Notes under the pieces: generated by a model
Seen by the model: the letters and a program-made list of their open reading frames with translations, nothing else
Database searches by the model: none
What the model was told of the DNA's origin: nothing
Assembly: GCF_900155945.1 (NCBI RefSeq)
Contig: NZ_FTMN01000007.1
Coordinates: 124,001-188,000 of the forward strand
Direction of reading: 5' to 3'
Source: Marinobacterium stanieri
GTDB lineage: Bacteria > Pseudomonadota > Gammaproteobacteria > Pseudomonadales > Balneatricaceae
DNA: 64,000 nt
Shown here: positions 1 through 64,000 of the stretch, piece after piece
Position numbering within the stretch: position 1 is the stretch's first letter
Layout: every line of letters starts with the position of its first letter
Translations under genes and position numbers: made by a program

Positions 1-433
1 TACTCTGGGCTTCTTCATATACCTGAGCCAGTGTCAGATCCAACCGGGTCAACTCGGCATCACCACACACATGTTGCTCGGCAGATGATAATGCCTCTGC
101 CGCGCTGCAGTTAAAAGACGGACTCACACCGTCGGTTTGTGGAACCGGTTCGAGCTGCTCCTCAATAAAATGACACCAGCGATCAGTACCGGCCTGAGGT
201 ACACCGCTCTGCCCCCTCAGGCCAAGACGGAACTCGACAACGGAAAACCATTCCTGACTGCCAATATCAGGCCCATGCCCCTGACCGTCACCTGTGCCCA
301 GACGCGCCTCAACGGACTCAAACCAGTCGGTCGTACAGGCCGGATTGTTTGCGACAGGCGGTTCCGGCTGCTCTTGACGGGCACAGCCAGCGAGAATCGA
401 AAAAGACACAACGATCAAAAATAATGAACGCAT
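1..433 (-). CDS. Lipoprotein, LprI/DUF1311-like (partial, 3' end beyond the window)
   Basis: The open frame starts at ATG 433 and runs off the left edge, giving 144 visible codons. The N-terminus is a short hydrophobic signal (MRSLFLIVVSFSI) ending in the lipobox LAGC, so Cys17 should be lipidated and the protein anchored in an envelope membrane. The last visible part has two cysteines and an LDLTLAQVYEEA stretch, resembling the start of an LprI/DUF1311 (PF07007) domain. That is a resemblance by eye and the rest of the domain is outside the window. AAGG lies about 8 bases before the ATG. It follows lhgO on the same strand but a likely terminator separates them, so it is probably its own unit. 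Function unknown. Confidence 0.7.
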   Translation of the reverse strand, partial: MRSLFLIVVSFSILAGCARQEQPEPPVANNPACTTDWFESVEARLGTGDGQGHGPDIGSQEWFSVVEFRLGLRGQSGVPQAGTDRWCHFIEEQLEPVPQTDGVSPSFNCSAAEALSSAEQHVCGDAELTRLDLTLAQVYEEAQS

Positions 434-448
434 GGGGGCATCCTTGAA

Positions 449-482
449 ATAAAACGGGGTGCGGTCAGTCTGACAGCACCCC
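449..482 (-). terminator. Rho-independent terminator after lhgO
   Basis: On the minus strand GGGGTGC and GCACCCC form a perfect 7-bp stem (arms at 476-482 and 456-462), followed by GTTTTATTT. It lies 62 bases past the lhgO stop and before the lipoprotein start. Confidence 0.65.
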
Positions 483-543
483 GGCAAAGTTGAAATATGC
501 GCTTGAACAACACTGGGTTGCTCCGGCCTGTTTCAGAGACTAC

Positions 544-1749
544 TCAACGGCCCAGTTGTTCCTCAACCCGTTCAAGGATGTGGGCACCAATGGGAATCGC
601 CGAGGTAGCCGCCGGTGAAGGCGCATTGCATACCACCAATGCACGCCTGGAGTTAACGAACAGGAAGTCATCCACCAGTGATCCATCCCTGGCAACCGCC
701 TGAGCTCGAACCCCCGCCGGATAGGCCTGCAGATCCTCCAGCGTCAGCTGAGGACAGTACTTGCGCACCTGCTCCAGATAGCCGCTGCGAAACAGGCTGT
801 TCTTCATCTCCATAAGACCGGGTTTGAGATTACGCGCCAGCATCTTCAGCAGCCCCGGATAGGTCAGCATTTCAGACATATCCTTGAGGCTGAAGTCAGA
901 CTTGCGGTAACCCTCACGCTTGAAGGCCAGTACCGCATTGGGCCCAACGGTGACCGTGCCGTCGATCATCCGCGTCAGGTGTACTCCCAGGAACGGCAGA
1001 TCCGGGTCCGGTATCGGATAAATCAGGTGATTCACGATCTGGTTATGCTCCGGCGGCAGCAGGAAGTACTCACCGCGAAACGGAATGATCTTGAACTCCG
1101 GCTCCTGCCCAAGCATCCGAACAATACGGTCGGACATCAGGCCAGCACAGGCCACCAGAAAACCACCCTGAAAACGGACCTTATTGGTGGTGACTTCAAC
1201 CTGATCGGTACCTTCCTGAATCTCACGCACTTCCGAGTTGAAATGGACTTCGCCACCATCAGCCACCACAAGCTCCGCCATTTTCTCGCAAATGCGGGTA
1301 TAGCTCACAATCCCCGTGGAAGGCACGAAAATGCCTCCAACACCGGTGATATTAGGTTCTCGCGCTTTCAGCTGATCAGCATTGAGTACTTCTATCGCCA
1401 ATTCATTCTCAGCACAGCGCCCGATCAACCCCTGCATGCGCTCCAACTCAACCTCGTTGGTTGCAACCAGCAGCTTACCGCATTCGTCAAAGGGGATATC
1501 GTGCTCACGACAAAAGGCCTTGGTGGCCACATTGCCCTCTTTACAGAACTTGGCCTTCAGGCTGCCCGGCTTGTAGTAAACCCCGGCGTGAATCACGCCG
1601 GAATTGTGACCGGTCTGGTGCTGAGCCGGACGACCCTCCTTTTCCAGCACCAGTACCTTTTGACCCGGGAAGCGCTGCTGAAGCTGGCGGGCGGTGGACA
1701 GCCCCAGTATGCCACCACCGATCACGATAAAATCAAATTGCTTGTTCAT
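544..1749 (-). CDS. lhgO: L-2-hydroxyglutarate oxidase/dehydrogenase LhgO
   Basis: A 401-residue FAD-dependent oxidoreductase that would oxidise L-2-hydroxyglutarate to 2-oxoglutarate and pass electrons to the quinone pool at the inner membrane, as in the E. coli LhgO (YgaF) family. The N-terminal dinucleotide-binding motif GGGILG is at residues 11-16. The family segment HNSGVIHAGVYY follows at about 48-59, and the length is typical. It begins 3 bases after the TRAP permease stop and has no clear ribosome site, which suggests translational coupling. Its place as last gene of a TAXI-TRAP operon suggests the transported substrate is 2-hydroxyglutarate, 2-oxoglutarate or a related dicarboxylate (inference). 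Confidence 0.9.
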   Translation of the reverse strand: MNKQFDFIVIGGGILGLSTARQLQQRFPGQKVLVLEKEGRPAQHQTGHNSGVIHAGVYYKPGSLKAKFCKEGNVATKAFCREHDIPFDECGKLLVATNEVELERMQGLIGRCAENELAIEVLNADQLKAREPNITGVGGIFVPSTGIVSYTRICEKMAELVVADGGEVHFNSEVREIQEGTDQVEVTTNKVRFQGGFLVACAGLMSDRIVRMLGQEPEFKIIPFRGEYFLLPPEHNQIVNHLIYPIPDPDLPFLGVHLTRMIDGTVTVGPNAVLAFKREGYRKSDFSLKDMSEMLTYPGLLKMLARNLKPGLMEMKNSLFRSGYLEQVRKYCPQLTLEDLQAYPAGVRAQAVARDGSLVDDFLFVNSRRALVVCNAPSPAATSAIPIGAHILERVEEQLGR

Positions 1750-1752
1750 GGG

Positions 1753-3882
1753 TTATGCAGTCGCCTCCACAGCAGGCGCCAGGCGACGGCTGTAAATGAA
1801 CAGAGCAATGAACACCGCAGCAGCAATCAGATCGAATACCAGCTGACCATGCGGCCAGAGCAGACCCACGGCACAGGCACCACTGAGAATACGCAGTACG
1901 ATATTCAACGGCCCTTCCAGGTAGCCTTCCATCAGGCCGACAAAGGCGTAGAGGCCCAGAATACCGAACACGAAAATGGTCAGGACTTCATCGATACTGC
2001 CACCAATAAACCCGGTGTAGGCAAACAGCAGCGGTACAATGTACAGGCCTTTGGCGATCTTCCAGGCGGTGAAACCGGTCATCATCGGCGGCGTACGCGC
2101 GATAGCTGCCGCAGCAAAGGCTGTCAGACAAACCGGTGGTGTCACGTTGGAGTCCTGTGACAGCCAGAAGATGATCATGTGAGCAGCCAGAAGAATCATC
2201 GCCAGCTTATCGGCATTAATGGCCTGATCCAGTAACTGGCCCTTGAAGTCGGGTGGCACCTGTTCCAGCAAGGCTACAGCCTGGGCTTCACTCATGGGCG
2301 CAGCCAGCGCAGTCAGGCTGTTCGGATCCACCAGCATGAAGATGGCTCTGGCAGTTTCCGGCAGGTTGCCGTTCACGATCAGCTCGATCAGCTCACGCTC
2401 GGCCATGAGGCTGTAGAGCGCCGGCGCTGACAGGGTCGCCAACACAATGTAAGCCGCCGTTACCGGCAAGCCCATACCCAGAACCAGAGACGCCAAAGCG
2501 ACCAGCACCAGAGTAATCAGCAGGCTGCCACCGGCCCAATCGGTCACCATCAGCGAGAAGGTGTTACCGATACCGGTCATCGCCACCACATTGACCACCA
2601 GACCCACGGCCACCAGCAGCATGGCGGTTGTTGCCATGTTGCGAGAGCCCTGCGCCAGTGCGTCCAGAATGTCACGCAGGCCCATCTTCTTGGGTGAGAT
2701 CCATGAGGCCAGTACAACGGAGATGATGGAGATACCCGCAGCATAGGTCGGCGTGAAACCGTAGATCAGCAACGCCACCAGTACTACCAGCGGCAGCAGA
2801 CAATGCCAGCCCTCTTTCAATACTTCTTTAACCGGACGCACATCCATTTCAACAGCATGGGCGTGGCTGCGGCGCGCCTCTACACGCACATAGAAACCCA
2901 CGGACAGGAAGTACTACAACGCCGGAAGCGCCGCGATCGCAATAATTTCCACGTAGGGAATCTGGGTGTAGGACGCCATGATAAAGGCGCCGGCCCCCAT
3001 GACGGGCGGCATCAGCTGGCCACCGGTGGAAGCAGCCGCCTCTACACCGGCCGCAAAACGCGCCGGGAAGCCTGCCTTGCGCATCAATGGAATCGTAATT
3101 ACACCGGTTGATACGGTATTGGCAACGGAAGAACCGGATACAGAGCCCATCAGGCCGGAACCGAGTACGGCAACAAAACCGGGGCCACCAATCATGCGGC
3201 CAGCGGCACAGCGAGACAGTTCAATAATGAAGTCGCCGGCACCGGATTTCACCAGGAAGGCGCCGAACAGGATAAACATGAACACATAGGTCCAGGAGAT
3301 TCGGGCAATGGAGCCGAACATCCCCTCGGACGAGAAATAACTGCGGTAAAGCACGGTTTCCAGGCTCAGGCCCGGAAAATTGAACATGCCATCCACATAC
3401 TGCCCCCACCAGAACACATAGGTCAGTGCAAATACAATCAAGCAGGGAATAAACCAGCCAGTGGTACGGCGCGTCATTTCAAGCGCCACCAGTATCGCCA
3501 CCACAGCGACGACCCAGTCACTGGTTATGAAGTGTACGCCACGCTCATAAAGCGCATCTTCAAACAGAATCAGGTAGAACGTCGTTCCCACCGCAATGGC
3601 ACCGATCAGCAGATCCAGACCGATCACCCATCCGGCGTTTGCCCGTTTCTTTGACAGCGGCACCATCAGTGCACAGATCAGGGCAAAACCGGAGAAATGG
3701 ATAGCGGACACCCAGAGCTCGGACAGGGTCCCCAGAGTGTTGAAATAGATATGTGCCAACGCAAAGAGTACGCCAGCCCAGTAAACAAAGCGCCCGGTGG
3801 CACCCTGCTCATCACGCTGGGTCAGCTCCATGGATTTGAGCTTTTCGGCGGTTTGCGTGTCGGTGTGTGAGGAAGCAGACAT
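1753..3882 (-). pseudogene. TRAP transporter fused 4TM-12TM permease (TAXI type), interrupted by an in-frame amber codon
   Basis: This encodes the fused small/large (DctQ-DctM) membrane component that pairs with TAXI receptors. The N-terminal part ends in ALPAL, then comes TAG at 2914-2916, then YFLSVGFYVRVEARR and the rest in the same frame. There is thus no frameshift, only one nonsense codon. Read through, it would be 709 codons from ATG 3882, a normal size for the family. The core segment EAAASTGGQLMPPVMGA is typical of TAXI permeases. I prefer ATG 3882 (AGGA 8 bases upstream) to an earlier TTG at 3909. The downstream half could only restart from a GTG inside a membrane helix, so two working subunits are unlikely. 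A TTG (Leu) to TAG change is the simplest origin; sequencing error is possible. Confidence 0.85.
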
Positions 3883-3914
3883 CACTTCATTCCTGATTGC
3901 AGCATTCAAAAGGA

Positions 3915-3938
3915 GGATCGGCCAAAAATGGCCGATCC
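3915..3938 (-). terminator. Intercistronic hairpin between TRAP receptor and permease
   Basis: Perfect 9-bp inverted repeat GGATCGGCC / GGCCGATCC with a 6-base loop, followed on the minus strand by TCCTTTTG. It sits between the receptor stop and the permease start. Such stems usually act as partial terminators or 3'-end stabilisers that keep the binding protein in excess over the permease. Confidence 0.5.
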
Positions 3939-3950
3939 TTGTGAGCAGGC

Positions 3951-4979
3951 TTATTCAGCGACCAGGTGGTCCGGAATAGAGATGCCCATTTCGGTGTAGT
4001 AGCGTGCAGCACCCGGGTGCAGCGGAACCGGCAGACCGGCAATCGCTTTTTCCAGTGCCATCGCTTTGGTGGCCTTGTGAATGCTGTTCAGGAACGGCAG
4101 GTTTTCATAGATGGTTTTGGTCAGCATGTAGACATCTTCTTCGCTGATATCATCACGAACAGCCAGGAAGTTCGGCTGTGCCATGGTGTTGATGTCCTGA
4201 GTCTGACCCGGGTAGGTGTTGGCCGGGATCACGTAACGGGTCCACAGCTTGTAGTTGCCATTGGCTTCAGCCATCTGCTCATCGCTGAAATCCAGTACAC
4301 GGATATCATCGCCCATGGCCGCGTAAGCGCGGGTAATTGCAGATGCCGGAACGCCCGCCGGGATGTTCATGCCGTCGATGGTGCCGTTCTGCAGCGCATC
4401 AGCAGAGGCGCCGTAACCCATGTGTGCCAGGTTGAAGCCGTCAACGTTTACACCCAGGTTACCCAGGATGGTGCGGCCTGAACCTTCAGTACCGGAGTTC
4501 TTTTTACCGATGGAGAACTTCTGACCTTCCAGGCCATTGAGGTCGGTGATGGTACCCGTCTGAGCATACTGGCTGCGCACTACGAAATGCTCAACGTTCT
4601 GCCACAGCATGCTGACAGAGCGCAGACCTTCCTGCTTGCCAGAGGTTTCCATTGCGCCTTCGCCGCTCCAGGCCCAGGCACCATACAGACCCTGCAGGAT
4701 GGCGAACTGTGCTTCATTTTCACGCAGCAGCTTGATGTTTTCACCAGAACCCGCGGAGTTGATCGCAGACATGGAGATGCCCTGAGTCGGCTCCAGTTTC
4801 ACCTTGGTCAGCGTTGCCAGTGCCACACCTACCGGATAGTAGGTACCGCCGGTAGAGGCCGTCGCCAGGATGTAGGAACGCGAGTCAGCCGCCTGTGCCA
4901 GCGTTGCAGTACCTGCCAGCGCGCCAACGGTGAGAGAAAGCCCCAGTGCCTTGATCAGGGTGCGTTTGCCTTGGTTCAT
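3951..4979 (-). CDS. TAXI-family TRAP transporter solute receptor
   Basis: A 342-residue periplasmic binding protein. The signal peptide of about 30 residues ends ATLAQA|A, and the mature start SRSYILATASTGGTYYPVG is the usual opening of TAXI receptors (PF16868). ATG 4979 is chosen because AAGGA lies 7 bases upstream; a longer frame reaching to 5069 has no such site and would bury the signal peptide. It is the first gene of receptor-permease-lhgO on the minus strand. A sigma-54 promoter lies about 50 bases upstream, and a DctB/DctD-like pair is encoded just before it. The substrate is not readable from sequence; TAXI receptors commonly take glutamate, 2-oxoglutarate or related acids. Confidence 0.9.
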   Translation of the reverse strand: MNQGKRTLIKALGLSLTVGALAGTATLAQAADSRSYILATASTGGTYYPVGVALATLTKVKLEPTQGISMSAINSAGSGENIKLLRENEAQFAILQGLYGAWAWSGEGAMETSGKQEGLRSVSMLWQNVEHFVVRSQYAQTGTITDLNGLEGQKFSIGKKNSGTEGSGRTILGNLGVNVDGFNLAHMGYGASADALQNGTIDGMNIPAGVPASAITRAYAAMGDDIRVLDFSDEQMAEANGNYKLWTRYVIPANTYPGQTQDINTMAQPNFLAVRDDISEEDVYMLTKTIYENLPFLNSIHKATKAMALEKAIAGLPVPLHPGAARYYTEMGISIPDHLVAE

Positions 4980-5030
4980 AGTAATTTCCTTAACTGTCGT
5001 TTTCGTTGTTGTATTGACACCAACAGGTAT

Positions 5031-5046
5031 AGCAGAAAACGGGCCA
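5031..5046 (-). promoter_or_regulatory. Sigma-54 (RpoN) promoter for the TAXI-TRAP/lhgO operon
   Basis: Minus strand TGGCCCGTTTTCTGCT matches TGGCAC-N5-TTGCW at 8 of 10 fixed positions, with GG and GC exactly 12 bases apart (-24/-12). Transcription would start near 5019, giving a leader of about 40 bases before ATG 4979. The adjacent sigma-54 activator gene makes this site credible. Confidence 0.7.
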
Positions 5047-5104
5047 ACTTCAGGAAACACACAAGACATTGATTTAAAAGAGTTTTATTTTCAGTAATTT
5101 AACA

Positions 5105-5156
5105 AATAAGCAATTTTTGGCCGATAGCCCCTCTAGGGCGTAAGCAAAAAATGGCC
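5105..5156. promoter_or_regulatory. Pair of 18-bp direct repeats, candidate upstream activator sites
   Basis: AATAAGCAATTTTTGGCC (5105-5122) and CGTAAGCAAAAAATGGCC (5139-5156) match at 12 of 18 positions, including TAAGCAA and TGGCC. Their centres are 34 bp apart, about three helical turns. They lie 60-125 bp upstream of the sigma-54 promoter, the usual place for enhancer sites of DctD/NtrC-type activators. The second repeat touches the stop codon of the regulator gene. Confidence 0.45.
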
Positions 5157-6523
5157 TATTCGTCGGTAAAATCACCGCGATTGAGACCATAGCGCAGCAT
5201 TTTCTGATTCAGCGTCCGCCTTGGCAGGTCCAGTTCTTCCATCACAGCCTTGATATTTCCCTTGTGACGCTCCAGCGCATCTCGAATCAGGCGTGACTCA
5301 TAATCGGCAACCTGAACCGCCAATGGCAAGGTTGTGCTGTTCATCACCGGTTTGAACATCTGCGGCTGCTGACGAGACAGCAGATCCACCAGACTTATGC
5401 GGGAGTCGATCGCATAACGAATCGCGATATTCTTCAACTCTCGCACATTGCCCGGCCAGGCATAGGCCTGGAGCGCCTGGATGTCATGGTCCGACAACTC
5501 CCGCGGTTCCCGGTTATGGTCCAGCGCCCCCCGGTGCACATAATGCGCGAACAGGAGCGGGACATCTTCCAGCCGCTCACGCAGTGGAGGAATATGCAGC
5601 TCCGACATGCTGAGACGGTAGAACAGATCTTCGCGAAACCCCGGGTCATCTCGCAGGTCGACCTTGGCCGCCGCGATCACCCGCAGGTCGACCGGAATTG
5701 GTGCATTGGCCCCAAGGCGTTCGATCTGGTGTTCCTGCAACGCACGCAGCACCTTCACCTGAAGATTCAGGGGCATGCTTTCAATTTCATCCAGAAACAG
5801 CGTACCGCCACTGGCATATTCAAACTTGCCGATGCGGCGCTTGGCGGCATGGGTAAAGGCACCCGCCTCATGGCCAAACAACTCGCTCTCAATCAGGTTT
5901 TCAGGAATGGCACCGCAGTTGATCGGCACAAAATGGCGCTTGTTGCGGCGGCTGTATTCATGCAGACACTGGGCTACCAGTTCCTTGCCGGTACCGGTCT
6001 CGCCATAGATGATCACGTTGGTATCCAGCTCGGCCAGTGCCAGGATTTCGCCCCGCAGGCGCTGAATGGCCGGTGAGATACCGATCAAACGGGCATCAAT
6101 GTCGCTGCGGGTATTCAGGTTCTGCTGCAGACGCAGGTTTTCCAGCGTCAGTCTGCGCTTCTCGCAGGCCCGCTGCACCCTTTCCACCAGTCGATCCGGT
6201 ACGTAGGGCTTTTCAATAAAGTCGTAGGCACCGCCCCGCATGGCTTCGGTCGCCATATCCACATCGCCATGGGCGGTGAGCAAAATCACCGGCAGGTCTG
6301 GCGCTCGCTTCAATGCCTCTTGCATCAATGCCAAACCATCCATGCCCGGCATGCGGACATCCGTGAGCAGAACAGCATCACACTGGCTGTCGATATGCGG
6401 CAGAACACTCTCCGCCGAACTGAAAGCGTCCACATTGAACCCGGACAGCTCCAGCCACTGGCCGGTGGCCTCACGCACCATCGCTTCGTCATCAACCAGC
6501 AATACGCGGCCTTGAATGTTCAT
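5156..6523 (-). CDS. Sigma-54-dependent response regulator, DctD-like
   Basis: 455 residues: receiver domain (1-120, acidic pocket DDE at 11-13, phospho-acceptor Asp55 in LLTDVRMPG, conserved Lys in EKPY); AAA+ sigma-54 domain with Walker A GETGTGKE and Walker B GGTLFLDE; and a C-terminal Fis-type helix-turn-helix. The closest well-known family is DctD, which activates C4-dicarboxylate uptake genes. The GAFTGA loop that contacts sigma-54 reads GAFTHA (5846-5863), an unusual change. The start overlaps the kinase stop (ATGA), so the two are coupled. The target is probably the TRAP operon directly downstream. Confidence 0.88.
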   Translation of the reverse strand: MNIQGRVLLVDDEAMVREATGQWLELSGFNVDAFSSAESVLPHIDSQCDAVLLTDVRMPGMDGLALMQEALKRAPDLPVILLTAHGDVDMATEAMRGGAYDFIEKPYVPDRLVERVQRACEKRRLTLENLRLQQNLNTRSDIDARLIGISPAIQRLRGEILALAELDTNVIIYGETGTGKELVAQCLHEYSRRNKRHFVPINCGAIPENLIESELFGHEAGAFTHAAKRRIGKFEYASGGTLFLDEIESMPLNLQVKVLRALQEHQIERLGANAPIPVDLRVIAAAKVDLRDDPGFREDLFYRLSMSELHIPPLRERLEDVPLLFAHYVHRGALDHNREPRELSDHDIQALQAYAWPGNVRELKNIAIRYAIDSRISLVDLLSRQQPQMFKPVMNSTTLPLAVQVADYESRLIRDALERHKGNIKAVMEELDLPRRTLNQKMLRYGLNRGDFTDE

Positions 6524-8610
6524 GTGTCTGCCTCTTCATGTTTGCAATCGTTCGGGTCCCGAAACACGGGCATGGCGACCCTGAAACAGGCGCCCTGCTC
6601 AGTGTCCACCACTTGAATCTCACCACCCAGGTCACGCAGGATACTGCTGACAATGGCCAGCCCCAGGCCAAGCCCCTGCCCAACCTCCTTGGTTGTGAAG
6701 AAGGGCTCAAATAGCTGTGGGAGATTCTCCGGTGCGATACCCGGCCCATTATCACGCACCTCCAGAACCACCAGTTGCTCCCTGATGTCCTGAATGCCGA
6801 TCCAAAGCCTGTGCTCACCCGACTGGCCGGCCATCGCATCGCAGGCATTTTTAATCAGGTTGATCATCACCTGTTCATAGCGGGCATTGTCACCTGCCAC
6901 TCTCAGATCGGCATCGGGCGCCTGATACTCCAGTCGCAGCTCCAGCTCGTCAAAGCGGCCACGAAACATCTGCAGCACCTGAGTCATCACCTGGTGCAGG
7001 CTCACCGGCTCTATCCGTTCAGGCTTTTTATAGGCGAAGGTTTTGAGCTGGCCGGTAATCAGCGCCATACGGTCCAGCAACTGTTCCTGCTGCTTCAAAT
7101 TTCGAGTAAGCGCCTCGGGCTGTTCGAGCAGACGTTCGGCAATGGCCAAATAGGTGCGCATCGCCGTCATGGGCTGGTTCAGCTCATGCACCACGGATGC
7201 TGACATCCGCCCCAGTGCAGCCAGCTTACCCGCCTGAACCAGCTCCGCCTGGGCTTCTTCCAGCGCTCGTGTACGCTCGACCACTTTCTGCTCCAGCGAT
7301 TCATTGGCTTCACGCAGTGCCTGCTCCAGTCGCTTGCGGCGGCTGATATCGATGATGGTGACGAGGTAGCCCAATTCTGGATGCCTTGCCATCTGGCGAA
7401 TGGAGATCATCATCGGGAAGGCACTGCCATCCGCACGCTGACCCACCACCTCAAGGCCGGTTAACGGCTGGAAACGGTCAGTCCCCAGCGCATCCAGTGC
7501 AGCTCTGAGTGGACGAGCATCAAACCCCTTTTCCAGAAACTCCACCACAGGACGATGACGGATCAACTCTACCGACACACCGAAAATCTGCATGCCCATG
7601 GGATTGATCAACTCAATGCGGCCACTGCGGTCGATGTGTATCAACCCTACCTGAGCCGTGTTGATGATATCGCGCTGCTGGGCTTCACTGCGGGCACGTT
7701 CGCGCATGCGCTCCTGCTGCAGCCGCTTCTTGTGACGAGTTTCACGCAGATACAGCAGCAATAGTGCCAACGCGACGCCCACTGCCAGAATCGCACCTAC
7801 AAGTGTGCGCGACTGGGTTATGGCCGGTCGGATATCCGTCAGCACAGCCACCTGCCAGCCCAGATCATCCAGTTGCACCTGCTGCACGATCCACTGCTGC
7901 TGACCCAGTGAGACCAGTTGTAACTCTCGTCCTTCACCAAGCTGCAGCGGTGCTTGAGGCTCCAAGGGCCAATCGGGTACGGTGCCAAAAATCAATTCGC
8001 TTTGCTTGGATTGAACGACCAGCGGATAGTCAATCGACAGCTGTTTGCGCAGCTGGGGCATATCCAGACGCATCACGGCAACGCCGGCCAGACGGTCGGT
8101 GTAAATCGGCGCCGACATGTACAGGCTGGCGATACCTGTTTCGGCATTGAAACGAAGCTCCAGCCCCTGCTCACCGGCCAGCGCCTGGGCAAAATAGCGC
8201 GCATTGCGCTCGGGACTGCGGGGGTGAGCAAGGGGTTCGCGCCAGTTACTGTACGCCAGCGGCTGCCCCTCGCGGTCAAGTACAAATAGTGCCGTAGAGC
8301 CCGCCACCAGATTCACCTGCTCCAGCACACGGTTAACTGTCGCCTGGTTTTTGGCATCGGGCTGCAGAAGACGATGCACATCGGTGTTCTGTGCAACCAG
8401 GAAAGGCAGGTAATTGTATTGGCTCAGGACCAGCCGCATCTGACTGATACTGGAAAGGAGTCGGTCAGCCCCCTGGGCATGCAGCGAGGTCAGTGCCCAG
8501 TCACGGGAGAGCTTTCCGCCCCCCCAGGCCAACAGCAACACAAGCAGTGAATACAGGGTGACCGTCAACCAAAGCGGCAATTTGAGGGGGTGCGGAAAGA
8601 ATGTTTTCAC
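6520..8610 (-). CDS. Sensor histidine kinase, DctB-like
   Basis: 696 residues starting with GTG at 8610. Two membrane helices (about 12-30 and 270-290) bracket a periplasmic sensor region of Cache type. They are followed by a PAS domain with FGVSVELIRHRPVVEFLEKG, a coiled coil, a dimerisation domain with phospho-His in SASVVHELNQPM, and an ATPase domain with DNGPGIAPENL and GLGLGLAIV. The HELNQPMTAMRTYL box is the DctB type. The gene starts 8 bases after the trmH stop and overlaps the regulator gene by 4 bases. It likely senses the TRAP substrate in the periplasm and phosphorylates the downstream regulator (inference from order). Confidence 0.88.
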   Translation of the reverse strand: MKTFFPHPLKLPLWLTVTLYSLLVLLLAWGGGKLSRDWALTSLHAQGADRLLSSISQMRLVLSQYNYLPFLVAQNTDVHRLLQPDAKNQATVNRVLEQVNLVAGSTALFVLDREGQPLAYSNWREPLAHPRSPERNARYFAQALAGEQGLELRFNAETGIASLYMSAPIYTDRLAGVAVMRLDMPQLRKQLSIDYPLVVQSKQSELIFGTVPDWPLEPQAPLQLGEGRELQLVSLGQQQWIVQQVQLDDLGWQVAVLTDIRPAITQSRTLVGAILAVGVALALLLLYLRETRHKKRLQQERMRERARSEAQQRDIINTAQVGLIHIDRSGRIELINPMGMQIFGVSVELIRHRPVVEFLEKGFDARPLRAALDALGTDRFQPLTGLEVVGQRADGSAFPMMISIRQMARHPELGYLVTIIDISRRKRLEQALREANESLEQKVVERTRALEEAQAELVQAGKLAALGRMSASVVHELNQPMTAMRTYLAIAERLLEQPEALTRNLKQQEQLLDRMALITGQLKTFAYKKPERIEPVSLHQVMTQVLQMFRGRFDELELRLEYQAPDADLRVAGDNARYEQVMINLIKNACDAMAGQSGEHRLWIGIQDIREQLVVLEVRDNGPGIAPENLPQLFEPFFTTKEVGQGLGLGLAIVSSILRDLGGEIQVVDTEQGACFRVAMPVFRDPNDCKHEEADT

Positions 8611-8618
8611 AATGATCG

Positions 8619-9323
8619 TCAGGCGCTTTCAAGCACAGGGGCAGTACCCGCCGTCACTTGGGCATTCCAGTCAGCCGGTGCCAGCATTTCGCCAGACTCA
8701 CTGTATTCCGGATATGCCAGTCTGCGGCGACGACAGAACTCGGCAACCTTGGGATAGCGGGCTTCAAACATTTTGCGTGCAATCCATTCAATCGGCATAC
8801 GCGACTGGTCATACAGCCCTGCTCGCAGGCGCTGATCGATCACTTCGGCCAGAATAATGCCGGCAGCGGTCGATACATTCAGGGAGCTGACCACGCCTTG
8901 CATGGGAATAATAATGTGAGCATCCGCCAGCTCTGCCGCCCGTGGACTGATACCCTCTTTCTCCGCACCCATAATGATGGCACAGGGCTGGGTGTAATCC
9001 ACTTCACGGTAGGGAACCGCCTCATCCGAGAAGTGTGCAGCGTATATTTTCATACCCTGGGCACGCACTTTGTCCACGGCGTCGTCCAGCGTCTCATGCA
9101 GCGCCGTATCCACCCAACGATCAGACCCGAGTGCCGTACCCCGGTAATTGTGGTACCCCTCTTTGGGTTTAACCACCTGCACTTCAGGCACACCCGCCGC
9201 ATCACAATTACGGATCAGAGCGGAAATGTTACGGGGTTTATGGACCTGTTCAGCAATCAGGGTCAAGTCAGGCTGACGACGCTGCAGCACTGAGAGAAGT
9301 TTCTGTTCACGTTCCGGGGTCAT
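8619..9323 (-). CDS. trmH: tRNA (guanosine-18-2'-O)-methyltransferase TrmH
   Basis: A SPOUT-fold enzyme that 2'-O-methylates G18 in the D loop of tRNAs using SAM. Visible family motifs are KPRNISALIRNCDAAG near the N-terminus, IIMGAEKEGIS in the middle and SSLNVSTAAGIIL in the knotted SAM site. With 234 residues the length is normal. ATG 9323 is preferred because GGAGG lies 8 bases upstream; the frame can extend to a TTG at 9338, but that would overlap the ribosome site itself. It is first in a cluster with the DctB/DctD-like pair, which looks accidental rather than functional. Confidence 0.93.
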   Translation of the reverse strand: MTPEREQKLLSVLQRRQPDLTLIAEQVHKPRNISALIRNCDAAGVPEVQVVKPKEGYHNYRGTALGSDRWVDTALHETLDDAVDKVRAQGMKIYAAHFSDEAVPYREVDYTQPCAIIMGAEKEGISPRAAELADAHIIIPMQGVVSSLNVSTAAGIILAEVIDQRLRAGLYDQSRMPIEWIARKMFEARYPKVAEFCRRRRLAYPEYSESGEMLAPADWNAQVTAGTAPVLESA

Positions 9324-9425
9324 TAGGCGTTCCTCCAACGGCGAGCAACACTAGCAAAAATGGATATTTTTTTCAGCTTCTCGCTGGCTGTGACATAATG
9401 TCGGCTTCGTTTTTTCAGCCTATGT

Positions 9426-10298
9426 ATGGACACCATGACCCAGAACACCATCATCGCCTATCAAGGCCATCAGGGCGCCTATTCTCATCTGGCCTGCCGT
9501 CGCGTTCACCCGGAACTGACACCCAAAGCCTGCGAGTCATTTGTAGAAGCGATGTTTATGGTCGAGCGCGGTGACGCTCACCTGGCCATGATTCCGCTGG
9601 AAAACTCCACCGCCGGCCGTGTAGAAGAGATCTATCGACTGATGCCGAAAACCCGCCTGCACGTGATTGGCGAGCACTTCGAGCCGGTCAATCACTGCCT
9701 GCTGGCCCTGCCGGGCACCAAACTGGAGGATATCAAAACCGTTTCCTCCCACCCCCAGGCACTGGCGCAATGTGCCGAAAACCTGCGGACACTGGGTATT
9801 GAACCCATTGCGGCCCTGGATACGGCCGGCTCAGCGGCAGAACTGGCTGAAACCAAACAGCCCGGTCACGCGGCTATCGCGTCCAGCCTGGCGGCCGAAC
9901 TTTACGGACTGGAGATTCTGAAAGAGAACTTCCAGGACAAGACCGGCAATACCACCCGCTTCATTATCCTGTCCAAGGATCAGATGATCCCCCAACTGGA
10001 TACCAATATCCGCTACATGACCTCTATCATGTTCCGCGTGCGCAACATGCCGGCAGCCCTGTATAAAGCGCTGGGCGGATTTGCCACCAACGGCGTCAAC
10101 ATGGTCAAGCTGGAGAGTTACATGGCCTCCGAGACCATGCAGGTATCCAGTTTCCACCTGGATATTGAGGGGCATCCGCATGAGCAGGCGATGAAATTTG
10201 CCATGCAGGAGCTGAACTTTTTTGCTGAGGAAGTGCGCATCATCGGCACCTATGAAGCTCATCCATTCCGCTTCAGCCGCATGAATCTTGAGCTGTAA
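9426..10298 (+). CDS. pheA: Prephenate dehydratase (monofunctional) with ACT domain
   Basis: Converts prephenate to phenylpyruvate in phenylalanine synthesis. The 290 residues hold the catalytic PDT domain (IAYQGHQGAYSH at the start, AMIPLENSTAGRVEE at about 55-69, and DKTGNTTRFIIL with the catalytic Thr near 175). A C-terminal ACT domain follows, with a GVNMVKLESYM segment that normally binds Phe for feedback inhibition. There is no N-terminal chorismate mutase domain, unlike enteric PheA. A second ATG at 9435 with GGA just upstream is an equally good start. It is divergent from trmH, and an extended -10-like TGACATAAT lies at 9391-9399. Confidence 0.93.
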   Translation: MDTMTQNTIIAYQGHQGAYSHLACRRVHPELTPKACESFVEAMFMVERGDAHLAMIPLENSTAGRVEEIYRLMPKTRLHVIGEHFEPVNHCLLALPGTKLEDIKTVSSHPQALAQCAENLRTLGIEPIAALDTAGSAAELAETKQPGHAAIASSLAAELYGLEILKENFQDKTGNTTRFIILSKDQMIPQLDTNIRYMTSIMFRVRNMPAALYKALGGFATNGVNMVKLESYMASETMQVSSFHLDIEGHPHEQAMKFAMQELNFFAEEVRIIGTYEAHPFRFSRMNLEL

Positions 10299-10318
10299 TA
10301 AGTACTCACCCTTATTCC

Positions 10319-10380
10319 GCATTGCACAAAAGTAGCAACATTTTAGGCAAAAACCGTCTAAAAGAAGCATTGTGCAATGC
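10319..10380. repeat. Nested inverted repeat downstream of pheA
   Basis: GCATTGCACAA (10319-10329) is perfectly inverted as TTGTGCAATGC (10370-10380). Inside lies a second inverted pair TTTTAGGC (10341-10348) / GTCTAAAA (10356-10363, one G-U pair). The right outer arm contains GCATTG-TG-CAATGC, itself a short palindrome, and overlaps the -35 region of the candidate small RNA. No T-run follows, so it is not an ordinary terminator. It could be a stabilising 3' structure for pheA or an operator for the RNA promoter. Confidence 0.55.
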
Positions 10381-10398
10381 AACAAAATGAACGATATT
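10370..10398 (+). promoter_or_regulatory. Candidate sigma-70 promoter for the small RNA
   Basis: TTGTGC (10370-10375), a 17-base spacer, then GATATT (10393-10398). Each element matches the consensus only in part (3/6 and 4/6), but spacing is ideal and transcription would begin near 10405, just before the first stem of the RNA candidate. Confidence 0.35.
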
Positions 10399-10404
10399 TA
10401 GGGT

Positions 10405-10535
10405 GTCCTGTCCAGCAGGACGCGAGAGAGGTGGCTCTTGCTCTTCCTCGAACTCTCTCGCATCCCTTCCAACTCTGGCCGTTTTGAGTTGTTTGCACTT
10501 TGTTTGCCCCACTTCTTCGGAAGTGGGGCTTTTTT
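10405..10535 (+). ncRNA. Candidate intergenic small RNA ending in a strong terminator
   Basis: The 279-base gap between pheA and trhO has no credible reading frame but is highly structured. TCCTG-TCCAG-CAGGA makes a small stem-loop (10406-10420). GCGAGAGAG (10422-10430) pairs perfectly with CTCTCTCGC (10453-10461) around a 22-base C/U-rich loop. A U-rich single-stranded stretch follows, then a terminator at 10506-10535. This is the architecture of an Hfq-type regulatory RNA of about 130 bases. I do not recognise it as 6S, 4.5S, CsrB/RsmY or any other named family. Confidence 0.4.
10506..10535 (+). terminator. Rho-independent terminator
   Basis: GCCCCACTTC-TTC-GGAAGTGGGG-C stem (about 10 bp) followed by six T residues at 10530-10535. 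It works only on the plus strand; the reverse side has no T-run. It ends pheA read-through or the small RNA candidate. Confidence 0.85.
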
Positions 10536-10577
10536 ATGTGCAACGCAGCAAATTAGCCGCATCAAACAACAGGGATT

Positions 10578-11567
10578 TTACTGACCGCTGCGCTCACGCT
10601 GAGCTTCACGCTCGGCAAGTTTTTGCTGACGACGCTTTTCGATAGTGTCATTGGCATCGGCACCGATATGGGTCTCGCCACGTGCCTTGGCCAACTGGGC
10701 CTGCTTTTCACGCTGCTGGAAACGCTCACGCTGACGCTCGGTCAGTCGATCATGACAATGGGGGCAGCTGACTCCCTGCTCATACTGGTCGCTGGCCTTG
10801 TCCTCTTCCGTGATCGGCATGCGGCAGGCGTGGCACTGGTCGTACTGGCCCTTCTCCAACTGATGATTCACGGACACGCGGTTGTCGAACACGAAACACT
10901 CGCCTTCCCAGAGTGACTCTTCTTCGGGCACTTCTTCCAGGTATTTGAGGATGCCGCCTTCCAGGTGATACACCTCATCAAAGCCCTGCTCTTTCAGATA
11001 CGCCGTGGACTTTTCACAACGGATACCGCCGGTACAGAACATGGCGACCTTCTTGTGCTGCTGAGGATCCAACTGCTCTTTCACATAGGCAGGAAACTCA
11101 CGGAAGGTTTCGGTATCCGGGTTCAACGCGTTCTTGAAGGTACCGATCTGAACTTCATAATCGTTGCGGGTATCCACCAGCACCACATCCGGGTCGGAGA
11201 TCAGGTCATTCCAGTCCTTGGGCTTCACGTAGGTGCCCACCACACGCTTGGGATCGATACCCTCAACGCCCATGGTGACAATCTCCTTCTTCAGCTTCAC
11301 CTTGGTCCGGTAGAAGGGGTTGCTCTCATCGAAGGATTCCTTGTAATCCAGCTCCGCCAGGCGCGGATCGGATTTGAGCCAGTTCAGCACTGCATCAATT
11401 CCTGCACGGGATCCTGCGATGGTGCCATTAACACCCTCTTTTGCCAGCAGCAGGGTGCCACGCACCTCCTGCGCCAGCATCAAATCCAGCAACGGCTGGC
11501 GCAGCTGTTCAAAATCATCAAGGGTTACAAATTTGTACAGAGCACAAACTACGGTGCTGTTGGACAT
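10578..11567 (-). CDS. trhO: tRNA uridine-34 hydroxylase, rhodanese family (TrhO/YceA)
   Basis: Oxygen-dependent hydroxylase that makes 5-hydroxyuridine at position 34 of tRNA. The 329 residues hold an N-terminal ferredoxin-like domain (from [14 protein letters not shown]), a rhodanese domain with active-site loop [11 protein letters not shown], and a C-terminal cysteine-rich tail with CHACRMPI and CPHCHDRL that looks like a zinc-binding pair. ATG 11567 is chosen (AGGA 8 bases upstream, family start); the open frame continues upstream to 11690 without support. It ends in a basic, Gln/Arg-rich tail. Confidence 0.92.
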
Positions 11568-11664
11568 GGTCTTTTTCCTGTCTTGCGGTCCGGAGCGTAA
11601 ATCCGGAGCATGGATCGACGGGGCTTTCGCCCCGAGGTGATAGGACCGGTCAGAAACCAACCGG

Positions 11665-12462
11665 TCAGAGCGACTGCTCGCGGGCAGCACGCTCCTGTAT
11701 TTTTTTCAGTACCCGGGACACGGCCACGAAACCGAAGCTTGCGGTTACGGCCACCGCGGCACCAAAACCACCGGCACAATCGAGACGGGTACCATTTTCC
11801 ATGGTGGTTTTTTGCTGGCAGACACTGCCATCAGGCTGCGGGTAGCGCAGCTGTTCTTCAGAGAAGACGCATTCGACCTGAAAACGACGACCACTACTGC
11901 TGAAGCGATAATGTCGGCGAAGGAAGGAACGCACCTTGGCCGCAAGGGGGTCGGTATGAGTACGGCTCAGATCCGCGACCTGAATACGGGTCGGATCAAC
12001 CTGACCACCGGCACCACCAATGGTAATAACCGGGACCTTGCGGCGCTTGCACCAGGCAATAATGGCAGCCTTGTCTTTCACGCTATCGATGGCATCAACC
12101 ACATAGTCCAGACTGTCATGCAGGATTTCATCCAGGTTCTCTCGGGATGCAAAGGCTTCCACCTCGTGAACCAGGCAGTCCGGGTTGATATCACGCAGCC
12201 TCTCGGCCATCACCGCCACCTTGGAATCGCCGACCGTGCTGCTGCAGGCATGAATCTGGCGGTTGGTATTGGTCACGCAGACATCATCCAGGTCAATCAG
12301 TGTGATTTCACCGATGCCTGAGCGGACCAGCCCTTCTGCCACCCAGGAGCCCACACCACCGATACCGATGACGGCGACCTGGGAACGCTGAAACAGCGCC
12401 AGGCCATCCTGACCATAGAGTCGCGCTACACCACCGAAGCGCTGATCAACAGCCTCACTCAT
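11665..12462 (-). CDS. tcdA: tRNA threonylcarbamoyladenosine dehydratase TcdA
   Basis: E1-like enzyme that uses ATP to cyclise t6A37 in tRNA to ct6A. About 265 residues with nucleotide loop [13 protein letters not shown] near 32-44, the ThiF/MoeB segment [29 protein letters not shown], and a C-terminal hydrophobic helix ([11 protein letters not shown]) that tethers the family to the membrane. ATG 12462 has GAGG about 11 bases upstream; ATG 12474 in the same frame is also possible. It overlaps the end of the preceding small gene. The E. coli gene sits with csdA-csdE, which are absent here. Confidence 0.93.
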
Positions 12463-12697
12463 CGTCAAAATCATCCTCGGTCAGTTCAGTCAGCACCGGC
12501 TCGCCACACTGGCAACAGCGGCCTTCAATAAAGACCATGCCGAACAGTTCATATTCCTCGGGCTCTCGCATGCCCAGTCCAAGCTGCTGGCAGTGGTCGC
12601 ACCAGGTATCGGTCAGAAACAGCTGCTGTTCTTCTTCAGAACGTGCGGAAAAATCACGTGGCACACGCTGATTGTCTGTTTTTTGATCAGTAGTCAT
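12455..12697 (-). CDS. Small cysteine-pair protein of unknown function
   Basis: An 80-residue acidic protein with two cysteine pairs, CDHC at about 33-36 and CCQCG at about 61-65. The spacing suggests a small zinc ribbon. The N-terminus is polar and there is no signal peptide or membrane helix. It overlaps the tcdA start region on the same strand, so the two genes are probably co-transcribed and translationally coupled. I do not recognise the family. Confidence 0.65.
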   Translation of the reverse strand: MTTDQKTDNQRVPRDFSARSEEEQQLFLTDTWCDHCQQLGLGMREPEEYELFGMVFIEGRCCQCGEPVLTELTEDDFDDE

Positions 12698-12763
12698 AGG
12701 GCGCGCATCATAATGCAGAAGTGAGACTTAAGCCAGCAGGCGAAACCAGTGCAGCCACAGGGC

Positions 12764-13450
12764 TTACCAGTTCATCACCTGCTTGACGAAGGGAACGGTT
12801 ATACGGCGCTGGGCGCTCAATGAGGCGACATCAAGCTTATCGAGGGTAACCAGCAGATGTGCCATGTTGCGGCTGCCATGATGCATCAGGTAACGCACCA
12901 CCTCATCGCTGAGTTTAAGACCACGGGCCTGAGCACGTGATTTAAGGGCGATTTCCTTGGTTTCATCATCCAGCGCCTGGAGCTGGAACACCATGCCCCA
13001 GTTAAGGCGTGATTCCAGGTCAGCCAGTTGAATGCCCAGCTTGGCAGGCGGCTTGTTGGCCGCAATGATCAGCACATGGCCGTTGGCACGCATTCGGTTA
13101 TATAGATGGAACAGCGCCTCTTCCCAGGCGGCATCGCCCGCTACCTGTTCCAGGTTGTCGATGCAGACAAGGTCGAGCTGATCGAAGTCTTCCAGAATGC
13201 GAGGCCCATACTCCTTGAGTTCGGCCAGCGGCAGGTAGACGGCACGGCGACGCACCGGGTCGGACGCATGGCAGCAGGACTGCAACAGATGCGAACAGCC
13301 GGTGCCGGCATGTCCCCAGAGGTATAGATATTGTTCACCCGCACCACTGGTGGCCTTCTCGAGGGCATCACATACCAACCCATTGCGACCTCGCACGAAG
13401 TTCTCGAAACGAGCGTCATCTCTGAGGCCGATTCCCAACGGAAGCTGCAT
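12764..13450 (-). CDS. hda: DnaA regulatory inactivator Hda
   Basis: AAA+ protein that, bound to the DNA-loaded beta clamp, stimulates ATP hydrolysis by DnaA to prevent re-initiation. The N-terminus MQLPLG holds the clamp-binding motif, then LRDDARFENF, a Walker A-like WGHAGTGCSHLL, Walker B VCIDNLEQ, and the family-typical C-terminus (QRRITVPFVKQVM). Starting at ATG 13450 gives 228 residues, close to other Hda proteins. No good ribosome site precedes it; a GTG at 13486 would add 12 residues. It is divergent from purM, as in many Pseudomonas-like genomes. Confidence 0.9.
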   Translation of the reverse strand: MQLPLGIGLRDDARFENFVRGRNGLVCDALEKATSGAGEQYLYLWGHAGTGCSHLLQSCCHASDPVRRRAVYLPLAELKEYGPRILEDFDQLDLVCIDNLEQVAGDAAWEEALFHLYNRMRANGHVLIIAANKPPAKLGIQLADLESRLNWGMVFQLQALDDETKEIALKSRAQARGLKLSDEVVRYLMHHGSRNMAHLLVTLDKLDVASLSAQRRITVPFVKQVMNW

Positions 13451-13634
13451 GGGGGCGGTTGAACTGCTTGTTTGTTTCTGAATCACTACTGCGTCTATTG
13501 GGCTCAACAATGGACCGAATGCTGTCAGACCGACAATTGAAGCGCGTAACTCTAACACAGAGCGCACGCAACCTGATAAACTAGCGCAATAATTTTTTCT
13601 CGACTATCTACCGCTTTACAAGGTTGACTCACCC

Positions 13635-14693
13635 ATGTCTACAGGTTCTGAAAAAACTTCCCTGAGCTACAAGGATGCCGGCGTTGATATCGATGCAGGT
13701 AACGCCCTGGTCGAACGCATCAAAGGTGTCGCCAAACGCACTGCCCGTCCTGAGGTTATGGGTGGACTGGGTGGCTTTGGTGCACTGTGCGAACTGCCGA
13801 GCGGCTATAAAAAGCCTGTTCTGGTAACCGGTACCGACGGTGTCGGCACCAAGCTGCGCCTGGCCATGGAACTGAACAAACACGATACCATCGGTATCGA
13901 CCTGGTCGCCATGTGTGTCAACGACCTGGTAGTAGCGGGCGCCGAGCCCCTGCTGTTCCTGGACTACTATGCTACCGGCAGCCTGAATGTTGATATGGCC
14001 GCTGACGTAGTAACCGGTATCGGTGCAGGCTGTGAACTGGCCGGTGCGGCTTTGGTCGGCGGTGAAACCGCTGAAATGCCGGGCATGTACGAAGGTGACG
14101 ATTACGATCTGGCCGGCTTCTGTGTTGGCGTGGTCGAAAAAGACGAAATCATCGACGGCAGCCAGGTACAGGTGGGCGACACCCTGATCGGTCTGGCCGC
14201 CTCTGGCCCGCACTCTAACGGCTACTCCCTGATCCGCAAGATCATTGAAGTCTCCAATGCCGACCTGCAGCAGCCCATGGGTGACAAAACTCTGGCCGAC
14301 GCCCTGCTGGAGCCGACCCGCATTTACGTGAAGCCGCTGCTGAAGCTGATCAAGGAATCCCGGGTTAACGCCCTGTCCCACATCACCGGTGGCGGCCTGC
14401 TGGAAAACATTCCGCGCGTACTGCCGGAATCTGCCAAGGCGGTTATCGATGTTAACTCCTGGCAGCTGCCGGACGTCTTCAAGTGGCTGCAGGCCGAAGG
14501 CAATGTAGACGCACGTGAAATGTACCGCACCTTCAACTGCGGCGTCGGCATGGTGATCGCCGTACCGGCTGACAAAGCAGAAGCGGCCATCGCCCTGCTG
14601 CAGCAGGAAGGTGAAAACGCCTGGGTTGTTGGCCAGATCGAAGCCGCCACAGCAGGCGAAGAACAGGTTGAGCTGCGCGGCCTGGAGGCCTGA
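13635..14693 (+). CDS. purM: Phosphoribosylformylglycinamidine cyclo-ligase (AIR synthetase) PurM
   Basis: Fifth step of purine synthesis, FGAM + ATP to AIR. 352 residues, full length, with [20 protein letters not shown] at the start, GTDGVGTKL at about 74-82, the [18 protein letters not shown] substrate region and [17 protein letters not shown] lies about 10 bases before the ATG. It is followed one base later by purN, the usual pairing, and is divergent from hda. Confidence 0.97.
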
Positions 14694-14694
14694 G

Positions 14695-15345
14695 ATGGCG
14701 CCAAAACGGATTGTAGTACTGATATCCGGTAGCGGCTCCAACCTGCAGGCGATCCTTGATCAAACTCTGGACGGCAGCATTAACGGCCAAATTGCGGCCG
14801 TAATCTGCAACCGTCCGGATGCCTTTGGCCTGACACGCGCCCAACGGGCGGGTGTCGAGGCTCGCCTGCTGGATCACAAGGCATTTGAATCCCGGGAAAC
14901 CTTTGATCAGGCGATGATCGAGTTGATCGACAGCTACTCACCTGATCTGGTGGTGCTGGCGGGCTTCATGCGTATACTGACCCCGGAGTTTGTGCGTCAC
15001 TATCAGGGGCGTCTGTTCAACATCCACCCTTCCCTGCTGCCCAAATACAAAGGGCTGCACACGCATCAGCGTGCGCTGGAGGCCGGTGACAACGAGCACG
15101 GCTGTACCGTGCATTTCGTCACTGAGGAACTGGACGGCGGTCCGCTGGTCGTACAGGCACGAACTGATATCAGTGCCGAGGATACCGCGAATAGTTTGCA
15201 GCAGCGGGTTCATGCACTGGAACACCTGATATACCCACTGGCGGTTGAGTGGTTCTGTGCCGACCGCCTGAAACTCACTGCGGAGGGTGTGCTACTGGAT
15301 GGTGAGAGCGTTGGTGCTCAAGGCTATCCGTTCACCGCACCCTGA
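14695..15345 (+). CDS. purN: Phosphoribosylglycinamide formyltransferase PurN
   Basis: Transfers a formyl group from 10-formyltetrahydrofolate to GAR in purine synthesis. 216 residues with VLISGSGSNLQAI at the N-terminus, the catalytic segment FNIHPSLLPKYKG (Asn and His) and the Asp of EELDGGPLV. GGAGG at 14684-14688, inside the end of purM, gives a 6-base spacing to ATG 14695, so I reject the longer frame from 14611. Operon with purM. Confidence 0.96.
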   Translation: MAPKRIVVLISGSGSNLQAILDQTLDGSINGQIAAVICNRPDAFGLTRAQRAGVEARLLDHKAFESRETFDQAMIELIDSYSPDLVVLAGFMRILTPEFVRHYQGRLFNIHPSLLPKYKGLHTHQRALEAGDNEHGCTVHFVTEELDGGPLVVQARTDISAEDTANSLQQRVHALEHLIYPLAVEWFCADRLKLTAEGVLLDGESVGAQGYPFTAP

Positions 15346-15356
15346 GGGGAAGCACC

Positions 15357-16082
15357 ATGCGTTTGGGCGTCACGACTCTGCTGGCCGGCTGGCTGCTGGC
15401 ACTCTCGCCAGCCCAGGCTGATACTGGTAACGCACAACCAGGCATACCACTGAACAGTTTCAAGGCGGTCTACACTACCGCCTTTGATATGGGCGTGTCC
15501 CTCAACGGCGAAGCCATTCGCGTGCTAAAGCCCCTCGACAACGGTGGCTGGAGCTTCTCATCCGAGGCTTCAGCCCTGATGGCCGGCATCAGCGAAAAAA
15601 CCCGCTTCACCTACCAGCCTTCCGAACATATTAAACCTCTTAGCTACCGCTACCATCGCAAGGTTCTTGGCAAAAGCCGCAAGGCCAGCGTCGACTTTGA
15701 CTGGGACAGCAACCGCGTCACCACCGTGGTGAAAGATACGCCCTGGAAGATGAGCGTACCCGAAGCTACTCAGGACAAGCTGAGTTATCAGCTGCAACTG
15801 CGACTGGACCTGATGGCCGGCAAGACCGAAATGACCTACTCGGTGGCTGATGGTGGCAAGCTGAAAGAATACCGCTTTAAAGTGACCGGGGAAGAATCCA
15901 TAGAGACCCCCTTTGGCACCTATAACGCGGTACGCGTCATGCGGGATCGGGGTGAAAACGCCGACCGTGAAACGCTGATCTGGTTTGCCCCCGAACTGGA
16001 CTACCTGATTGTCCGTCTGGAACAGACCGAATCCGACGGCAAAACCTATGCCCTGCTTTTGAAAAACCTGGAGACCCCATGA
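15357..16082 (+). CDS. DUF3108 domain periplasmic protein
   Basis: 241 residues with a clear signal peptide (LLAGWLLALSPAQA, cleavage at about 21). The mature part opens with LNSFKAVYTTAFDMG and continues with beta-rich repeats such as RFTYQPSEHIKPLSYRY and TPFGTYNAVRVMRDRGENA, the pattern of DUF3108 (PF11306). The family is exported and of unknown role, often found just after purMN in Pseudomonas relatives. It begins 11 bases after purN and overlaps yfcL by 4 bases (ATGA), so these four genes are likely one operon. Confidence 0.85.
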   Translation: MRLGVTTLLAGWLLALSPAQADTGNAQPGIPLNSFKAVYTTAFDMGVSLNGEAIRVLKPLDNGGWSFSSEASALMAGISEKTRFTYQPSEHIKPLSYRYHRKVLGKSRKASVDFDWDSNRVTTVVKDTPWKMSVPEATQDKLSYQLQLRLDLMAGKTEMTYSVADGGKLKEYRFKVTGEESIETPFGTYNAVRVMRDRGENADRETLIWFAPELDYLIVRLEQTESDGKTYALLLKNLETP

Positions 16083-16339
16083 GCGAAAGCCTGATCGACC
16101 TGACTGAACGCCGTTTGCTGGAGCGCGAACAGGCTGCCCTTGATAACCCGGACGAGCTTTTCTACTGCAGTTATTTGATTAGTCATCTCAATCTGGTTGC
16201 GGCGGAAGCACCTGAAACTGACACCCTGTTCGCACAGGGCGTGGAAGACAGCCTGAACAGCGCCTTTGCGGTGGATCAGCTCAGCGACCAGGACAAATCG
16301 GGTATCCAGTCTCTGTGGCAGGCCATCTGCGCAGCCTGA
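16079..16339 (+). CDS. yfcL: YfcL family protein
   Basis: An 86-residue small protein with the YfcL-family pattern: an acidic helix (LIDLTERRLLEREQAAL) followed by DELFYCSYLISHLNLV and a C-terminal DKSGIQSLWQ. No signal peptide. The start overlaps the stop of the DUF3108 gene (ATGA), giving translational coupling. Function unknown. Confidence 0.85.
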   Translation: MSESLIDLTERRLLEREQAALDNPDELFYCSYLISHLNLVAAEAPETDTLFAQGVEDSLNSAFAVDQLSDQDKSGIQSLWQAICAA

Positions 16340-16394
16340 TACAAGGCCCTGCCTGCACTGTCACTGTCTCAAGCAGCGGTGCGGGAGGATCAAA

Positions 16395-16418
16395 CGGGGC
16401 TGCTGCCTTCCAGCCCCG
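16395..16418 (-). terminator. Hairpin between yfcL and the phospholipase D gene
   Basis: CGGGGCTG (16395-16402) pairs with CAGCCCCG (16411-16418) in an 8-bp stem. On the minus strand it is followed by GTTTGATCC, a poor T-run. It lies in a convergent gap and may serve both genes. Confidence 0.4.
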
Positions 16419-16427
16419 GATGTTGCG

Positions 16428-18020
16428 TTATAACTGAGAGTCGATCGGCAGCAAACGCATAATACCGACGCCCATTCGCTGCCAGACACAGGTGTAAGGA
16501 TCCACATCGAAGCGAACAACACCTTCCTCTCCCTGGCTTTCCCACTGCATCTGCTCCACCCCGTCTTCGTCTTTTTCCAGACTCACACGGAATGCGATCT
16601 TGTTGACCTCGCGCTCGAACCACTTGGCCATGTTATGAGCTATTTCGGGGGACTCAATCACCACACCAACCTCGGAGTTTTCAATCAGCGAGCGCGGATC
16701 CAGGTTCAATGAGCCGACAAAGACGCGTTTGTCGTCCAGCACAAAGGACTTGGCATGCAGACTGGCCTTGGAAGAACCGGTGAAGTAATTCCAGCTGCGA
16801 CGCTTGGCTTCATACTGCTCATCCATCTCGTAAAGCTCGATCCCTGCACGCAGCAGCTCTTTTCGATAACGTACGTAGCCCACATGGACAACGGGCACAT
16901 CGGTCGATGCCAGGGAGTTGGTCAAAATGCGAACGCGCACGCCCCGCTCTGCCAGAGACGTTAAAAAGTCCGTCCCCTCGCGGCCGGGCACAAAATAGGG
17001 CGAGAAAATGATCAGGCTGTCTTCCAGCTCACGGAAATAAGGTGCCAGAGATTGACCCAGGCGCAGGTCTGCCTGAGTACGATCAGAAATCAGCTTGTCA
17101 GGATTATCGACCACCAGCTCAGCCTTGCCAGGAATCAGCGAGAGCTTCCCGGTACGCAACTTTTCCGCCAACGAGGAATTTCGCATGGCATCAAAGTACT
17201 GATCGCCTTCATCGCCCTGCTCGACAATAAATGTCTCCAGGCGCTCTTTCAGCTGCTCTACTGCGGCGGCATTGCCCTTTTCACCGGCCAGCGTGGGCGC
17301 CGGATATGCCAGTGAATGATTCCAGTAGGCATCAAACGCAGAAGAAGCATGGCGAGCAACAGGACCCAGCCCCATTACATCCAGATCACCAAAGGCGAGT
17401 GCAGGATTGGCTTCGAAGTACTCATCACCGATATTACGGCCACCCAGAATCACCGCCTGGCCATCCACAATAAACAGCTTGTTGTGCATACGGCGCGTAA
17501 CACTGCCAAAGCGGGTTACGAATTGGGTCATGCGATTAGTATCACGACCGAAGGGGTTGAAGATGCGTACTTCAACATTGGGCATGGCGTGCAAGGCAAC
17601 TGCGCTTTCATCCCGCCCAGCCAGATCCATATCGTCGACCAGCAGGCGGACGCGCACGCCACGCTCAGCTGCCTTCATCAACTCTTTAACAAAGAGATGG
17701 CCGGTGAGGTCATTGTGAAGCAGGTAATATTGGGCATCGATACTGCGCTCAGCGGTTCGCGCCAGCGCCACACGGGCGACAAAGGCATCAAGTCCCTGAT
17801 CCAGCATCAGGAAGCCTGATTCACCCGTAGACGCATTAAAACGGGCACTGGCCGCACGACCCAGTGTGGTATCGGCCGTATCCTCGAAACTGTGTGACGC
17901 CATACGTCCTGTATTTTCCGGCAAGCCCCCACATCCTCCCAAGAGAACACCCACTGACAACAGCAATACTCGCAAAGTCCTTGTCAAAACGCACCCCGAA
18001 CAATCTTTACTGATAAACAT
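16428..18020 (-). CDS. Phospholipase D family lipoprotein, cardiolipin synthase C-like
   Basis: Two HKD (PLD) motifs are visible: HNKLFIVDGQAVILGGRN (about 180-197) and HAKSFVLDDKRVFVGSLNLDPRS (about 430-452, split here by eye). This matches ClsC/YmdC enzymes that make cardiolipin or other phosphatidyl-transfer products. The N-terminus from ATG 18020 has a hydrophobic segment ending LLGGC, a lipobox, so the protein is probably membrane-anchored. The frame opens further to 18089, but the shorter start places the signal correctly. Single gene, convergent with yfcL. Confidence 0.82.
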   Translation of the reverse strand: MFISKDCSGCVLTRTLRVLLLSVGVLLGGCGGLPENTGRMASHSFEDTADTTLGRAASARFNASTGESGFLMLDQGLDAFVARVALARTAERSIDAQYYLLHNDLTGHLFVKELMKAAERGVRVRLLVDDMDLAGRDESAVALHAMPNVEVRIFNPFGRDTNRMTQFVTRFGSVTRRMHNKLFIVDGQAVILGGRNIGDEYFEANPALAFGDLDVMGLGPVARHASSAFDAYWNHSLAYPAPTLAGEKGNAAAVEQLKERLETFIVEQGDEGDQYFDAMRNSSLAEKLRTGKLSLIPGKAELVVDNPDKLISDRTQADLRLGQSLAPYFRELEDSLIIFSPYFVPGREGTDFLTSLAERGVRVRILTNSLASTDVPVVHVGYVRYRKELLRAGIELYEMDEQYEAKRRSWNYFTGSSKASLHAKSFVLDDKRVFVGSLNLDPRSLIENSEVGVVIESPEIAHNMAKWFEREVNKIAFRVSLEKDEDGVEQMQWESQGEEGVVRFDVDPYTCVWQRMGVGIMRLLPIDSQL

Positions 18021-18152
18021 AGTCCACTCAGGAAACAGACTAAAGCAATCCCCCTGTTTATACATAGTGTTATCTGTAAACACCGGCATACAGAGGGAAT
18101 TGGCCTGTATTTATGTGGTATTCGAGATACGTTTGGGACTAACAGGCCAGCA

Positions 18153-19376
18153 TCATGACATATCGGGCATCAGATCACTGTGAAAGGATGTTTGCGGCGA
18201 CACGCCGGCGTCGCCGCCAAGCTGATCAACCACATCGACAACAAGTACCCTGTCTTCATCCAGCGCCAGCGTGAGCGTAAAGCAGCGCTGGCCGCCGCTG
18301 ATATCCATATAGGGAGGTGATCTGAGAATACGGCGTGAGTAGTCTTCGGCAGCAACCAGCTGGTAGAACCAGGGGCGCCAGCTCCAGTTATGACCAATGA
18401 CACTGCTGTCGGCCAGCCACTGGCCATCACGATAGTTGTAGTTGGGCGAAACCTGGTGACCTTCACGGTCACAGACAAAGCAGCGCAGTATTGCCAGGTC
18501 CGGGCAGTATTGGCTGAGGGCACTTTCGCCTTCACCATCATGCGCCAGCAGCAGCTCACGCATGGCCAGCAACTGGCTATGCAAGCCTTCAAGGTGCCAC
18601 TGGCGGCGGGCTGACTGTTCGACCATTCGTTCGAGATAGCCCTGCAGCAACTGGTTTACCTCAGCCCGCTTGGCATCGATCGGCAGAAAATCGGCCAGTG
18701 CCGGCTCAAACAGATAGCCCTGGATGTAGCTGGCATTGCACTGCAGGGCCAGACGAAACTCTTCCGGCGTCTCCACGCCTTCAAAAATCAGCTTACAGCC
18801 CAAACGGGAGGCCATGTCACCCAAGGTATGAAGCAGTGCACTTTCCTGGTGCCCCATCGCACCATTTTGGAACATTCTCATGTCCACTTTCAGCAGATCT
18901 GGGGTAAAGGCCAAAAGTCGGTCCAACTGCTGAAAACCGGTACCAAAATCATCCAGCGCGACACGGACACCCGCGCTGCGATAGCGCGCTGCCAGCGCTC
19001 GAATCTGCTCGATACAACCACCGTGCTCGGTGATCTCGATAATGACGCGGGACGGGTCAACGCCCAGCTCTTCCATCATCTGCAGTGTAACCAGCGGATC
19101 TTCTTCGGTCCGCTCGCTCAGCCACTGGGGGGAGATATTGAGGCTCAGACAGGTGCCTTCCGGTGCCTGAGCCAGCGCAGTGAGCGCCTGACGGCGAACG
19201 CTTCTGTCCAGTTCAAGACGGGTTTCCCTGTCGAGGTTCGGATCGGAAAAGACACCACCGGCCGACTGAATTTCACCCGATGCATCACGCTGCCGTGCCA
19301 GGGCTTCGTACCCCAACACCTGGCCTGTCGCAATTTCAATGATCGGCTGGAACCAGGGAAAGACTGACTGCTGCAT
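18153..19376 (-). CDS. EAL-domain c-di-GMP phosphodiesterase with C-terminal sensor-like domain
   Basis: 407 residues. The EAL domain (about 1-240) keeps the catalytic set: EAL in YEALARQ, Asn in LSLNISP, Glu in IIEITE, the DD pair in VALDDFGTGF, Lys in LLKVDM, Glu in FEGVET and Gln in YIQGYLF. It should therefore be an active phosphodiesterase. The C-terminal 150 residues (from about HLEGLHSQL, with SPNYNYRDGQW and RSPPYMDI) resemble the YkuI_C/Cache-like domain that follows some EAL domains. No membrane segment, so likely cytoplasmic. Monocistronic; the neighbouring pepQ is preceded by its own terminator. Confidence 0.85.
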   Translation of the reverse strand: MQQSVFPWFQPIIEIATGQVLGYEALARQRDASGEIQSAGGVFSDPNLDRETRLELDRSVRRQALTALAQAPEGTCLSLNISPQWLSERTEEDPLVTLQMMEELGVDPSRVIIEITEHGGCIEQIRALAARYRSAGVRVALDDFGTGFQQLDRLLAFTPDLLKVDMRMFQNGAMGHQESALLHTLGDMASRLGCKLIFEGVETPEEFRLALQCNASYIQGYLFEPALADFLPIDAKRAEVNQLLQGYLERMVEQSARRQWHLEGLHSQLLAMRELLLAHDGEGESALSQYCPDLAILRCFVCDREGHQVSPNYNYRDGQWLADSSVIGHNWSWRPWFYQLVAAEDYSRRILRSPPYMDISGGQRCFTLTLALDEDRVLVVDVVDQLGGDAGVSPQTSFHSDLMPDMS

Positions 19377-19421
19377 TTCACACTCTCACGCAGATGGAAC
19401 AAAATAGTGCGCTTTTAATGC

Positions 19422-19452
19422 AAAGCCCGGGCCAAAATGGGTCACGGGCTTT
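19422..19452 (-). terminator. Terminator after pepQ
   Basis: AAAGCCCG and CGGGCTTT form a perfect 8-bp stem around a 15-base loop, 19 bases past the pepQ stop. The stem ends in its own TTT and is followed by GCATTAAAAG. Confidence 0.45.
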
Positions 19453-19470
19453 ACCTTTCGGCCAAATGTC

Positions 19471-20769
19471 TCAGCCGTGAAAGCCATCTCGGGTCAGGTT
19501 TTCATGCCCATCGGCACGTACACAGAGGTTATCCTCAATGCGAATACCTCCGTAGGGCAGCAACTGCTCTACACGCGCCCAGTTAACCGATTGGGCACCG
19601 GGCCCCGCCTTGAGTTCCTCCAGCAGCTGCGGAATAAAGTATAGACCGGGCTCAACGGTAATCACGTAGCCAGCTTCAAGTGTACGCGTCAAGCGCAGGA
19701 AGGGATGATCCTCCGGCGGCTGTTTCAGCGTCCCCTGAGCATCCTGCTGCCAGCCGCCCACATCGTGAACCTGAAGACCCAGCAGATGGCCCAGACCGTG
19801 CGGCAGGAAGCTGCGCGTAATCCCCTGCTCCAACTGCTGTTCGGCACTGGCATTGACGATATCAAACCGCTGTAGCAGGTCGGCCAAAAGCAAGTGCATA
19901 TGACGCTGCAGTGAAACGAAGTCAGCCCCAGCCCTCACCTGGGCACAGAGTTGCTGCTGCAGGCGGTCCATCGCTTCAAGCAACTCGGTGAAAAGACCGG
20001 TGCCATCACTGTGGGTACGGGTGATATCAGCCGCATAGCCATTGAAACGGGCACCGGCATCGATCAGCAACGTACGATGCTCTGCCGGGCGCTCACGCCG
20101 CTGGAACTGGTAGTGAAGCACGGCAGCATGTTCATTCAGGCCGACGATATTGTCATAGGGCAGATCGGATTCGTTATGTTCAATCGCCTGCAGGTAGGCC
20201 TGGTGAATTTCATATTCACTATGACCGGACTCAAAACCATGCTGGGCGGCACAATGCCCTTTTACAGCCAGGTAGTTGGCCTGACGCAAACAGTGTTGTT
20301 CCCACTCGGTTTTCACCGCTCGATCGAAGTTGATCGCCTGAATCAATGCATTCGGGTTTTGGCTCAGATTGTCGCCTTCAACACCCTGCTCACTGATAAC
20401 GGCCGTTTTAGTGTTACCCAGCTGGGCGCGAACAGCGGCAAAGTCATCATAGGCTTGCCATTCAAACCCCTTGGCCCAGTCTTCAGCGGGCAAACCCGGA
20501 GTCAGGTGCCAGAAATCCTTGGGCGTATAGTAGAACAGCAGCGGCTTCTGGCTCGGGCGAACCAGCAGCCAACAATCCGGATGCTGGGTCAAGAAACACG
20601 CCCAGTGCACAAAGTGAGGATTGGGACGGAACGGATAACGGGTATCATCCAGAAAATGGGTGTGCAACGAACCGGAACCGATCAACAATTGATCATAGCC
20701 TTGAGCGGCCAGCAGCGCCTCGGTCTGTGCCTGAAGCTGTGACAAATGGGAAAAATACGCTGAAGTCAT
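19471..20769 (-). CDS. pepQ: Xaa-Pro dipeptidase PepQ
   Basis: Cleaves dipeptides with C-terminal proline; cytoplasmic, two-metal M24 fold. 432 residues. The five metal ligands are visible: Asp in LLIDAGARFNG, Asp in YAADITRTH, His in LPHGLGHLLGLQVHD, Glu in ITVEPGLYF and Glu in GIRIEDNL. The N-terminal non-catalytic domain carries LIGSGSLHTHFLDD. It is downstream of a LysR regulator, an M14 carboxypeptidase and a peptide ABC transporter on the same strand, a coherent peptide-use cluster. Confidence 0.93.
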   Translation of the reverse strand: MTSAYFSHLSQLQAQTEALLAAQGYDQLLIGSGSLHTHFLDDTRYPFRPNPHFVHWACFLTQHPDCWLLVRPSQKPLLFYYTPKDFWHLTPGLPAEDWAKGFEWQAYDDFAAVRAQLGNTKTAVISEQGVEGDNLSQNPNALIQAINFDRAVKTEWEQHCLRQANYLAVKGHCAAQHGFESGHSEYEIHQAYLQAIEHNESDLPYDNIVGLNEHAAVLHYQFQRRERPAEHRTLLIDAGARFNGYAADITRTHSDGTGLFTELLEAMDRLQQQLCAQVRAGADFVSLQRHMHLLLADLLQRFDIVNASAEQQLEQGITRSFLPHGLGHLLGLQVHDVGGWQQDAQGTLKQPPEDHPFLRLTRTLEAGYVITVEPGLYFIPQLLEELKAGPGAQSVNWARVEQLLPYGGIRIEDNLCVRADGHENLTRDGFHG

Positions 20770-20830
20770 GACATAAGCCTTGTACTAATGCGGTGGAAAA
20801 CCGCCATGAAATCGGATGGAGAAACAGCCA

Positions 20831-21769
20831 TCACACTTTGAGTGTGGCTGCGTGCAGCGCCTGCTCCAGCAACGACCAGAACTCTTTCAGACTGGTCTGA
20901 ACATTCTGTCGGTTGCGGTACAAGCGCACCTCTAGCGGGATCTGCCAATGGCGCCCACCCGCGAGGCTAAGGCTTCCGTGCTCCAGACTTTTACTGGCCA
21001 GTCGCCTTGGCAGCCAGCCCAGACCAAAGCCTTCTTTGATCATCGCCTTCACACTGACGGAATGGACGTTTTCATTCATGGTCACCAGCTGCGGTGACTG
21101 GGCATGCCGTTGAATAAAGTGATCCAGCACCGGGCGCATAAAGGCATTTTCGTAATAACCGATGTAGGGCAACGGCTGCCCTTTCTTGCCGGGCAAGGTA
21201 TACAGTGGCTGGCCTGTATCATCATTGGCGGTGACGGGCACCAGCATTTCCTGAGCCACTACCAGGCTTTCAAAACGCTCGTCATCCAGCTCTTCAGCCA
21301 CTCGCATGTGCGGATGCCAGAAGCAGAGCACCAGATCACATTCGCCCTGCGCCAACGCATTAACGAAATCAGCCCCCACCCAGGAGGTGGACTTGAGATT
21401 GAGATCGATCGGGATGTCATGCTCTTCCGAGAACGGCAACAGGGTAGCGCGATAGAGGCTCAGGTAGAGCGTCTGGGTCGTCGCCAGCGTCAGCCGGTTG
21501 CTTTGCTGCTCACGGATCTCATTGCAGTTCGCCTTGGTTTCCCGGGCAATACGACTCATCTGCTTGGCACCAGCCAGAAACACTTCTCCCGCCGGTGTCA
21601 GTGACAGCGGCAAGCTGTTGCGGTCGATCAGGGTCGTGCCCATCTCTTCCTCCAACAGCTTGATGCGCCGGCTCAGGGTTGGCTGGGTGACATTGCGCTC
21701 CTCCGCCGCCCGCGAGAAATGTCGGGTGCGCGCCAACGCGATGAAGTCATCGAGCCATCTAACTTCCAT
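20831..21769 (-). CDS. LysR-family transcriptional regulator (YjiE/HypT-like)
   Basis: 312 residues: winged helix at 1-60 (WLDDFIALARTRHFSRAAEE, then VTQPTLSRRIKLLEEEMG) and a periplasmic-binding-like effector domain. Overall layout is like E. coli HypT/YjiE, but that is only a family resemblance. It lies 33 bases after the M14 carboxypeptidase and before pepQ on the same strand, so it probably belongs to the peptide cluster and may control it or itself. Confidence 0.85.
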   Translation of the reverse strand: MEVRWLDDFIALARTRHFSRAAEERNVTQPTLSRRIKLLEEEMGTTLIDRNSLPLSLTPAGEVFLAGAKQMSRIARETKANCNEIREQQSNRLTLATTQTLYLSLYRATLLPFSEEHDIPIDLNLKSTSWVGADFVNALAQGECDLVLCFWHPHMRVAEELDDERFESLVVAQEMLVPVTANDDTGQPLYTLPGKKGQPLPYIGYYENAFMRPVLDHFIQRHAQSPQLVTMNENVHSVSVKAMIKEGFGLGWLPRRLASKSLEHGSLSLAGGRHWQIPLEVRLYRNRQNVQTSLKEFWSLLEQALHAATLKV

Positions 21770-21802
21770 AACACTCCTTCACTGGCAAAGCCTGTCGGGA
21801 CA

Positions 21803-22963
21803 TTAAACCTGCTTGCCAAGCGCCCAGTGATAGAGCGGATGCAAAAGGGATTCACCCAGCTTGATCGACCGTTCAGGCGACCAGCCGCAGTCGGCATCGG
21901 GGCGCAGGTCATAATCCTTGAACGGCATTTCCAGCGTCATGGATGGGCAATTGAACTCTCGCCCCGCCCAGAATGCGGCAATGGTGAAGGTTTCCGGCCC
22001 GAACTTGCCGGGCGGATAGCCGCGCTCCAGCTGGAAATCCGGGTTTGCCATCAGCAGGTCTCGTTTAAACCGGTTTTCCTGCTCCAGTATAGAGTCGGAA
22101 AGCCCCGGGGCGCCTTCCTGCCCGGCAATAAAGTTACACGGCAGGGCTTCATCCCCGTGCAGATCAAGGAACAGATCCACACCGGTTTGCTGCATCAGGG
22201 TTCTCACTGCCAGCACTTCAGGACTGCGTTCCGCCGTCGGCGTTTGCCATTCACGGTTCAGGTTGGCGCCACAGGCATTGGTACGCAGGTGCCCCCGTAT
22301 GGATCCATCCGGATTCATATTTGGGACCACGTAGAAATCCGCCTGTTCCAGCAACGCCTGGCTCAAGGCATCCTCCTGGTCCAGCAGACGACCGATCAAG
22401 CCTTCGGCACACCATTCGGCCATGGTTTCACCCGGGTGCTGGCGCGCCGTGACCCAGACCTGCAGTTTCTTGTCAGCGCCTGCAGCGGAACGGATCTGCA
22501 GCAGGTTGAGGTCATGCCCATCCAGAGTGGTGCCGATATCAAATACCTGACACAGGGGCGACTGCTGGGCCGCCGCCACCAGATCCAGATGCTGCTCCCA
22601 GCTGTAGGGAGCGAAATAGGCAAAGTAGATGCTGTTCTGGGCCGGGGTGTGCTGAATCACCAGCTCCCCCTGCTCATAGCTGGTATCAACACGGAACCAG
22701 GTTTCACGATCATAGGAAGCCACGGCCCGGTAGTCGGGCCAGCCATCCAGATACGCCGCCTGATCAGCGTTTACAATACGCAGGCTCAGGGGCTGGTTGT
22801 CGGCCCCCTGCACACGAAAGTGAAACCACTGAAAAAACTCTGACTGGTTATCCTTGCGTATGCTCAGCTGGATATCCTGAGGGTTGGCCATATCCAGCAC
22901 TTCGATATTGCCGGAATCAAACTGGCTGCTGATTTTCAGTGCTGATTGAATCTGTACGCTCAT
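21803..22963 (-). CDS. M14-family zinc carboxypeptidase, cytosolic (CCP/AGBL-like)
   Basis: 386 residues without signal peptide. An N-terminal beta-rich domain (QWFHFRVQGADNQPL, YFAYFAPYSWEQHL) is followed by the M14 catalytic domain. Zinc ligands are His and Glu of RQHPGETMAEW and His of DLHGDE; NMNPDG and the catalytic Glu of SMTLEMPFK are also present. This layout is the M14D subfamily related to eukaryotic deglutamylases. It starts 26 bases after the last ABC transporter gene, with AAGG at a good distance, so it probably trims imported peptides in the cytoplasm (inference). Confidence 0.87.
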   Translation of the reverse strand: MSVQIQSALKISSQFDSGNIEVLDMANPQDIQLSIRKDNQSEFFQWFHFRVQGADNQPLSLRIVNADQAAYLDGWPDYRAVASYDRETWFRVDTSYEQGELVIQHTPAQNSIYFAYFAPYSWEQHLDLVAAAQQSPLCQVFDIGTTLDGHDLNLLQIRSAAGADKKLQVWVTARQHPGETMAEWCAEGLIGRLLDQEDALSQALLEQADFYVVPNMNPDGSIRGHLRTNACGANLNREWQTPTAERSPEVLAVRTLMQQTGVDLFLDLHGDEALPCNFIAGQEGAPGLSDSILEQENRFKRDLLMANPDFQLERGYPPGKFGPETFTIAAFWAGREFNCPSMTLEMPFKDYDLRPDADCGWSPERSIKLGESLLHPLYHWALGKQV

Positions 22964-22989
22964 GATTGACCTTAATTCGGTTAAGACGC

Positions 22990-24021
22990 TTACAGGCGAC
23001 CTTCTTCGACCCCATGACAGGCAACCTGTCCACCCTCATCTGTGGTGATGAGTTTGGGGATCTCACTTTTGCAGCGTTCATTCGCGTAGGGACAACGACC
23101 ATGGAACACGCAACCCGAAGGCAGGTTAACCGGCGTAGGGACTTCACCCTGCAGCTTGATGTGCGGCGGACGGTCATCTTCCAGACGCGGAATCGCTGAC
23201 AGCAGTGCCTGAGTGTACGGATGACGCGGCTTGTCGAATAGGGTCTTGGTCGGCGCCAGCTCACACAGAGAGCCCAGATACATGACGGCCACGCGGGTAC
23301 CGAAATGCTCGACCACCGACAGGTCGTGGGTGATGAACAGATAGGTCAGATTGCGCTTTTCCTGCGCATCCATCAGCAGGTTCAGCACCTGCGCCTGAAT
23401 GGATACGTCCAGCGCCGAGATCGGCTCATCCGCTACGATAAACTCCGGATCGACCGCCAGTGCACGGGCAATACTAATACGCTGACGCTGACCACCGGAG
23501 AATTCGTGGGCAAAGCGCTCGCCCCAGCTGGGATCAATCCCCACCGAGAACATCACCTCGTGCACCTTGTCACGCACCTGCTGTTGGGTCCAGTCAGGGT
23601 TGTGCAAGCGCACCGGCTCTTCCAGCGTCTGCGCAATGGTCATACGCGGATTCAATGACGCATAGGGGTTCTGGAAGATCATCTGCATCTTCTTGCGATA
23701 CGGCAGCAACGCCTTGTCATCCAGGTCGTCAATACGCTCGCCACGATAACTGATGGAACCCTGCGAAGGTGTCAGCAGGCCCATGACCGTACGCGCGACG
23801 GTGGATTTACCGCAGCCGGACTCCCCGACTACGCAGAGGGCTTCACACTTCTTGATATCCAGGTCGACACCATTGATGGCATGCACGAACTCCTGTTCGC
23901 GCACGATTTTGCCACCCTTGAACTTCAACTGATCAAGGAAGTCGCCGGAGATGTTGAACTTCTTGTACAGATCGCGGATCTGCACCAGTGATTCTGCCTG
24001 ATTATTTGCTTGTGCAGTCAT
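22990..24021 (-). CDS. Peptide ABC transporter ATP-binding protein (DppF/OppF-like)
   Basis: 343 residues with Walker A GESGCGKSTVA, signature FSGGQRQRISIARAL, Walker B DPEFIVADEP and the OppF-type C-terminal cysteine cluster (CVFHGRCPYANERC) that binds an iron-sulfur cluster in some members. GAGG lies 7 bases before the ATG. Last of five transporter genes, 3 bases after the DppD-like gene. Confidence 0.9.
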   Translation of the reverse strand: MTAQANNQAESLVQIRDLYKKFNISGDFLDQLKFKGGKIVREQEFVHAINGVDLDIKKCEALCVVGESGCGKSTVARTVMGLLTPSQGSISYRGERIDDLDDKALLPYRKKMQMIFQNPYASLNPRMTIAQTLEEPVRLHNPDWTQQQVRDKVHEVMFSVGIDPSWGERFAHEFSGGQRQRISIARALAVDPEFIVADEPISALDVSIQAQVLNLLMDAQEKRNLTYLFITHDLSVVEHFGTRVAVMYLGSLCELAPTKTLFDKPRHPYTQALLSAIPRLEDDRPPHIKLQGEVPTPVNLPSGCVFHGRCPYANERCKSEIPKLITTDEGGQVACHGVEEGRL

Positions 24022-24024
24022 CGC

Positions 24025-25017
24025 TTAAACCTCTTCTGACGCCTGTGCGCTCTTCTTCATCTCCGCCACCATATGGCAGGCAACCTGACAGTTGCCGGAT
24101 GCGGTGTAGCCCGGCAACTGGTGATGACAGATGTCCATCACGTAGTCGCAACGCGGATTAAAGGCACAGCCCGTCGGAATCTTCTGCAAACCGGGCATGG
24201 AACCACGAATCTGGTTCAAACGCTGTCCCGGAATGGCCATCTGCGGCAAGGCGTTCATCAACCCCTGAGTGTAGGGATGCTGAGCGTCGTTAATGATCTC
24301 GCGTGTGGGCCCCTGCTCGATAACGCGACCGGCGTACATGACGATCGCCTTCTGCGTTACCTGGGACACTACGCCCAGATCATGCGTAATCAGGATCAAG
24401 GCCACATTATTACGTTCACAGAGCTCAACCATCAGCTCCATGATTTCCGCCTGAATGGTCACGTCCAGTGCAGTAGTCGGCTCATCGGCTATGATGATAT
24501 CCGGGTCCATCAGCAGGCCGATGGCGATAACAACACGCTGACGCATACCGCCCGAGAGTTCATGCGGATACTGATCGATGCGGGTTTCCGGTGACGGAAT
24601 CTGCACCTGTTTCAATTTCTGTACCGCGATGGTCCGGGCATTGTCACGGCTGATCTTGCGGTGCGCCATCAAACACTCGACCATCTGCTGGCCGATGGTC
24701 AGTACCGGGTTCAGCGTCATCATCGGATCCTGGAAGATCATCGAGATGCGGTTGCCACGAATAGAGCGCAGATCACGATCTGACATGGACGCCAGGTTCT
24801 GGCCTTCAAACAGAATCTCGCCGCCGGTGATACGGCCCGGCTTGGCAATCAGGTTGAGGATGGAGAAACCCAGCACGGATTTACCGGCACCGGACTCCCC
24901 CACCAGCCCCAGACGCTCGCCGCGATCCAGCGTGAAGTTGATATTGCGCAGCGCCTTAACAGCGCCGCTGCGCAGACCGAAACTGACTTCGAGGTTTCTA
25001 ACTTCTAGCAGTGCCAT
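24025..25017 (-). CDS. Peptide ABC transporter ATP-binding protein (DppD/OppD-like)
   Basis: 330 residues with Walker A GESGAGKSVLG, signature LSGGMRQRVVIAIGL, Walker B DPDIIIADEP, and a C-terminal CAFNPRCDYVMDIC cysteine set. Partner of the DppF-like ATPase; both energise the two permeases. GGGG precedes the ATG. Confidence 0.9.
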   Translation of the reverse strand: MALLEVRNLEVSFGLRSGAVKALRNINFTLDRGERLGLVGESGAGKSVLGFSILNLIAKPGRITGGEILFEGQNLASMSDRDLRSIRGNRISMIFQDPMMTLNPVLTIGQQMVECLMAHRKISRDNARTIAVQKLKQVQIPSPETRIDQYPHELSGGMRQRVVIAIGLLMDPDIIIADEPTTALDVTIQAEIMELMVELCERNNVALILITHDLGVVSQVTQKAIVMYAGRVIEQGPTREIINDAQHPYTQGLMNALPQMAIPGQRLNQIRGSMPGLQKIPTGCAFNPRCDYVMDICHHQLPGYTASGNCQVACHMVAEMKKSAQASEEV

Positions 25018-25021
25018 GATA

Positions 25022-26002
25022 TTACCCCTTGTACAGTTTCGGGTTGAGAACGTCGCGCAGCCAGTCGCCCAGCAGGTTCATCACCAGAACCAGTACAACC
25101 AGCACCAGACCCGGAATGACGGTAATCCACCAGGTACCGGAGAAAATGTATTCAAAGCCGCTGGAGATCAGCGAGCCCAGAGACGGCTGAGACACCGGCA
25201 TCCCCAGCCCCAGGAACGACAGTGAAGCCTCGGAAATAATGGCGTTTGCCACCTGCACGGTGGAGATAACCAGAATCGGTGACAGTGTATTGGGCAGAAT
25301 GTGACGGAACATGATGCGGATCTGTCCAAGCCCCATCACGCGGGCAGCATCCACGTATTCCTTCTTCTTCTCGGCCAATACAGAGGCTCGGATGGTACGG
25401 GCGTACTGCGGCCACTCCGCTATACCGATGACAAGCACCAGCATCAACATCGCCAGATCCTGATACAGCTCGGTACCGAAACTGGCCTGGAAAACAGCCA
25501 GCACCACGATGGCCACCATCATGGTGGAGAATGACAGCTGCACATCGGCAAAGCGCATCAGAATGCTGTCGACACGGCCACCACGGTAGCCGGCGATCAG
25601 GCCGATGATGATGCCGATGGTCGCCTGCAGCAGTACCGCACAGATACCGATGGTCAGTGAGATGCGGGTGCCGTAGAGAATGGTGGACCAGAGGTCACGC
25701 CCCTGGGCATCCGTTCCCAGCCAGAACTGGTCATCGCCCATATCTTCATCCCAGCTCGGCGGCAGCTCGGAGTTCATGATGTCGATCTGGGTCGGATCGT
25801 AGGGATCAAAGGGAGCAATCACCGGCGCAAACAGCGCCATGATCACGTAACCCATGAAGATGGTCAGGCTCAGCTGGGCCACGCGGTCGCGGGTAAAGCT
25901 GTGCCACACATGGCTGTCCTTGAAACGCTCCCACAGGGAGGGGGCTTTATCCATATCCGTGGCCACCGGATTGGGTGTAGGTGTCTGATTCGTAGTGCTC
26001 AT
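25022..26002 (-). CDS. Peptide ABC transporter permease (DppC-like)
   Basis: 326 residues, six membrane helices after a soluble N-terminal segment that includes LWERFKDSHVWHSFTRDRVA, typical of the DppC/OppC N-terminal domain. The EAA-like coupling loop is YVDAARVMGLGQIRIMFRHI (about 215-234). It starts 12 bases after the DppB-like gene. Confidence 0.9.
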   Translation of the reverse strand: MSTTNQTPTPNPVATDMDKAPSLWERFKDSHVWHSFTRDRVAQLSLTIFMGYVIMALFAPVIAPFDPYDPTQIDIMNSELPPSWDEDMGDDQFWLGTDAQGRDLWSTILYGTRISLTIGICAVLLQATIGIIIGLIAGYRGGRVDSILMRFADVQLSFSTMMVAIVVLAVFQASFGTELYQDLAMLMLVLVIGIAEWPQYARTIRASVLAEKKKEYVDAARVMGLGQIRIMFRHILPNTLSPILVISTVQVANAIISEASLSFLGLGMPVSQPSLGSLISSGFEYIFSGTWWITVIPGLVLVVLVLVMNLLGDWLRDVLNPKLYKG

Positions 26003-26014
26003 ACTGATACCGCC

Positions 26015-26992
26015 TTATTTCTTGCCAGCCAGATTGACCGTCGGATTCACCAATCCGTACACCAGGTCAACAATGGTGTTGGTAATCACGAAAATCGCCC
26101 CTACCACAATCAGGTAAGCCACGATCAGCGGTGTGTCTACGCGGTTGATCGCTTCCAGGAACAGGAAGCCCATGCCCGGCCACTGGAACACGGTCTCGGT
26201 CAGAATGGTGTACGCCACCATGGTGCCGATCTGCACACCGCCCACAGTAATGACGGGCAGCATGGTGTTCTTGAGGGCATGCAAAAAGTAAATACGGCGC
26301 GGGTTCAAACCCTTGGCCCAGGCAAATTTCACATATTCGGACTGCAGCACTTCCATCATCTCGGCACGGATCAAACGGATGAACAACGGCAGCATGATGG
26401 ACGCCAGGGATACGCAGGGCAGCACCAGGTGCGCCAGACCATCGGCGGTAAAGAAGCCGGATTCCCAGCCCCAGAACATGTCGACGGTCTCGCCACGGCC
26501 GTAGGATGGCATCCAGTTCAGCTCAATGGCGAAGAGGTAGATCAGACCAATCGCGGTCAGGAACACCGGCACGGAGATACCGACGATACTCAGCCCCATG
26601 ACGGCTTTGGAAAACAGACTCTGCGGGTTGATGGCGGAATACACCCCCAACGGCACCGAGAGGAAAATAATGATCAAGGAAGCCCCGAACACCAGTTCCA
26701 GTGTGGCCGGCAACTTGGCCAGAATCACATCCAGCGCCGGTTCCTTGAAGAAGTAGGACGTACCCAGGTCACCCTGGAGCGCATTTTTTACAAAGCGGCC
26801 GTACTGTACCAGGAAGGGATCGTTCAGGCCCAGCTCATCACGCAGCTGCTGTCGCTCGGCTTCCGATACCGACTGACCAACCATCTCGCGAAGAGGGTCG
26901 CCCAGATTATCCTGAATTGAGAAGCTGATAATGCTGATGACGAACATCACCACTATCGCTTGAGCCAGTCGTTTTATAAAAAAAGCAATCAT
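26015..26992 (-). CDS. Peptide ABC transporter permease (DppB-like)
   Basis: 325 residues, six membrane helices starting at FFIKRLAQAIVVMFVISI. The coupling loop YVKFAWAKGLNPRRIYFLHA is at about 219-238, and the GDLGTSYF segment is typical of DppB. It lies 194 bases after the binding-protein gene with a terminator-like stem in between, so it is probably expressed at a lower level than the binding protein. Confidence 0.9.
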   Translation of the reverse strand: MIAFFIKRLAQAIVVMFVISIISFSIQDNLGDPLREMVGQSVSEAERQQLRDELGLNDPFLVQYGRFVKNALQGDLGTSYFFKEPALDVILAKLPATLELVFGASLIIIFLSVPLGVYSAINPQSLFSKAVMGLSIVGISVPVFLTAIGLIYLFAIELNWMPSYGRGETVDMFWGWESGFFTADGLAHLVLPCVSLASIMLPLFIRLIRAEMMEVLQSEYVKFAWAKGLNPRRIYFLHALKNTMLPVITVGGVQIGTMVAYTILTETVFQWPGMGFLFLEAINRVDTPLIVAYLIVVGAIFVITNTIVDLVYGLVNPTVNLAGKK

Positions 26993-27118
26993 GGTCTCTC
27001 TGCCTTATATGAGGTCGCTATCCCTGCGCCTTGGTATTTCATGTTTCAATCTGCTTTTCACAGGCACAGCAGGCCCGCTGCCCCAACGGCATTCAGCATT
27101 TTGAAACGTGCTTGGATC

Positions 27119-27163
27119 AGAAAAAGCCGACCTGGACCGTTGAGGGAACAGTCACAAGCCGGC
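27119..27163 (-). terminator. Attenuating terminator between binding-protein and permease genes
   Basis: On the minus strand GCCGGCTTG pairs with CAGGTCGGC (9 bp, two G-U) and is followed by TTTTTCT. It lies 24 bases past the binding-protein stop and would limit transcription of the four membrane and ATPase genes. Confidence 0.6.
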
Positions 27164-27186
27164 TCCTGTTTCACTGTCGGATGGGG

Positions 27187-28743
27187 TTATTCTTCAATAA
27201 CCAGGTCACCCAGGTACGGGAAGTTCATCACGTTGACCACCGGCTCAACATTGACGCCCTTGCGAGCGGCCCATGCCAGGTTCTGCCAGTGCAGCGGGAT
27301 GTAGGCAGCGTCGTCGTACAACATCTGTTCGATCTTCTGCATGATGGCTGCACGTTTGGCCGGATCAGTTTCACTGTTGGCTTCATGCATCATCTTGTCT
27401 GCTTCCGGATTACAGTAGTTACCGGAGTTGTACTGACCCAGGCCGCTGTCAGTATCCGGGCAAGCAGTGAGGAATTCGAAGAAGTTGTTGGAATCTTCTG
27501 TATCCGCATGCCAGCCGATCATCATCATGTCAGCCGCGCGCTCATCGAACTCACCCCAGTACTGCGCCTTGGGCATGGTTTTCAGATCAACGGTGATGTT
27601 GATCTTGGCCAGCATGGACGCCACCGCCTGAGCGATTTTTTCATCGTTCACGTAACGGTTGTTCGGCGCCATCATGGTGATGGTGAAACCGTCGGCGTAA
27701 CCCGCTTCTTCCATCAGCTGCTTGGCTTTCTTTAGGTCATAACGCGGCTTCAGAGCCTCGTTATAACCAAGGTAGCCTTCCGGGCTCATCTGTGCGGCAG
27801 GGGTAGCGAAACCGCGCATGATTTTCTTGACGATACCTTCCTGGTTGATGGCGTAGGCAACAGCCTGACGTACACGGGCATCCTTGAAGGCTTCAACACG
27901 TTCCTGGTTCATCTGGAAGGTGATGATACGGGTACCACCCATGGTCACCAGATCAACCTTGTCGTTGCTGACGATACGCTTGTGATCGGTCGGCGGAACC
28001 GGCGCGATGAAATCAACATCGCCGGACAGCAGTGCGGCAACACGGGTCGGGGCTTCCTTGATCGGCGTCAGTACGATTTCGTCAACGTTACCCGGGGAGT
28101 TGGTGTCCCAGTAGTTGTCGAAACGGGTGAAATCAACACGTACACCCTGCTGGCGCTCACTGACCACGTAGGGGCCAGTACCGGACAGCTGACGGGACGC
28201 GAAGGAGTTGCCGTGCTTCACCAGCTTGTCTTTGGGTTCGCCATTGGCATCGTTACCGGTGTAGAAGGCGCTGTCCATCGGGAACAGATAGGTTACGTTG
28301 TTCAGGACCAGCGGGAAGGGCTTGTTGGTGACCAGGTCGATGGTGTAGTCATCGATCACTTTCAGCTCAGCGAACGGCGCGAAGATACCCTTGAAGTCCG
28401 GGGAGGTGCGCAGACGGTTGAAGGTGAACAGAACGTCCTTGGCGGTAAAGTCGTTACCGGAATGGAATTTAACGCCCTTACGCAGATGGAAGCGCATGGT
28501 CAGGTCGTCAATACGTTCCCACTTTTCGGCCAGACGCGGCTCAAAACCCAGATTGCGATCCCAGCGGACCAGCGGGTCGAAGGTCATGTGCGCCAGCTGC
28601 ATGGTACCGCCGGACAACTGCTCATGGGGGTCAAGGGAGACAGGGTCAGCGTCGTAGGCCATTTTCAGGGTTGCGGCATTCGCGCCCGCCATGAGCCCAA
28701 GGCTCATCATGGCACCCGCCAGTAGGGATACAGTTTTGTTCAT
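27187..28743 (-). CDS. Peptide ABC transporter substrate-binding protein (DppA/SBP_bac_5 family)
   Basis: 518 residues. Signal peptide of about 23 residues ends LMAGANA|A. Family features are DADPVSLDPHEQLSGG near the mature start, LRKGVKFHSGNDFTAKDVLF at about 89-108, and a C-terminal WQNLAWAARKGV. It is a periplasmic receptor for di/oligopeptides or similar compounds; the exact ligand cannot be read. First gene of the cluster binding protein-permease-permease-ATPase-ATPase-M14 carboxypeptidase-LysR-PepQ. Confidence 0.9.
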   Translation of the reverse strand: MNKTVSLLAGAMMSLGLMAGANAATLKMAYDADPVSLDPHEQLSGGTMQLAHMTFDPLVRWDRNLGFEPRLAEKWERIDDLTMRFHLRKGVKFHSGNDFTAKDVLFTFNRLRTSPDFKGIFAPFAELKVIDDYTIDLVTNKPFPLVLNNVTYLFPMDSAFYTGNDANGEPKDKLVKHGNSFASRQLSGTGPYVVSERQQGVRVDFTRFDNYWDTNSPGNVDEIVLTPIKEAPTRVAALLSGDVDFIAPVPPTDHKRIVSNDKVDLVTMGGTRIITFQMNQERVEAFKDARVRQAVAYAINQEGIVKKIMRGFATPAAQMSPEGYLGYNEALKPRYDLKKAKQLMEEAGYADGFTITMMAPNNRYVNDEKIAQAVASMLAKINITVDLKTMPKAQYWGEFDERAADMMMIGWHADTEDSNNFFEFLTACPDTDSGLGQYNSGNYCNPEADKMMHEANSETDPAKRAAIMQKIEQMLYDDAAYIPLHWQNLAWAARKGVNVEPVVNVMNFPYLGDLVIEE

Positions 28744-28975
28744 ATTGGCTTCCTGTTGTTATTGCCCTGCAGCATCTCAAATTGGATGCAGCCTGTTGTC
28801 GTTGGAAAATGACTTTTAATTAATCCGTCATTAAAAAAAGTCTAATGGAAGCCAGCCCCCCTACCAATTTGAATAACGAAACAGGGGATACGTTATCTGT
28901 ATAGCGCTATTTTTCCTTTCAAAACAAACAACTTAGAAAAGTCAGAAATAGATGACGCCGGTTAGGCCAGCTGTT

Positions 28976-29719
28976 TTACGGGTAGGTTTTGAGCCGTTTC
29001 AGGTAAGAGGAAAGCGAAAAACCCAGATGCTGACTCAGTTCACGCGCCCGTTTTTCCAATTGCCCGGAGCTCAGTCCATGGTCCTCTGCCGCTGCAAAAA
29101 CGACCCAGTTGCCACTCTGGGTATGGCAGCCGTAAAGCACGCCAAAATGTTCCAGCAACAACTCCAGTGTTCGCCCTCCCACATGGTCGCGCCAGAGGTT
29201 CAACACCAGCCAGCCGCCAGGCTTCAGTTGCTCTTCACAGAGGGCCAGATAGTCTTCACCCAGCTGTTTTTCATTCAGCCCGTCAGCGCCATAGATATCA
29301 CTGAAGATAATGTCCGCCTTGCGGGTTTTAACGGATTGCAGAAACTCCAGGGCATCCAAAGTGTGGATCTGCATGCGCTTGCCACGGGGCAGTTGAAAGA
29401 AACGATAGGCAACTTCGACAACTTCGGGGCGCAGCTCCACAATCTGCTGCTTACAGCCAGCAAAGCGCCCGTGCAGACAGGTATTGAGCGCCCCGGCACC
29501 CAGCCCGAGGCTGATCACCTGCTTGGGTTCAGCAAACAGCAGCACCAGTAGCATGGCGCGGACATATTCATGCTCGGGAATCATCGGCTCATGCTTCAGG
29601 CAGCAGCTCTGTTCGTCCACATCACCAAAAGCAAGATAGCGTTTTTCACCGTCATCAAGCACACGCACCGCCCCATAGCTGTCGTGGCCTCGGTAGATTT
29701 CTTTGCCCGGTAATGACAT
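28976..29719 (-). CDS. Spermidine-synthase-like SAM-fold protein
   Basis: 247 residues with the polyamine-synthase/methyltransferase nucleotide fold: ISLGLGAGALNTCLHG as the glycine loop, QIVELRPEVVEVAYRFF with the acidic residue, and ADIIFSDIYGADGLNEKQ in place of the usual catalytic Asp-loop. The short form lacks the N-terminal domain of true spermidine synthases, and similar proteins are annotated only as spermine/spermidine-synthase-like. AAGGA lies 6 bases before the ATG. Monocistronic, 232 bases before the peptide transporter gene on the same strand. Confidence 0.75.
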   Translation of the reverse strand: MSLPGKEIYRGHDSYGAVRVLDDGEKRYLAFGDVDEQSCCLKHEPMIPEHEYVRAMLLVLLFAEPKQVISLGLGAGALNTCLHGRFAGCKQQIVELRPEVVEVAYRFFQLPRGKRMQIHTLDALEFLQSVKTRKADIIFSDIYGADGLNEKQLGEDYLALCEEQLKPGGWLVLNLWRDHVGGRTLELLLEHFGVLYGCHTQSGNWVVFAAAEDHGLSSGQLEKRARELSQHLGFSLSSYLKRLKTYP

Positions 29720-29864
29720 CTGGATTCCTTGAGCTGCCGCAAAAGGCCGCCATTATGCCTGTGCCTGCCACCAAAGTCGTGCCGCCGGCGCTGACGTTTC
29801 CCTTTTGTATGGTGCACACTAGACTCAAAGATGCGTACTGGAATCACGTCACGAGGGAAGCGCC

Positions 29865-30236
29865 ATGCCGGAAGTACTGGTTGTCGACGACGAGCCCAAC
29901 ATCCTGTTGTCACTTGAGTTTCTGATGCAGCAAGCGGGATACAAGGTGGTAACCGCGCCGGATGCCGAGCAGGCTGCAGTGCTGATCGCCGGACACTGCC
30001 CGGACCTGGTCCTGCTCGATATCAGCCTGCCGGGCATGAGTGGCTTTGATCTGCTGGAGCAGCTGCGCCAACAGCCGGACACACAGAAATTGCCTGTTAT
30101 CATGCTGACCGCACATGGCCGTGAGGTTGAAAAGGAGAAAGGACTGGCACTGGGCGCCAATGACTACATCACCAAACCCTTCTCCACTCGTGACCTGGTC
30201 AGCCGTGTCGATGCCTTGCTGAACACGCCAACATAA
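29865..30236 (+). CDS. Single-domain response regulator (CheY-like receiver)
   Basis: 123 residues that are entirely receiver domain: acidic pair in VVDDEPN, phospho-acceptor Asp in [13 protein letters not shown] (about residue 50), Thr in VIMLTAHG and Lys in YITKPFS. There is no output domain. It is first in an operon with the pseudo-kinase/exonuclease fusion (21 bases later), a 64-residue membrane protein and an SLC5-linked histidine kinase, so it is probably phosphorylated by that kinase (inference). Confidence 0.88.
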
Positions 30237-30256
30237 TCCTGGCAGGAGACCGAGTC

Positions 30257-32281
30257 ATGCCCAACCGCCAGAATCTGATTGGTATTTGGCTCCTGCTCAC
30301 CGGAGTCGCATTCGTAATCGGTATAGGCCTCGCAATGACGCTGATCAGCCAGCTTCAGCCCCCTGTTCCCATGGCGCTGATCTGGACGTTGGGACTATTG
30401 CCTGGCGCACTTTTGCTGGCTTTGGGACTGGTATTGGAATGGCGTCTGTTTGCGCCGCTGCGCCAACTGCAGGTATTGCTGGCACGCCTGCTGGCAAGCC
30501 CGGATGCCAAATCCGACTTCCCTCTGGCCGGCTGGCTGAACGGATTGCAGTCTGATCTTGATCAGGTCCGCAATGGCTGGCGTCAGGACCGACAACGACT
30601 CAAGGATGCACGCACCGAAGGCGCACAGGAAGCGGCCAGCACCCAGCAGGAACTGGAGAGCCTGGTGCAATCGCTCAGCCTGCCGCTGCTGATCTGCGAT
30701 AAACATCAGCGCCTGCTACTGTTTAATCAGGCCGCCGTAGAGTTATTGGGCGAACACAGCCCGCTTGGTCTTGGTCGACCACTGACACAGATTCTGCCCC
30801 ACAGCAGCCTCAAGGACGCCCTTAATCATTTTGACGCCGACAGTGCCCCCCATCCTTTATTATTACCCGGTGAGCAGCACTGGCTCAGATGTGAGATTCG
30901 CGCGCTGGCCGGCGCCAGCCAGCACCGACTGATCACCCTGCAGGATTCCACTGCTGCCCTGCGTGCCGACCAGCAGTGGCAACACAGCCTCAGCCAACTG
31001 CTGCCCCGCCTGCGCGGCCATGCCGGCAGCCTCGGCAGTGCCACTGAAGCGCTGATCCAGAGCCGCGACAACCCTGATCTTTCCCGCCGCCTTGAACAGG
31101 CGATTGAACAGGACAGCGAAGGCCTGGCCCATACACTGGATAGCCTGACCCGCTTGATCGAGTCTCATCAGCTGGGGCATGCCCGTCTGGAGGACACCTG
31201 GTCCAACGACCTCTGCCATGCGCTGCAAGCCAAGCTCAAGCCAGCCAGTATCCAGATCACCCCCATCGGCATTCCCGCCTGGCTCAAGGTTGACGGGCCC
31301 AGCTTGCTGGCTCTGCTGGAGCATGTGTTGCGAAACCTGAAACAGGCCCAGAATATTGACCAGTTCGAGCTGGAGTTGCTGCTGGGCAACCGCCGGGTCT
31401 ATCTCGACCTCTGCTGGCATGGAAAAGCGGTCACTGAAACCCGGCTGGCGAGCTGGCGGGAACAAAGCCTGTTTGATGAGCCCCTGTCGCCACGATTCAG
31501 CGATGTATTGAGCCAGCACGGTGCCGACCTCTGGTCACTCCCCAATGAACGCCCGGAGGATCCTGTACGGCTGCGCCTGCCTTTGCCCGCATCGTCACGT
31601 GGCCTGACTCCGGTTGCCAAAGTGCGCTCACGCCCTGAGTTTCATGACTTCAGCATCGCCCAGCTGGCTCCGCCCGATCAGGACCTGGCCAGCCGACCTC
31701 TGGATCAGCTGGAATTGGTAGTATTCGACACCGAGACCACCGGCCTGGATCTGCGCGGCGGTGATCGCATTATCAGTCTGGCCGGTTGCCGTATCCTGAA
31801 TGGTCGCCTGCTGGCTGACGACAGCTTCGACCAACTGGTCAATCCGGGCCGGTCCATCCCGCAGGCAAGCACCGCCATCCATGGTCTGACCGATGAAGAT
31901 GTCGCCCAGGCACCGCCGGTGGAGGTGGTATTACCGAATTTCCATCGTTATGCCGGTAACGCAGTGCTGGTGGCACATAACGCCGCCTTTGATGTGCTTG
32001 CTCTGCAGCTGGCGGGGCCATCAATCGAGTTTACCAACCCGGTACTGGATACCCTGTTCCTGTCACGCGCACTGGATCCGACTCTGGACGGACACGGGCT
32101 CGACGCCCTGGCGGAGCGCTTTGAACTCCAGTTCCCACCCGGCACCCGCCATACCGCACTGGGCGATGCCCGGGTAACCGCCGAGCTGCTGCTGTGCCTG
32201 CTGCCGCGCCTAAAGGCACGGGGCGTGCGCACACTGGGTGAAGCGCTGGCGCTGCAGGCCAAGGGAGAACACAGCCAATGA
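30257..32281 (+). CDS. Membrane-anchored PAS/degenerate histidine kinase fused to a DnaQ-like 3'-5' exonuclease
   Basis: 674 residues. Two N-terminal membrane helices (about 8-30 and 38-62), a coiled coil, a PAS-like domain (about 140-235, LLICDKHQRLLLFNQAAVELLG), then a kinase-like region that has lost its catalytic residues. Its dimerisation helix reads LRGHAGSLGSATEAL, with Pro where the phospho-His should be, and the N and G boxes are unrecognisable. The C-terminal 185 residues form an intact DEDDh exonuclease: Asp and Glu in FDTETTG (near 490), HGLTDED, AHNAAFD, and His/Asp in HTALGDA (near 631-636). Exonuclease genes near acetate-symporter or CrbS-type kinase genes are known; the substrate here is unknown. 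It ends in an ATGA overlap with the next gene. Confidence 0.85.
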   Translation: MPNRQNLIGIWLLLTGVAFVIGIGLAMTLISQLQPPVPMALIWTLGLLPGALLLALGLVLEWRLFAPLRQLQVLLARLLASPDAKSDFPLAGWLNGLQSDLDQVRNGWRQDRQRLKDARTEGAQEAASTQQELESLVQSLSLPLLICDKHQRLLLFNQAAVELLGEHSPLGLGRPLTQILPHSSLKDALNHFDADSAPHPLLLPGEQHWLRCEIRALAGASQHRLITLQDSTAALRADQQWQHSLSQLLPRLRGHAGSLGSATEALIQSRDNPDLSRRLEQAIEQDSEGLAHTLDSLTRLIESHQLGHARLEDTWSNDLCHALQAKLKPASIQITPIGIPAWLKVDGPSLLALLEHVLRNLKQAQNIDQFELELLLGNRRVYLDLCWHGKAVTETRLASWREQSLFDEPLSPRFSDVLSQHGADLWSLPNERPEDPVRLRLPLPASSRGLTPVAKVRSRPEFHDFSIAQLAPPDQDLASRPLDQLELVVFDTETTGLDLRGGDRIISLAGCRILNGRLLADDSFDQLVNPGRSIPQASTAIHGLTDEDVAQAPPVEVVLPNFHRYAGNAVLVAHNAAFDVLALQLAGPSIEFTNPVLDTLFLSRALDPTLDGHGLDALAERFELQFPPGTRHTALGDARVTAELLLCLLPRLKARGVRTLGEALALQAKGEHSQ

Positions 32282-32472
32282 AAGCGCCCCTGCAAAGTCG
32301 ACTGGTCGCCCTGAGCCTGCTGGCACTGGCACTCTTTTCACCGCCGCTGCTACTGCTGTTTGACCGCCCGGCCGCCTGGGGCTTCTCAAGCCTGCCGGTG
32401 AGTATTTACCTGATCTGGGCACTGGTGATTCTATTGGCGGCACTGACACTGGAGCGGCCGGATGCAGACTAA
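32278..32472 (+). CDS. Small two-helix membrane protein
   Basis: 64 residues with two hydrophobic helices (LVALSLLALALFSPPLLLLF and VSIYLIWALVILLAALTL). It overlaps the exonuclease gene by 4 bases and the SLC5-kinase gene by 11, so all four genes of the block are translationally coupled. The position is that of the small DUF485/DUF4212-type partner of acetate-type symporters, and the layout fits, but similarity is too weak to assign the family by eye. Confidence 0.7.
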   Translation: MKAPLQSRLVALSLLALALFSPPLLLLFDRPAAWGFSSLPVSIYLIWALVILLAALTLERPDAD

Positions 32473-35218
32473 CTGGGTCGTGCTCATCATCGCCTTCAGT
32501 TATCTGGCGCTGCTGTTCGTCATCGCAGCCTGGGGGGATCGTCGTGCGGAACAAGGCCGATCCCTGGTCAACTCACCGACCATATATGCCCTGTCGATTG
32601 CGGTTTACTGCACCGCCTGGACGTTCTATGGCAGTGTCGGTCGCGCCGCAACCACTGGCCTCAGTTTCCTGCTGATCTACCTTGGCCCTACCCTGGCCAT
32701 GCTCTGTGGCTGGCTGGTGCTGCGCAAAATGGTGCGTATTGCCCGCTCTCAACGCATTACCTCCATTGCCGACTTTATCAGCGCCCGTTATGGCAAAAGC
32801 AGCGGCCTGGGGATGCTGGTGGCACTGATTGCCGTGGTAGCGATCATGCCCTACATCGCACTACAGCTGAAAGCGATCACCGTCAGCTATGGCGTACTCA
32901 CGGAGTACCCCAACCTTTCACCCCCCGACCTGTCCCTGAGTGACTTCTGGAATGACAAGGCATTCTGGGTCGCACTGGTGCTGGCCGTTTTCATTATCCT
33001 GTTCGGTACCCGCCATCTGGATGCCAGCGAGCGCCACGAAGGCATGGTCACGGCCATCGCCTTCGAGTCACTGGTGAAACTTTTCGCCTTTATCGCAGTG
33101 GGCGTGTTTACTTGCTTTGTACTTTATCCTAGCCCTGCGACACTACTATCTCAGGCCGGTGCGTTATTGCCGGAGATGGAGCGCCACTTCGGCCTCGACC
33201 AGATTCCCGGTGGCCCACTGGGCTGGTTCGGCACCCTGGTACTGGCCGCACTGGCGTTTATTACACTGCCACGCCAGTTCCAGGTACTGGTGGTGGAGAA
33301 CGTAAACGAACAGCACCTGCGCCGTGCCTGCTGGCTGTTTCCGCTCTACCTGCTATTGATCAACCTGTTCGTCATCCCCATCGCCCTGGCCGGCCTGTTG
33401 GGACTACCCGGCACCGGCGAGCCGGACAGTTTCGTCCTGACCCTGCCGCTGGCAGCGGGACTGGAGGCCTTGCCCCTGCTGGTGTTTATTGGTGGCCTTT
33501 CTGCCGCGACCAGCATGATGATCGTGGAGACCATCGCCCTGTCGACCATGGTCAGCAACCAGCTGGTAATGCCTCTTCTGCTGCGCTGGCGGCGTCTGCA
33601 CCTGGAAGAATCACACGACCTGTCCGGCTGGCTGCTGGGCATCCGTCGCATTGCCATCATCGCCATCCTGATTCTGGGCTACCTCTACCATGCTCTGATT
33701 GGCGAAGCCTACAGTCTGGTTACCATTGGCCTGGTTTCCTTTGCTGCGGCAGCCCAGTTCGCACCTGCGCTTCTGCTGGGGCTCTACTGGCGCGGTGCCA
33801 GCCGCAATGGCGCTGCAGCCGGTCTGGTGGCTGGCATTCTGGTGTGGGCCTGGACGCTATTGATTCCCGGCTTTGCCCTGTCGGGCTGGATGCAGACCGA
33901 CTTTATCGAGCGGGGGCCGATGGGCCTTGAGTGGCTCAAGCCCTATGCTCTGTTTGGTCTGGAAGGCTGGGATATCTATACCCATGCGCTGTTCTGGAGC
34001 ATGCTGGCCAACCTGGGTTTGTTGATCGGTGTATCCCTGTTCAGTCGCCAGAGTCATATGGAACAAACTCAGGCTGCACTCTTTACCAACGCACTTAAGC
34101 CCGAAGCCGAGATGGCCGCCATCTGGCAGGGCCATGCCAGCCGCTATGAACTGTTCAGGCTGGTGCAGCGTTACCTGGGTAAAGCCGCTACCCAACGCCT
34201 GCTGGGTCCGGCGCCAACCGGCGATCAGATTGACTCTGCCGCGACGCCGGCCATGCTGGCGGCTGCCGAACAGGGGCTGACCGGCGCACTCGGCAGTGCG
34301 ACAGCCCGTATTCTGATCAACTCGGTGGTCCGCGGCGAAGCACTGGATATGGCATCCATCCTGAGCATTCTCGATACCACCTCGCAAACCCTGGAATACA
34401 ACCGACGGCTGGAACAGAAGTCCGACGAGCTGGCCCGCATCGGCACCGAACTGAAGGGCGCCAATGACCGTTTGCGTGAACTGGACCGGCTCAAGGACGA
34501 GTTTCTGGCCATGGTCAGCCATGAGCTGCGCACGCCACTGACATCCATCCGAGCCTTTGCCGAAATTCTGAACGACAGCGAAGACATGGCCCCGGAACAG
34601 CGCCAGCATTTTCTGACCATTATCGTGCGCGAGAGCGAGCGCCTGTCGCGCCTGATTGAAGAAATTCTGGATATGGCACGGCTGGAATCGGGGCGCATGA
34701 CACTATCGCCGCAACGCTGCGACCTGTCACAACTGGGCCACCAGGCCGTTGAAGCGGTGACACAGCTGTTTGAGCAGCGCCAGGTTCAGCTGGATGTTGA
34801 ACTGCCCGATACGCCCTGCCCGGTCATTGCCGACCCGGACCGCCTGCAGCAAGTGCTGATCAACCTGCTCGACAACGCTAGCAAGTTTGCCGACCCTGAA
34901 ACGCCTCAGGTTCTACTGCGCTTACAGCAGCACAAGCATAAGTTCAGCGTCAGCGTAGAGGACAACGGCCCCGGCATTGATGAAGCCGAGCGCGAGAAGG
35001 TATTCGAGAAATTTCACCAGATTGAACATCAGCAGCAGGGCCAACAGGTTGCCGCTCAACGGCCCAAAGGTACCGGGCTTGGATTGCCCATCAGCCGAGG
35101 GATTATCAATCAGTTGGGTGGTCGGCTATGGGTGGCCGAGCCCGAAGTTTTAGGCGGTGCGTGCCTGCGACTGTCATTGCCACAGGCACTGGAGGAAGAT
35201 CAGGAAGTCAGTTCGTAA
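32462..35218 (+). CDS. SLC5 symporter-linked sensor histidine kinase (CrbS/CbrA/MxtR type)
   Basis: 918 residues. The N-terminal half is a sodium:solute symporter-like domain of about 13 membrane helices (YCTAWTFYGSVGRAATTG, FNEQHLRRA-type loops, TRHLDASERHEGM). It is followed by a STAC domain (LVQRYLGKAATQRLL, then GALGSATARILINSV), a coiled coil, H box MVSHELRTPLTSIRAF, N box LINLLDNASKFA, and G boxes DNGPGID and GTGLGLPISRG. No PAS and no receiver follow, unlike CrbS or MxtR, but a lone receiver is encoded at the operon start. CrbS-type kinases control acetate use, so a small carboxylate signal is plausible. The 3' end overlaps the convergent bfd gene by 19 bases. Confidence 0.9.
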   Translation: MQTNWVVLIIAFSYLALLFVIAAWGDRRAEQGRSLVNSPTIYALSIAVYCTAWTFYGSVGRAATTGLSFLLIYLGPTLAMLCGWLVLRKMVRIARSQRITSIADFISARYGKSSGLGMLVALIAVVAIMPYIALQLKAITVSYGVLTEYPNLSPPDLSLSDFWNDKAFWVALVLAVFIILFGTRHLDASERHEGMVTAIAFESLVKLFAFIAVGVFTCFVLYPSPATLLSQAGALLPEMERHFGLDQIPGGPLGWFGTLVLAALAFITLPRQFQVLVVENVNEQHLRRACWLFPLYLLLINLFVIPIALAGLLGLPGTGEPDSFVLTLPLAAGLEALPLLVFIGGLSAATSMMIVETIALSTMVSNQLVMPLLLRWRRLHLEESHDLSGWLLGIRRIAIIAILILGYLYHALIGEAYSLVTIGLVSFAAAAQFAPALLLGLYWRGASRNGAAAGLVAGILVWAWTLLIPGFALSGWMQTDFIERGPMGLEWLKPYALFGLEGWDIYTHALFWSMLANLGLLIGVSLFSRQSHMEQTQAALFTNALKPEAEMAAIWQGHASRYELFRLVQRYLGKAATQRLLGPAPTGDQIDSAATPAMLAAAEQGLTGALGSATARILINSVVRGEALDMASILSILDTTSQTLEYNRRLEQKSDELARIGTELKGANDRLRELDRLKDEFLAMVSHELRTPLTSIRAFAEILNDSEDMAPEQRQHFLTIIVRESERLSRLIEEILDMARLESGRMTLSPQRCDLSQLGHQAVEAVTQLFEQRQVQLDVELPDTPCPVIADPDRLQQVLINLLDNASKFADPETPQVLLRLQQHKHKFSVSVEDNGPGIDEAEREKVFEKFHQIEHQQQGQQVAAQRPKGTGLGLPISRGIINQLGGRLWVAEPEVLGGACLRLSLPQALEEDQEVSS

Positions 35219-35415
35219 GCCAGATTCGCCAGACCGGCCAGCGGCCCCTGGTCGGCGTTCAATTCACGCACCATACGGCGGGTTTCACAGGCACACTTGC
35301 CACACTGGGTACCCAACTCGGTTTCCCGGCGGATATCTGCTAATGAAGTCGCCCCTTCATCCACCAGGCGGCGAATTTCTCGGTCACTGACACGTTTGCA
35401 GATACAGATGATCAT
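35200..35415 (-). CDS. bfd: Bacterioferritin-associated ferredoxin Bfd
   Basis: 71 residues. Four cysteines of the [2Fe-2S] site are visible: Cys4 and Cys6 (MIICICKRV), Cys38 and Cys41 (TQCGKCACETRR). It reduces bacterioferritin to release stored iron. ATG 35415 matches the family start exactly; an upstream extension in frame (to 35514) is not supported. A Fur-box-like dyad lies 55-73 bases upstream. No bacterioferritin gene is in the window. Confidence 0.92.
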   Translation of the reverse strand: MIICICKRVSDREIRRLVDEGATSLADIRRETELGTQCGKCACETRRMVRELNADQGPLAGLANLAYELTS

Positions 35416-35469
35416 GGCTGTTCGTCCATCACTATCATGAGAATAGGTTTTATTTATGGTTCGAATATA

Positions 35470-35488
35470 AATGAAACATATTCTCATT
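35470..35488 (-). promoter_or_regulatory. Fur-box-like operator upstream of bfd
   Basis: On the minus strand AATGAGAATATGTTTCATT is a 19-bp imperfect dyad; against the 7-1-7 Fur pattern it matches about 10 of 14 positions. A second TGAGAAT in the opposite orientation lies at 35438-35444. Iron-starvation control of bfd is well known, so the location fits. Confidence 0.45.
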
Positions 35489-35514
35489 ACAACCCTAATG
35501 ATAACTGATCGCAT

Positions 35515-36621
35515 TCAATTTCGTATCTGTCGTACGCGCCGCTGAAAACGGCGGATCTGTTGCAGATCCCATTGCAACTCTCGCCTTTCACCATCACACA
35601 GGCTGCGCGGGTCCAGCCAGTTATCCGGCACTGCACCGGCATGCCATGCCTGCAGCTGCGCATCCAGAAGCTGCGCCTGCAGATGCTCAAACGCTCGACT
35701 CAGACACCAGTGTTCATCGTCACTCAGCTGACTCTGCGTATGTAGCCACTGAAGACGCTCACGCGTACCGACTTCAGGGCATCCCTTAATAAGTGCCATC
35801 AGACGCAATGCCGCCGTGAGTGACAAAAGCCCCTGGCGCTTAAGATTAATGGCTTCAGGGTGTGGCGCCTCACGGCCATCCCCCTGCAGACGATCAAAAC
35901 GGTCCAGCGCCACCGGTGCTTCATCGAAGAGCTCTGCCATTTCATGCATGAACAGCCCGGCTTCGGCGCGCTGCTCCAGAATGGCATCACGTAGCGCCTC
36001 AGCCAAGGCTTCATCACCATAGACGGGAGCGAAGTCGAACAGGATATTGCACAACTGCACCAGCCGGACCCGCCGCGTACTCATCCAGAGCCGCATCTGC
36101 TCTCGCCACTCACTGATCGGTTTGCGCCAGAGCGGACGCGATGCCATGACATCGCCACGACAAAAAGGGATACCAGCCTGATCCAGCGTCGCAGTAAAGC
36201 GTTCAGCCAGATTGAGGAACCAGGTATCAATTTCGTTGTGGTGCTCGGGTGGGTAATCTTCGAGGATCAGACCGTTATCCTGATCCGGATGCAGCAGGCT
36301 TTCATGGCGGCCACCGGAGCCCATCACGATCACGCAGAAACTGACAGGTGGCGGCCCCCAGCCTTGAGCCTGCATCTGCTCCAGTGCCTGCTCGATGGCC
36401 TGACGGTAGCAGAGGTCATTGTGGTCACTGAGCAGAGCCGACACCAGCCAGGCCGGCAGCGAGAGGTCCAGCAACTGCTGCGCCAGCGCGGGCTGATGGT
36501 CCGGGCGGTGTTCGGGCCCCTGCTCCAGTGGAGCAAGATGGGACTGTAACGGCTCCATCACGCGGGCCACATTTGCAGCAGGTCTTGGCCCTTTAAACAG
36601 TTCACGCCAGTGGGTTTGCAT
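35515..36621 (-). CDS. DUF294 putative nucleotidyltransferase
   Basis: 368 residues of the GlnD-like DUF294 plus substrate-binding-domain family. The nucleotidyltransferase core is visible as VIVMGSGGRHESLLHPDQDNGLI (Gly-Ser motif followed by Asp-x-Asp, at about 97-119), and the C-terminal substrate-binding part has INLKRQGLLSLTAALRLMAL. Usual members begin with CBS domains; this one starts directly with a short helical region. The gene commonly travels with DnaQ-type exonuclease and symporter or kinase genes, which are just upstream here with bfd in between. Confidence 0.82.
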   Translation of the reverse strand: MQTHWRELFKGPRPAANVARVMEPLQSHLAPLEQGPEHRPDHQPALAQQLLDLSLPAWLVSALLSDHNDLCYRQAIEQALEQMQAQGWGPPPVSFCVIVMGSGGRHESLLHPDQDNGLILEDYPPEHHNEIDTWFLNLAERFTATLDQAGIPFCRGDVMASRPLWRKPISEWREQMRLWMSTRRVRLVQLCNILFDFAPVYGDEALAEALRDAILEQRAEAGLFMHEMAELFDEAPVALDRFDRLQGDGREAPHPEAINLKRQGLLSLTAALRLMALIKGCPEVGTRERLQWLHTQSQLSDDEHWCLSRAFEHLQAQLLDAQLQAWHAGAVPDNWLDPRSLCDGERRELQWDLQQIRRFQRRVRQIRN

Positions 36622-36690
36622 CCTTCCCCCTCCCTGTCCGATACACTCTTCAGCATAGAGGGGTTGGCAGGCAAATCCAGCCTGAACGGC

Positions 36691-39600
36691 TTATTCGCAG
36701 CGGCGACAGCCCGGGCCGGTAATCTGGCTGCGACCGCCACTTAACGGCTGCACTTCGATACGAGTAGAAATACGCTCTTTCAGGGCCTGAACATGGGAGA
36801 TCACACCGATCAGCTTGCCCTCCTGCTGCAAGCCAGAGAGCGTATCCAGTGCCGTTTCCAGTGCCTCTTCATCCAGAGTGCCAAACCCTTCATCGAGGAA
36901 CAGTGAATCCACGCGCACATTGCGACTGGCCATGCCGGACAGACCCAGCGCCAGCGACAGGCTGATCAGGAAGCTCTCGCCCCCCGACAGGTTCTTGGTA
37001 GAACGCACCTCACCGGCCTGATAGTTGTCGATCACATTCAGCTCAAGCGGCTGCGCCTCATCCCGTGCCAGCAGGTAGCGGTCTGACATTTTCTGCAGCT
37101 GGCGGTTGGCATGGCTTACCATCAGCTCAAAGGTCAGGCCCTGGGCGAAGTTGCGGAATTTCTTGCCATCCGCCGAGCCAATGAGCGCATGCAACTGCTC
37201 CCAACGGTCCAGCTCTCGCTGCTGGGCTGCTATGGCCTGCTGCTGTTCACCAAACTGCTGTTTTTTCGCTTCGTTATCTTTCAGCGTCTGCTGCAAGCTG
37301 CCGCGTTGCTCCAGCTGCTGTGCCTGAGTGGCTTTCAACTGCTGAAGATTGGCCAATAACTGTTGTGCCGGCTCTTCTGTCAACGCCTGCTCCTGCAAAA
37401 CGTCCAGAGCCTGCTCAGATCGGCTTTTAAGTGCATTCAGGTGTGAGGTGCGCTCCTGCAACGCCTGTGCCGTCTGCTGCAAAGCCGCCATCTGTTCACG
37501 GGGCAAAAGAGCCGCCTCGAGTGCAGCCTCATTGGCAAAGGAGCTCTGTGCCAGTGATTGAGTAAAGGCTGACTGCATCTGTTCCACTTCAGCCTCCAGT
37601 GCCTGAATACGGCTGTCGGCGTCCGTAATTTGCTGACGTCGCTGATTCAGGCTCTGCTCACTGCGGTTAAGGGCTTCACGGCATTGCTCGACCTGCTGAC
37701 GCGCCTGCGCAACAGCTTTCTCAAGGCGCTTGACCCAGTCCTCGGTATCCGTTTCCGGCGACATCTCGGCCCGCTGCTGCTGCAATTTGATTAGGGCCGC
37801 TTCGGCCGCGTCCACATCCAGGCGTTGCTGCTGACGCTGCTGTGCCTGCTGTTGCTTTTTTTGCTCGGCCTCAAGACGGTCGATGCGATCCAGACGCGCC
37901 TTTAGCTGCTTCCACTGCTCGCCGGCTTCCTGATAGGCCTGCTCCAGCCTGTCCGTATCCGGACATTCAGCCCAATCCAGCTGTTGCAGACAGGCATTGA
38001 CCGGAGCATCCAGCGCAGCCAGTTTCTGCTCAACGACCTGCCCTCGCTTTTGCCCTGTCTGTAACCGGGTATTCAATTCGGCCTGTTTAATGTCCCACTG
38101 GCGCAGTTGGGCCTGGAGTTTCTCCAGCTGCTGTTCCACCAGCTGCAGGCGTTTGCGCTCTTCGCTCAGAGCCGGTGGCTTCTCGATGCGCCAGGGGTGC
38201 TGCTCGGAGCCGCAGAGTGGACAGGGTTTGCCCGGTTCCAGTTCATGGCGTTGCTGTTCCAGATCGGCGATACGGTCCGCCAGACGCTGCATGGTGTGCA
38301 GATCCTGCTGTTCACGCTGCAACAGCTCCAACTGCTGGCGCCCCTGCTCCGCCTGTGCACTGACGTCAGCCTGCTGTGCCTGCAACGGCGCCTGATCGGC
38401 GATAAGGCCCTGCTGCTCCTGCTTCAGCTCGGCCTGTTGTCGCACCAGATTACGCAACTCGCGCAGACTCTCGCCACGAATACGCACCTGCTCCTGCTGA
38501 TCCTTGAGCTGATCACGCCCGCCTTCACTGATCGCATCCTGCAAGTCTGCCTCGGTCTTCGCCATGGCGGCCTGCAGCGCAGCCGGATCGGGCGCAGGCC
38601 CCTGCAACAGCTCTGCCGGCAGTTGAGCCTTGAGCTGCTGCCAGGCGTCACGCTTGAGGCTGACTGCATAGTCCTGCTCGCGTAGCTGCTTAATCAGGGG
38701 CTGGTGTTGCGTCAGGTTAGCCTCTGCTGCTTGATGATGCTCTTGTGCCTGCTGCAGTGCGGTGTTGGCCGTCTGGTGCGCCTGCTCCAGCGTTGGCAGC
38801 TCCTGGCGCAGTTGCTCGCCGTTTTTACGCGCCTGGTTCAAATCGGTGCGACGCTGAACCAGGGGCACGTATTCAGGCCTGAGGCTCTCGGCTTTTTGCG
38901 CCTGTTCCAGACGCTGCTGCTGAGATGCAAAGGCCTGACGTTCCTGCTCCAGATGCTGCTGATCCTGCTGCAACTTTTTGAGCTGCTCGTTTTCCTGATC
39001 CAGCTGCTGACGCCAGTGCACCAGTTTTTGCTGCTGATCGACCTGTTTCTGCTGTGCCTCAACCGCTTCATTCAAACGCGCCAGCTCACGGTTCAAGGTT
39101 TCAGCCTCTTCCTCATCCAGCAGCTTCAGGCCGGCCTGGGCCGCGCGTAGATGCTCCAGCTGCTGGCGTTCCTGCCCGCGGCGCTCATGCACTGCCACGG
39201 AGATGTCGGAATAGATGGATGTACCGGTGATCTGCTCCAGAATAGGAGCGCGCGCATCCGGGTCCGCCTGCAGGAAAGCGGCAAAACTGCCCTGCGCCAG
39301 CAGCATGGAGCGGGTAAAACGCTCGAAATCCATCCCGCTCAGGCACTCAATCAGTTCAGCCACATCCTTGATCTTGGTCGCCAGCAACTTGCCATTTTCG
39401 GCATCGGACACTTCATGACGTGGCGGCTGCAAACTGCCATCAGCCTGCTTGCGGCTTCGGTGCTGACTCCAGTGACAGCGCCAGGCACCCTGCGGGGTTT
39501 CAAAGACCACCTCGGCAAAACACTCACCGGTCTGACGCGACATTACCTCATTCTGTGCCTGGCTGATACGAGACTGTCGCGGGGTGCGCCCGTATAGTGC

Positions 39601-39756
39601 CAGACAGACCGCATCCAGCAAGGTCGACTTGCCGGCACCGGTCGGCCCCGTAATCGCGAACAGGCCATCGCTGGTATATGCCGGCCCCGTGAGATCGATT
39701 TCCCATTCGCCGGTCAGTGAGTTGAGGTTCTTGAAACGGATCTGGAGTATGCGCAT
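36691..39756 (-). CDS. sbcC: DNA repair exonuclease SbcCD, ATPase subunit SbcC
   Basis: 1021 residues. ABC-type ATPase halves at both ends: Walker A GPTGAGKSTLLDAV near residue 36, signature NLSGGESFLISL near 916 and Walker B LFLDEGFGTLDEE near 951. They are separated by a very long Gln-rich coiled coil with a central zinc hook CPLCGSEQHP near 510. With SbcD it cleaves hairpins and protein-blocked DNA ends. Unlike most genomes, sbcC is not directly after sbcD; an opposite-strand DMT transporter lies between. Confidence 0.96.
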   Translation of the reverse strand: MRILQIRFKNLNSLTGEWEIDLTGPAYTSDGLFAITGPTGAGKSTLLDAVCLALYGRTPRQSRISQAQNEVMSRQTGECFAEVVFETPQGAWRCHWSQHRSRKQADGSLQPPRHEVSDAENGKLLATKIKDVAELIECLSGMDFERFTRSMLLAQGSFAAFLQADPDARAPILEQITGTSIYSDISVAVHERRGQERQQLEHLRAAQAGLKLLDEEEAETLNRELARLNEAVEAQQKQVDQQQKLVHWRQQLDQENEQLKKLQQDQQHLEQERQAFASQQQRLEQAQKAESLRPEYVPLVQRRTDLNQARKNGEQLRQELPTLEQAHQTANTALQQAQEHHQAAEANLTQHQPLIKQLREQDYAVSLKRDAWQQLKAQLPAELLQGPAPDPAALQAAMAKTEADLQDAISEGGRDQLKDQQEQVRIRGESLRELRNLVRQQAELKQEQQGLIADQAPLQAQQADVSAQAEQGRQQLELLQREQQDLHTMQRLADRIADLEQQRHELEPGKPCPLCGSEQHPWRIEKPPALSEERKRLQLVEQQLEKLQAQLRQWDIKQAELNTRLQTGQKRGQVVEQKLAALDAPVNACLQQLDWAECPDTDRLEQAYQEAGEQWKQLKARLDRIDRLEAEQKKQQQAQQRQQQRLDVDAAEAALIKLQQQRAEMSPETDTEDWVKRLEKAVAQARQQVEQCREALNRSEQSLNQRRQQITDADSRIQALEAEVEQMQSAFTQSLAQSSFANEAALEAALLPREQMAALQQTAQALQERTSHLNALKSRSEQALDVLQEQALTEEPAQQLLANLQQLKATQAQQLEQRGSLQQTLKDNEAKKQQFGEQQQAIAAQQRELDRWEQLHALIGSADGKKFRNFAQGLTFELMVSHANRQLQKMSDRYLLARDEAQPLELNVIDNYQAGEVRSTKNLSGGESFLISLSLALGLSGMASRNVRVDSLFLDEGFGTLDEEALETALDTLSGLQQEGKLIGVISHVQALKERISTRIEVQPLSGGRSQITGPGCRRCE

Positions 39757-39828
39757 GAGGGCCCGGTTCGGTTAATTAAGGCTTCTTTGATATACTGTTC
39801 TGTTTGCCGATGAGTGCTGCGAGGGAAA

Positions 39829-40752
39829 ATGCTGCAACGGTTGCTACATCATACCCATACCCTGTCCCCGACGGAAAAAAGTATGGGAATCATTACCTTG
39901 GCCATGTTTCTTATTCCCGGCCTGGATGCCATCGCCAAGTTGCTGACAGCGGACCTGTCACCGATCCAGATCGGCTGCGTGCGCTTTGGCCTGCAGGCCT
40001 TGTTACTGGGCACCTTGCTGATCCGTTCAGACAAGATTCTGCCTGCCAGACACGTACTGCTTCGCCTGATGATGGCAGGTTTCTGGATTGCCGGTTCCGC
40101 CGGTTTCCTGTTCTGGGGCCTCAGTTATCTCCCGCTGGCCAACAACACCGCCATCTTCTTTGTCGAGCCCCTGATACTGATGCTGATATCGGCAGCGCTG
40201 CTGGGCGAAAGCATTCAGCGATATCAGTATCTGGCCGTCATTGTGGGCCTGCTGGGCGCAATGGTGGTGATACGCCCCAACTGGGAAGCCTACGGCGCGG
40301 CGGCACTCTTGCCGTTGTTGGCCGCCACCTGCTTTGCCTCCCACGTAGCAACGCTGCGCCATCTGTCCAGCCACATCGGCAGCCTCGCCTCCCAGTTCTG
40401 GATTAGCCTGTTTGCCTGCATGTGGATGGCTCTGGCGGTATTGAGCGGTGAACTGTTCGAGATCGAGTTCCTGCAATGGCGTGCCATGAATATGGAACAG
40501 AGCTCACTGCTGTTGCTGATGGCCGTTGTGGCGACACTGGCCTTTGGCCTGGTCAGTATCGCTCTGAAACGTGCCCCGGCCAGTTTGCTGGCACCTTTCC
40601 AGTATCTGGAAATCATCAGTGCCACCGCGCTCGGATATCTGATTTTCGGTGATTATCCGGATGGGCTGACCTGGCTGGGCACCTTCATCATTCTCGGTTC
40701 GGGACTGTACCTGTTTTATCGCGAACGCAGGACCCAGCAGCTGTTGCGCTGA
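39829..40752 (+). CDS. EamA/DMT-family transporter
   Basis: 307 residues in two repeats of five membrane helices (EamA domains), from IITLAMFLIPGLDAIAKLL to TWLGTFIILGSGLYLFY. A GAGGG just before ATG 39829 supports that start; GTG 39814 is an alternative. Substrate unknown. Its stop codon abuts the sbcD stop codon with no gap, and its start is divergent from sbcC, so it splits the usual sbcDC operon. Confidence 0.88.
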   Translation: MLQRLLHHTHTLSPTEKSMGIITLAMFLIPGLDAIAKLLTADLSPIQIGCVRFGLQALLLGTLLIRSDKILPARHVLLRLMMAGFWIAGSAGFLFWGLSYLPLANNTAIFFVEPLILMLISAALLGESIQRYQYLAVIVGLLGAMVVIRPNWEAYGAAALLPLLAATCFASHVATLRHLSSHIGSLASQFWISLFACMWMALAVLSGELFEIEFLQWRAMNMEQSSLLLLMAVVATLAFGLVSIALKRAPASLLAPFQYLEIISATALGYLIFGDYPDGLTWLGTFIILGSGLYLFYRERRTQQLLR

Positions 40753-42108
40753 TTATTCAGCGCGCTGGTCCTCTTCTGCCATGGATTGCATCAAGCCGTG
40801 GAACAACCGTGTCAGTTCGGACTGCTGTTCTGCGGGCACCTGATGCGCTTCCAGGGCACGGGCAAAAACGTCCGCCGGCTGCAATTCATCCAGCGTTTCC
40901 TGCTCGGTCTGGCGTGACAACACCCGCTCAACCACACGGTTGTTTCGCACCCTCAAAATACGCAAGGCAGTATCGGCCACCTGCTGGTCCAGCCAGTCGC
41001 GCAGATCCGCTGCAACCTGCTCACCCTCGTACTGGATTTCGAGCCAGATCGATTCCTTCTCCTGCGCCAGCCGTGTCAGCTCATCTTCCAGTTTATTCTG
41101 GTCACCACTGAGCCGTTCGAGACGCTGGAACCTTGGGATCTCCAATAGTTCAAGCTGATGTGCCCTGCCCTCAAACTGGAGCAGGCAAAGGCTCTTCTGC
41201 TGTTTGGCCTCGCCAAACCCCATCGGCAGGGGCGAGCCGCTATAGCGGATATGCTCACAACCGGCGACCGCCTGGGGAACATGCAGGTGACCCAGCGCCA
41301 CGTAATCCAGACAGTCAGGAAAGGCATCCACCCCAACCTGCGCAAGCGACCCCACATAAAGATCACGCACGCCATCCCCATCCAGGGTCTTGCCACCCGC
41401 CGCAAACAGATGACCCATACCGATCATCGGGATCTCGGCCCCCAGCTCTGTACGCAGCTGTTCGGATGCTGCGCAGACCCGGGCATAATGCTCGCGGATG
41501 CCGGCAACCAGTTTACGGTCCTTGTCTTCCAGGCTTTCGCCCGCTTCAGCCTGTCGGATATCACGGTCGCGCAGGTAAGGTACTGCACAGATAATCGCTT
41601 CGGGCTCGCCCTGGCTATCGCGCAGCAGCACAACCTCATCGGCGGGCTGGTCGCAGGCGGCGCCGACAACATGGACATCCAGCGCCTTGAGCAGCTGCGC
41701 CGGTGCATCGAGAAAACTGGGCGAGTCATGGTTGCCGCCGATAATGACCACATGCCGGCAGGATGAGGCCGCAACGCCATTGAGGAAACGGTAATACAAC
41801 GCCTGCGCCCGGTTACTAGGCGTGGTGGTATCAAACAGATCCCCGGCAATCAGCAGCACATCGATCTGCTGTTGCTTCACTTGCTCCAACATCCAGTCCA
41901 GAAACGCCGCAAACTCCTCATAGCGCTTTTGTCCATAGAGCAAACGCCCCAGGTGCCAGTCAGAGCTGTGCAGCACACGTAGAGGCCGGTCAGTGTTGTC
42001 AGCACCAGGCTTTTGCACCTCTTCGGTGGCTGGTACAGCGTTCTCCGTCACCGGGTCCGCTTCAGGCTCCGGCAGGTCGAACAGTGAAGGTTGTTCTGCC
42101 ACGGTCAT
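40753..42108 (-). CDS. sbcD: DNA repair exonuclease SbcCD, nuclease subunit SbcD
   Basis: 451 residues. Metallophosphoesterase motifs are complete: [24 protein letters not shown] and ALGHLHVPQ. Before the catalytic domain is a 42-residue acidic extension starting [18 protein letters not shown] fits the beta-clamp-binding pentapeptide pattern, which suggests recruitment to the replication clamp (inference). It overlaps yjbQ by 4 bases (ATGA). Ends tail-to-tail with the DMT gene. Confidence 0.95.
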
Positions 42109-42524
42109 TCTCCCTGCAAAGTGGCCAGAATACGGCGACTACCGCCATGGTCGCGGTGCTCGCCCAGATAAATGCCCTGCCAGGTGCCCAGATTGAGCCG
42201 GCCATTGGTGATCGGCAGCATCAGGCTTACCCCCAGAATGCTGCTTTTGAAGTGTGCTGGCAGGTCGTCGGGCCCTTCATAGGTATGCTGGTAGTAAGGC
42301 TCGTTTTCGGGCACCGCACGATTGAAAAAGGCCTCAAAGTCCGAACGTACGGTGGGGTCAGCATTTTCATTCAGGGTAAGGCTGGCCGAGGTATGCTGCA
42401 GTAACAGGTGCAACAGGCCGGTTTTCACTTTCCTGAGTTCAGGCAATGCCTGCTCGATTTCATCGGTAACCAGATGAAAGCCGCGCTGACGGGCGCGCAG
42501 CTGAATGGTGTGCTGATGCCACAT
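42105..42524 (-). CDS. yjbQ: YjbQ/UPF0047 family protein
   Basis: 139 residues with the full family pattern: [18 protein letters not shown], the [19 protein letters not shown] segment and [18 protein letters not shown]. The conserved His and Asp residues probably bind metal. Members show weak thiamine-phosphate-synthase-like activity in E. coli, but the real role is unknown. First of a two-gene unit with sbcD. Confidence 0.92.
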
Positions 42525-42620
42525 ATCTCTCTCCTGCCAAGTGCGGGCAGTGTAACGTAAAACCTGCCGGGGCTGCAGATGGGCAAAAGTGACGAGACTA
42601 ACGAGAGACCAGCGGGATAT

Positions 42621-42650
42621 GAAAAAGCCCGCCGGTTTCAGCCGGCGGGC
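42621..42650 (-). terminator. Rho-independent terminator after the monooxygenase gene
   Basis: Minus strand GCCCGCCGGC-TGAA-ACCGGCGGGC stem of about 10 bp followed by TTTTTC, 28 bases past the stop. Confidence 0.85.
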
Positions 42651-42678
42651 CTGGTACTTGTTTGAACCCCAGAAGTTG

Positions 42679-44613
42679 TTATTCCTGTTCGATCATGAAC
42701 ACATCAAAAAACTTCGCCAGCTCCTCATGTGCACTGACAGGCAAGATGGCAGCGATATGCTGGTCAGGCCTTACGATCACGACACAGCCCTGGGAGCGGT
42801 CAATGCCGCGCAGGTCGTAGATGTCGTTTCCTTCTTCAGCATGGAAGACTTTTTCATAGTCACGCAGGCCGTACTTGCCTTTCGCAGGCCAGAGGTAATC
42901 CGGCAGGTCCTGCATTGACAAGTCCTGCTGCTGGAAAACGGCATAGGTATCGATAACAGAATCAATATCAGCGCCCTTCGGCGTGTATTTCAGTACCGGT
43001 GAAGACGCATCACTGGCCAGGAAATCGATGAACTTGTAAGCCTCTGATGAGGTATCCGTCGGGGTTTGCTTGTCGCCAAACAGGAAGATGCGCCAGCGGC
43101 CATCCGCTTTTACCAGATGCCCAAGGTGCTGGACTCTTCCGTCGGCCACGCGTGTCGCTTCCGCCGAATGGAAACGCTGGCCGATATGGTAGCCCGTCGC
43201 CAGATGCTGGTTTTCCTGTCCCGTGCAGATATAGGACGGGAAATACTCGATGGATGTCCCGGCAACAAAACCACTTTGCCGCTTCATAAAGGCTTCGATT
43301 TTGGCCGTATCGACTTTAGCCTGGTCGGAATCATCACCGGCAGTCGGCCGTGTGGCCACCAGTCTGGACAGCTCGCGGTCAGCGTCGATCAACTGCTGCG
43401 CTACCTTACGTCGTTCCGGGCCATAGGTGCTCAGTAGTTTCGGATGGCATTTACCCTGAAGTACAGAGGCCAGCTTCCAGCCCAGATTGAAGGTATCAGG
43501 CAAGGAGGTGTTCAAGCCCCAGCCCCCTTTCGGGCTGTGCGTGTGACAGGCATCACCGGCGACAAACCCGCGAGGTATAACCTCTTCCGGGCTATCCACG
43601 GGGCGGTTATCAAAGCGTTCGGCGATGCGCTGCCCCACCTCATAAATGGACCACCAGGCTACTTCTTTTACATCCAGGGTATAGGGATGGAAAATCTTCT
43701 GCGCCTTGGCGATGAGGTCTTGCTCGGTCAGCTTCACATCCGATGCACGCTTGTCCTTGCCCAGCAGGTCCAGCTCCACATAGAACCGGCACAGGTAGCC
43801 GCCTTCACGGGGAATGGTCATGACCGCGCCGTGATTCTTTGACTGGATAAAGCTTTTGATACGGATATCCGGGAAGTCTGTGTTCAGCAGGATGTCCATG
43901 ACGCCCCAGGCCTTGTTGGCGGAATCGCCCAGCAGCGGGATCTCCATGCTCTTGCGAACCTTGCTTCTGGCGCCATCGGTGCCAACGACAAAACGCGCTT
44001 TCACGGTTTCGGTCTTGCCGGCGCCTTCATCGTCACAGCACTTGAACGTCGCCGTGATAGGGTAAGCCTCAAGATCCTGCGTCAGGCTGTCATCAATGGT
44101 CATCTCCACCAGCTCACGGCTGTAATGGGGGCGCAGGTGAGTGACGGACCTTTCCATACCGTCCAGCAACAGTTCATGCAGGCGGGCCTGATTCACAATG
44201 CCATGGGTAAACTCGGACAACCCGGCACGGGCATCAGCAACTTTATGGGTGCGCTTGATGTTCTCGGGATTAGCCTCGTCAGGCTCCCAAAAGGTGTTTT
44301 GTTTCAGCTGGTAGGTCTCTTTCACCACCATTTCGCTGCTGTTAAAGGCTTCCATGATCTCCATGGTGCGACAGGAAATGCCATCTGCACGCCCGAACAG
44401 CAGAGGACCAGCTGCCATATCAACAATGCATGTCTTGATATCCGGGAACTCGGACAGCTGGCGCGCCATCGTTAAACCCGCAGGGCCAGTGCCGACGATC
44501 AGGACATCTACCTCATCAGGCAGGTCCTCTATCGGTGGGTTGGGATAAGGTTCTCGAACCTCATCAGGAACCTCGTAATTGCCGGGTTTGAAACCATTCA
44601 GATGATATTGCAT
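42679..44613 (-). CDS. FAD-dependent aromatic monooxygenase (phenol hydroxylase/3-hydroxybenzoate 4-monooxygenase type)
   Basis: 644 residues, group A flavoprotein hydroxylase. FAD loop [14 protein letters not shown] at about 40-53, the [16 protein letters not shown] segment, [16 protein letters not shown] (DG motif), and [19 protein letters not shown] for the second FAD contact. The last 170 residues form the thioredoxin-like phenol hydroxylase dimerisation domain ([11 protein letters not shown]). The opening [13 protein letters not shown] is like MobA, which makes protocatechuate from 3-hydroxybenzoate; phenol 2-monooxygenase is the other possibility. No ring-cleavage genes are in the window. 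AGGA lies 9 bases before the ATG. Confidence 0.85.
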
Positions 44614-44904
44614 TACTCAATTTCCTCGCTTATGGCCCTGCTGTTACTGTAATAATTATTAATTAATATCTTAATAGTTATTCCAGAGAAAGCGGTTCAA
44701 TGCAACGGTGTATTCATGCAACCATTCTCTCCCTGACATCAGCTCTACCCTGCCATCGGGATTCAGCCAAGCCAGGCTAGACAGGAATCTACTGAAAAGA
44801 ATAGACGATATGACCTGTCCCGACACCTGACCCTGCGGATATGGAATCGCTACGGGCAGTATCTTCAGACCGCCTTTCCTACGTAGCCAGCACCCGCATT
44901 GGTT

Positions 44905-46062
44905 CTAAACCAGCACGCTTGCCAAACGACGCACCGCTTCTCTCAGCGTACCCGGCGTCTCATGGCTGAAATTGAGCCGTATGGCTGAGACCGGTGACTC
45001 AGCCTGAGGAGATTCTGAAGCGGGAAAAAACGCATTACCCGGCACGATGGCAACACCCTTTGCCAGTGCCTCTTTGGCAACGGCAAGTGGGTCACGGCCT
45101 GGCAGTTGGAGCCAAGCAAACATGCCACCCTCGACCGGTTCAACGATGGCCTCCTGCCCAAGATAATCCGACAGGGCTGACACCAGCGCCTGATAGCGCT
45201 CGCGGTAGATTCCGCAAAGTTGCCGGAGGTACGCAGGAAATGCTGGATGTGCGAGAAGATCCAACAACAAGGCCTGCATCGGTATGCTGGTGTGCAGATC
45301 CGATGCCTGCTTCACCTTTAGCAACGGCGCGAGCCAGTCTTCGGGGGCGCTGAGCACACCCAAACGCATACCGGGTGTCGAGATTTTCGAGAACGACCGC
45401 AATACCATCGCACGTTCGGGGCAGAAGGATGCAACCAAAGGCAGCTGCTGACCGGCAAAACGCAATTCCCGATAAGGGGCATCTTCGATCAGGGCAACCT
45501 CATATTGACGGCACAGCGCTGCCACCTGCTTTCTGATATCCAATGTCCAGCTCACCCCGGTCGGGTTATGGAAGTCAGGTACGGCGTAGAACAGCTTCAC
45601 CTTGCCGGATGCGAATAACAACTCCAGCTGGCTCAGGTTTGGCCCGGTGGGGTTTTGCTCAACCGGATGAATAGACGCACCCGCCAGTGCAAAAACCTGC
45701 AAAGCCCCCGGATAACAGGGCGCCTCCATTGCGACGCCATCTGCCGGATTCAGAAACGCACGAGCGATAAGGTCGAGCCCTTGCTGGGAACCGCTGCACA
45801 CGAGCATCTGATGGCCGGATGCCACTCTGTAATGCTCATCCAGATAGTCCAGCAGCGGCTTGTACCCACGCGTCTCACCATATTGAAACAGTGCGGGCGT
45901 ATCCGGCATCTTTGCGAAGCCCTCTGCCATTAAGGACAGGGGAAAATGATCTGACGCAGGCAGACCGCCGGCCAGTGAAATAACGCCTTCGGTAGTAGCT
46001 GCCGCCAATATTTCGCGAATGTAAGATGGCTGAATCTGTTGTAAATGTTTGGCTGTTTGCAT
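44905..46062 (-). CDS. PLP-dependent class I/II aminotransferase (2-aminoadipate/LysN-like)
   Basis: 385 residues. PLP-lysine in SFSKISTPGMRLG (near 225), VPDFHNPTGVSW and EDAPYRELRF, and substrate Arg in AIRLNFSH near the C-terminus. The fold-type I subfamily with ISLAGGLPASDHFP at the start includes LysN-type 2-aminoadipate and broad aminotransferases. ATG 46062 has AGGAGGG 7 bases upstream; the frame opens to 46119 without support. It is divergent from an AraC-GyrI regulator that may control it. Confidence 0.87.
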   Translation of the reverse strand: MQTAKHLQQIQPSYIREILAAATTEGVISLAGGLPASDHFPLSLMAEGFAKMPDTPALFQYGETRGYKPLLDYLDEHYRVASGHQMLVCSGSQQGLDLIARAFLNPADGVAMEAPCYPGALQVFALAGASIHPVEQNPTGPNLSQLELLFASGKVKLFYAVPDFHNPTGVSWTLDIRKQVAALCRQYEVALIEDAPYRELRFAGQQLPLVASFCPERAMVLRSFSKISTPGMRLGVLSAPEDWLAPLLKVKQASDLHTSIPMQALLLDLLAHPAFPAYLRQLCGIYRERYQALVSALSDYLGQEAIVEPVEGGMFAWLQLPGRDPLAVAKEALAKGVAIVPGNAFFPASESPQAESPVSAIRLNFSHETPGTLREAVRRLASVLV

Positions 46063-46186
46063 GGTAAACCCTCCTTGTCCGGCCATACTACTCAGGCCCA
46101 GCCAGCCAGGCTTGTCCATATATAAGGCTTTATTTGCTTATTTATGCTTAACTATTTGTCTATTTATGCTTTTTAAATAACGACTC

Positions 46187-47059
46187 ATGGCTACCAAGCA
46201 GCAAATTGCGCGCATCAATGATGTTCTTTACGAGATACACAGGGATACGTCCGCCGAGCTTTCCGGCCGCAGACTGGCAAGAGTTGCGGCCTATTCCGAA
46301 CAGCATTTTCACCGTGTTTTTCAGGAAGTGGTCGGTGAGTCTGTGCATCAATATGTCAGACGCACCCGGCTGGAACAGGCAGCAAACCAACTGATGTTTG
46401 ATCGTAAACGCCCTGTTCTGGAAGTGGCTGAGCAGTGCGGTTTTGCATCCCTGTCTTCATTTAACCGGGCGTTCAAAGCCACGTTCGGCGTCACCCCGGG
46501 GCAATGGAGAGCTGAGGAGCAGAGCAGCAAATCACGGCCCTATCTGACCGACGACGAGATCGCTACCGCTTATCAACGCTCACAGTCGGTCCAATTGCCT
46601 ACACCGAACCTCGTGGAACTGCCCGCCCAACCGGTGGCCTACGTACGCCACCAGGGGTACGGCCGAAGTATCCGACAGGCATGGCAAACACTGCAGGTAT
46701 GGGCTGCCGCAGAAGGCCGCACATTTGATTTGCAGCTGGGGCTGCATCACTCCAACCCTACATGGGTGCCGTTGGATCGATGCCGCTACGTCGCCTGTCT
46801 GGGAATCGACAAGCCCGTTCTAAGAAGGGGAATCGTTAACAGCATGACTATCCCGGGTGGACTTCATGCTGCATTTGATTTGACGGGTAAATACGGGGAG
46901 TTGCTGCCGTATCTCAGCAAGATACTTGATGATTGGCTGCCCTCTTCCGGCTTCAGAGCAAAAACAACACCCGCTTTTGTGCGCTACCGAAAGAATCATT
47001 TCCTGGCAGCCGATGAGCGCTTTGATTTGACGTTCTATCTGCCCATTTCACTTTGGTAG
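46187..47059 (+). CDS. AraC-family regulator with C-terminal GyrI-like effector domain
   Basis: 290 residues. The DNA-binding part comes first (two helix-turn-helix units, LARVAAYSEQHFHRVFQEVVG and VAEQCGFASLSSFNRAFKATFG, with TPGQWR). Then comes a GyrI/SbmC-like ligand domain (LPAQPVAYVRHQGYG at about 145-159, IPGGLHAAFDLTGKY). Regulators of this layout often sense small aromatic or lipophilic compounds. Divergent from the aminotransferase gene and convergent, with a 1-base gap, to the next LysR gene. Confidence 0.87.
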   Translation: MATKQQIARINDVLYEIHRDTSAELSGRRLARVAAYSEQHFHRVFQEVVGESVHQYVRRTRLEQAANQLMFDRKRPVLEVAEQCGFASLSSFNRAFKATFGVTPGQWRAEEQSSKSRPYLTDDEIATAYQRSQSVQLPTPNLVELPAQPVAYVRHQGYGRSIRQAWQTLQVWAAAEGRTFDLQLGLHHSNPTWVPLDRCRYVACLGIDKPVLRRGIVNSMTIPGGLHAAFDLTGKYGELLPYLSKILDDWLPSSGFRAKTTPAFVRYRKNHFLAADERFDLTFYLPISLW

Positions 47060-47060
47060 G

Positions 47061-47951
47061 TCATACAGCTTCACTCTGCTGCAGACAGAGATTAAGCCAG
47101 GCATTGATACCCGCGCTGCGGTATTTCTGCTTGTGAATGATGAGATACAGCTGGCGGCTGAAGTCCCGACCCGGCACCTGAAGGCGTTTGAGACTGCCAC
47201 GGTTAAATGCATCGGTCAGGGTAATCATCGACAGGCAGCCGATACCCAACTGCGCTTCAACCGCACGTTTTATAGCTTCGGTGTGCTGCAATTCGATGGC
47301 GATGGTCAGATCCGGCAGCAGCCCTGACATGGCCCGGTCGAAAGCCTGGCGGGTACCGGAGCCGGCTTCACGCAGTATCCAGCGAGCCTGGCGCAGATCA
47401 TCATCGGAGACTGTCGGTTGCTGAGCCAGGGGGTGATCCGGGTGGCAGAACACGGCCAGTTCATCCTTTCGCCAGTGTAGAATTTCCAGATCCGGGTGGT
47501 TCAGCTCCCCCTCAATCAGGCCAACATCCAACTCGAAGTTCAGCACCCGCTCAACGATGTTTCGGGTATTGGCAACATCCAGCTGCAAACTGGCTTTCGG
47601 ATACCGCTCCATATACTGAGCCATCAAGCCTACGGCCAGATAGTTGCCGATGGACAGGGTGGCACCTACATTAAGCGGACCGGCTTCGGCGTGCTGTAGC
47701 AAACTTTGCTCGAAATCACGTGCCTGCGCCAGCAGAGCCTCTGCCTGCGGCCTCAGTAAACGGCCCTGCTCATTCAGCTGCAGGCGCTTGCCGATACGGT
47801 CAAACAGCTGAAGCCCGAACTGGCTCTCCAACTCTTTGAGCGAGCTGCTGGCCGCACTCTGGGACATGGCCAATTCATCAGCGGCACGGGTGAGGTTCTG
47901 CTGATGTGCGATGGCAACAAACACTTCAAGCTGTCGCAGTGAGTAACGCAT
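47061..47951 (-). CDS. LysR-family regulator, FinR-like
   Basis: 296 residues with an N-terminal helix-turn-helix (LRQLEVFVAIAHQQNLTRAADE, SQSAASSSLKELESQFG) and a LysR effector domain. It is divergent from fpr with a 116-base gap, the same arrangement as finR-fprA in Pseudomonas, where FinR activates the ferredoxin-NADP reductase gene on oxidative stress. Assignment rests on this neighbourhood. Confidence 0.85.
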   Translation of the reverse strand: MRYSLRQLEVFVAIAHQQNLTRAADELAMSQSAASSSLKELESQFGLQLFDRIGKRLQLNEQGRLLRPQAEALLAQARDFEQSLLQHAEAGPLNVGATLSIGNYLAVGLMAQYMERYPKASLQLDVANTRNIVERVLNFELDVGLIEGELNHPDLEILHWRKDELAVFCHPDHPLAQQPTVSDDDLRQARWILREAGSGTRQAFDRAMSGLLPDLTIAIELQHTEAIKRAVEAQLGIGCLSMITLTDAFNRGSLKRLQVPGRDFSRQLYLIIHKQKYRSAGINAWLNLCLQQSEAV

Positions 47952-48067
47952 GATGAGCCCTTTTCGAAAAAATCGAATACAGATATTGAAACAACCTGAT
48001 TTATCGATATTTTGGAGGGCGTTAGTATTGTCTGCAAGGTCAATTTATACAGGAAAGCAGCAAGACG

Positions 48068-48841
48068 ATGAGTAACCTGATCCGCGAAACCGTAACAAGT
48101 GTGCACCACTGGAATGACACCCTGTTCAGCTTCACTACCACACGGAACCAGGGTCTGCGTTTTAAGAATGGCCACTTCACCATGATTGGTCTCGAGGTGG
48201 ACAACAAGCCATTACTGCGTGCCTACAGCATCGCCAGTGCCAACTACGAAGACGAGATGGAATTCTTTTCCATCAAGGTTCAGGACGGTCCACTGACCTC
48301 ACACCTGCAGAACCTCACCGTTGGTGATGAGCTGCTGGTCAGCAAAAAACCGGTTGGCACCCTGGTAACCGACAGTCTGCTGCCGGGTAAAAACCTGTAC
48401 CTGCTCAGCACCGGAACAGGATTGGCACCCTTTATGAGCATCATCAAGGATCTCGACGTATACGACGAGTACGACAACGTGATCCTCACGCATGGCGTAC
48501 GTTACGTATCCGAACTGGCCTATCAGGACCGCATTGAGAACGAACTGCCGAATAACGAATACTTCGGCGATATCGTGCGCGAAAAGCTGATCTATTACCC
48601 GACCGTGACCCGTGAGCCCTTCCGTAATCAGGGCCGACTGACCGATGCCATCACGACCGGAAAGCTGACGCGGGATATTGGCCTGCCGGATCTGAACCCG
48701 GAAACAGACCGCTTCATGCTGTGCGGTAGCCCGGCGATGCTGAAGGATTTGACGGAAATTCTGGATGCCAAAGGCTTTAAGGAAGCGCGTGCGGGAGAAG
48801 CCGGCCACTATGTCATTGAGCGCGCATTTGTCGAAAAGTAA
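48068..48841 (+). CDS. fpr: Ferredoxin-NADP reductase Fpr
   Basis: 257 residues, FAD and NADP domains. RAYSIASANYEDEMEFFSIKV (split motif RAYS for FAD), LLSTGTGLAPFMSIIKD for NADP and MLCGSPAMLKDL near the C-terminus, ending in the family-typical HYVIERAFVEK. It moves electrons between NADPH and ferredoxin or flavodoxin for oxidative-stress defence and iron-sulfur metabolism. Followed by a terminator. Confidence 0.95.
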   Translation: MSNLIRETVTSVHHWNDTLFSFTTTRNQGLRFKNGHFTMIGLEVDNKPLLRAYSIASANYEDEMEFFSIKVQDGPLTSHLQNLTVGDELLVSKKPVGTLVTDSLLPGKNLYLLSTGTGLAPFMSIIKDLDVYDEYDNVILTHGVRYVSELAYQDRIENELPNNEYFGDIVREKLIYYPTVTREPFRNQGRLTDAITTGKLTRDIGLPDLNPETDRFMLCGSPAMLKDLTEILDAKGFKEARAGEAGHYVIERAFVEK

Positions 48842-48905
48842 GCAGCCCTGCCTGATTTGATTGATCTATGGACTGCGGCGGTGACCCAGCCAATTTCCTG
48901 ACAGA

Positions 48906-48934
48906 CCCCGGCCGGCTTGGCCGGGGTTAGGTTT
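48906..48934 (+). terminator. Terminator after fpr
   Basis: CCCCGGCC (48906-48913) and GGCCGGGG (48919-48926) form an 8-bp stem around GGCTT, followed by TTAGGTTTT. Confidence 0.65.
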
Positions 48935-49025
48935 TGCTGAGACTGCAGCTTGCTGTTGAAGGGAGTTTACTTTTTGCCATCCATTTGCCTCCCGTGGGCT
49001 GAAACAACCGTTATTTAACCAGCGC

Positions 49026-49262
49026 TCAACTACGCCAGAGCTTTCTCAGGCTTCCCAGCATCTCCTGTACCACCTTGCGTCGAGCACGAATCCGATCCCG
49101 TCTCAGTTGCTCGTAGTTGATACCGTCTTTGCCATCCCGATATCTATGCGGAATGGATTCGGAGAATGAATCGCCAACAGCGCTTTTCTGTCTGTCACCG
49201 CTTTTTGCCTGGACTAATGCCTCACACGACTGAGGGTGATAGTCACCTCTTACGTACATCAT
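49026..49262 (-). CDS. Small basic protein of unknown function
   Basis: 78 residues from ATG 49262, with GGAGG 7 bases upstream, a strong argument that the frame is real. The N-terminal two thirds is polar; the C-terminus is a cationic helix (LRRDRIRARRKVVQEMLGSLRKLWRS), loosely like the basic C-termini of DUF1127-type small proteins. No signal or membrane segment. It is divergent from a LysR gene that may control it. Confidence 0.6.
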   Translation of the reverse strand: MMYVRGDYHPQSCEALVQAKSGDRQKSAVGDSFSESIPHRYRDGKDGINYEQLRRDRIRARRKVVQEMLGSLRKLWRS

Positions 49263-49379
49263 GTCTTTGTCCTCCAATACGCTGTCCCTGAAAACAGGGG
49301 CATTTGCTATCTGATGATTTCGGGCACATGCTAGGCGTGTTCTTCATTGCAAGAAATTCCAAAAACATGAGAACTGACT

Positions 49380-50339
49380 TTGCAAAAACGAACAGCAAAA
49401 AAGGACGAGACCGGCACTCTTACCTCAGATAAAACGCGAGGGCATCTTGCGTGGAATGACTTTGAGACGATTCTTGCCATCGCGACCGAAGGCTCCTTGT
49501 CTGGCGCCTCTCGTGCATTGGGAGTGAGTCATGCCACCATCTTTCGACGCCTGGGTGAGATCGAAAAGTGTTTGGGCGTAACCCTTTTTAAAAGAAGCCG
49601 CACCGGGTACAGGCCGACGCCCGCTGGTGAGGAGCTTGCCGAAACGGCCAAACTAATGGACGAGGCGGCTCTGGATGCCCAGCGGAGAGTGGCCGGTCGT
49701 GACCTTGAGCCCAGTGGCGAAATCTGGGCGACCACCACAGACTCCTTGCTAATGGGCCTGCTTGCGCCGCTGTTCACACAATTCCGGCACGAATATCCCG
49801 GCATCCTGCTCGATATTGCCATCTCAAACCAACTGTTCAACCTGACACGCAGGGAAGCGGATGTTGCCATTCGCCCTTCCAACCAGCCCCCTGAAAACCT
49901 TATCGGTCGACCACTGACCAAGATTGGTCAAGCAATATACGGACACCGAAGCCTCGGCTTGATCCCGGGGGAGCCTATCCATGCCTACGCCAGCCACCCC
50001 TGGATTGGTGCCGGGCCCAGGCTTCAGGACGCAGAGCTGGAGCACTGGATGGAGAACAACGGGCTAAAATCTGCCTGTGTCCACCGTGTTGATACGCTTT
50101 TGGGCATACTCAGCGCGGCTCGCGCTTGCATGGGGCTTGCAGTACTGCCCTGCTACCTGGCTGATCAGGACCCGGACATTGTTCAACTCAGTGACCCCAT
50201 TCCCGAGATGGAATATGGCCTCTGGTTTCTAACCCACCCTGACCTGCGCGGTGTGGTGAAGATTCATGCATTGATGGAATTTCTGACAGATGCAGTCAGG
50301 GCACAAACGCAACGCCTGGCCGGGCTGCCACTGAAATAA
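49380..50339 (+). CDS. LysR-family transcriptional regulator
   Basis: 319 residues. After an N-terminal polar extension of about 25 residues comes the winged helix (WNDFETILAIATEGSLSGASRALGVSHATIFRRLGEIEK), followed by a substrate domain with RPSNQPPENLIGRPL. The only available starts in this frame near the domain are TTG 49380 and rarer codons; no strong ribosome site is seen, so the start is uncertain. Divergent from the 78-residue protein. Confidence 0.8.
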   Translation: MQKRTAKKDETGTLTSDKTRGHLAWNDFETILAIATEGSLSGASRALGVSHATIFRRLGEIEKCLGVTLFKRSRTGYRPTPAGEELAETAKLMDEAALDAQRRVAGRDLEPSGEIWATTTDSLLMGLLAPLFTQFRHEYPGILLDIAISNQLFNLTRREADVAIRPSNQPPENLIGRPLTKIGQAIYGHRSLGLIPGEPIHAYASHPWIGAGPRLQDAELEHWMENNGLKSACVHRVDTLLGILSAARACMGLAVLPCYLADQDPDIVQLSDPIPEMEYGLWFLTHPDLRGVVKIHALMEFLTDAVRAQTQRLAGLPLK

Positions 50340-50366
50340 CATTCATGACTACAGGAAGGGAATCAA

Positions 50367-50768
50367 ATGACGGATCACAAGGGCTCTTGTTTGTGTGGCA
50401 CAGTCAAATTTGAAGTAAATGGAGACTTCGATAGTTTTTACCTTTGCCACTGTCGGTATTGTCAAAAAGATACGGGATCTGCCCATGCAGCAAACCTGTT
50501 CTCGCAAACCGCTCAGCTGAACTGGTTGACGGGTGCAGAGGCCGTAACCTCGTTTACCCTGCCGGGCACCCGCCACAGCAAAAGCTTTTGTAAGTTGTGC
50601 GGCTCAGCGTTACCCAACATTCAAGCTGAAGGCGTGCTCGTCGTCCCCGCAGGATCTCTGGATACTGAATGCACGCTTGCGCCAACTGCACACATTTTCA
50701 CATCGAGGAAAGCAGCCTGGGACCGGGCACTCGATGAAATTCCAGAGTTCGAAAACCTTCCGGAGTAG
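50367..50768 (+). CDS. GFA-family (Mss4-like) zinc protein
   Basis: 133 residues. The zinc-binding cysteines are in GSCLCGTVKFEV, CHCRYCQKDTGSAHA and FCKLCGSALP, the pattern of the glutathione-dependent formaldehyde-activating (GFA) family. True catalytic function is doubtful for most of this family. AGGAAGGGA precedes the ATG. It starts 27 bases after the LysR gene and may be its target or co-transcribed. Confidence 0.87.
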   Translation: MTDHKGSCLCGTVKFEVNGDFDSFYLCHCRYCQKDTGSAHAANLFSQTAQLNWLTGAEAVTSFTLPGTRHSKSFCKLCGSALPNIQAEGVLVVPAGSLDTECTLAPTAHIFTSRKAAWDRALDEIPEFENLPE

Positions 50769-50800
50769 TCTCAGGACACCTGACCTTTAGCAAGATGACA

Positions 50801-50845
50801 CTGCTTCGCACTTCTTGCGGTCACATATAGTAGGCTGACAATAGC
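50801..50845 (+). repeat. Diverged short repeat, copy 1
   Basis: CTGCTTCGCACTTCTTGCGG and the bases following it resemble 51279-51321 (shared blocks CTGCTT, TGCGGT, ACATA, AGT, TGA). It lies just upstream of the small membrane protein gene. Estimated by eye at about 70% identity over 43 bases. Confidence 0.35.
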
Positions 50846-50880
50846 TACAGCATGCCTGCCTAAATTCCCCGGGGATCATA

Positions 50881-51204
50881 ATGACCGATGAACATGAATC
50901 TGACTTTTCTCCCAAGCCATTAACAAACCTTCGTTTTCATAATCTGGCTTGCCTTACGCTCTGGAGTATTTGCTTTAGCGCTGTAACCTGGGTATTCAAA
51001 TCAGGCGCGTTTGTAGCATGGGACAGGCATGTAAACTTTGGCCCAAACCCAGGCGGACTGGGATGGCTGGCAAGTATTGCTCTGGGTGTAGTTGTCGGAA
51101 CACTGGCCTTTGGGGCTCTGTATGCGCAGGCCATGTTGAGTTATGCACGCTGGCAGCTCAAACGTCATAAGGAAAAGGCCGATAAAGCTGGTTATCAAAA
51201 ATGA
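50881..51204 (+). CDS. Hypothetical two-helix membrane protein
   Basis: 107 residues, cytoplasmic N-terminus, two likely membrane helices (NLACLTLWSICFSAVTWVF and LASIALGVVVGTLAFGALYA) and a basic C-terminal tail. GGGGA lies 6 bases before the ATG. Not recognised. Flanked on both sides by diverged short repeats, so probably part of an accessory mosaic. Confidence 0.6.
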   Translation: MTDEHESDFSPKPLTNLRFHNLACLTLWSICFSAVTWVFKSGAFVAWDRHVNFGPNPGGLGWLASIALGVVVGTLAFGALYAQAMLSYARWQLKRHKEKADKAGYQK

Positions 51205-51278
51205 CAGCTTGGCGCACAGAGCGGACATTCGCAGGAATCGTTCGGTTGCCCCGTGAACCATAGGAAATGTGGATAAGC

Positions 51279-51321
51279 TGCTTTAAGTTTCTGCGGTTAC
51301 ATACAGTGTATTGAAAGCCAC
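51279..51321 (+). repeat. Diverged short repeat, copy 2
   Basis: Related to 50801-50845 (see that entry). It lies in the 395-base gap 51205-51599, which holds no credible gene. An inverted GCGGACATT at 51221-51229 in the same gap resembles the motif at 52425-52449. Confidence 0.35.
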
Positions 51322-51362
51322 GAGCCTAGGGTGCTTGTTTTGTCACTTGACTGTGCTCATTT

Positions 51363-51599
51363 GTAACTGGTAACAGGCAGTAAAATCGTTCAGTATCAGG
51401 AGACTATGGACTGGCCGTTGCAGGATAACGCGCACGGCAAGGCTTCAAAACGCGCATGCTCGTTTTCACCGGAAGAGAATGACTGTGGTATCTCGATTTA
51501 TCCTTTCTCTTCAGGTGCTTACAGCAGCTTTTCCAGTCTTCGACTGAGAGCAAATATGCGCATGCGCAGCATTAAAAATGTTAGTAATTAAGGGAAATC
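51363..51599 (+). repeat. Repeated leader, copy A (before the AlbA_2 gene)
   Basis: Shares with 55549-55786 an identical 18-base core (51382-51399, AAAATCGTTCAGTATCAG), then TGGCCGTTG, GCATGCTCG, TTTCAC-GGAA and a final AGGGAA ribosome-site block. The core ends exactly 201 bases before the start codon in both copies. Overall about three quarters identical in the first 118 bases, less later. A 61-codon frame inside (51406-51591) is probably chance. Confidence 0.7.
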
Positions 51600-52348
51600 A
51601 TGAAACTAGCTAAAACTCATCACGAAGGGTTTGCTCGTTTTTTCGAGCAACCAACAAGGGAAAGTCTCCGCGAGCTGGTCAGGCAAGGCGTTGGAGAAAC
51701 TGACTATCTGGACTTCAAGGCACAGTGGCCAGATCTAAATAAAATCGCGAAACACATTCTTGCCTTAGCTAATAGCGGTGGCGGTGCGATAGTTGTTGGA
51801 ATTAAACAAAATGAAGATGGTTCGCTGAAGGCATGCGGCTTAGATAAGTTAATCGATAAAGTTGAAATCGTAAAAGTCGTCAAAAAGTACCTACCTACAA
51901 GCTTGAGTTACGACGTAATCGATTTCTCCTTTGAGGATACTGAATATCCCGCGATCAAAGGAAAAAATTTCAGGTAGTAATCGTAGAGTACGCTGAAAAA
52001 TATCTGCCGCTACTTTCTCTAAAAAGCGGAACTGATATTAAGGGTAATGTTGCATATGTTCGGGAGGGGACGGAGTCTATTGAGGCGAACCATGAGCAGT
52101 TGGAGCACCTAATTAACCTGAGAGTAGAAAGTGGGTACTCCTCAAGCCACACTCTCGATTTGCGCGAACACCTAGAGCAACTAAAAGTTCTTTACCAATC
52201 CAGGAAAAAGACAGGGATAGGCGTGCTTGATATTTCCGAAGTGATGAAAGAGAGCCTATTCGGCCCCTTTCTCAACGAATATTATGATTTCATTGAACAG
52301 CAAATTGAGCGTAAAAAAAACCGTATCGAGCGTGAGCTGGATACGTGA
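51600..52348 (+). pseudogene. AlbA_2 (Schlafen-type) putative DNA-binding protein, frameshifted
   Basis: The first frame (51600-51977) reads 125 residues with the AlbA_2 pattern VGETDYLDFKAQWP and HILALANSGGGAIVVGI, then stops. After a run of six A (51962-51967), moving to the +2 frame restores a coherent sequence KKFQVVIVEYAEKYLPLL, VAYVREGTESIEANHEQLE and on to the stop at 52348. One missing A would explain it. The whole would be about 249 residues. A pseudogene, a sequencing slip or a phase-variable run are all possible. Base composition is lower in G+C than the core genes. Confidence 0.8.
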
Positions 52349-52424
52349 TTGATACAAGGTGTCTAAGGTCGCCTACGTTGCTCACCGGGTCCTCTACAGC
52401 TACGCTGCTGCGGCCCCCATGACA

Positions 52425-52449
52425 CGGAGCTAATGTCCGCTTTAGGCCA
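52425..52449 (+). repeat. 25-base repeat, copy 1
   Basis: CGGAGCTAATGTCCGCTTTA followed by GGCCA; 22 of 25 bases match 56705-56729. Located 76 bases after the AlbA_2 gene. Confidence 0.55.
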
Positions 52450-52626
52450 GCACCTGCTATTTAGGCTAAAAGATTTATCAAATAGCTATGACACATTGAG
52501 CCTTCATTATTGTTGCGAAGCACTTCAGGAACCAAGTATTAAATCAGGCTACTTGGGATCTATACGAGCCGATCTATGTTGCGCTTGGTGCATGGCCCTC
52601 TGACAATTGAGAGATAACGTGGAGTA

Positions 52627-53067
52627 TTACGCGTCACTCCCTTTGACAGCGTGCCGCAGCACGTCCCTGGCCGCTTCCGTGGGACAAGCAGCCCGCAACA
52701 GCTTTTGGAACTTGAAACACTCTAGATGGGAAGGCGCGGGGCATTCTGCAACGTGCCGTAGCATGTTACTCAAGGTCTTCAGCCTGCGTGCCTGGCGATC
52801 GAGTTCATCAGCCCTCTCACTCAATGTTGGTCGAGGAAGGTTTGGCTTTCTATCCTTGTCGAACATGCTACCAATCTCTTCCAGAGAGAACCCCGCACTC
52901 TTGCCCAATGAAATCAAAGCTAGCTGCACGAGCGTATCCCTGTGGTATTGCCGGCGCAATCCGTTTCTGGCGATGGACTTGATCAGGCCAATTTCCTCGT
53001 AATAGCGGAGCGTCGAAGTGGCGACACCACTGGCTTTCGAGAGTACACCGATATCGATGAGATTCAT
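52627..53067 (-). CDS. MerR-family transcriptional regulator
   Basis: 146 residues from ATG 53067 (GAGG 6 bases upstream; the frame extends to 53124 without support). The N-terminal winged helix (IGVLSKASGVATSTLRYYEEIGL) and the dimerisation helix are typical of MerR. The C-terminal tail has three cysteines (CPAPSHLEC and AACP) that do not fit the SoxR iron-sulfur pattern but might sense redox or metal. It is divergent from an MFS transporter with a MerR-type promoter between. Confidence 0.85.
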   Translation of the reverse strand: MNLIDIGVLSKASGVATSTLRYYEEIGLIKSIARNGLRRQYHRDTLVQLALISLGKSAGFSLEEIGSMFDKDRKPNLPRPTLSERADELDRQARRLKTLSNMLRHVAECPAPSHLECFKFQKLLRAACPTEAARDVLRHAVKGSDA

Positions 53068-53069
53068 GC

Positions 53070-53124
53070 TTGACCTCAAGTTGACTTGAAGTTGCATACT
53101 AGTTGGCAACCAAGCTTCTATCAA
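53070..53124. promoter_or_regulatory. Divergent overlapping promoters with MerR-type operator
   Basis: Plus strand: TTGACC (53070-53075), a 19-base spacer and CATACT (53095-53100), the abnormal spacing that MerR proteins correct. The dyad CCTCAAGTTGACTTGAAG (53074-53091) fills the spacer and closely resembles the SoxR operator half-sites. Minus strand: TTGATA (53119-53124), a 17-base spacer and TAGTAT (53096-53101) give a normal promoter for the regulator gene. The two -10 elements overlap. Confidence 0.72.
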
Positions 53125-53135
53125 GGGTCAAACAC

Positions 53136-54557
53136 ATGAATGAACCTATTAACAAGCTCGCTTTGGCCGCAATGGCTGGGTGCATCCTTCTGGCTTCACT
53201 CGGCATCAGCGTCACGACGGTTGCGCTCCCAACGCTAGCTTCCTTTCTTTCGACATCAATACAGCAGGTACAATGGGTCGTGCTCGCCTATCTAGTATCT
53301 CTAACGGTTGCAATCGTATCCGCAGGGCGCATGGGGGATCTGTACGGAAGCCGCCGTATGCTGCTTTCTGCTTTGGTGCTCTTCACCTTGGCTTCGATTG
53401 TCTGTGCCGTAGCACCGAACATGGGCTGGCTGATCGTGGGCCGGGTGGGACAAGGCCTGGCTGCCGCGGTTCTAATGGCATTACCGATGTCGCTCGCCAA
53501 GAGCTTGGTTGCTAAGGAGCGCATGGGTGCGGTGATGGGGTTGCTGGGTACTATGTCGGCAATCGGCACTGCGCTGGGACCTTCTCTAGGTGGTGGCTTA
53601 ATCGACCTGCTGGGGTGGCGCTCGATTTTTATTCTATTGCTCATGTGTGGACTTGGCATGCTCGCCATTGCTGTAATGGGCATACCTAAGGATAAAAAAT
53701 TGGCAACCAGGACGGCTCGCATGGACTGGGCTGGAAGTCTTTGGCTGTGCCTGGCTCTGCTGTTTTTCTCGCTGGCTGCTACAGGCGGAAAAGTCGGAAT
53801 GGTTATCCCTATCTGGATGTTACTTGCCTCGGCTGCAATCGCACTGGCGGCATTTGTTGGCTTCGAGATGCGAGCGACTCACCCGCTGATACCCTTGGCT
53901 CTACTGGGTAATCGAGCCCTTGCCTCATCACTGAGTATGAATCTCATTGTCAGCGCCACCATGATGTCGACGCTTGTAGTTGGGCCCTTCTACCTGGCGT
54001 TTGGTCTTGGCCTGAGCGAACTGGTGACGGGTGTTGTTATGGCTGTCGGCCCTGCTGCTGCCGCGCTGTCCGGTGTGCCCGCAGGCCAACTTACGGATCG
54101 GTTCGGCACCGGTCGAATCTTGCTTGCAGGTTTGGCGCTTGCTACAGCCGGGTTGATCTGCTTCGCACTGCTGCCTATTCGAATCGGAATTCCTGGCTAC
54201 GTGGTGGCGCTGATACTAACAACGCCGGGCTTTCAGTTGTTCCTGGCCGCGAACAACACTGCCGCCATGACAAGTGCACCAGACGCACAGCGAGGCATGG
54301 TCTCCGGACTGGTTGGACTATCGCGTAATCTTGGTTTCATGACCGGCGCATCACTTATTCCGTTGCTATTCGCCACTTTACTCGGTGATCAGGCTGTAGC
54401 CTTGAGCTCCTCGTCAGCTGTCGGAGAAGCCTTCTCTCACACGTTTCTCTTGGCAGCAGCTTCTTTCGGACTTGCCATGGTTACCTTCTTCATAGGGAAA
54501 AAACTCCAGCCATCAATGCCTATTTTATCTACTCATCAAGGAATCAATCATGACTGA
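53136..54557 (+). CDS. MFS drug-efflux-type transporter (DHA2-like)
   Basis: 473 residues with 14 predicted membrane helices. Motif A is seen as SAGRMGDLYGSRRM (about 66-79), and LGPSLGGGLIDLLGWR is the usual motif C region. DHA2-type members export drugs, dyes or metabolites by proton antiport. ATG 53136 is chosen over an in-frame start at 53103 because the latter lies in the promoter. Its last 8 bases overlap the methylase gene, so the two are translationally coupled. Confidence 0.87.
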   Translation: MNEPINKLALAAMAGCILLASLGISVTTVALPTLASFLSTSIQQVQWVVLAYLVSLTVAIVSAGRMGDLYGSRRMLLSALVLFTLASIVCAVAPNMGWLIVGRVGQGLAAAVLMALPMSLAKSLVAKERMGAVMGLLGTMSAIGTALGPSLGGGLIDLLGWRSIFILLLMCGLGMLAIAVMGIPKDKKLATRTARMDWAGSLWLCLALLFFSLAATGGKVGMVIPIWMLLASAAIALAAFVGFEMRATHPLIPLALLGNRALASSLSMNLIVSATMMSTLVVGPFYLAFGLGLSELVTGVVMAVGPAAAALSGVPAGQLTDRFGTGRILLAGLALATAGLICFALLPIRIGIPGYVVALILTTPGFQLFLAANNTAAMTSAPDAQRGMVSGLVGLSRNLGFMTGASLIPLLFATLLGDQAVALSSSSAVGEAFSHTFLLAAASFGLAMVTFFIGKKLQPSMPILSTHQGINHD

Positions 54558-55356
54558 TGTAAACTCACACCCTCTTGCCACGCAAACAGTTGGTGCACCT
54601 CTGCCGTCTTATCTCGGCGGCCAGTTCCATTTGGTCAGCACGGGTATTGGCGATGCAGGAAACATCACTGTGAACGCTCAGGAGGTTTTGAGACGTGCCG
54701 ACGTCGTGTTCGGGACCTCCAGCTTGTTGGAGAAATTTGCGGATCTTCTCAGGGGCAAAGAGCTCCATGATGCCGGACACGGTCTCTTCATGGACCTAGT
54801 ACGCAGGGACTATTCGGCTGAGAAAGCGGACATCATGGAGGCCAAAGCCAGACAAACCATTCGGCAAGCTGCCGAGCATGGCAAGCGAATCGCCGTAATT
54901 GATTATGGTGACTCCATGATTTTTGGGCCGCAGGCAGGCTTCATCCAAGAATTCAGAGACCTCAATCCGGTAGTTATTCCAGGTGTATCGAGCTTTAATG
55001 CCGCAAACGCTGCCTTGGCTTGCGATGTCATGAACGGAAGCACGAGCAGATCGGTAATCTTGGCAGCCGCTTATGATGCTCGTGGGGACTATGACGGCAC
55101 CGATACCCTAGAGCGTTTAGCACAGACGGGGTCCACGCTAGTTTTTTTTGCGATGCGCTCAAAGTTCGAGCAACTGACCGAACGTTTGAAGCGTATTCTG
55201 CCCGGCTCAACCCCTCTCGCGGTAGTCTGTCACGCCGGTAGAAGTGAGCAGCATACAATTGTTCTCGCGACACTCGACACCGCTGTCGCAGCACTACAAG
55301 GGCATGAATTGCCATTCGAGCACCTCGTCTATGTAGGTGACTTTCTTTCTTATTAG
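54550..55356 (+). CDS. Tetrapyrrole-methylase-family (CobM/CbiF-like) SAM-dependent methyltransferase
   Basis: 268 residues. The N-terminal half has FHLVSTGIGDAGNITVNAQE, matching the GxGD SAM loop of the TP_methylase fold (PF00590). VIPGVSSFNAANAAL fits the second SAM motif. The C-terminal half (STLVFFAMRSKFEQL, TPLAVVCHAGRSEQHTIVLATL) is close to the precorrin-4 methylase pattern. No corrin or siroheme genes are nearby. AGGA lies 8 bases before ATG 54550. The substrate is unknown; borosin-type peptide N-methylases share the fold but no core-peptide tail is seen. Confidence 0.82.
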   Translation: MTDVNSHPLATQTVGAPLPSYLGGQFHLVSTGIGDAGNITVNAQEVLRRADVVFGTSSLLEKFADLLRGKELHDAGHGLFMDLVRRDYSAEKADIMEAKARQTIRQAAEHGKRIAVIDYGDSMIFGPQAGFIQEFRDLNPVVIPGVSSFNAANAALACDVMNGSTSRSVILAAAYDARGDYDGTDTLERLAQTGSTLVFFAMRSKFEQLTERLKRILPGSTPLAVVCHAGRSEQHTIVLATLDTAVAALQGHELPFEHLVYVGDFLSY

Positions 55357-55548
55357 TGGTTTGTTTGTATAAAGACGTCAACTAATGCCCAGCACGGCTG
55401 GGCTGGATCTCATATTGTTTGCGGCCTGTTAGGGATCGCTCCTTTGGTCCATCGGCTCTAACTCTGGTCACGGTACTGCCCAACGCATAATTAAACCTTG
55501 GTGGTGATCTGTCAGTCATATCGCGAAACTGCTGAAAATGCTGACGTT
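55357..55548. other. Intergenic stretch after the methylase gene
   Basis: No credible gene. A perfect 7-bp stem GCCCAGC-ACG-GCTGGGC (55387-55403) follows the stop codon by 30 bases but lacks a T-run. GCCCAAC at 55475-55485 looks like an integron attC half-site, but no matching partner follows. The repeated leader copy B begins at 55549. Confidence 0.5.
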
Positions 55549-55786
55549 CATGACTGGCAACAGGATTGAAAATCGTTCAGTATCAGAGTTGATACTGATT
55601 GGCCGTTGCTGGGTGCTACGCATGGCAAGATAGTAACATAAGCATGCTCGCTTTCACTGGAACAGAAGCGGTAATAGCTTAAACCAAAATTCGTTTATTG
55701 GATTTATATCGGCTATACCAAGCGACTTCAGAGAGTAGATGTGAGGCGTGCACTGTTATATTTCATGGAAATTTAGGGAAGCAAGA
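55549..55786 (+). repeat. Repeated leader, copy B (before the GNAT gene)
   Basis: Second copy of the leader described at 51363-51599. The identical 18-base core is at 55569-55586 and ends 201 bases before ATG 55787. Confidence 0.7.
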
Positions 55787-56236
55787 ATGATAAGGAAGGC
55801 TACAGAAAGTGATGCAGAAGCGTTCTGCAATATTATCCGCACATCAATTATTGAGCTTTGTGGACCTGATCACCAAGGAAATAAAGAGATCTTGGAGGAT
55901 TGGTTGGAAAACAAAACGGTAGAAAATTGTAAAGCATGGATTATAAATGAAAATTCCAATTCATTTATAGCTGAAAAAAATGGCAATATAGTTGGTGTTT
56001 GTCATATCGGCCATAACGGGCACTTATTTCTGTGTTATGTGTTACCTAGTGTTAAAGGTCTTGGTATTGGTGGAGCGTTGCTTTCAGTAGCTGAGAGGAG
56101 TGTTGTCAACTTGGATTCAAAGCTTATTTTTCTCGAAAGCACCGTAACTGCCAGAGGTTTTTATAAGCACCATGGCTACATTGAAAAAAATAAAGATAAT
56201 AATGATTTGAATTTTTCAAAATTAATCTTGCCATAG
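55787..56236 (+). CDS. GNAT-family N-acetyltransferase
   Basis: 149 residues, markedly A+T-rich. GNAT features: MIRKATESDAEAFCNII at the start, and VLPSVKGLGIGGALLSVAE containing the acetyl-CoA loop (here G-L-G-I-G-G), then FLESTVTARGFYKHHGYIE. AGGGA lies 7 bases before ATG 55787, so I reject the longer frame from 55748. The acceptor is unknown. Such genes are frequent cargo of mobile cassettes and islands. Confidence 0.87.
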   Translation: MIRKATESDAEAFCNIIRTSIIELCGPDHQGNKEILEDWLENKTVENCKAWIINENSNSFIAEKNGNIVGVCHIGHNGHLFLCYVLPSVKGLGIGGALLSVAERSVVNLDSKLIFLESTVTARGFYKHHGYIEKNKDNNDLNFSKLILP

Positions 56237-56331
56237 CAATATATGAATTTTATCTAAAAATCTATTAATATTTATTTCGGATTTCCTCTTCATCTATGGC
56301 TTTTACCATGAAGTTAATAAAGGAGTTTTCG

Positions 56332-56664
56332 ATGCCAGGGAAGTACCCAGATAAAATTCGAACATTGCCCCTATTCGATGGTAGGTTTGATGCTTACAAG
56401 CTTGCAGCACAAGGTACAGATGTATTGTTTGCCTCTTACCAGCCAGGAACCAGTATTCCACCTCACACCCATGACACTGAAAATCACGGTGTGATCATTC
56501 GAGGCGAATTGATTCTTACAATGCAGGGGAAGGTTGAGCGATTTGGCGTAGGAGATTGGTATCATGTGCCGGCAGGGGTTGAGCACGCCGCCTATTTCGA
56601 GCAGGAAACCGACGAAATCGAGTTTTGGTTTGATGTATCAATGCAACAAGATGCGCCACGATGA
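56332..56664 (+). CDS. Cupin-domain protein
   Basis: 110 residues, a single small beta-barrel. Metal-binding His residues are in IPPHTHDTENHGVIIRGELI, with the second motif in GVGDWYHVPAGVEHAAYF. AAGGAG lies 6 bases before ATG 56332; an upstream ATG at 56296 is less likely. Possible dioxygenase or sugar/acid-binding role; not assignable. Last plus-strand gene of the accessory stretch. Confidence 0.85.
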   Translation: MPGKYPDKIRTLPLFDGRFDAYKLAAQGTDVLFASYQPGTSIPPHTHDTENHGVIIRGELILTMQGKVERFGVGDWYHVPAGVEHAAYFEQETDEIEFWFDVSMQQDAPR

Positions 56665-56704
56665 TGAGCTTTACCGTTCTACTAAACAAGCTCACCTGAA
56701 CTTT

Positions 56705-56729
56705 CGGAGCTAATGTCTCCTTTGGGCCA
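56705..56729 (+). repeat. 25-base repeat, copy 2
   Basis: CGGAGCTAATGTCTCCTTTG followed by GGCCA; 22 of 25 bases match 52425-52449. Located 41 bases after the cupin gene. Confidence 0.55.
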
Positions 56730-56853
56730 ATACCGGAAGTGATGGCTGATTGACTTGAGCCTCACTTCCAGCACCACAGCTCATCTGGCTGCAACCCAAC
56801 CATTGACTTACTTCTGCTAAGAAAATCGGATAGCTTGCTCACCCATATCAGGA

Positions 56854-58239
56854 TTAGATCCGCCCTTTCAGGGCCCTGAGAAGACTGCGTACTCCCTCCT
56901 CCAGCACCGGATGGTAATACGGCATGGCAAGCAGTTCATCGACGCCAAGCTTTTGCTGCATGGCCCAGGCCAGAAGGTGTGCCAGATGCTCTGCCTCAGG
57001 CCCCAGAATTTCAGCGCCAAGCAACTGACCACTGCCCTTCTCGGCCCAGATTTTCATAAGACCAAGGTCACGCCCCATAACCTTGGCGCGGGCCTGGTCG
57101 GCAAAATCGAACGAGGCAACGGCAAAGGCGTTGGCGAATGCCTGTTCAATCTGATCGGGTCGCATCCCCACCGTTGCAATCTGGGGGTCGGAAAACACTA
57201 CCGCCAGCGGTACCGTTCTGTCTCCTGCTGCGACATCTGGCCATAGCGCGGCATTGCGGCCAGCAATGGCACCCTCGTCAGAGGCTTCGTGCAGCAGTGG
57301 CAGATAATTATTGGCATCCCCGGCTATAAACAGGTGCTCCGCAGAACACTGGAGTGTGTCGGGATCGAACACCGGTACACCCCGTGCGTCCAGTTCAAGG
57401 CTGGTGTGTTCAAGCCCCAGCTGGTCCACATTGGGACGACGCCCCGTCGCTGCCAGCAGGTATTCAAACTCTTCGGTTAGAGTTTGGCCGCTTTCTCCCT
57501 CGAAACTCACCAACACACCTGATGACGTCTCTTTCACGTCTATCACTTGTGAATCGGGGTCGAGTGGGAACTCACTGCCGAAACAGTTCTGTGCAGCCTG
57601 GCGTATGTCATCGTCACCTATGGGACCTATTGCACCGCCAACACCAAACATGCGCACTCGCACACCCAGGCGGTGTAGTGCCTGTCCCAGCTCAAGGCCA
57701 ATAACACCCGGCCCAAATACGACGACAGACTCAGGCAGAGTATCCAGTTCAAACAGGTCGTCATTTACCAGCAGGCGCTTGCCAGCGGCATTTAAGAAGC
57801 CGGGTATTGCCGGTCGAGAGCCCGTCGCGATCACAATGCGTCCAGCTTCTATCAGCTCTCCGTCAGGAGTTTCCAGCAGGTGGTCTGTTTTGAAACGTAC
57901 GGGCTGTTGCAAAATATCCTCTTCAGAGATGGACTCCATACCCTTGAGTACCTTGCCGACAAAACGATCTCGCATGCCTCGCACGCGCTGCATCACCTTT
58001 TCACCATCAATCTGTATACCACTGGCACTTACGCCAAAGGTATCGGCATGTTGGATGTGCCAGGCAGCATCGGCCGCAGCAATCAGCAGTTTACTGGGCA
58101 TACACCCCACCCGTGCGCAGGTTGTTCCCAGTGGGCCCGGGTCAATCAGCAAGACTGATTGATTATGCCGACGTGCCGTACGATAGGCCGTGAGGCCCGC
58201 GCTGCCGGCACCTATTACCGCTATATCTACCTTGCGCAT
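56854..58239 (-). CDS. Dihydrolipoyl-dehydrogenase-like pyridine nucleotide-disulfide oxidoreductase
   Basis: 461 residues. FAD loop IGAGSAGLTAYRTA at 9-22, redox pair in CARVGCMPSK (41-50), NAD loop VFGPGVIGLELGQAL, second FAD motif LFIAGDANNYLP, and the His-Glu pair in MPYYHPVLEEGVRSLL near the C-terminus. This is the lipoamide dehydrogenase/mercuric reductase/glutathione reductase family. It is not next to 2-oxoacid dehydrogenase genes, so it is probably a stand-alone paralogue. AAGGAG lies 6 bases before the ATG. Confidence 0.87.
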   Translation of the reverse strand: MRKVDIAVIGAGSAGLTAYRTARRHNQSVLLIDPGPLGTTCARVGCMPSKLLIAAADAAWHIQHADTFGVSASGIQIDGEKVMQRVRGMRDRFVGKVLKGMESISEEDILQQPVRFKTDHLLETPDGELIEAGRIVIATGSRPAIPGFLNAAGKRLLVNDDLFELDTLPESVVVFGPGVIGLELGQALHRLGVRVRMFGVGGAIGPIGDDDIRQAAQNCFGSEFPLDPDSQVIDVKETSSGVLVSFEGESGQTLTEEFEYLLAATGRRPNVDQLGLEHTSLELDARGVPVFDPDTLQCSAEHLFIAGDANNYLPLLHEASDEGAIAGRNAALWPDVAAGDRTVPLAVVFSDPQIATVGMRPDQIEQAFANAFAVASFDFADQARAKVMGRDLGLMKIWAEKGSGQLLGAEILGPEAEHLAHLLAWAMQQKLGVDELLAMPYYHPVLEEGVRSLLRALKGRI

Positions 58240-58278
58240 ACAAACTCCTTGTCAGGTTGGCTGCCCGTAACCACAGGC

Positions 58279-58647
58279 TCAGAGCTTCAGGTTGATCCTT
58301 GGTTTTACCTGCACGTCGCCCCGCAAGGCGCAAAACTCCTGTTTACGGCCATCAGGATAGTTGACCTGCACGTTGAACCCCATACCGGGGGCATGGTTAA
58401 GCACCAGTGTCCGGGCCTTGCCCGGCGGGATTCGAAACGCTTGAATACTGGATTGAGTATCAGCACTGCCAAAGTCCAGACTGATCGACTCAATCATGAG
58501 ATCACCGGCATTGTAGAAGGTCACTTCCAGCCCTGTAACCGGACTGGTAAAACGGCCCACTGCCCCGCCTACAAGTAGAGCCAGCAACACACCCAAGAAC
58601 AGTACGCGCCGAACTGAGGCCATTGCCAGTGCATCTGTAATTTTCAT
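58279..58647 (-). CDS. Hypothetical membrane-anchored protein
   Basis: 122 residues with one N-terminal helix (VLFLGVLLALLVGGAVG) and a small periplasmic part rich in beta strands (VTFYNAGDLMIESISLDFG, RTLVLNHAPGMGFNVQV). 39 bases before the oxidoreductase on the same strand, so likely co-transcribed. A possible internal start is ATG 58623. Not recognised. Confidence 0.65.
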   Translation of the reverse strand: MKITDALAMASVRRVLFLGVLLALLVGGAVGRFTSPVTGLEVTFYNAGDLMIESISLDFGSADTQSSIQAFRIPPGKARTLVLNHAPGMGFNVQVNYPDGRKQEFCALRGDVQVKPRINLKL

Positions 58648-58792
58648 TTAACGACATCTATCATTACATTAAACAAATCTAATATAATGATATTTAATAT
58701 GAATTGATAGCCGGTTTTAAGCATCACCCATCGTCACATCACGTGCTGATGCCGTTCGTGCTGGCCAAGTCTACGACTGATCTGAGGGACTT

Positions 58793-59389
58793 ATGTGGGA
58801 TCAACGTTACAACTCTGACACTTACATGTACGGCGAAGCGCCGAATGATTTTTTGGCGCAACAGGCTCACTTGATACCGGAGGGGCCTGTTCTCTGCCTT
58901 GCAGAAGGTGAAGGACGCAACGCAGTGTATTTGGCCAGTCAGGGATACGAAGTGCATGCAGTAGACCAATCCGTGGTCGGGCGCGAAAAGGCACTGCAGC
59001 TGGCATCAAAATCCGGTACCCGTATTCACTACGACATCGGTGATTTGGCACACCTGGAACCCGGCCAGGACCAATGGAGTGGCATCGTTTCCATCTTCGC
59101 TCACACACCTTCAGCGTTAAGACGTGAACTCCATGCCAAGGTGGTTGCTGGCCTGAAACCCGGTGGCGTGCTGATTCTGGAAGCGTTCAGCCCAGATCAA
59201 TTGAGCAGCCCCGGTTTAGGTGGCCCCCGCGACCTCGATATGCTGATGGCTTTGACAGACCTGAAGCAGGAATTTGAAGCACTGGACCTGCAGATAGCCA
59301 GAGAGGTTGTCAGGACGGTTGATGAAGGTGAGCTTCATCAAGGGGAGTGTAATGTGGTTCAGCTGGTTGGGGTTAAAAGGTCACCTTAG
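58793..59389 (+). CDS. Class I SAM-dependent methyltransferase (TehB-like)
   Basis: 198 residues, Rossmann methyltransferase. MWDQRYNSDTYMYGEAPNDFL at the N-terminus, VLCLAEGEGRNAVYLASQG as the SAM glycine loop and EVHAVDQS with the ribose-binding Asp. The opening WDxRY...YGxxPNxFL is shared with TehB and a group of short methyltransferases linked to tellurite or thiol resistance. GGGA precedes the ATG. Single gene. Confidence 0.85.
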   Translation: MWDQRYNSDTYMYGEAPNDFLAQQAHLIPEGPVLCLAEGEGRNAVYLASQGYEVHAVDQSVVGREKALQLASKSGTRIHYDIGDLAHLEPGQDQWSGIVSIFAHTPSALRRELHAKVVAGLKPGGVLILEAFSPDQLSSPGLGGPRDLDMLMALTDLKQEFEALDLQIAREVVRTVDEGELHQGECNVVQLVGVKRSP

Positions 59390-59423
59390 CGTCTTGCTTC
59401 CGGGGTTATTTCATTCAGCACTG

Positions 59424-59633
59424 TCAGCCAGCACGCCGTGATTTGATAAAAGACACGGCGAAGGCTGACACGGCCAGTAATTGGAACAACCAGAACAAGG
59501 GAATAAACCCGAATGGCTCGACCAGAAACCCGTTTTCATCGATGTACGAGCCGATTGCCTTATAGGCTATTAAACAAGCACATCCGCAGATGCTGAACAG
59601 AAATGCCACTAGGTATCGCTTGATTACGCTCAT
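59424..59633 (-). CDS. DUF3955 small membrane protein
   Basis: 69 residues with two membrane helices and the DUF3955 signature YKAIGSYIDENGFLVEPFGFIP between them. GAGG lies 6 bases before the ATG. Function unknown. Confidence 0.78.
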   Translation of the reverse strand: MSVIKRYLVAFLFSICGCACLIAYKAIGSYIDENGFLVEPFGFIPLFWLFQLLAVSAFAVSFIKSRRAG

Positions 59634-59692
59634 TGCTGCCTCGTGACTCAGTATTCAAATCAGAAAATTTCAAGCCTAGCCCTTCGCTCAAG

Positions 59693-60715
59693 TTAGCCTT
59701 CAGAAAGTGCTCGCTTCTCACGGTACATTTTATGATCAGCTATTTTGAGCAACTCTGCGGGCGTTTGGCCATCTTCAGGGAAAAGCGCGTACCCAAAGCT
59801 CGCACTGCTTTTCAGGCTCTGCTCTTCGATTGCAAAAGGCGGCTCAAGTTCAGTACTGATACGATCAATGAGTGTCTCGACACCTTCACGTCCTGTCACA
59901 CTGGGCATTAAGATCACAAACTCGTCTCCGCCAATACGTGCCAGGGTGTCTGCGTCACGAACTTGCTGCTTAAGACGACCCGCTACTCCTTTGAGCAGCT
60001 CATCCCCCATGTGATGACCGTAGGTATCGTTGACCTGCTTGAACCCGTTCAAGTCAATAAACATGACGGCCAAACGCTGCCCGGAACGATATGCCTGAAC
60101 GATTGAATACTCCAGCTTCTCCATAAACTGGTGCCGGTTGGGCAGTTTGGTCAGGGTATCGTGATGTGCCAAAAAGTGGACGGCCTCTTCCGCCGCTTTG
60201 CGATCACTGATATCAGATACCACGTTCAGCGTTGCCGGCATGCCGCCCCAGCTTATCAATACACCTGTTATTTCGATTGGGTAGCTTGTGCCATCCCGCC
60301 TCAAAAACAGGCTCTCGTAACGGCTTGGAGCACCCTGTCCAGCCACACGTCTCATGTAATTTCCCAACATCGTTTCCCGTGCCTCGGGCGCAATCAGCGG
60401 CAGAAATGTATCCAAAGCAAGCAGTGCCGGTTCATCATAGCCGGTCATCTCACACATGCGCTGGTTCACATAGACCAGCCGCTTGTTTTGCACGATGGCG
60501 ATCCCGTCATGGGCATTATCGACCAGATAACGATAGGACTGTTCGCTTTCCTGCAGCTCTGCTCCCTGCTTACGCAGGCGCCGGCTCAACCTTCTATTGG
60601 CAAGTAAAAGCAAAGTAGACACGACAAGCAGTATCAGAATCAGGCTCAACAAAAGCCATGGCGGTAATAGCTGGCTGATCTCAAAGAAAAGATCAGGTGG
60701 TTCGGAAACATTCAT
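59693..60715 (-). CDS. Membrane-anchored PAS-GGDEF diguanylate cyclase
   Basis: 340 residues: one membrane helix (WLLLSLILILLVVSTLLLLA), a PAS domain (YLVDNAHDGIAIVQNKRLVY...) and a GGDEF domain with LAHHDTLTKLPNR, the intact catalytic motif RIGGDEFVIL and SFGYALFPEDG. It should synthesise c-di-GMP. ATG 60715 (GGATG 7 bases upstream) is preferred to TTG 60727. It lies next to lapG-lapD, which respond to c-di-GMP. Confidence 0.88.
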   Translation of the reverse strand: MNVSEPPDLFFEISQLLPPWLLLSLILILLVVSTLLLLANRRLSRRLRKQGAELQESEQSYRYLVDNAHDGIAIVQNKRLVYVNQRMCEMTGYDEPALLALDTFLPLIAPEARETMLGNYMRRVAGQGAPSRYESLFLRRDGTSYPIEITGVLISWGGMPATLNVVSDISDRKAAEEAVHFLAHHDTLTKLPNRHQFMEKLEYSIVQAYRSGQRLAVMFIDLNGFKQVNDTYGHHMGDELLKGVAGRLKQQVRDADTLARIGGDEFVILMPSVTGREGVETLIDRISTELEPPFAIEEQSLKSSASFGYALFPEDGQTPAELLKIADHKMYREKRALSEG

Positions 60716-60836
60716 GGTGACATCCAATGTGTAAGCCTAAATCGTCCTGATACCATTATTACTCAGTAGACGGGCTATTCAAAAATACTGACAGATAATG
60801 GCTCCCCTCATCAGGGCCCTGCCATAAGATGGATTG

Positions 60837-61517
60837 TTACTGCTGAACCCTGCGCTGCAGGTCTGACCAGAGGCCAATTTTTGACGAGCTGCCGGCGCGC
60901 TTACCTGTGCCGCGCTCCTTGGCCAGCCAGAGGCCATCACCGTTGAAGCTGTAAACCGGTATCAGGTCTTTACGCTGGTTGGCAGGCAGAATTCTGGGGT
61001 TGAGGTTGTCGAGTACGAGAGGGATTGTACGGGGCTTGGGAAAGTAGGTCAGCACCATGTGAGCTTCCCCCCAGTTGATCGCTTTTACGTACATGATGCG
61101 CAGACGATCATCGGGAACACCCAACTCACGCAGGGTGAAATACTTGGCGATGGAGTAGTCTTCACAGTCGCCACCATAGGTAGTCAGTTTTTCGAAAGGC
61201 GTGGCCCAGTAATCCTTCACCTTCCAATGCTGTAAATCGGTGTAATACGGCACGCGATTGAAAAAGTCATTCACGATTTTGATCTTGTCATTTTCAGACA
61301 GAGCCTGGTTGCTTTCGACCAGCTTTTTCAACGCCTGCAACCGGAGTACGGCTTCCTTGCCGAACTTGGATTCAACACGTCCCAACAGTGCAGGGCTGAA
61401 CTCAACCAGCCCCTTGGCTGAGACGAATGGCGAAGGCAAGAGCATTAGTGCGCTTAGCAAGAGCGCACCGAGTATGCGTCTGTATGCGGACCGCTGGGGG
61501 CGATGGCAGGTATTCAT
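60837..61517 (-). CDS. lapG: Periplasmic cysteine protease LapG
   Basis: 226 residues with a signal peptide (ALLLSALMLLPSPFVSA). The bacterial transglutaminase-like catalytic triad is visible as Cys in TTYGGDCEDYSIAKY, His in NWGEAHMVLTYF and Asp in LVLDNLNP. LapG cuts LapA-type surface adhesins and releases cells from biofilm unless held by LapD. The start overlaps the lapD stop (ATGA). No LapA adhesin or its type I exporter is in the window. Confidence 0.94.
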   Translation of the reverse strand: MNTCHRPQRSAYRRILGALLLSALMLLPSPFVSAKGLVEFSPALLGRVESKFGKEAVLRLQALKKLVESNQALSENDKIKIVNDFFNRVPYYTDLQHWKVKDYWATPFEKLTTYGGDCEDYSIAKYFTLRELGVPDDRLRIMYVKAINWGEAHMVLTYFPKPRTIPLVLDNLNPRILPANQRKDLIPVYSFNGDGLWLAKERGTGKRAGSSSKIGLWSDLQRRVQQ

Positions 61518-63418
61518 CGGCTGGCCGCTGTCAGTCCAATCTCGCGCACGGCTTCAAGGTCATTGTCTGTTTCGACCGACTCCGCGAGGATATCGACATT
61601 GAGCAGTTCGCCCAGCTCCTTCATGGCCTCAACCAGACGCCGCTTCTCGGGATCGTTGCCAATGTTCTCCGTATAGATACGTGCCAGACGGATATAGTCG
61701 AGACGGAACTGCTTGAGGTTATCCATCGGGATAAAGCGGCTCTCGAAGCGTTTGAGCATTACCTTGGCGCCCAGACGATGCGCAAAGTCGATGAAGCTGC
61801 TGAACGCCTTCAGATCACGGGTAGCACCATAGGCAGTAATGCTGAACGTCAGGTGCTCGGTGGTACTTCGGTCCGCTTCCAGCAAGGGGTACAACTGACC
61901 ACGGAATTCATTACTGGCCAAGGCTGTAAACGAGATATTCACGGCTACAGTATGGCTGACCTGCTCAGTGCAAATGTAGTCGAGTACCCGAGACACGATG
62001 TCCAGATCGAACTCGATGATCCGATCCAGCGTTTCCGCTACGGAAATGAAAGTACCAATAGGCAGCGCCTCGCCCTGCTCATCAAATACCCTGGACATGG
62101 CCTCTTCCAGAACCAGCTGATCATCGTCGAGGTTGTAGGCTCTCATGCCGTAATTAACCTCAACCCTCTGGTTATCAACCACATCGCCGACAAGCTGTTT
62201 CCACTCATCCATGCTGCGCGTATTGGCGCTGTATTCGGTGATGGCGAAGCTGTTCTGGCCAATCAGGCGTGCCTTTTCGTAAGCTTCTGTCGCCGCTGAT
62301 ATCAGCGCTGCGGTGGTACCCTGAGGGTCGAACGCCACGCCACCGATGTGCGCAACGCTGTCCTTATCGTATTCAGCTCCAAGCGCTTCAAGCCGCTTTA
62401 AAATGGCCTTACACAGTGACTCGGCACTGGCCTGGTTCTGGCAGTCGGCAATCAGAATGAATTCGGCACCCACGATGCGGTACAGGAAATCACCGGCCAC
62501 CCCTTCATCCTTGAGCCCGGCACGGGTTTCGTTGACGAAAGATTTGATGAACGTATCAACCTTGTCAGCACTCAGGGTCGCCGCAAGCTTGCCCAGTTCA
62601 TCAATGCGCAGGATAAACAGGTAGCCCTGCTGGCGAGACATGAACCGCTCTTTCATCTCGGTTTCAAATGTTGCCTTGGTTTCAAGACCCGTCAGTTCGT
62701 CTACATGCAGCCGTTTGCCGGTCTCCTCGAGGCGGTTATTCAGGTTGGTGATGACCTTTTCGATCTTGCCGGACATGAGGTTCATCGACTTGGCGACATT
62801 CCGGATTTCGGTGGTCCAGGGCAGTGAATCAATTCGGGCAAAGTCGCCTTCGCCTATGCTCAGGGCCAGCTGGTTGATTTTGTTCAGCGGCCTCAGCACC
62901 AGAAGCAGCATACAGAACAGCAGGATGACAAAGACAGCCAGTACGATGGCTGCAAACATTAGTGAATCCTGGGCCTGCTGCCAGAGTTTCAGGTAGCCAA
63001 GGCCCGGGTGCGTGGTGACGTAGACCGTTCCGCCGACCACCCAACCGGCATCAATTTCCGATTTGGCAGTGGATGTAGTCAGTGGGAACAGTTCGGTAAA
63101 CCACTCGGGCACCTGTTCGAAACGTTTGGGGTTGGTGCGGCTCAGCAGTTCTTCACCATCGATATTTTCCAGCCGTATCTCAAGATAGTAGCCACGGTCA
63201 AAGATGGAGTTGACCATTGTTGAGAGGATGGTGTCGTCTTGATCAAGAATATAGGGGCTAAGCGAGAGCCCGAGAGACGTCGCAGTATCCTGAGCATGTA
63301 CTTCGGACTCTTCCTGAAGGTAGTCGCGGATGTTATTCAGACTGGTGTAGAAGTTTATCGAGAAGATGGCCAGGAACATGGCCGATATCAACAACATCAA
63401 CTGCTTTGAGAGCGTCAT
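61514..63418 (-). CDS. lapD: c-di-GMP receptor LapD (degenerate GGDEF-EAL)
   Basis: 634 residues: membrane helix, periplasmic LapD/MoxY-type domain with DAGWVVGGTVYVTTHPGLGY, second helix, HAMP, a GGDEF domain decayed to VGAEF (RIVGAEFILI) and an EAL domain lacking the EAL triplet. It therefore binds rather than makes or breaks c-di-GMP. When bound it sequesters LapG in the periplasm. AAGGAG lies 7 bases before ATG 63418. Operon with lapG. Confidence 0.94.
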   Translation of the reverse strand: MTLSKQLMLLISAMFLAIFSINFYTSLNNIRDYLQEESEVHAQDTATSLGLSLSPYILDQDDTILSTMVNSIFDRGYYLEIRLENIDGEELLSRTNPKRFEQVPEWFTELFPLTTSTAKSEIDAGWVVGGTVYVTTHPGLGYLKLWQQAQDSLMFAAIVLAVFVILLFCMLLLVLRPLNKINQLALSIGEGDFARIDSLPWTTEIRNVAKSMNLMSGKIEKVITNLNNRLEETGKRLHVDELTGLETKATFETEMKERFMSRQQGYLFILRIDELGKLAATLSADKVDTFIKSFVNETRAGLKDEGVAGDFLYRIVGAEFILIADCQNQASAESLCKAILKRLEALGAEYDKDSVAHIGGVAFDPQGTTAALISAATEAYEKARLIGQNSFAITEYSANTRSMDEWKQLVGDVVDNQRVEVNYGMRAYNLDDDQLVLEEAMSRVFDEQGEALPIGTFISVAETLDRIIEFDLDIVSRVLDYICTEQVSHTVAVNISFTALASNEFRGQLYPLLEADRSTTEHLTFSITAYGATRDLKAFSSFIDFAHRLGAKVMLKRFESRFIPMDNLKQFRLDYIRLARIYTENIGNDPEKRRLVEAMKELGELLNVDILAESVETDNDLEAVREIGLTAASR

Positions 63419-63583
63419 CGAAAGACTCCTTTTTCATGCAGCCCACGCACAGGAACTGACACTGACCAAACGCTCGCCAGCAGGATTGGTCTTCGTACAT
63501 TTTGCAATGCGAAACGGATTCAGCTTAGTCCAGAGTTTCCGAATGTAAAAGCAAGCATTCTGCGATAACACAGCAGATAGGTT

Positions 63584-64000
63584 TTACCCCTGGGACAAAG
63601 CCAGCCGGGCACCAAAACCGATGAAAAGGCCACCGGTGATACGATCAAATCGCGAAATGACCCGCGGGCTCTGCATCCATCGGCTGATCCTGCTGGCAAT
63701 CAGGATTAACAGAGTAAACCACAACAGCGTGAGTACCGCGTGAACGCTTGCTAGAAAGAACGAGTACAGCGACACACTCATCTCAGAAGGAATGAACTGG
63801 GGTAAGAACGAGACATAGAAAATGCCGATTTTGGGGTTGAGCAGGTTGGTTACCAGACCCTGTCTGAAGGCCACCCAAGGCTGCAAACCGGGGTGGCTGC
63901 CATCAGAATCAATCTTTTTACGAGGCTGCAGCAGCAGGCCGAGACCGAGCCAGATCAGGTAAGCCGCACCAGCCAACTTAACGGCTAGATATAGCCATTC
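63584..64000 (-). CDS. LysE/RhtB-family amino-acid exporter (partial, 5' end beyond the window)
   Basis: 139 codons, in frame to the last base, encode the C-terminal two thirds of a LysE translocator. Visible features are KLAGAAYLIWLGLGLL, then NLLNPKIGIFYVSFLPQFIP, the family signature after the second helix, and three more hydrophobic helices. The N-terminus is outside the window. Confidence 0.88.
   Translation of the reverse strand, partial: EWLYLAVKLAGAAYLIWLGLGLLLQPRKKIDSDGSHPGLQPWVAFRQGLVTNLLNPKIGIFYVSFLPQFIPSEMSVSLYSFFLASVHAVLTLLWFTLLILIASRISRWMQSPRVISRFDRITGGLFIGFGARLALSQG

Follow-up and report, generated by a model that had tools for sequence, protein, structure and literature searches.

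What does a receiver without an output domain control when it opens an operon that also encodes a membrane exonuclease and a transporter-like histidine kinase? The question is raised by four head-to-tail + strand genes that form a tight unit at positions 29865-35218 of the window, a 64,000-nucleotide stretch of the Marinobacterium stanieri genome. The genes of the unit and its neighbors (E values from Pfam) are:

29865..30236, + strand: REC, a lone receiver of 123 aa with phospho-acceptor D52 and K104 (Response_reg, 4.9e-32)
30257..32281, + strand: EXO, 674 aa, with a transmembrane (TM) hairpin, PAS, pseudo-histidine-kinase and DEDDh exonuclease
32278..32472, + strand: SMP, a predicted two-helix membrane protein of 64 aa, CbrX-like (an open reading frame conserved in relatives)
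32462..35218, + strand: SLC5-STAC histidine kinase, 918 aa, no receiver, kinase boxes intact
35200..35514, - strand: Bfd-like ferredoxin (Fer2_BFD, 1.5e-12)
35515..36621, - strand: DUF294, a GlnD/GlnE-like nucleotidyltransferase of 368 aa (DUF294, 1e-39; DUF294_C, 6e-31)

REC and EXO are separated by 20 nt, EXO overlaps SMP by 4 nt (32278-32281), and an 11-nt overlap (32462-32472) joins SMP to the kinase gene. Analysis of open reading frames and Pfam domains bore out the coordinates, frames and domains given for the operon, including the lone receiver at its head, in a preliminary description of this DNA. That description also had EXO translated in overlap with the kinase; the overlaps exist as a chain, but EXO and the kinase do not overlap directly, with SMP lying between them. 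A DUF294 gene was indeed found close by, but on the opposite strand. Both it and the Bfd-like ferredoxin gene are convergent with the four-gene operon and therefore lie outside it in M. stanieri. The ferredoxin, which was matched in 7 of 14 family relatives, the closest ones only, is probably unrelated to the REC-EXO-kinase system. Promoter and terminator scans of the locus were uninformative.

The kinase matched HisKA (6.6e-22), HATPase_c (2e-24) and, weakly, SSF in Pfam, and, as the preliminary description had stated, no receiver occurs in its 918 aa. Its key residues H687, N805, D834, G870 and G872 were invariant in all 14 aligned sequences. It belongs with the SLC5- and STAC-containing kinases of the CrbS/CbrA kind: a profile of its SLC5-STAC part matched the CbrA chain 10ed_A over positions 6-624 of 914 (E 6e-99), and the protein aligned at 44% with the CrbS-type kinase of the same genome over 2-664. 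The STAC segment alone gave no Pfam match and no significant PDB match in a single-sequence search, and its assignment comes from the CbrA and CrbS alignments. The system resembles CrbS/CrbR (MxtR/ErdR), of which M. stanieri also has an acetate-type locus, in its SLC5-STAC kinase and in the association of a DEDDh exonuclease and DUF294 with an SLC5 acetate-type symporter. However, CrbS/CrbR kinases are described as carrying their own receiver and signaling to a LuxR-type regulator (PMC9100948), whereas the receiver in the window stands alone and has no output domain. Moreover, the exonucleases associated with CrbS/CrbR stand alone (those examined have about 209-257 aa) and branch apart from EXO in a small tree, whereas EXO is fused to a pseudokinase.

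A second relative is CbrA/CbrB/CbrX, which likewise combines an SLC5-STAC kinase with an overlapping 5' gene for a small two-helix membrane protein; the 11-nt overlap of SMP and the kinase recurs in the genome's own cbrX-cbrA pair. CbrA differs in having a PAS domain and acting on the sigma-54-type CbrB, and that system is not known to include an exonuclease. SMP is predicted from hydrophobicity and likeness to be a two-helix hairpin, and both this shape and its position overlapping the kinase gene are CbrX-like. When compared with three CbrX-type proteins by hhalign, it gave a probability of 96 (E 3e-9), and its best match among 177,635 PDB sequences was CbrX (10ed_X) at a nonsignificant E of 0.14. 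Pfam searches of 12 SMP members hit seven families, each in one member only, and gave no identification. Thus homology of SMP to CbrX is probable, not certain. The cbrX gene overlaps cbrA, whose translation is coupled to it, and a cryo-EM structure shows CbrX bound to the SLC5 part of CbrA; the cryo-EM work reports growth on histidine without a need for the CbrX peptide (PMC13022988, PMC6591292).

EXO consists of TM helices at residues 4-32 and 38-80, PAS at about 135-230, DHp at 232-307, CA at 312-445 and an exonuclease at about 483-650. Pfam found RNase_T and a subthreshold PAS in the M. stanieri protein. Across 56 members, RNase_T was matched in all, HisKA turned up in no more than 5, and the families listed did not include HATPase_c; routine annotation therefore overlooks the kinase part. 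Because a structure search with the whole EXO model had only exonucleases among the 50 matches listed, the kinase part was folded and searched separately. AlphaFold2 returned a high-confidence model with a histidine-kinase fold. The preliminary description held that the phospho-histidine and ATP boxes are lost and the DEDDh residues intact. Both points are true of the whole aligned family: in the phospho-histidine column, none of 91 sequences has His (93 aligned rows, 2 with gaps there), and all five catalytic residues (D, E, D, H, D) are present in 93 of 93. Intact kinase residues, sought in the model and the family alignment, were found in neither. Since His never occurs at the site across the aligned proteins, loss of the phospho-acceptor is old and has been kept; with the new residues nearly fixed as well, local decay of a formerly active kinase was rejected.

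EXO thus qualifies as a pseudo-histidine-kinase of the DivL kind, with a kinase core fold that lacks the phospho-acceptor His. When the EXO core was searched with Foldseek, first place went, almost level with active kinases, to DivL of the Caulobacter DivL/DivK system, also a PAS-containing pseudo-histidine-kinase. DivL is about as close in fold to EXO as it is to an active kinase, so that a DivL-like role does not follow from fold alone. The former His site is mostly Glu, Asp or Pro in EXO and Tyr in DivL. The DivL core is described as having come to read the phosphorylated form of a response regulator (PMC4211667); DivL acts on CtrA control, whereas EXO carries its own nuclease.

By both catalytic residues and fold, that nuclease is a DEDDh exonuclease, and it is nearest to DnaQ/PolC. 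It differs from those domains in being membrane anchored, joined to a signaling core and free of a polymerase. All 24 sampled EXO exonuclease domains formed one clade (support 0.845; FastTree, 39 sequences). An origin from the acetate-locus exonuclease was unsupported, as EXO grouped with DnaQ-like sequences. A phage-defense reading was also dropped; PADLOC returned generic DEDDh- and REC-type matches only.

We then asked how widespread the fusion is. Full-length EXO was present in 15 of the 57 near genomes searched (own included) and in 8 of 8 within the genus. A profile of the part preceding the exonuclease matched 18 of 369 genomes of the class, again including its own, at E 1e-30 or better; 26 weaker matches are probably ordinary PAS kinases. 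In a scan of named genomes, the best 80 of at least 557 relatives, many of which are presumably other DEDDh exonucleases, were kept, and EXO-sized frames (>560 aa) were found in 78 of these 80 loci, chiefly from Alpha- and Gammaproteobacteria. Their titles include Marinobacterium, Nitrincola, Competibacteraceae, Magnetococcales, Rhodospirillales, Rhodobacteraceae, Bradyrhizobium, Azospirillum, Pusillimonas and Desulfuromonas, as well as single metagenome-assembled genomes labeled Nitrospirota, Acidobacteriota and Flavobacteriales, labels that may be wrong. A plasmid search yielded 35 records, 20 of them from Paracoccus; the matches listed are mostly annotated "exonuclease domain-containing protein" or "3'-5' exonuclease."

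The order REC, EXO, kinase was kept in all 14 family relatives. SMP was matched in 13 of them and found by translation in the last (L059), and DUF294 lay near the operon in 13. Gene order was then compared in 96 loci (the window, the 14 relatives, Paracoccus and the 80 named loci), which vary in length; the script misses some genes, so that an absence is not always real and counts are somewhat low (it overlooked SMP in L059 and both REC and SMP in Paracoccus, where they were seen by annotation and translation). The commonest orders were small-TM/ActP/DUF294/REC/EXO (25 loci) and REC/EXO/SMP/kinase/DUF294 (18 loci). REC directly preceded EXO in 70 loci, DUF294 was present in 72, and a kinase or ActP-type symporter in 73; in 7 loci, REC, kinase, DUF294 and ActP were all missing from the neighborhood. 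Of 34 kinases, 29 had an SMP called in front of them, and DUF294 was found in 39 of the 48 named loci with at least 5 kb on each side. Paracoccus denitrificans PD1222 has the order DUF294-SMP-kinase-REC-EXO, with successive overlaps of 4 or 11 nt. That the five parts recur together in varied arrangements argues for a joint function. The linkage of the four genes is thus conserved, with exceptions, and the tie of the exonuclease system to SLC5-type proteins and DUF294, also part of the preliminary description, holds in many bacteria.

We propose, with moderate confidence in the chain as a whole, that the kinase acts through phosphorylated REC (REC~P) and the pseudokinase on the exonuclease, forming a two-component branch with a membrane-bound nuclease at its end. 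A nuclease under nutrient-sensing control had been suggested in the preliminary description, with a nucleotide signal or RNA as a speculative target. Together with the CbrX-like hairpin, its putative subunit, the SLC5-STAC kinase would sense or carry a small, perhaps monocarboxylate-like solute. With its boxes intact, it would autophosphorylate and, to judge by gene order, hand the phosphate to the lone REC. REC~P would then dock on the EXO DHp. We infer that the pseudokinase reads REC~P, as DivL does DivK~P, from its fold, its lost phosphate and ATP residues, and its linkage to REC. Docking would shift the PAS-DHp-CA core, which is presumably dimeric, and switch the DnaQ/PolC-type exonuclease at the membrane. 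The DUF294 partner suggests as substrate a nucleotide put by DUF294 on protein or RNA.

The link between REC and EXO exceeds chance. The M. stanieri genome has 77 receiver matches, only seven of them in frames of 150 aa or less, yet among the 90 loci whose upstream sequence was long enough, REC adjoined EXO in 70, and 67 of these RECs lie in frames shorter than about 180 aa. The acceptor Asp (D52) was found in 77 of 78 aligned RECs and Lys (K104) in all 78, the REC of the window included. It is unlikely, in our view, that REC serves the SLC5 kinase only, as a phosphate sink or shuttle to a distant transcription regulator, and that EXO is a constitutive nuclease at the membrane, linked to them by nothing but the shared operon. 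Such a role would fit the six genomes in which REC lies beside the kinase without EXO, and CrbS and RpuS kinases are reported to signal via LuxR-type regulators (PMC9100948). It would not explain why REC lies beside EXO without the kinase in the 25 small-TM/ActP/DUF294/REC/EXO loci, or why a complete pseudokinase core has been retained in EXO, separating the nuclease from the membrane.

The coupling of the kinase to REC-EXO is not strict. An adjacent REC was absent from 20 of the 90 loci, and the SLC5-kinase query still matched 11 of 16 genomes chosen for an EXO without one (15 of the 20 REC-less loci plus L166, which has too little upstream sequence). Among the 12 genomes first tried, one, that of Pusillimonas (L175), whose EXO has no REC, gave no SLC5-STAC kinase, just an ActP-like match. 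Four Rhodobacterales genomes (Rhodobacter capsulatus, Cereibacter, Roseovarius and Marinibacterium; L140, L147, L130 and L146) carry ActP-DUF294-REC-EXO at one place and a kinase of about 890-1010 aa elsewhere with its own REC just 5'. In a quick tree, the kinase-side and EXO-side RECs of Rhodobacterales fell into two distinct lineages, so the two proteins there may use different RECs. In two further genomes REC lies beside a shorter kinase frame (L232, L235) and none was found at EXO (L154, L165); both these EXO proteins retain Arg253. Overall, Arg253 was present in 68 of 71 EXO proteins with a lone REC in the stretch versus 6 of 18 without (4 rows with short upstream sequence excluded), and DHp was often eroded where REC was missing. 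Two loci (L156, L172) had been scored as lacking REC since the matching frame exceeds 200 aa; their reassignment would give 69 of 73 versus 5 of 16. We considered this co-loss as proof of docking, but the strong raw count became nonsignificant after control for relatedness: the exonuclease-domain tree contained 4 supported independent REC-Arg253 pairs, of which a mean of 2.1 agreed, 0.0 disagreed and 1.8 showed no difference (p ~0.5). Thus, shared descent could account for the association.

At or near the former G1 and G2 positions, EXO has Trp387 (92 of 93 sequences) and His421 (86 of 93). That these residues, which became fixed in place of the ATP boxes, create a new small-molecule pocket through which the core senses a ligand and gates the nuclease, with REC a modifier or irrelevant, strikes us as quite unlikely. 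EXO does have a PAS domain too, and L174 and L175 have lost REC and most of DHp yet kept Trp387, but ligand sensing leaves the linkage of REC to EXO unexplained, and the two residues could be purely structural. A general role in turning over DNA or RNA, such as feeding on nucleic acid, with the nearness to uptake genes a matter of metabolic bookkeeping, would suit the DnaQ/PolC-like domain but is quite unlikely given the membrane tether, PAS, pseudokinase and signaling neighbors of EXO and the reported need for the stand-alone PP_0353 in normal growth of Pseudomonas putida on pyruvate (PMC9927547).

The DUF294 protein has the GS...DxD motif of a nucleotidyltransferase, invariant in 16 of 16 aligned sequences, and a DUF294_C domain, which has been grouped with the C-terminal domains of GlnD/GlnE (PMC3710099). 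M. stanieri has three DUF294 genes and seven RNase_T matches, and each of the three DUF294 genes has a DEDDh exonuclease nearby. In a sample of the class (one locus per genome, about 1.5 kb on each side), such an exonuclease was near 8 of 12 DUF294 loci and in one case was an EXO; among the 4 misses is one locus (L180) truncated by the end of its contig. The exonucleases so paired sit on separate branches of the small exonuclease tree, as if recruited more than once. We take P. putida PP_0354, a CBS-domain protein, to carry DUF294. Together with the exonuclease PP_0353, it is a target of MxtR/ErdR; loss of PP_0353 delays growth on pyruvate, and the report gives no effect of PP_0354 loss on acetate or pyruvate (PMC9927547). 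Pflu5625 of P. fluorescens is described as having cAMP-binding, CBS and nucleotidyltransferase domains (PMC5715377).

These pairings raise the tentative possibility that DUF294 and EXO write and erase the same mark, DUF294 attaching a nucleotide and EXO removing it, gated by the kinase via REC~P and the pseudokinase. The mark might sit on the SLC5 transporter, on the transporter part of the kinase itself or on the end of an RNA. The idea draws on the pairing in the genome and the class sample and on the apparently repeated recruitment of the exonucleases. An aryl ester of a nucleotide is the bond type of nucleotidyl-tyrosine. That a DEDDh enzyme can hydrolyze such an ester, pNP-TMP (PMC6768110), also speaks for the idea. 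If true, the output of a two-component system would be reversible nucleotidylation of a nutrient transporter.

Each of the modules is known; among the titles and abstract openings listed in a search of open-license texts, none described a pseudokinase-exonuclease joined with a lone REC. MxtR/ErdR is known to target an exonuclease gene beside acetate-type symporters, and what that exonuclease does has been little explained. The EXO family places such an exonuclease in one chain with an apparent docking core for a response regulator, beside a likely sensor. If the proposed pathway is true, two-component signaling can have a membrane nuclease as its endpoint instead of the switching of genes, and a second pseudokinase besides DivL, widespread and with its enzyme built in, would read a phosphorylated receiver.

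The genome from which the window derives also carries a CrbS-type acetate locus (L060, G000:C19:20000-38500), with the following genes:

exonuclease, 209 aa
DUF294-type protein, 615 aa
a pair of ActP-like symporters, both with a small membrane protein next to them
CrbS-type kinase, 1317 aa, including its own receiver (REC)

DUF294 and an exonuclease are paired a third time in this genome (G000:C5:110000-126000; L066, 5119-9456), in consecutive frames:

membrane-protein-like product, 543 aa
DUF294-type protein, 623 aa
DEDDh exonuclease, 251 aa

A 734-aa protein of the same genome (G000:C17:262690-264579; L061, 6673-8877) resembles the SLC5-STAC part of the 918-aa window kinase; the match spans about query positions 7 to 678, and the kinase core of the query found no match in this protein.

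In MAGs titled Deltaproteobacteria, Desulfuromonadales or Desulfuromonas (L143, L152, L164, L166 and L170), no REC, kinase, DUF294 or ActP was found within the stretch around the exonuclease fusion (EXO), the DHp motif of which is mostly eroded. In these genomes, a small hydrophobic ORF lies 5' of the SLC5-kinase-like genes (frames of about 690 to 1080 aa).

At L108 (3690-12063), the gene order is REC-SMP-kinase-EXO-REC-DUF294, SMP being the small membrane protein, so that the second of two RECs sits between EXO and DUF294. At L169 (3368-7265), REC-EXO is followed by a 461-aa protein that matches the window kinase in the kinase core only (663-891) and lacks the transporter part. The SLC5 kinase seems to have been replaced by another sensor at L169.
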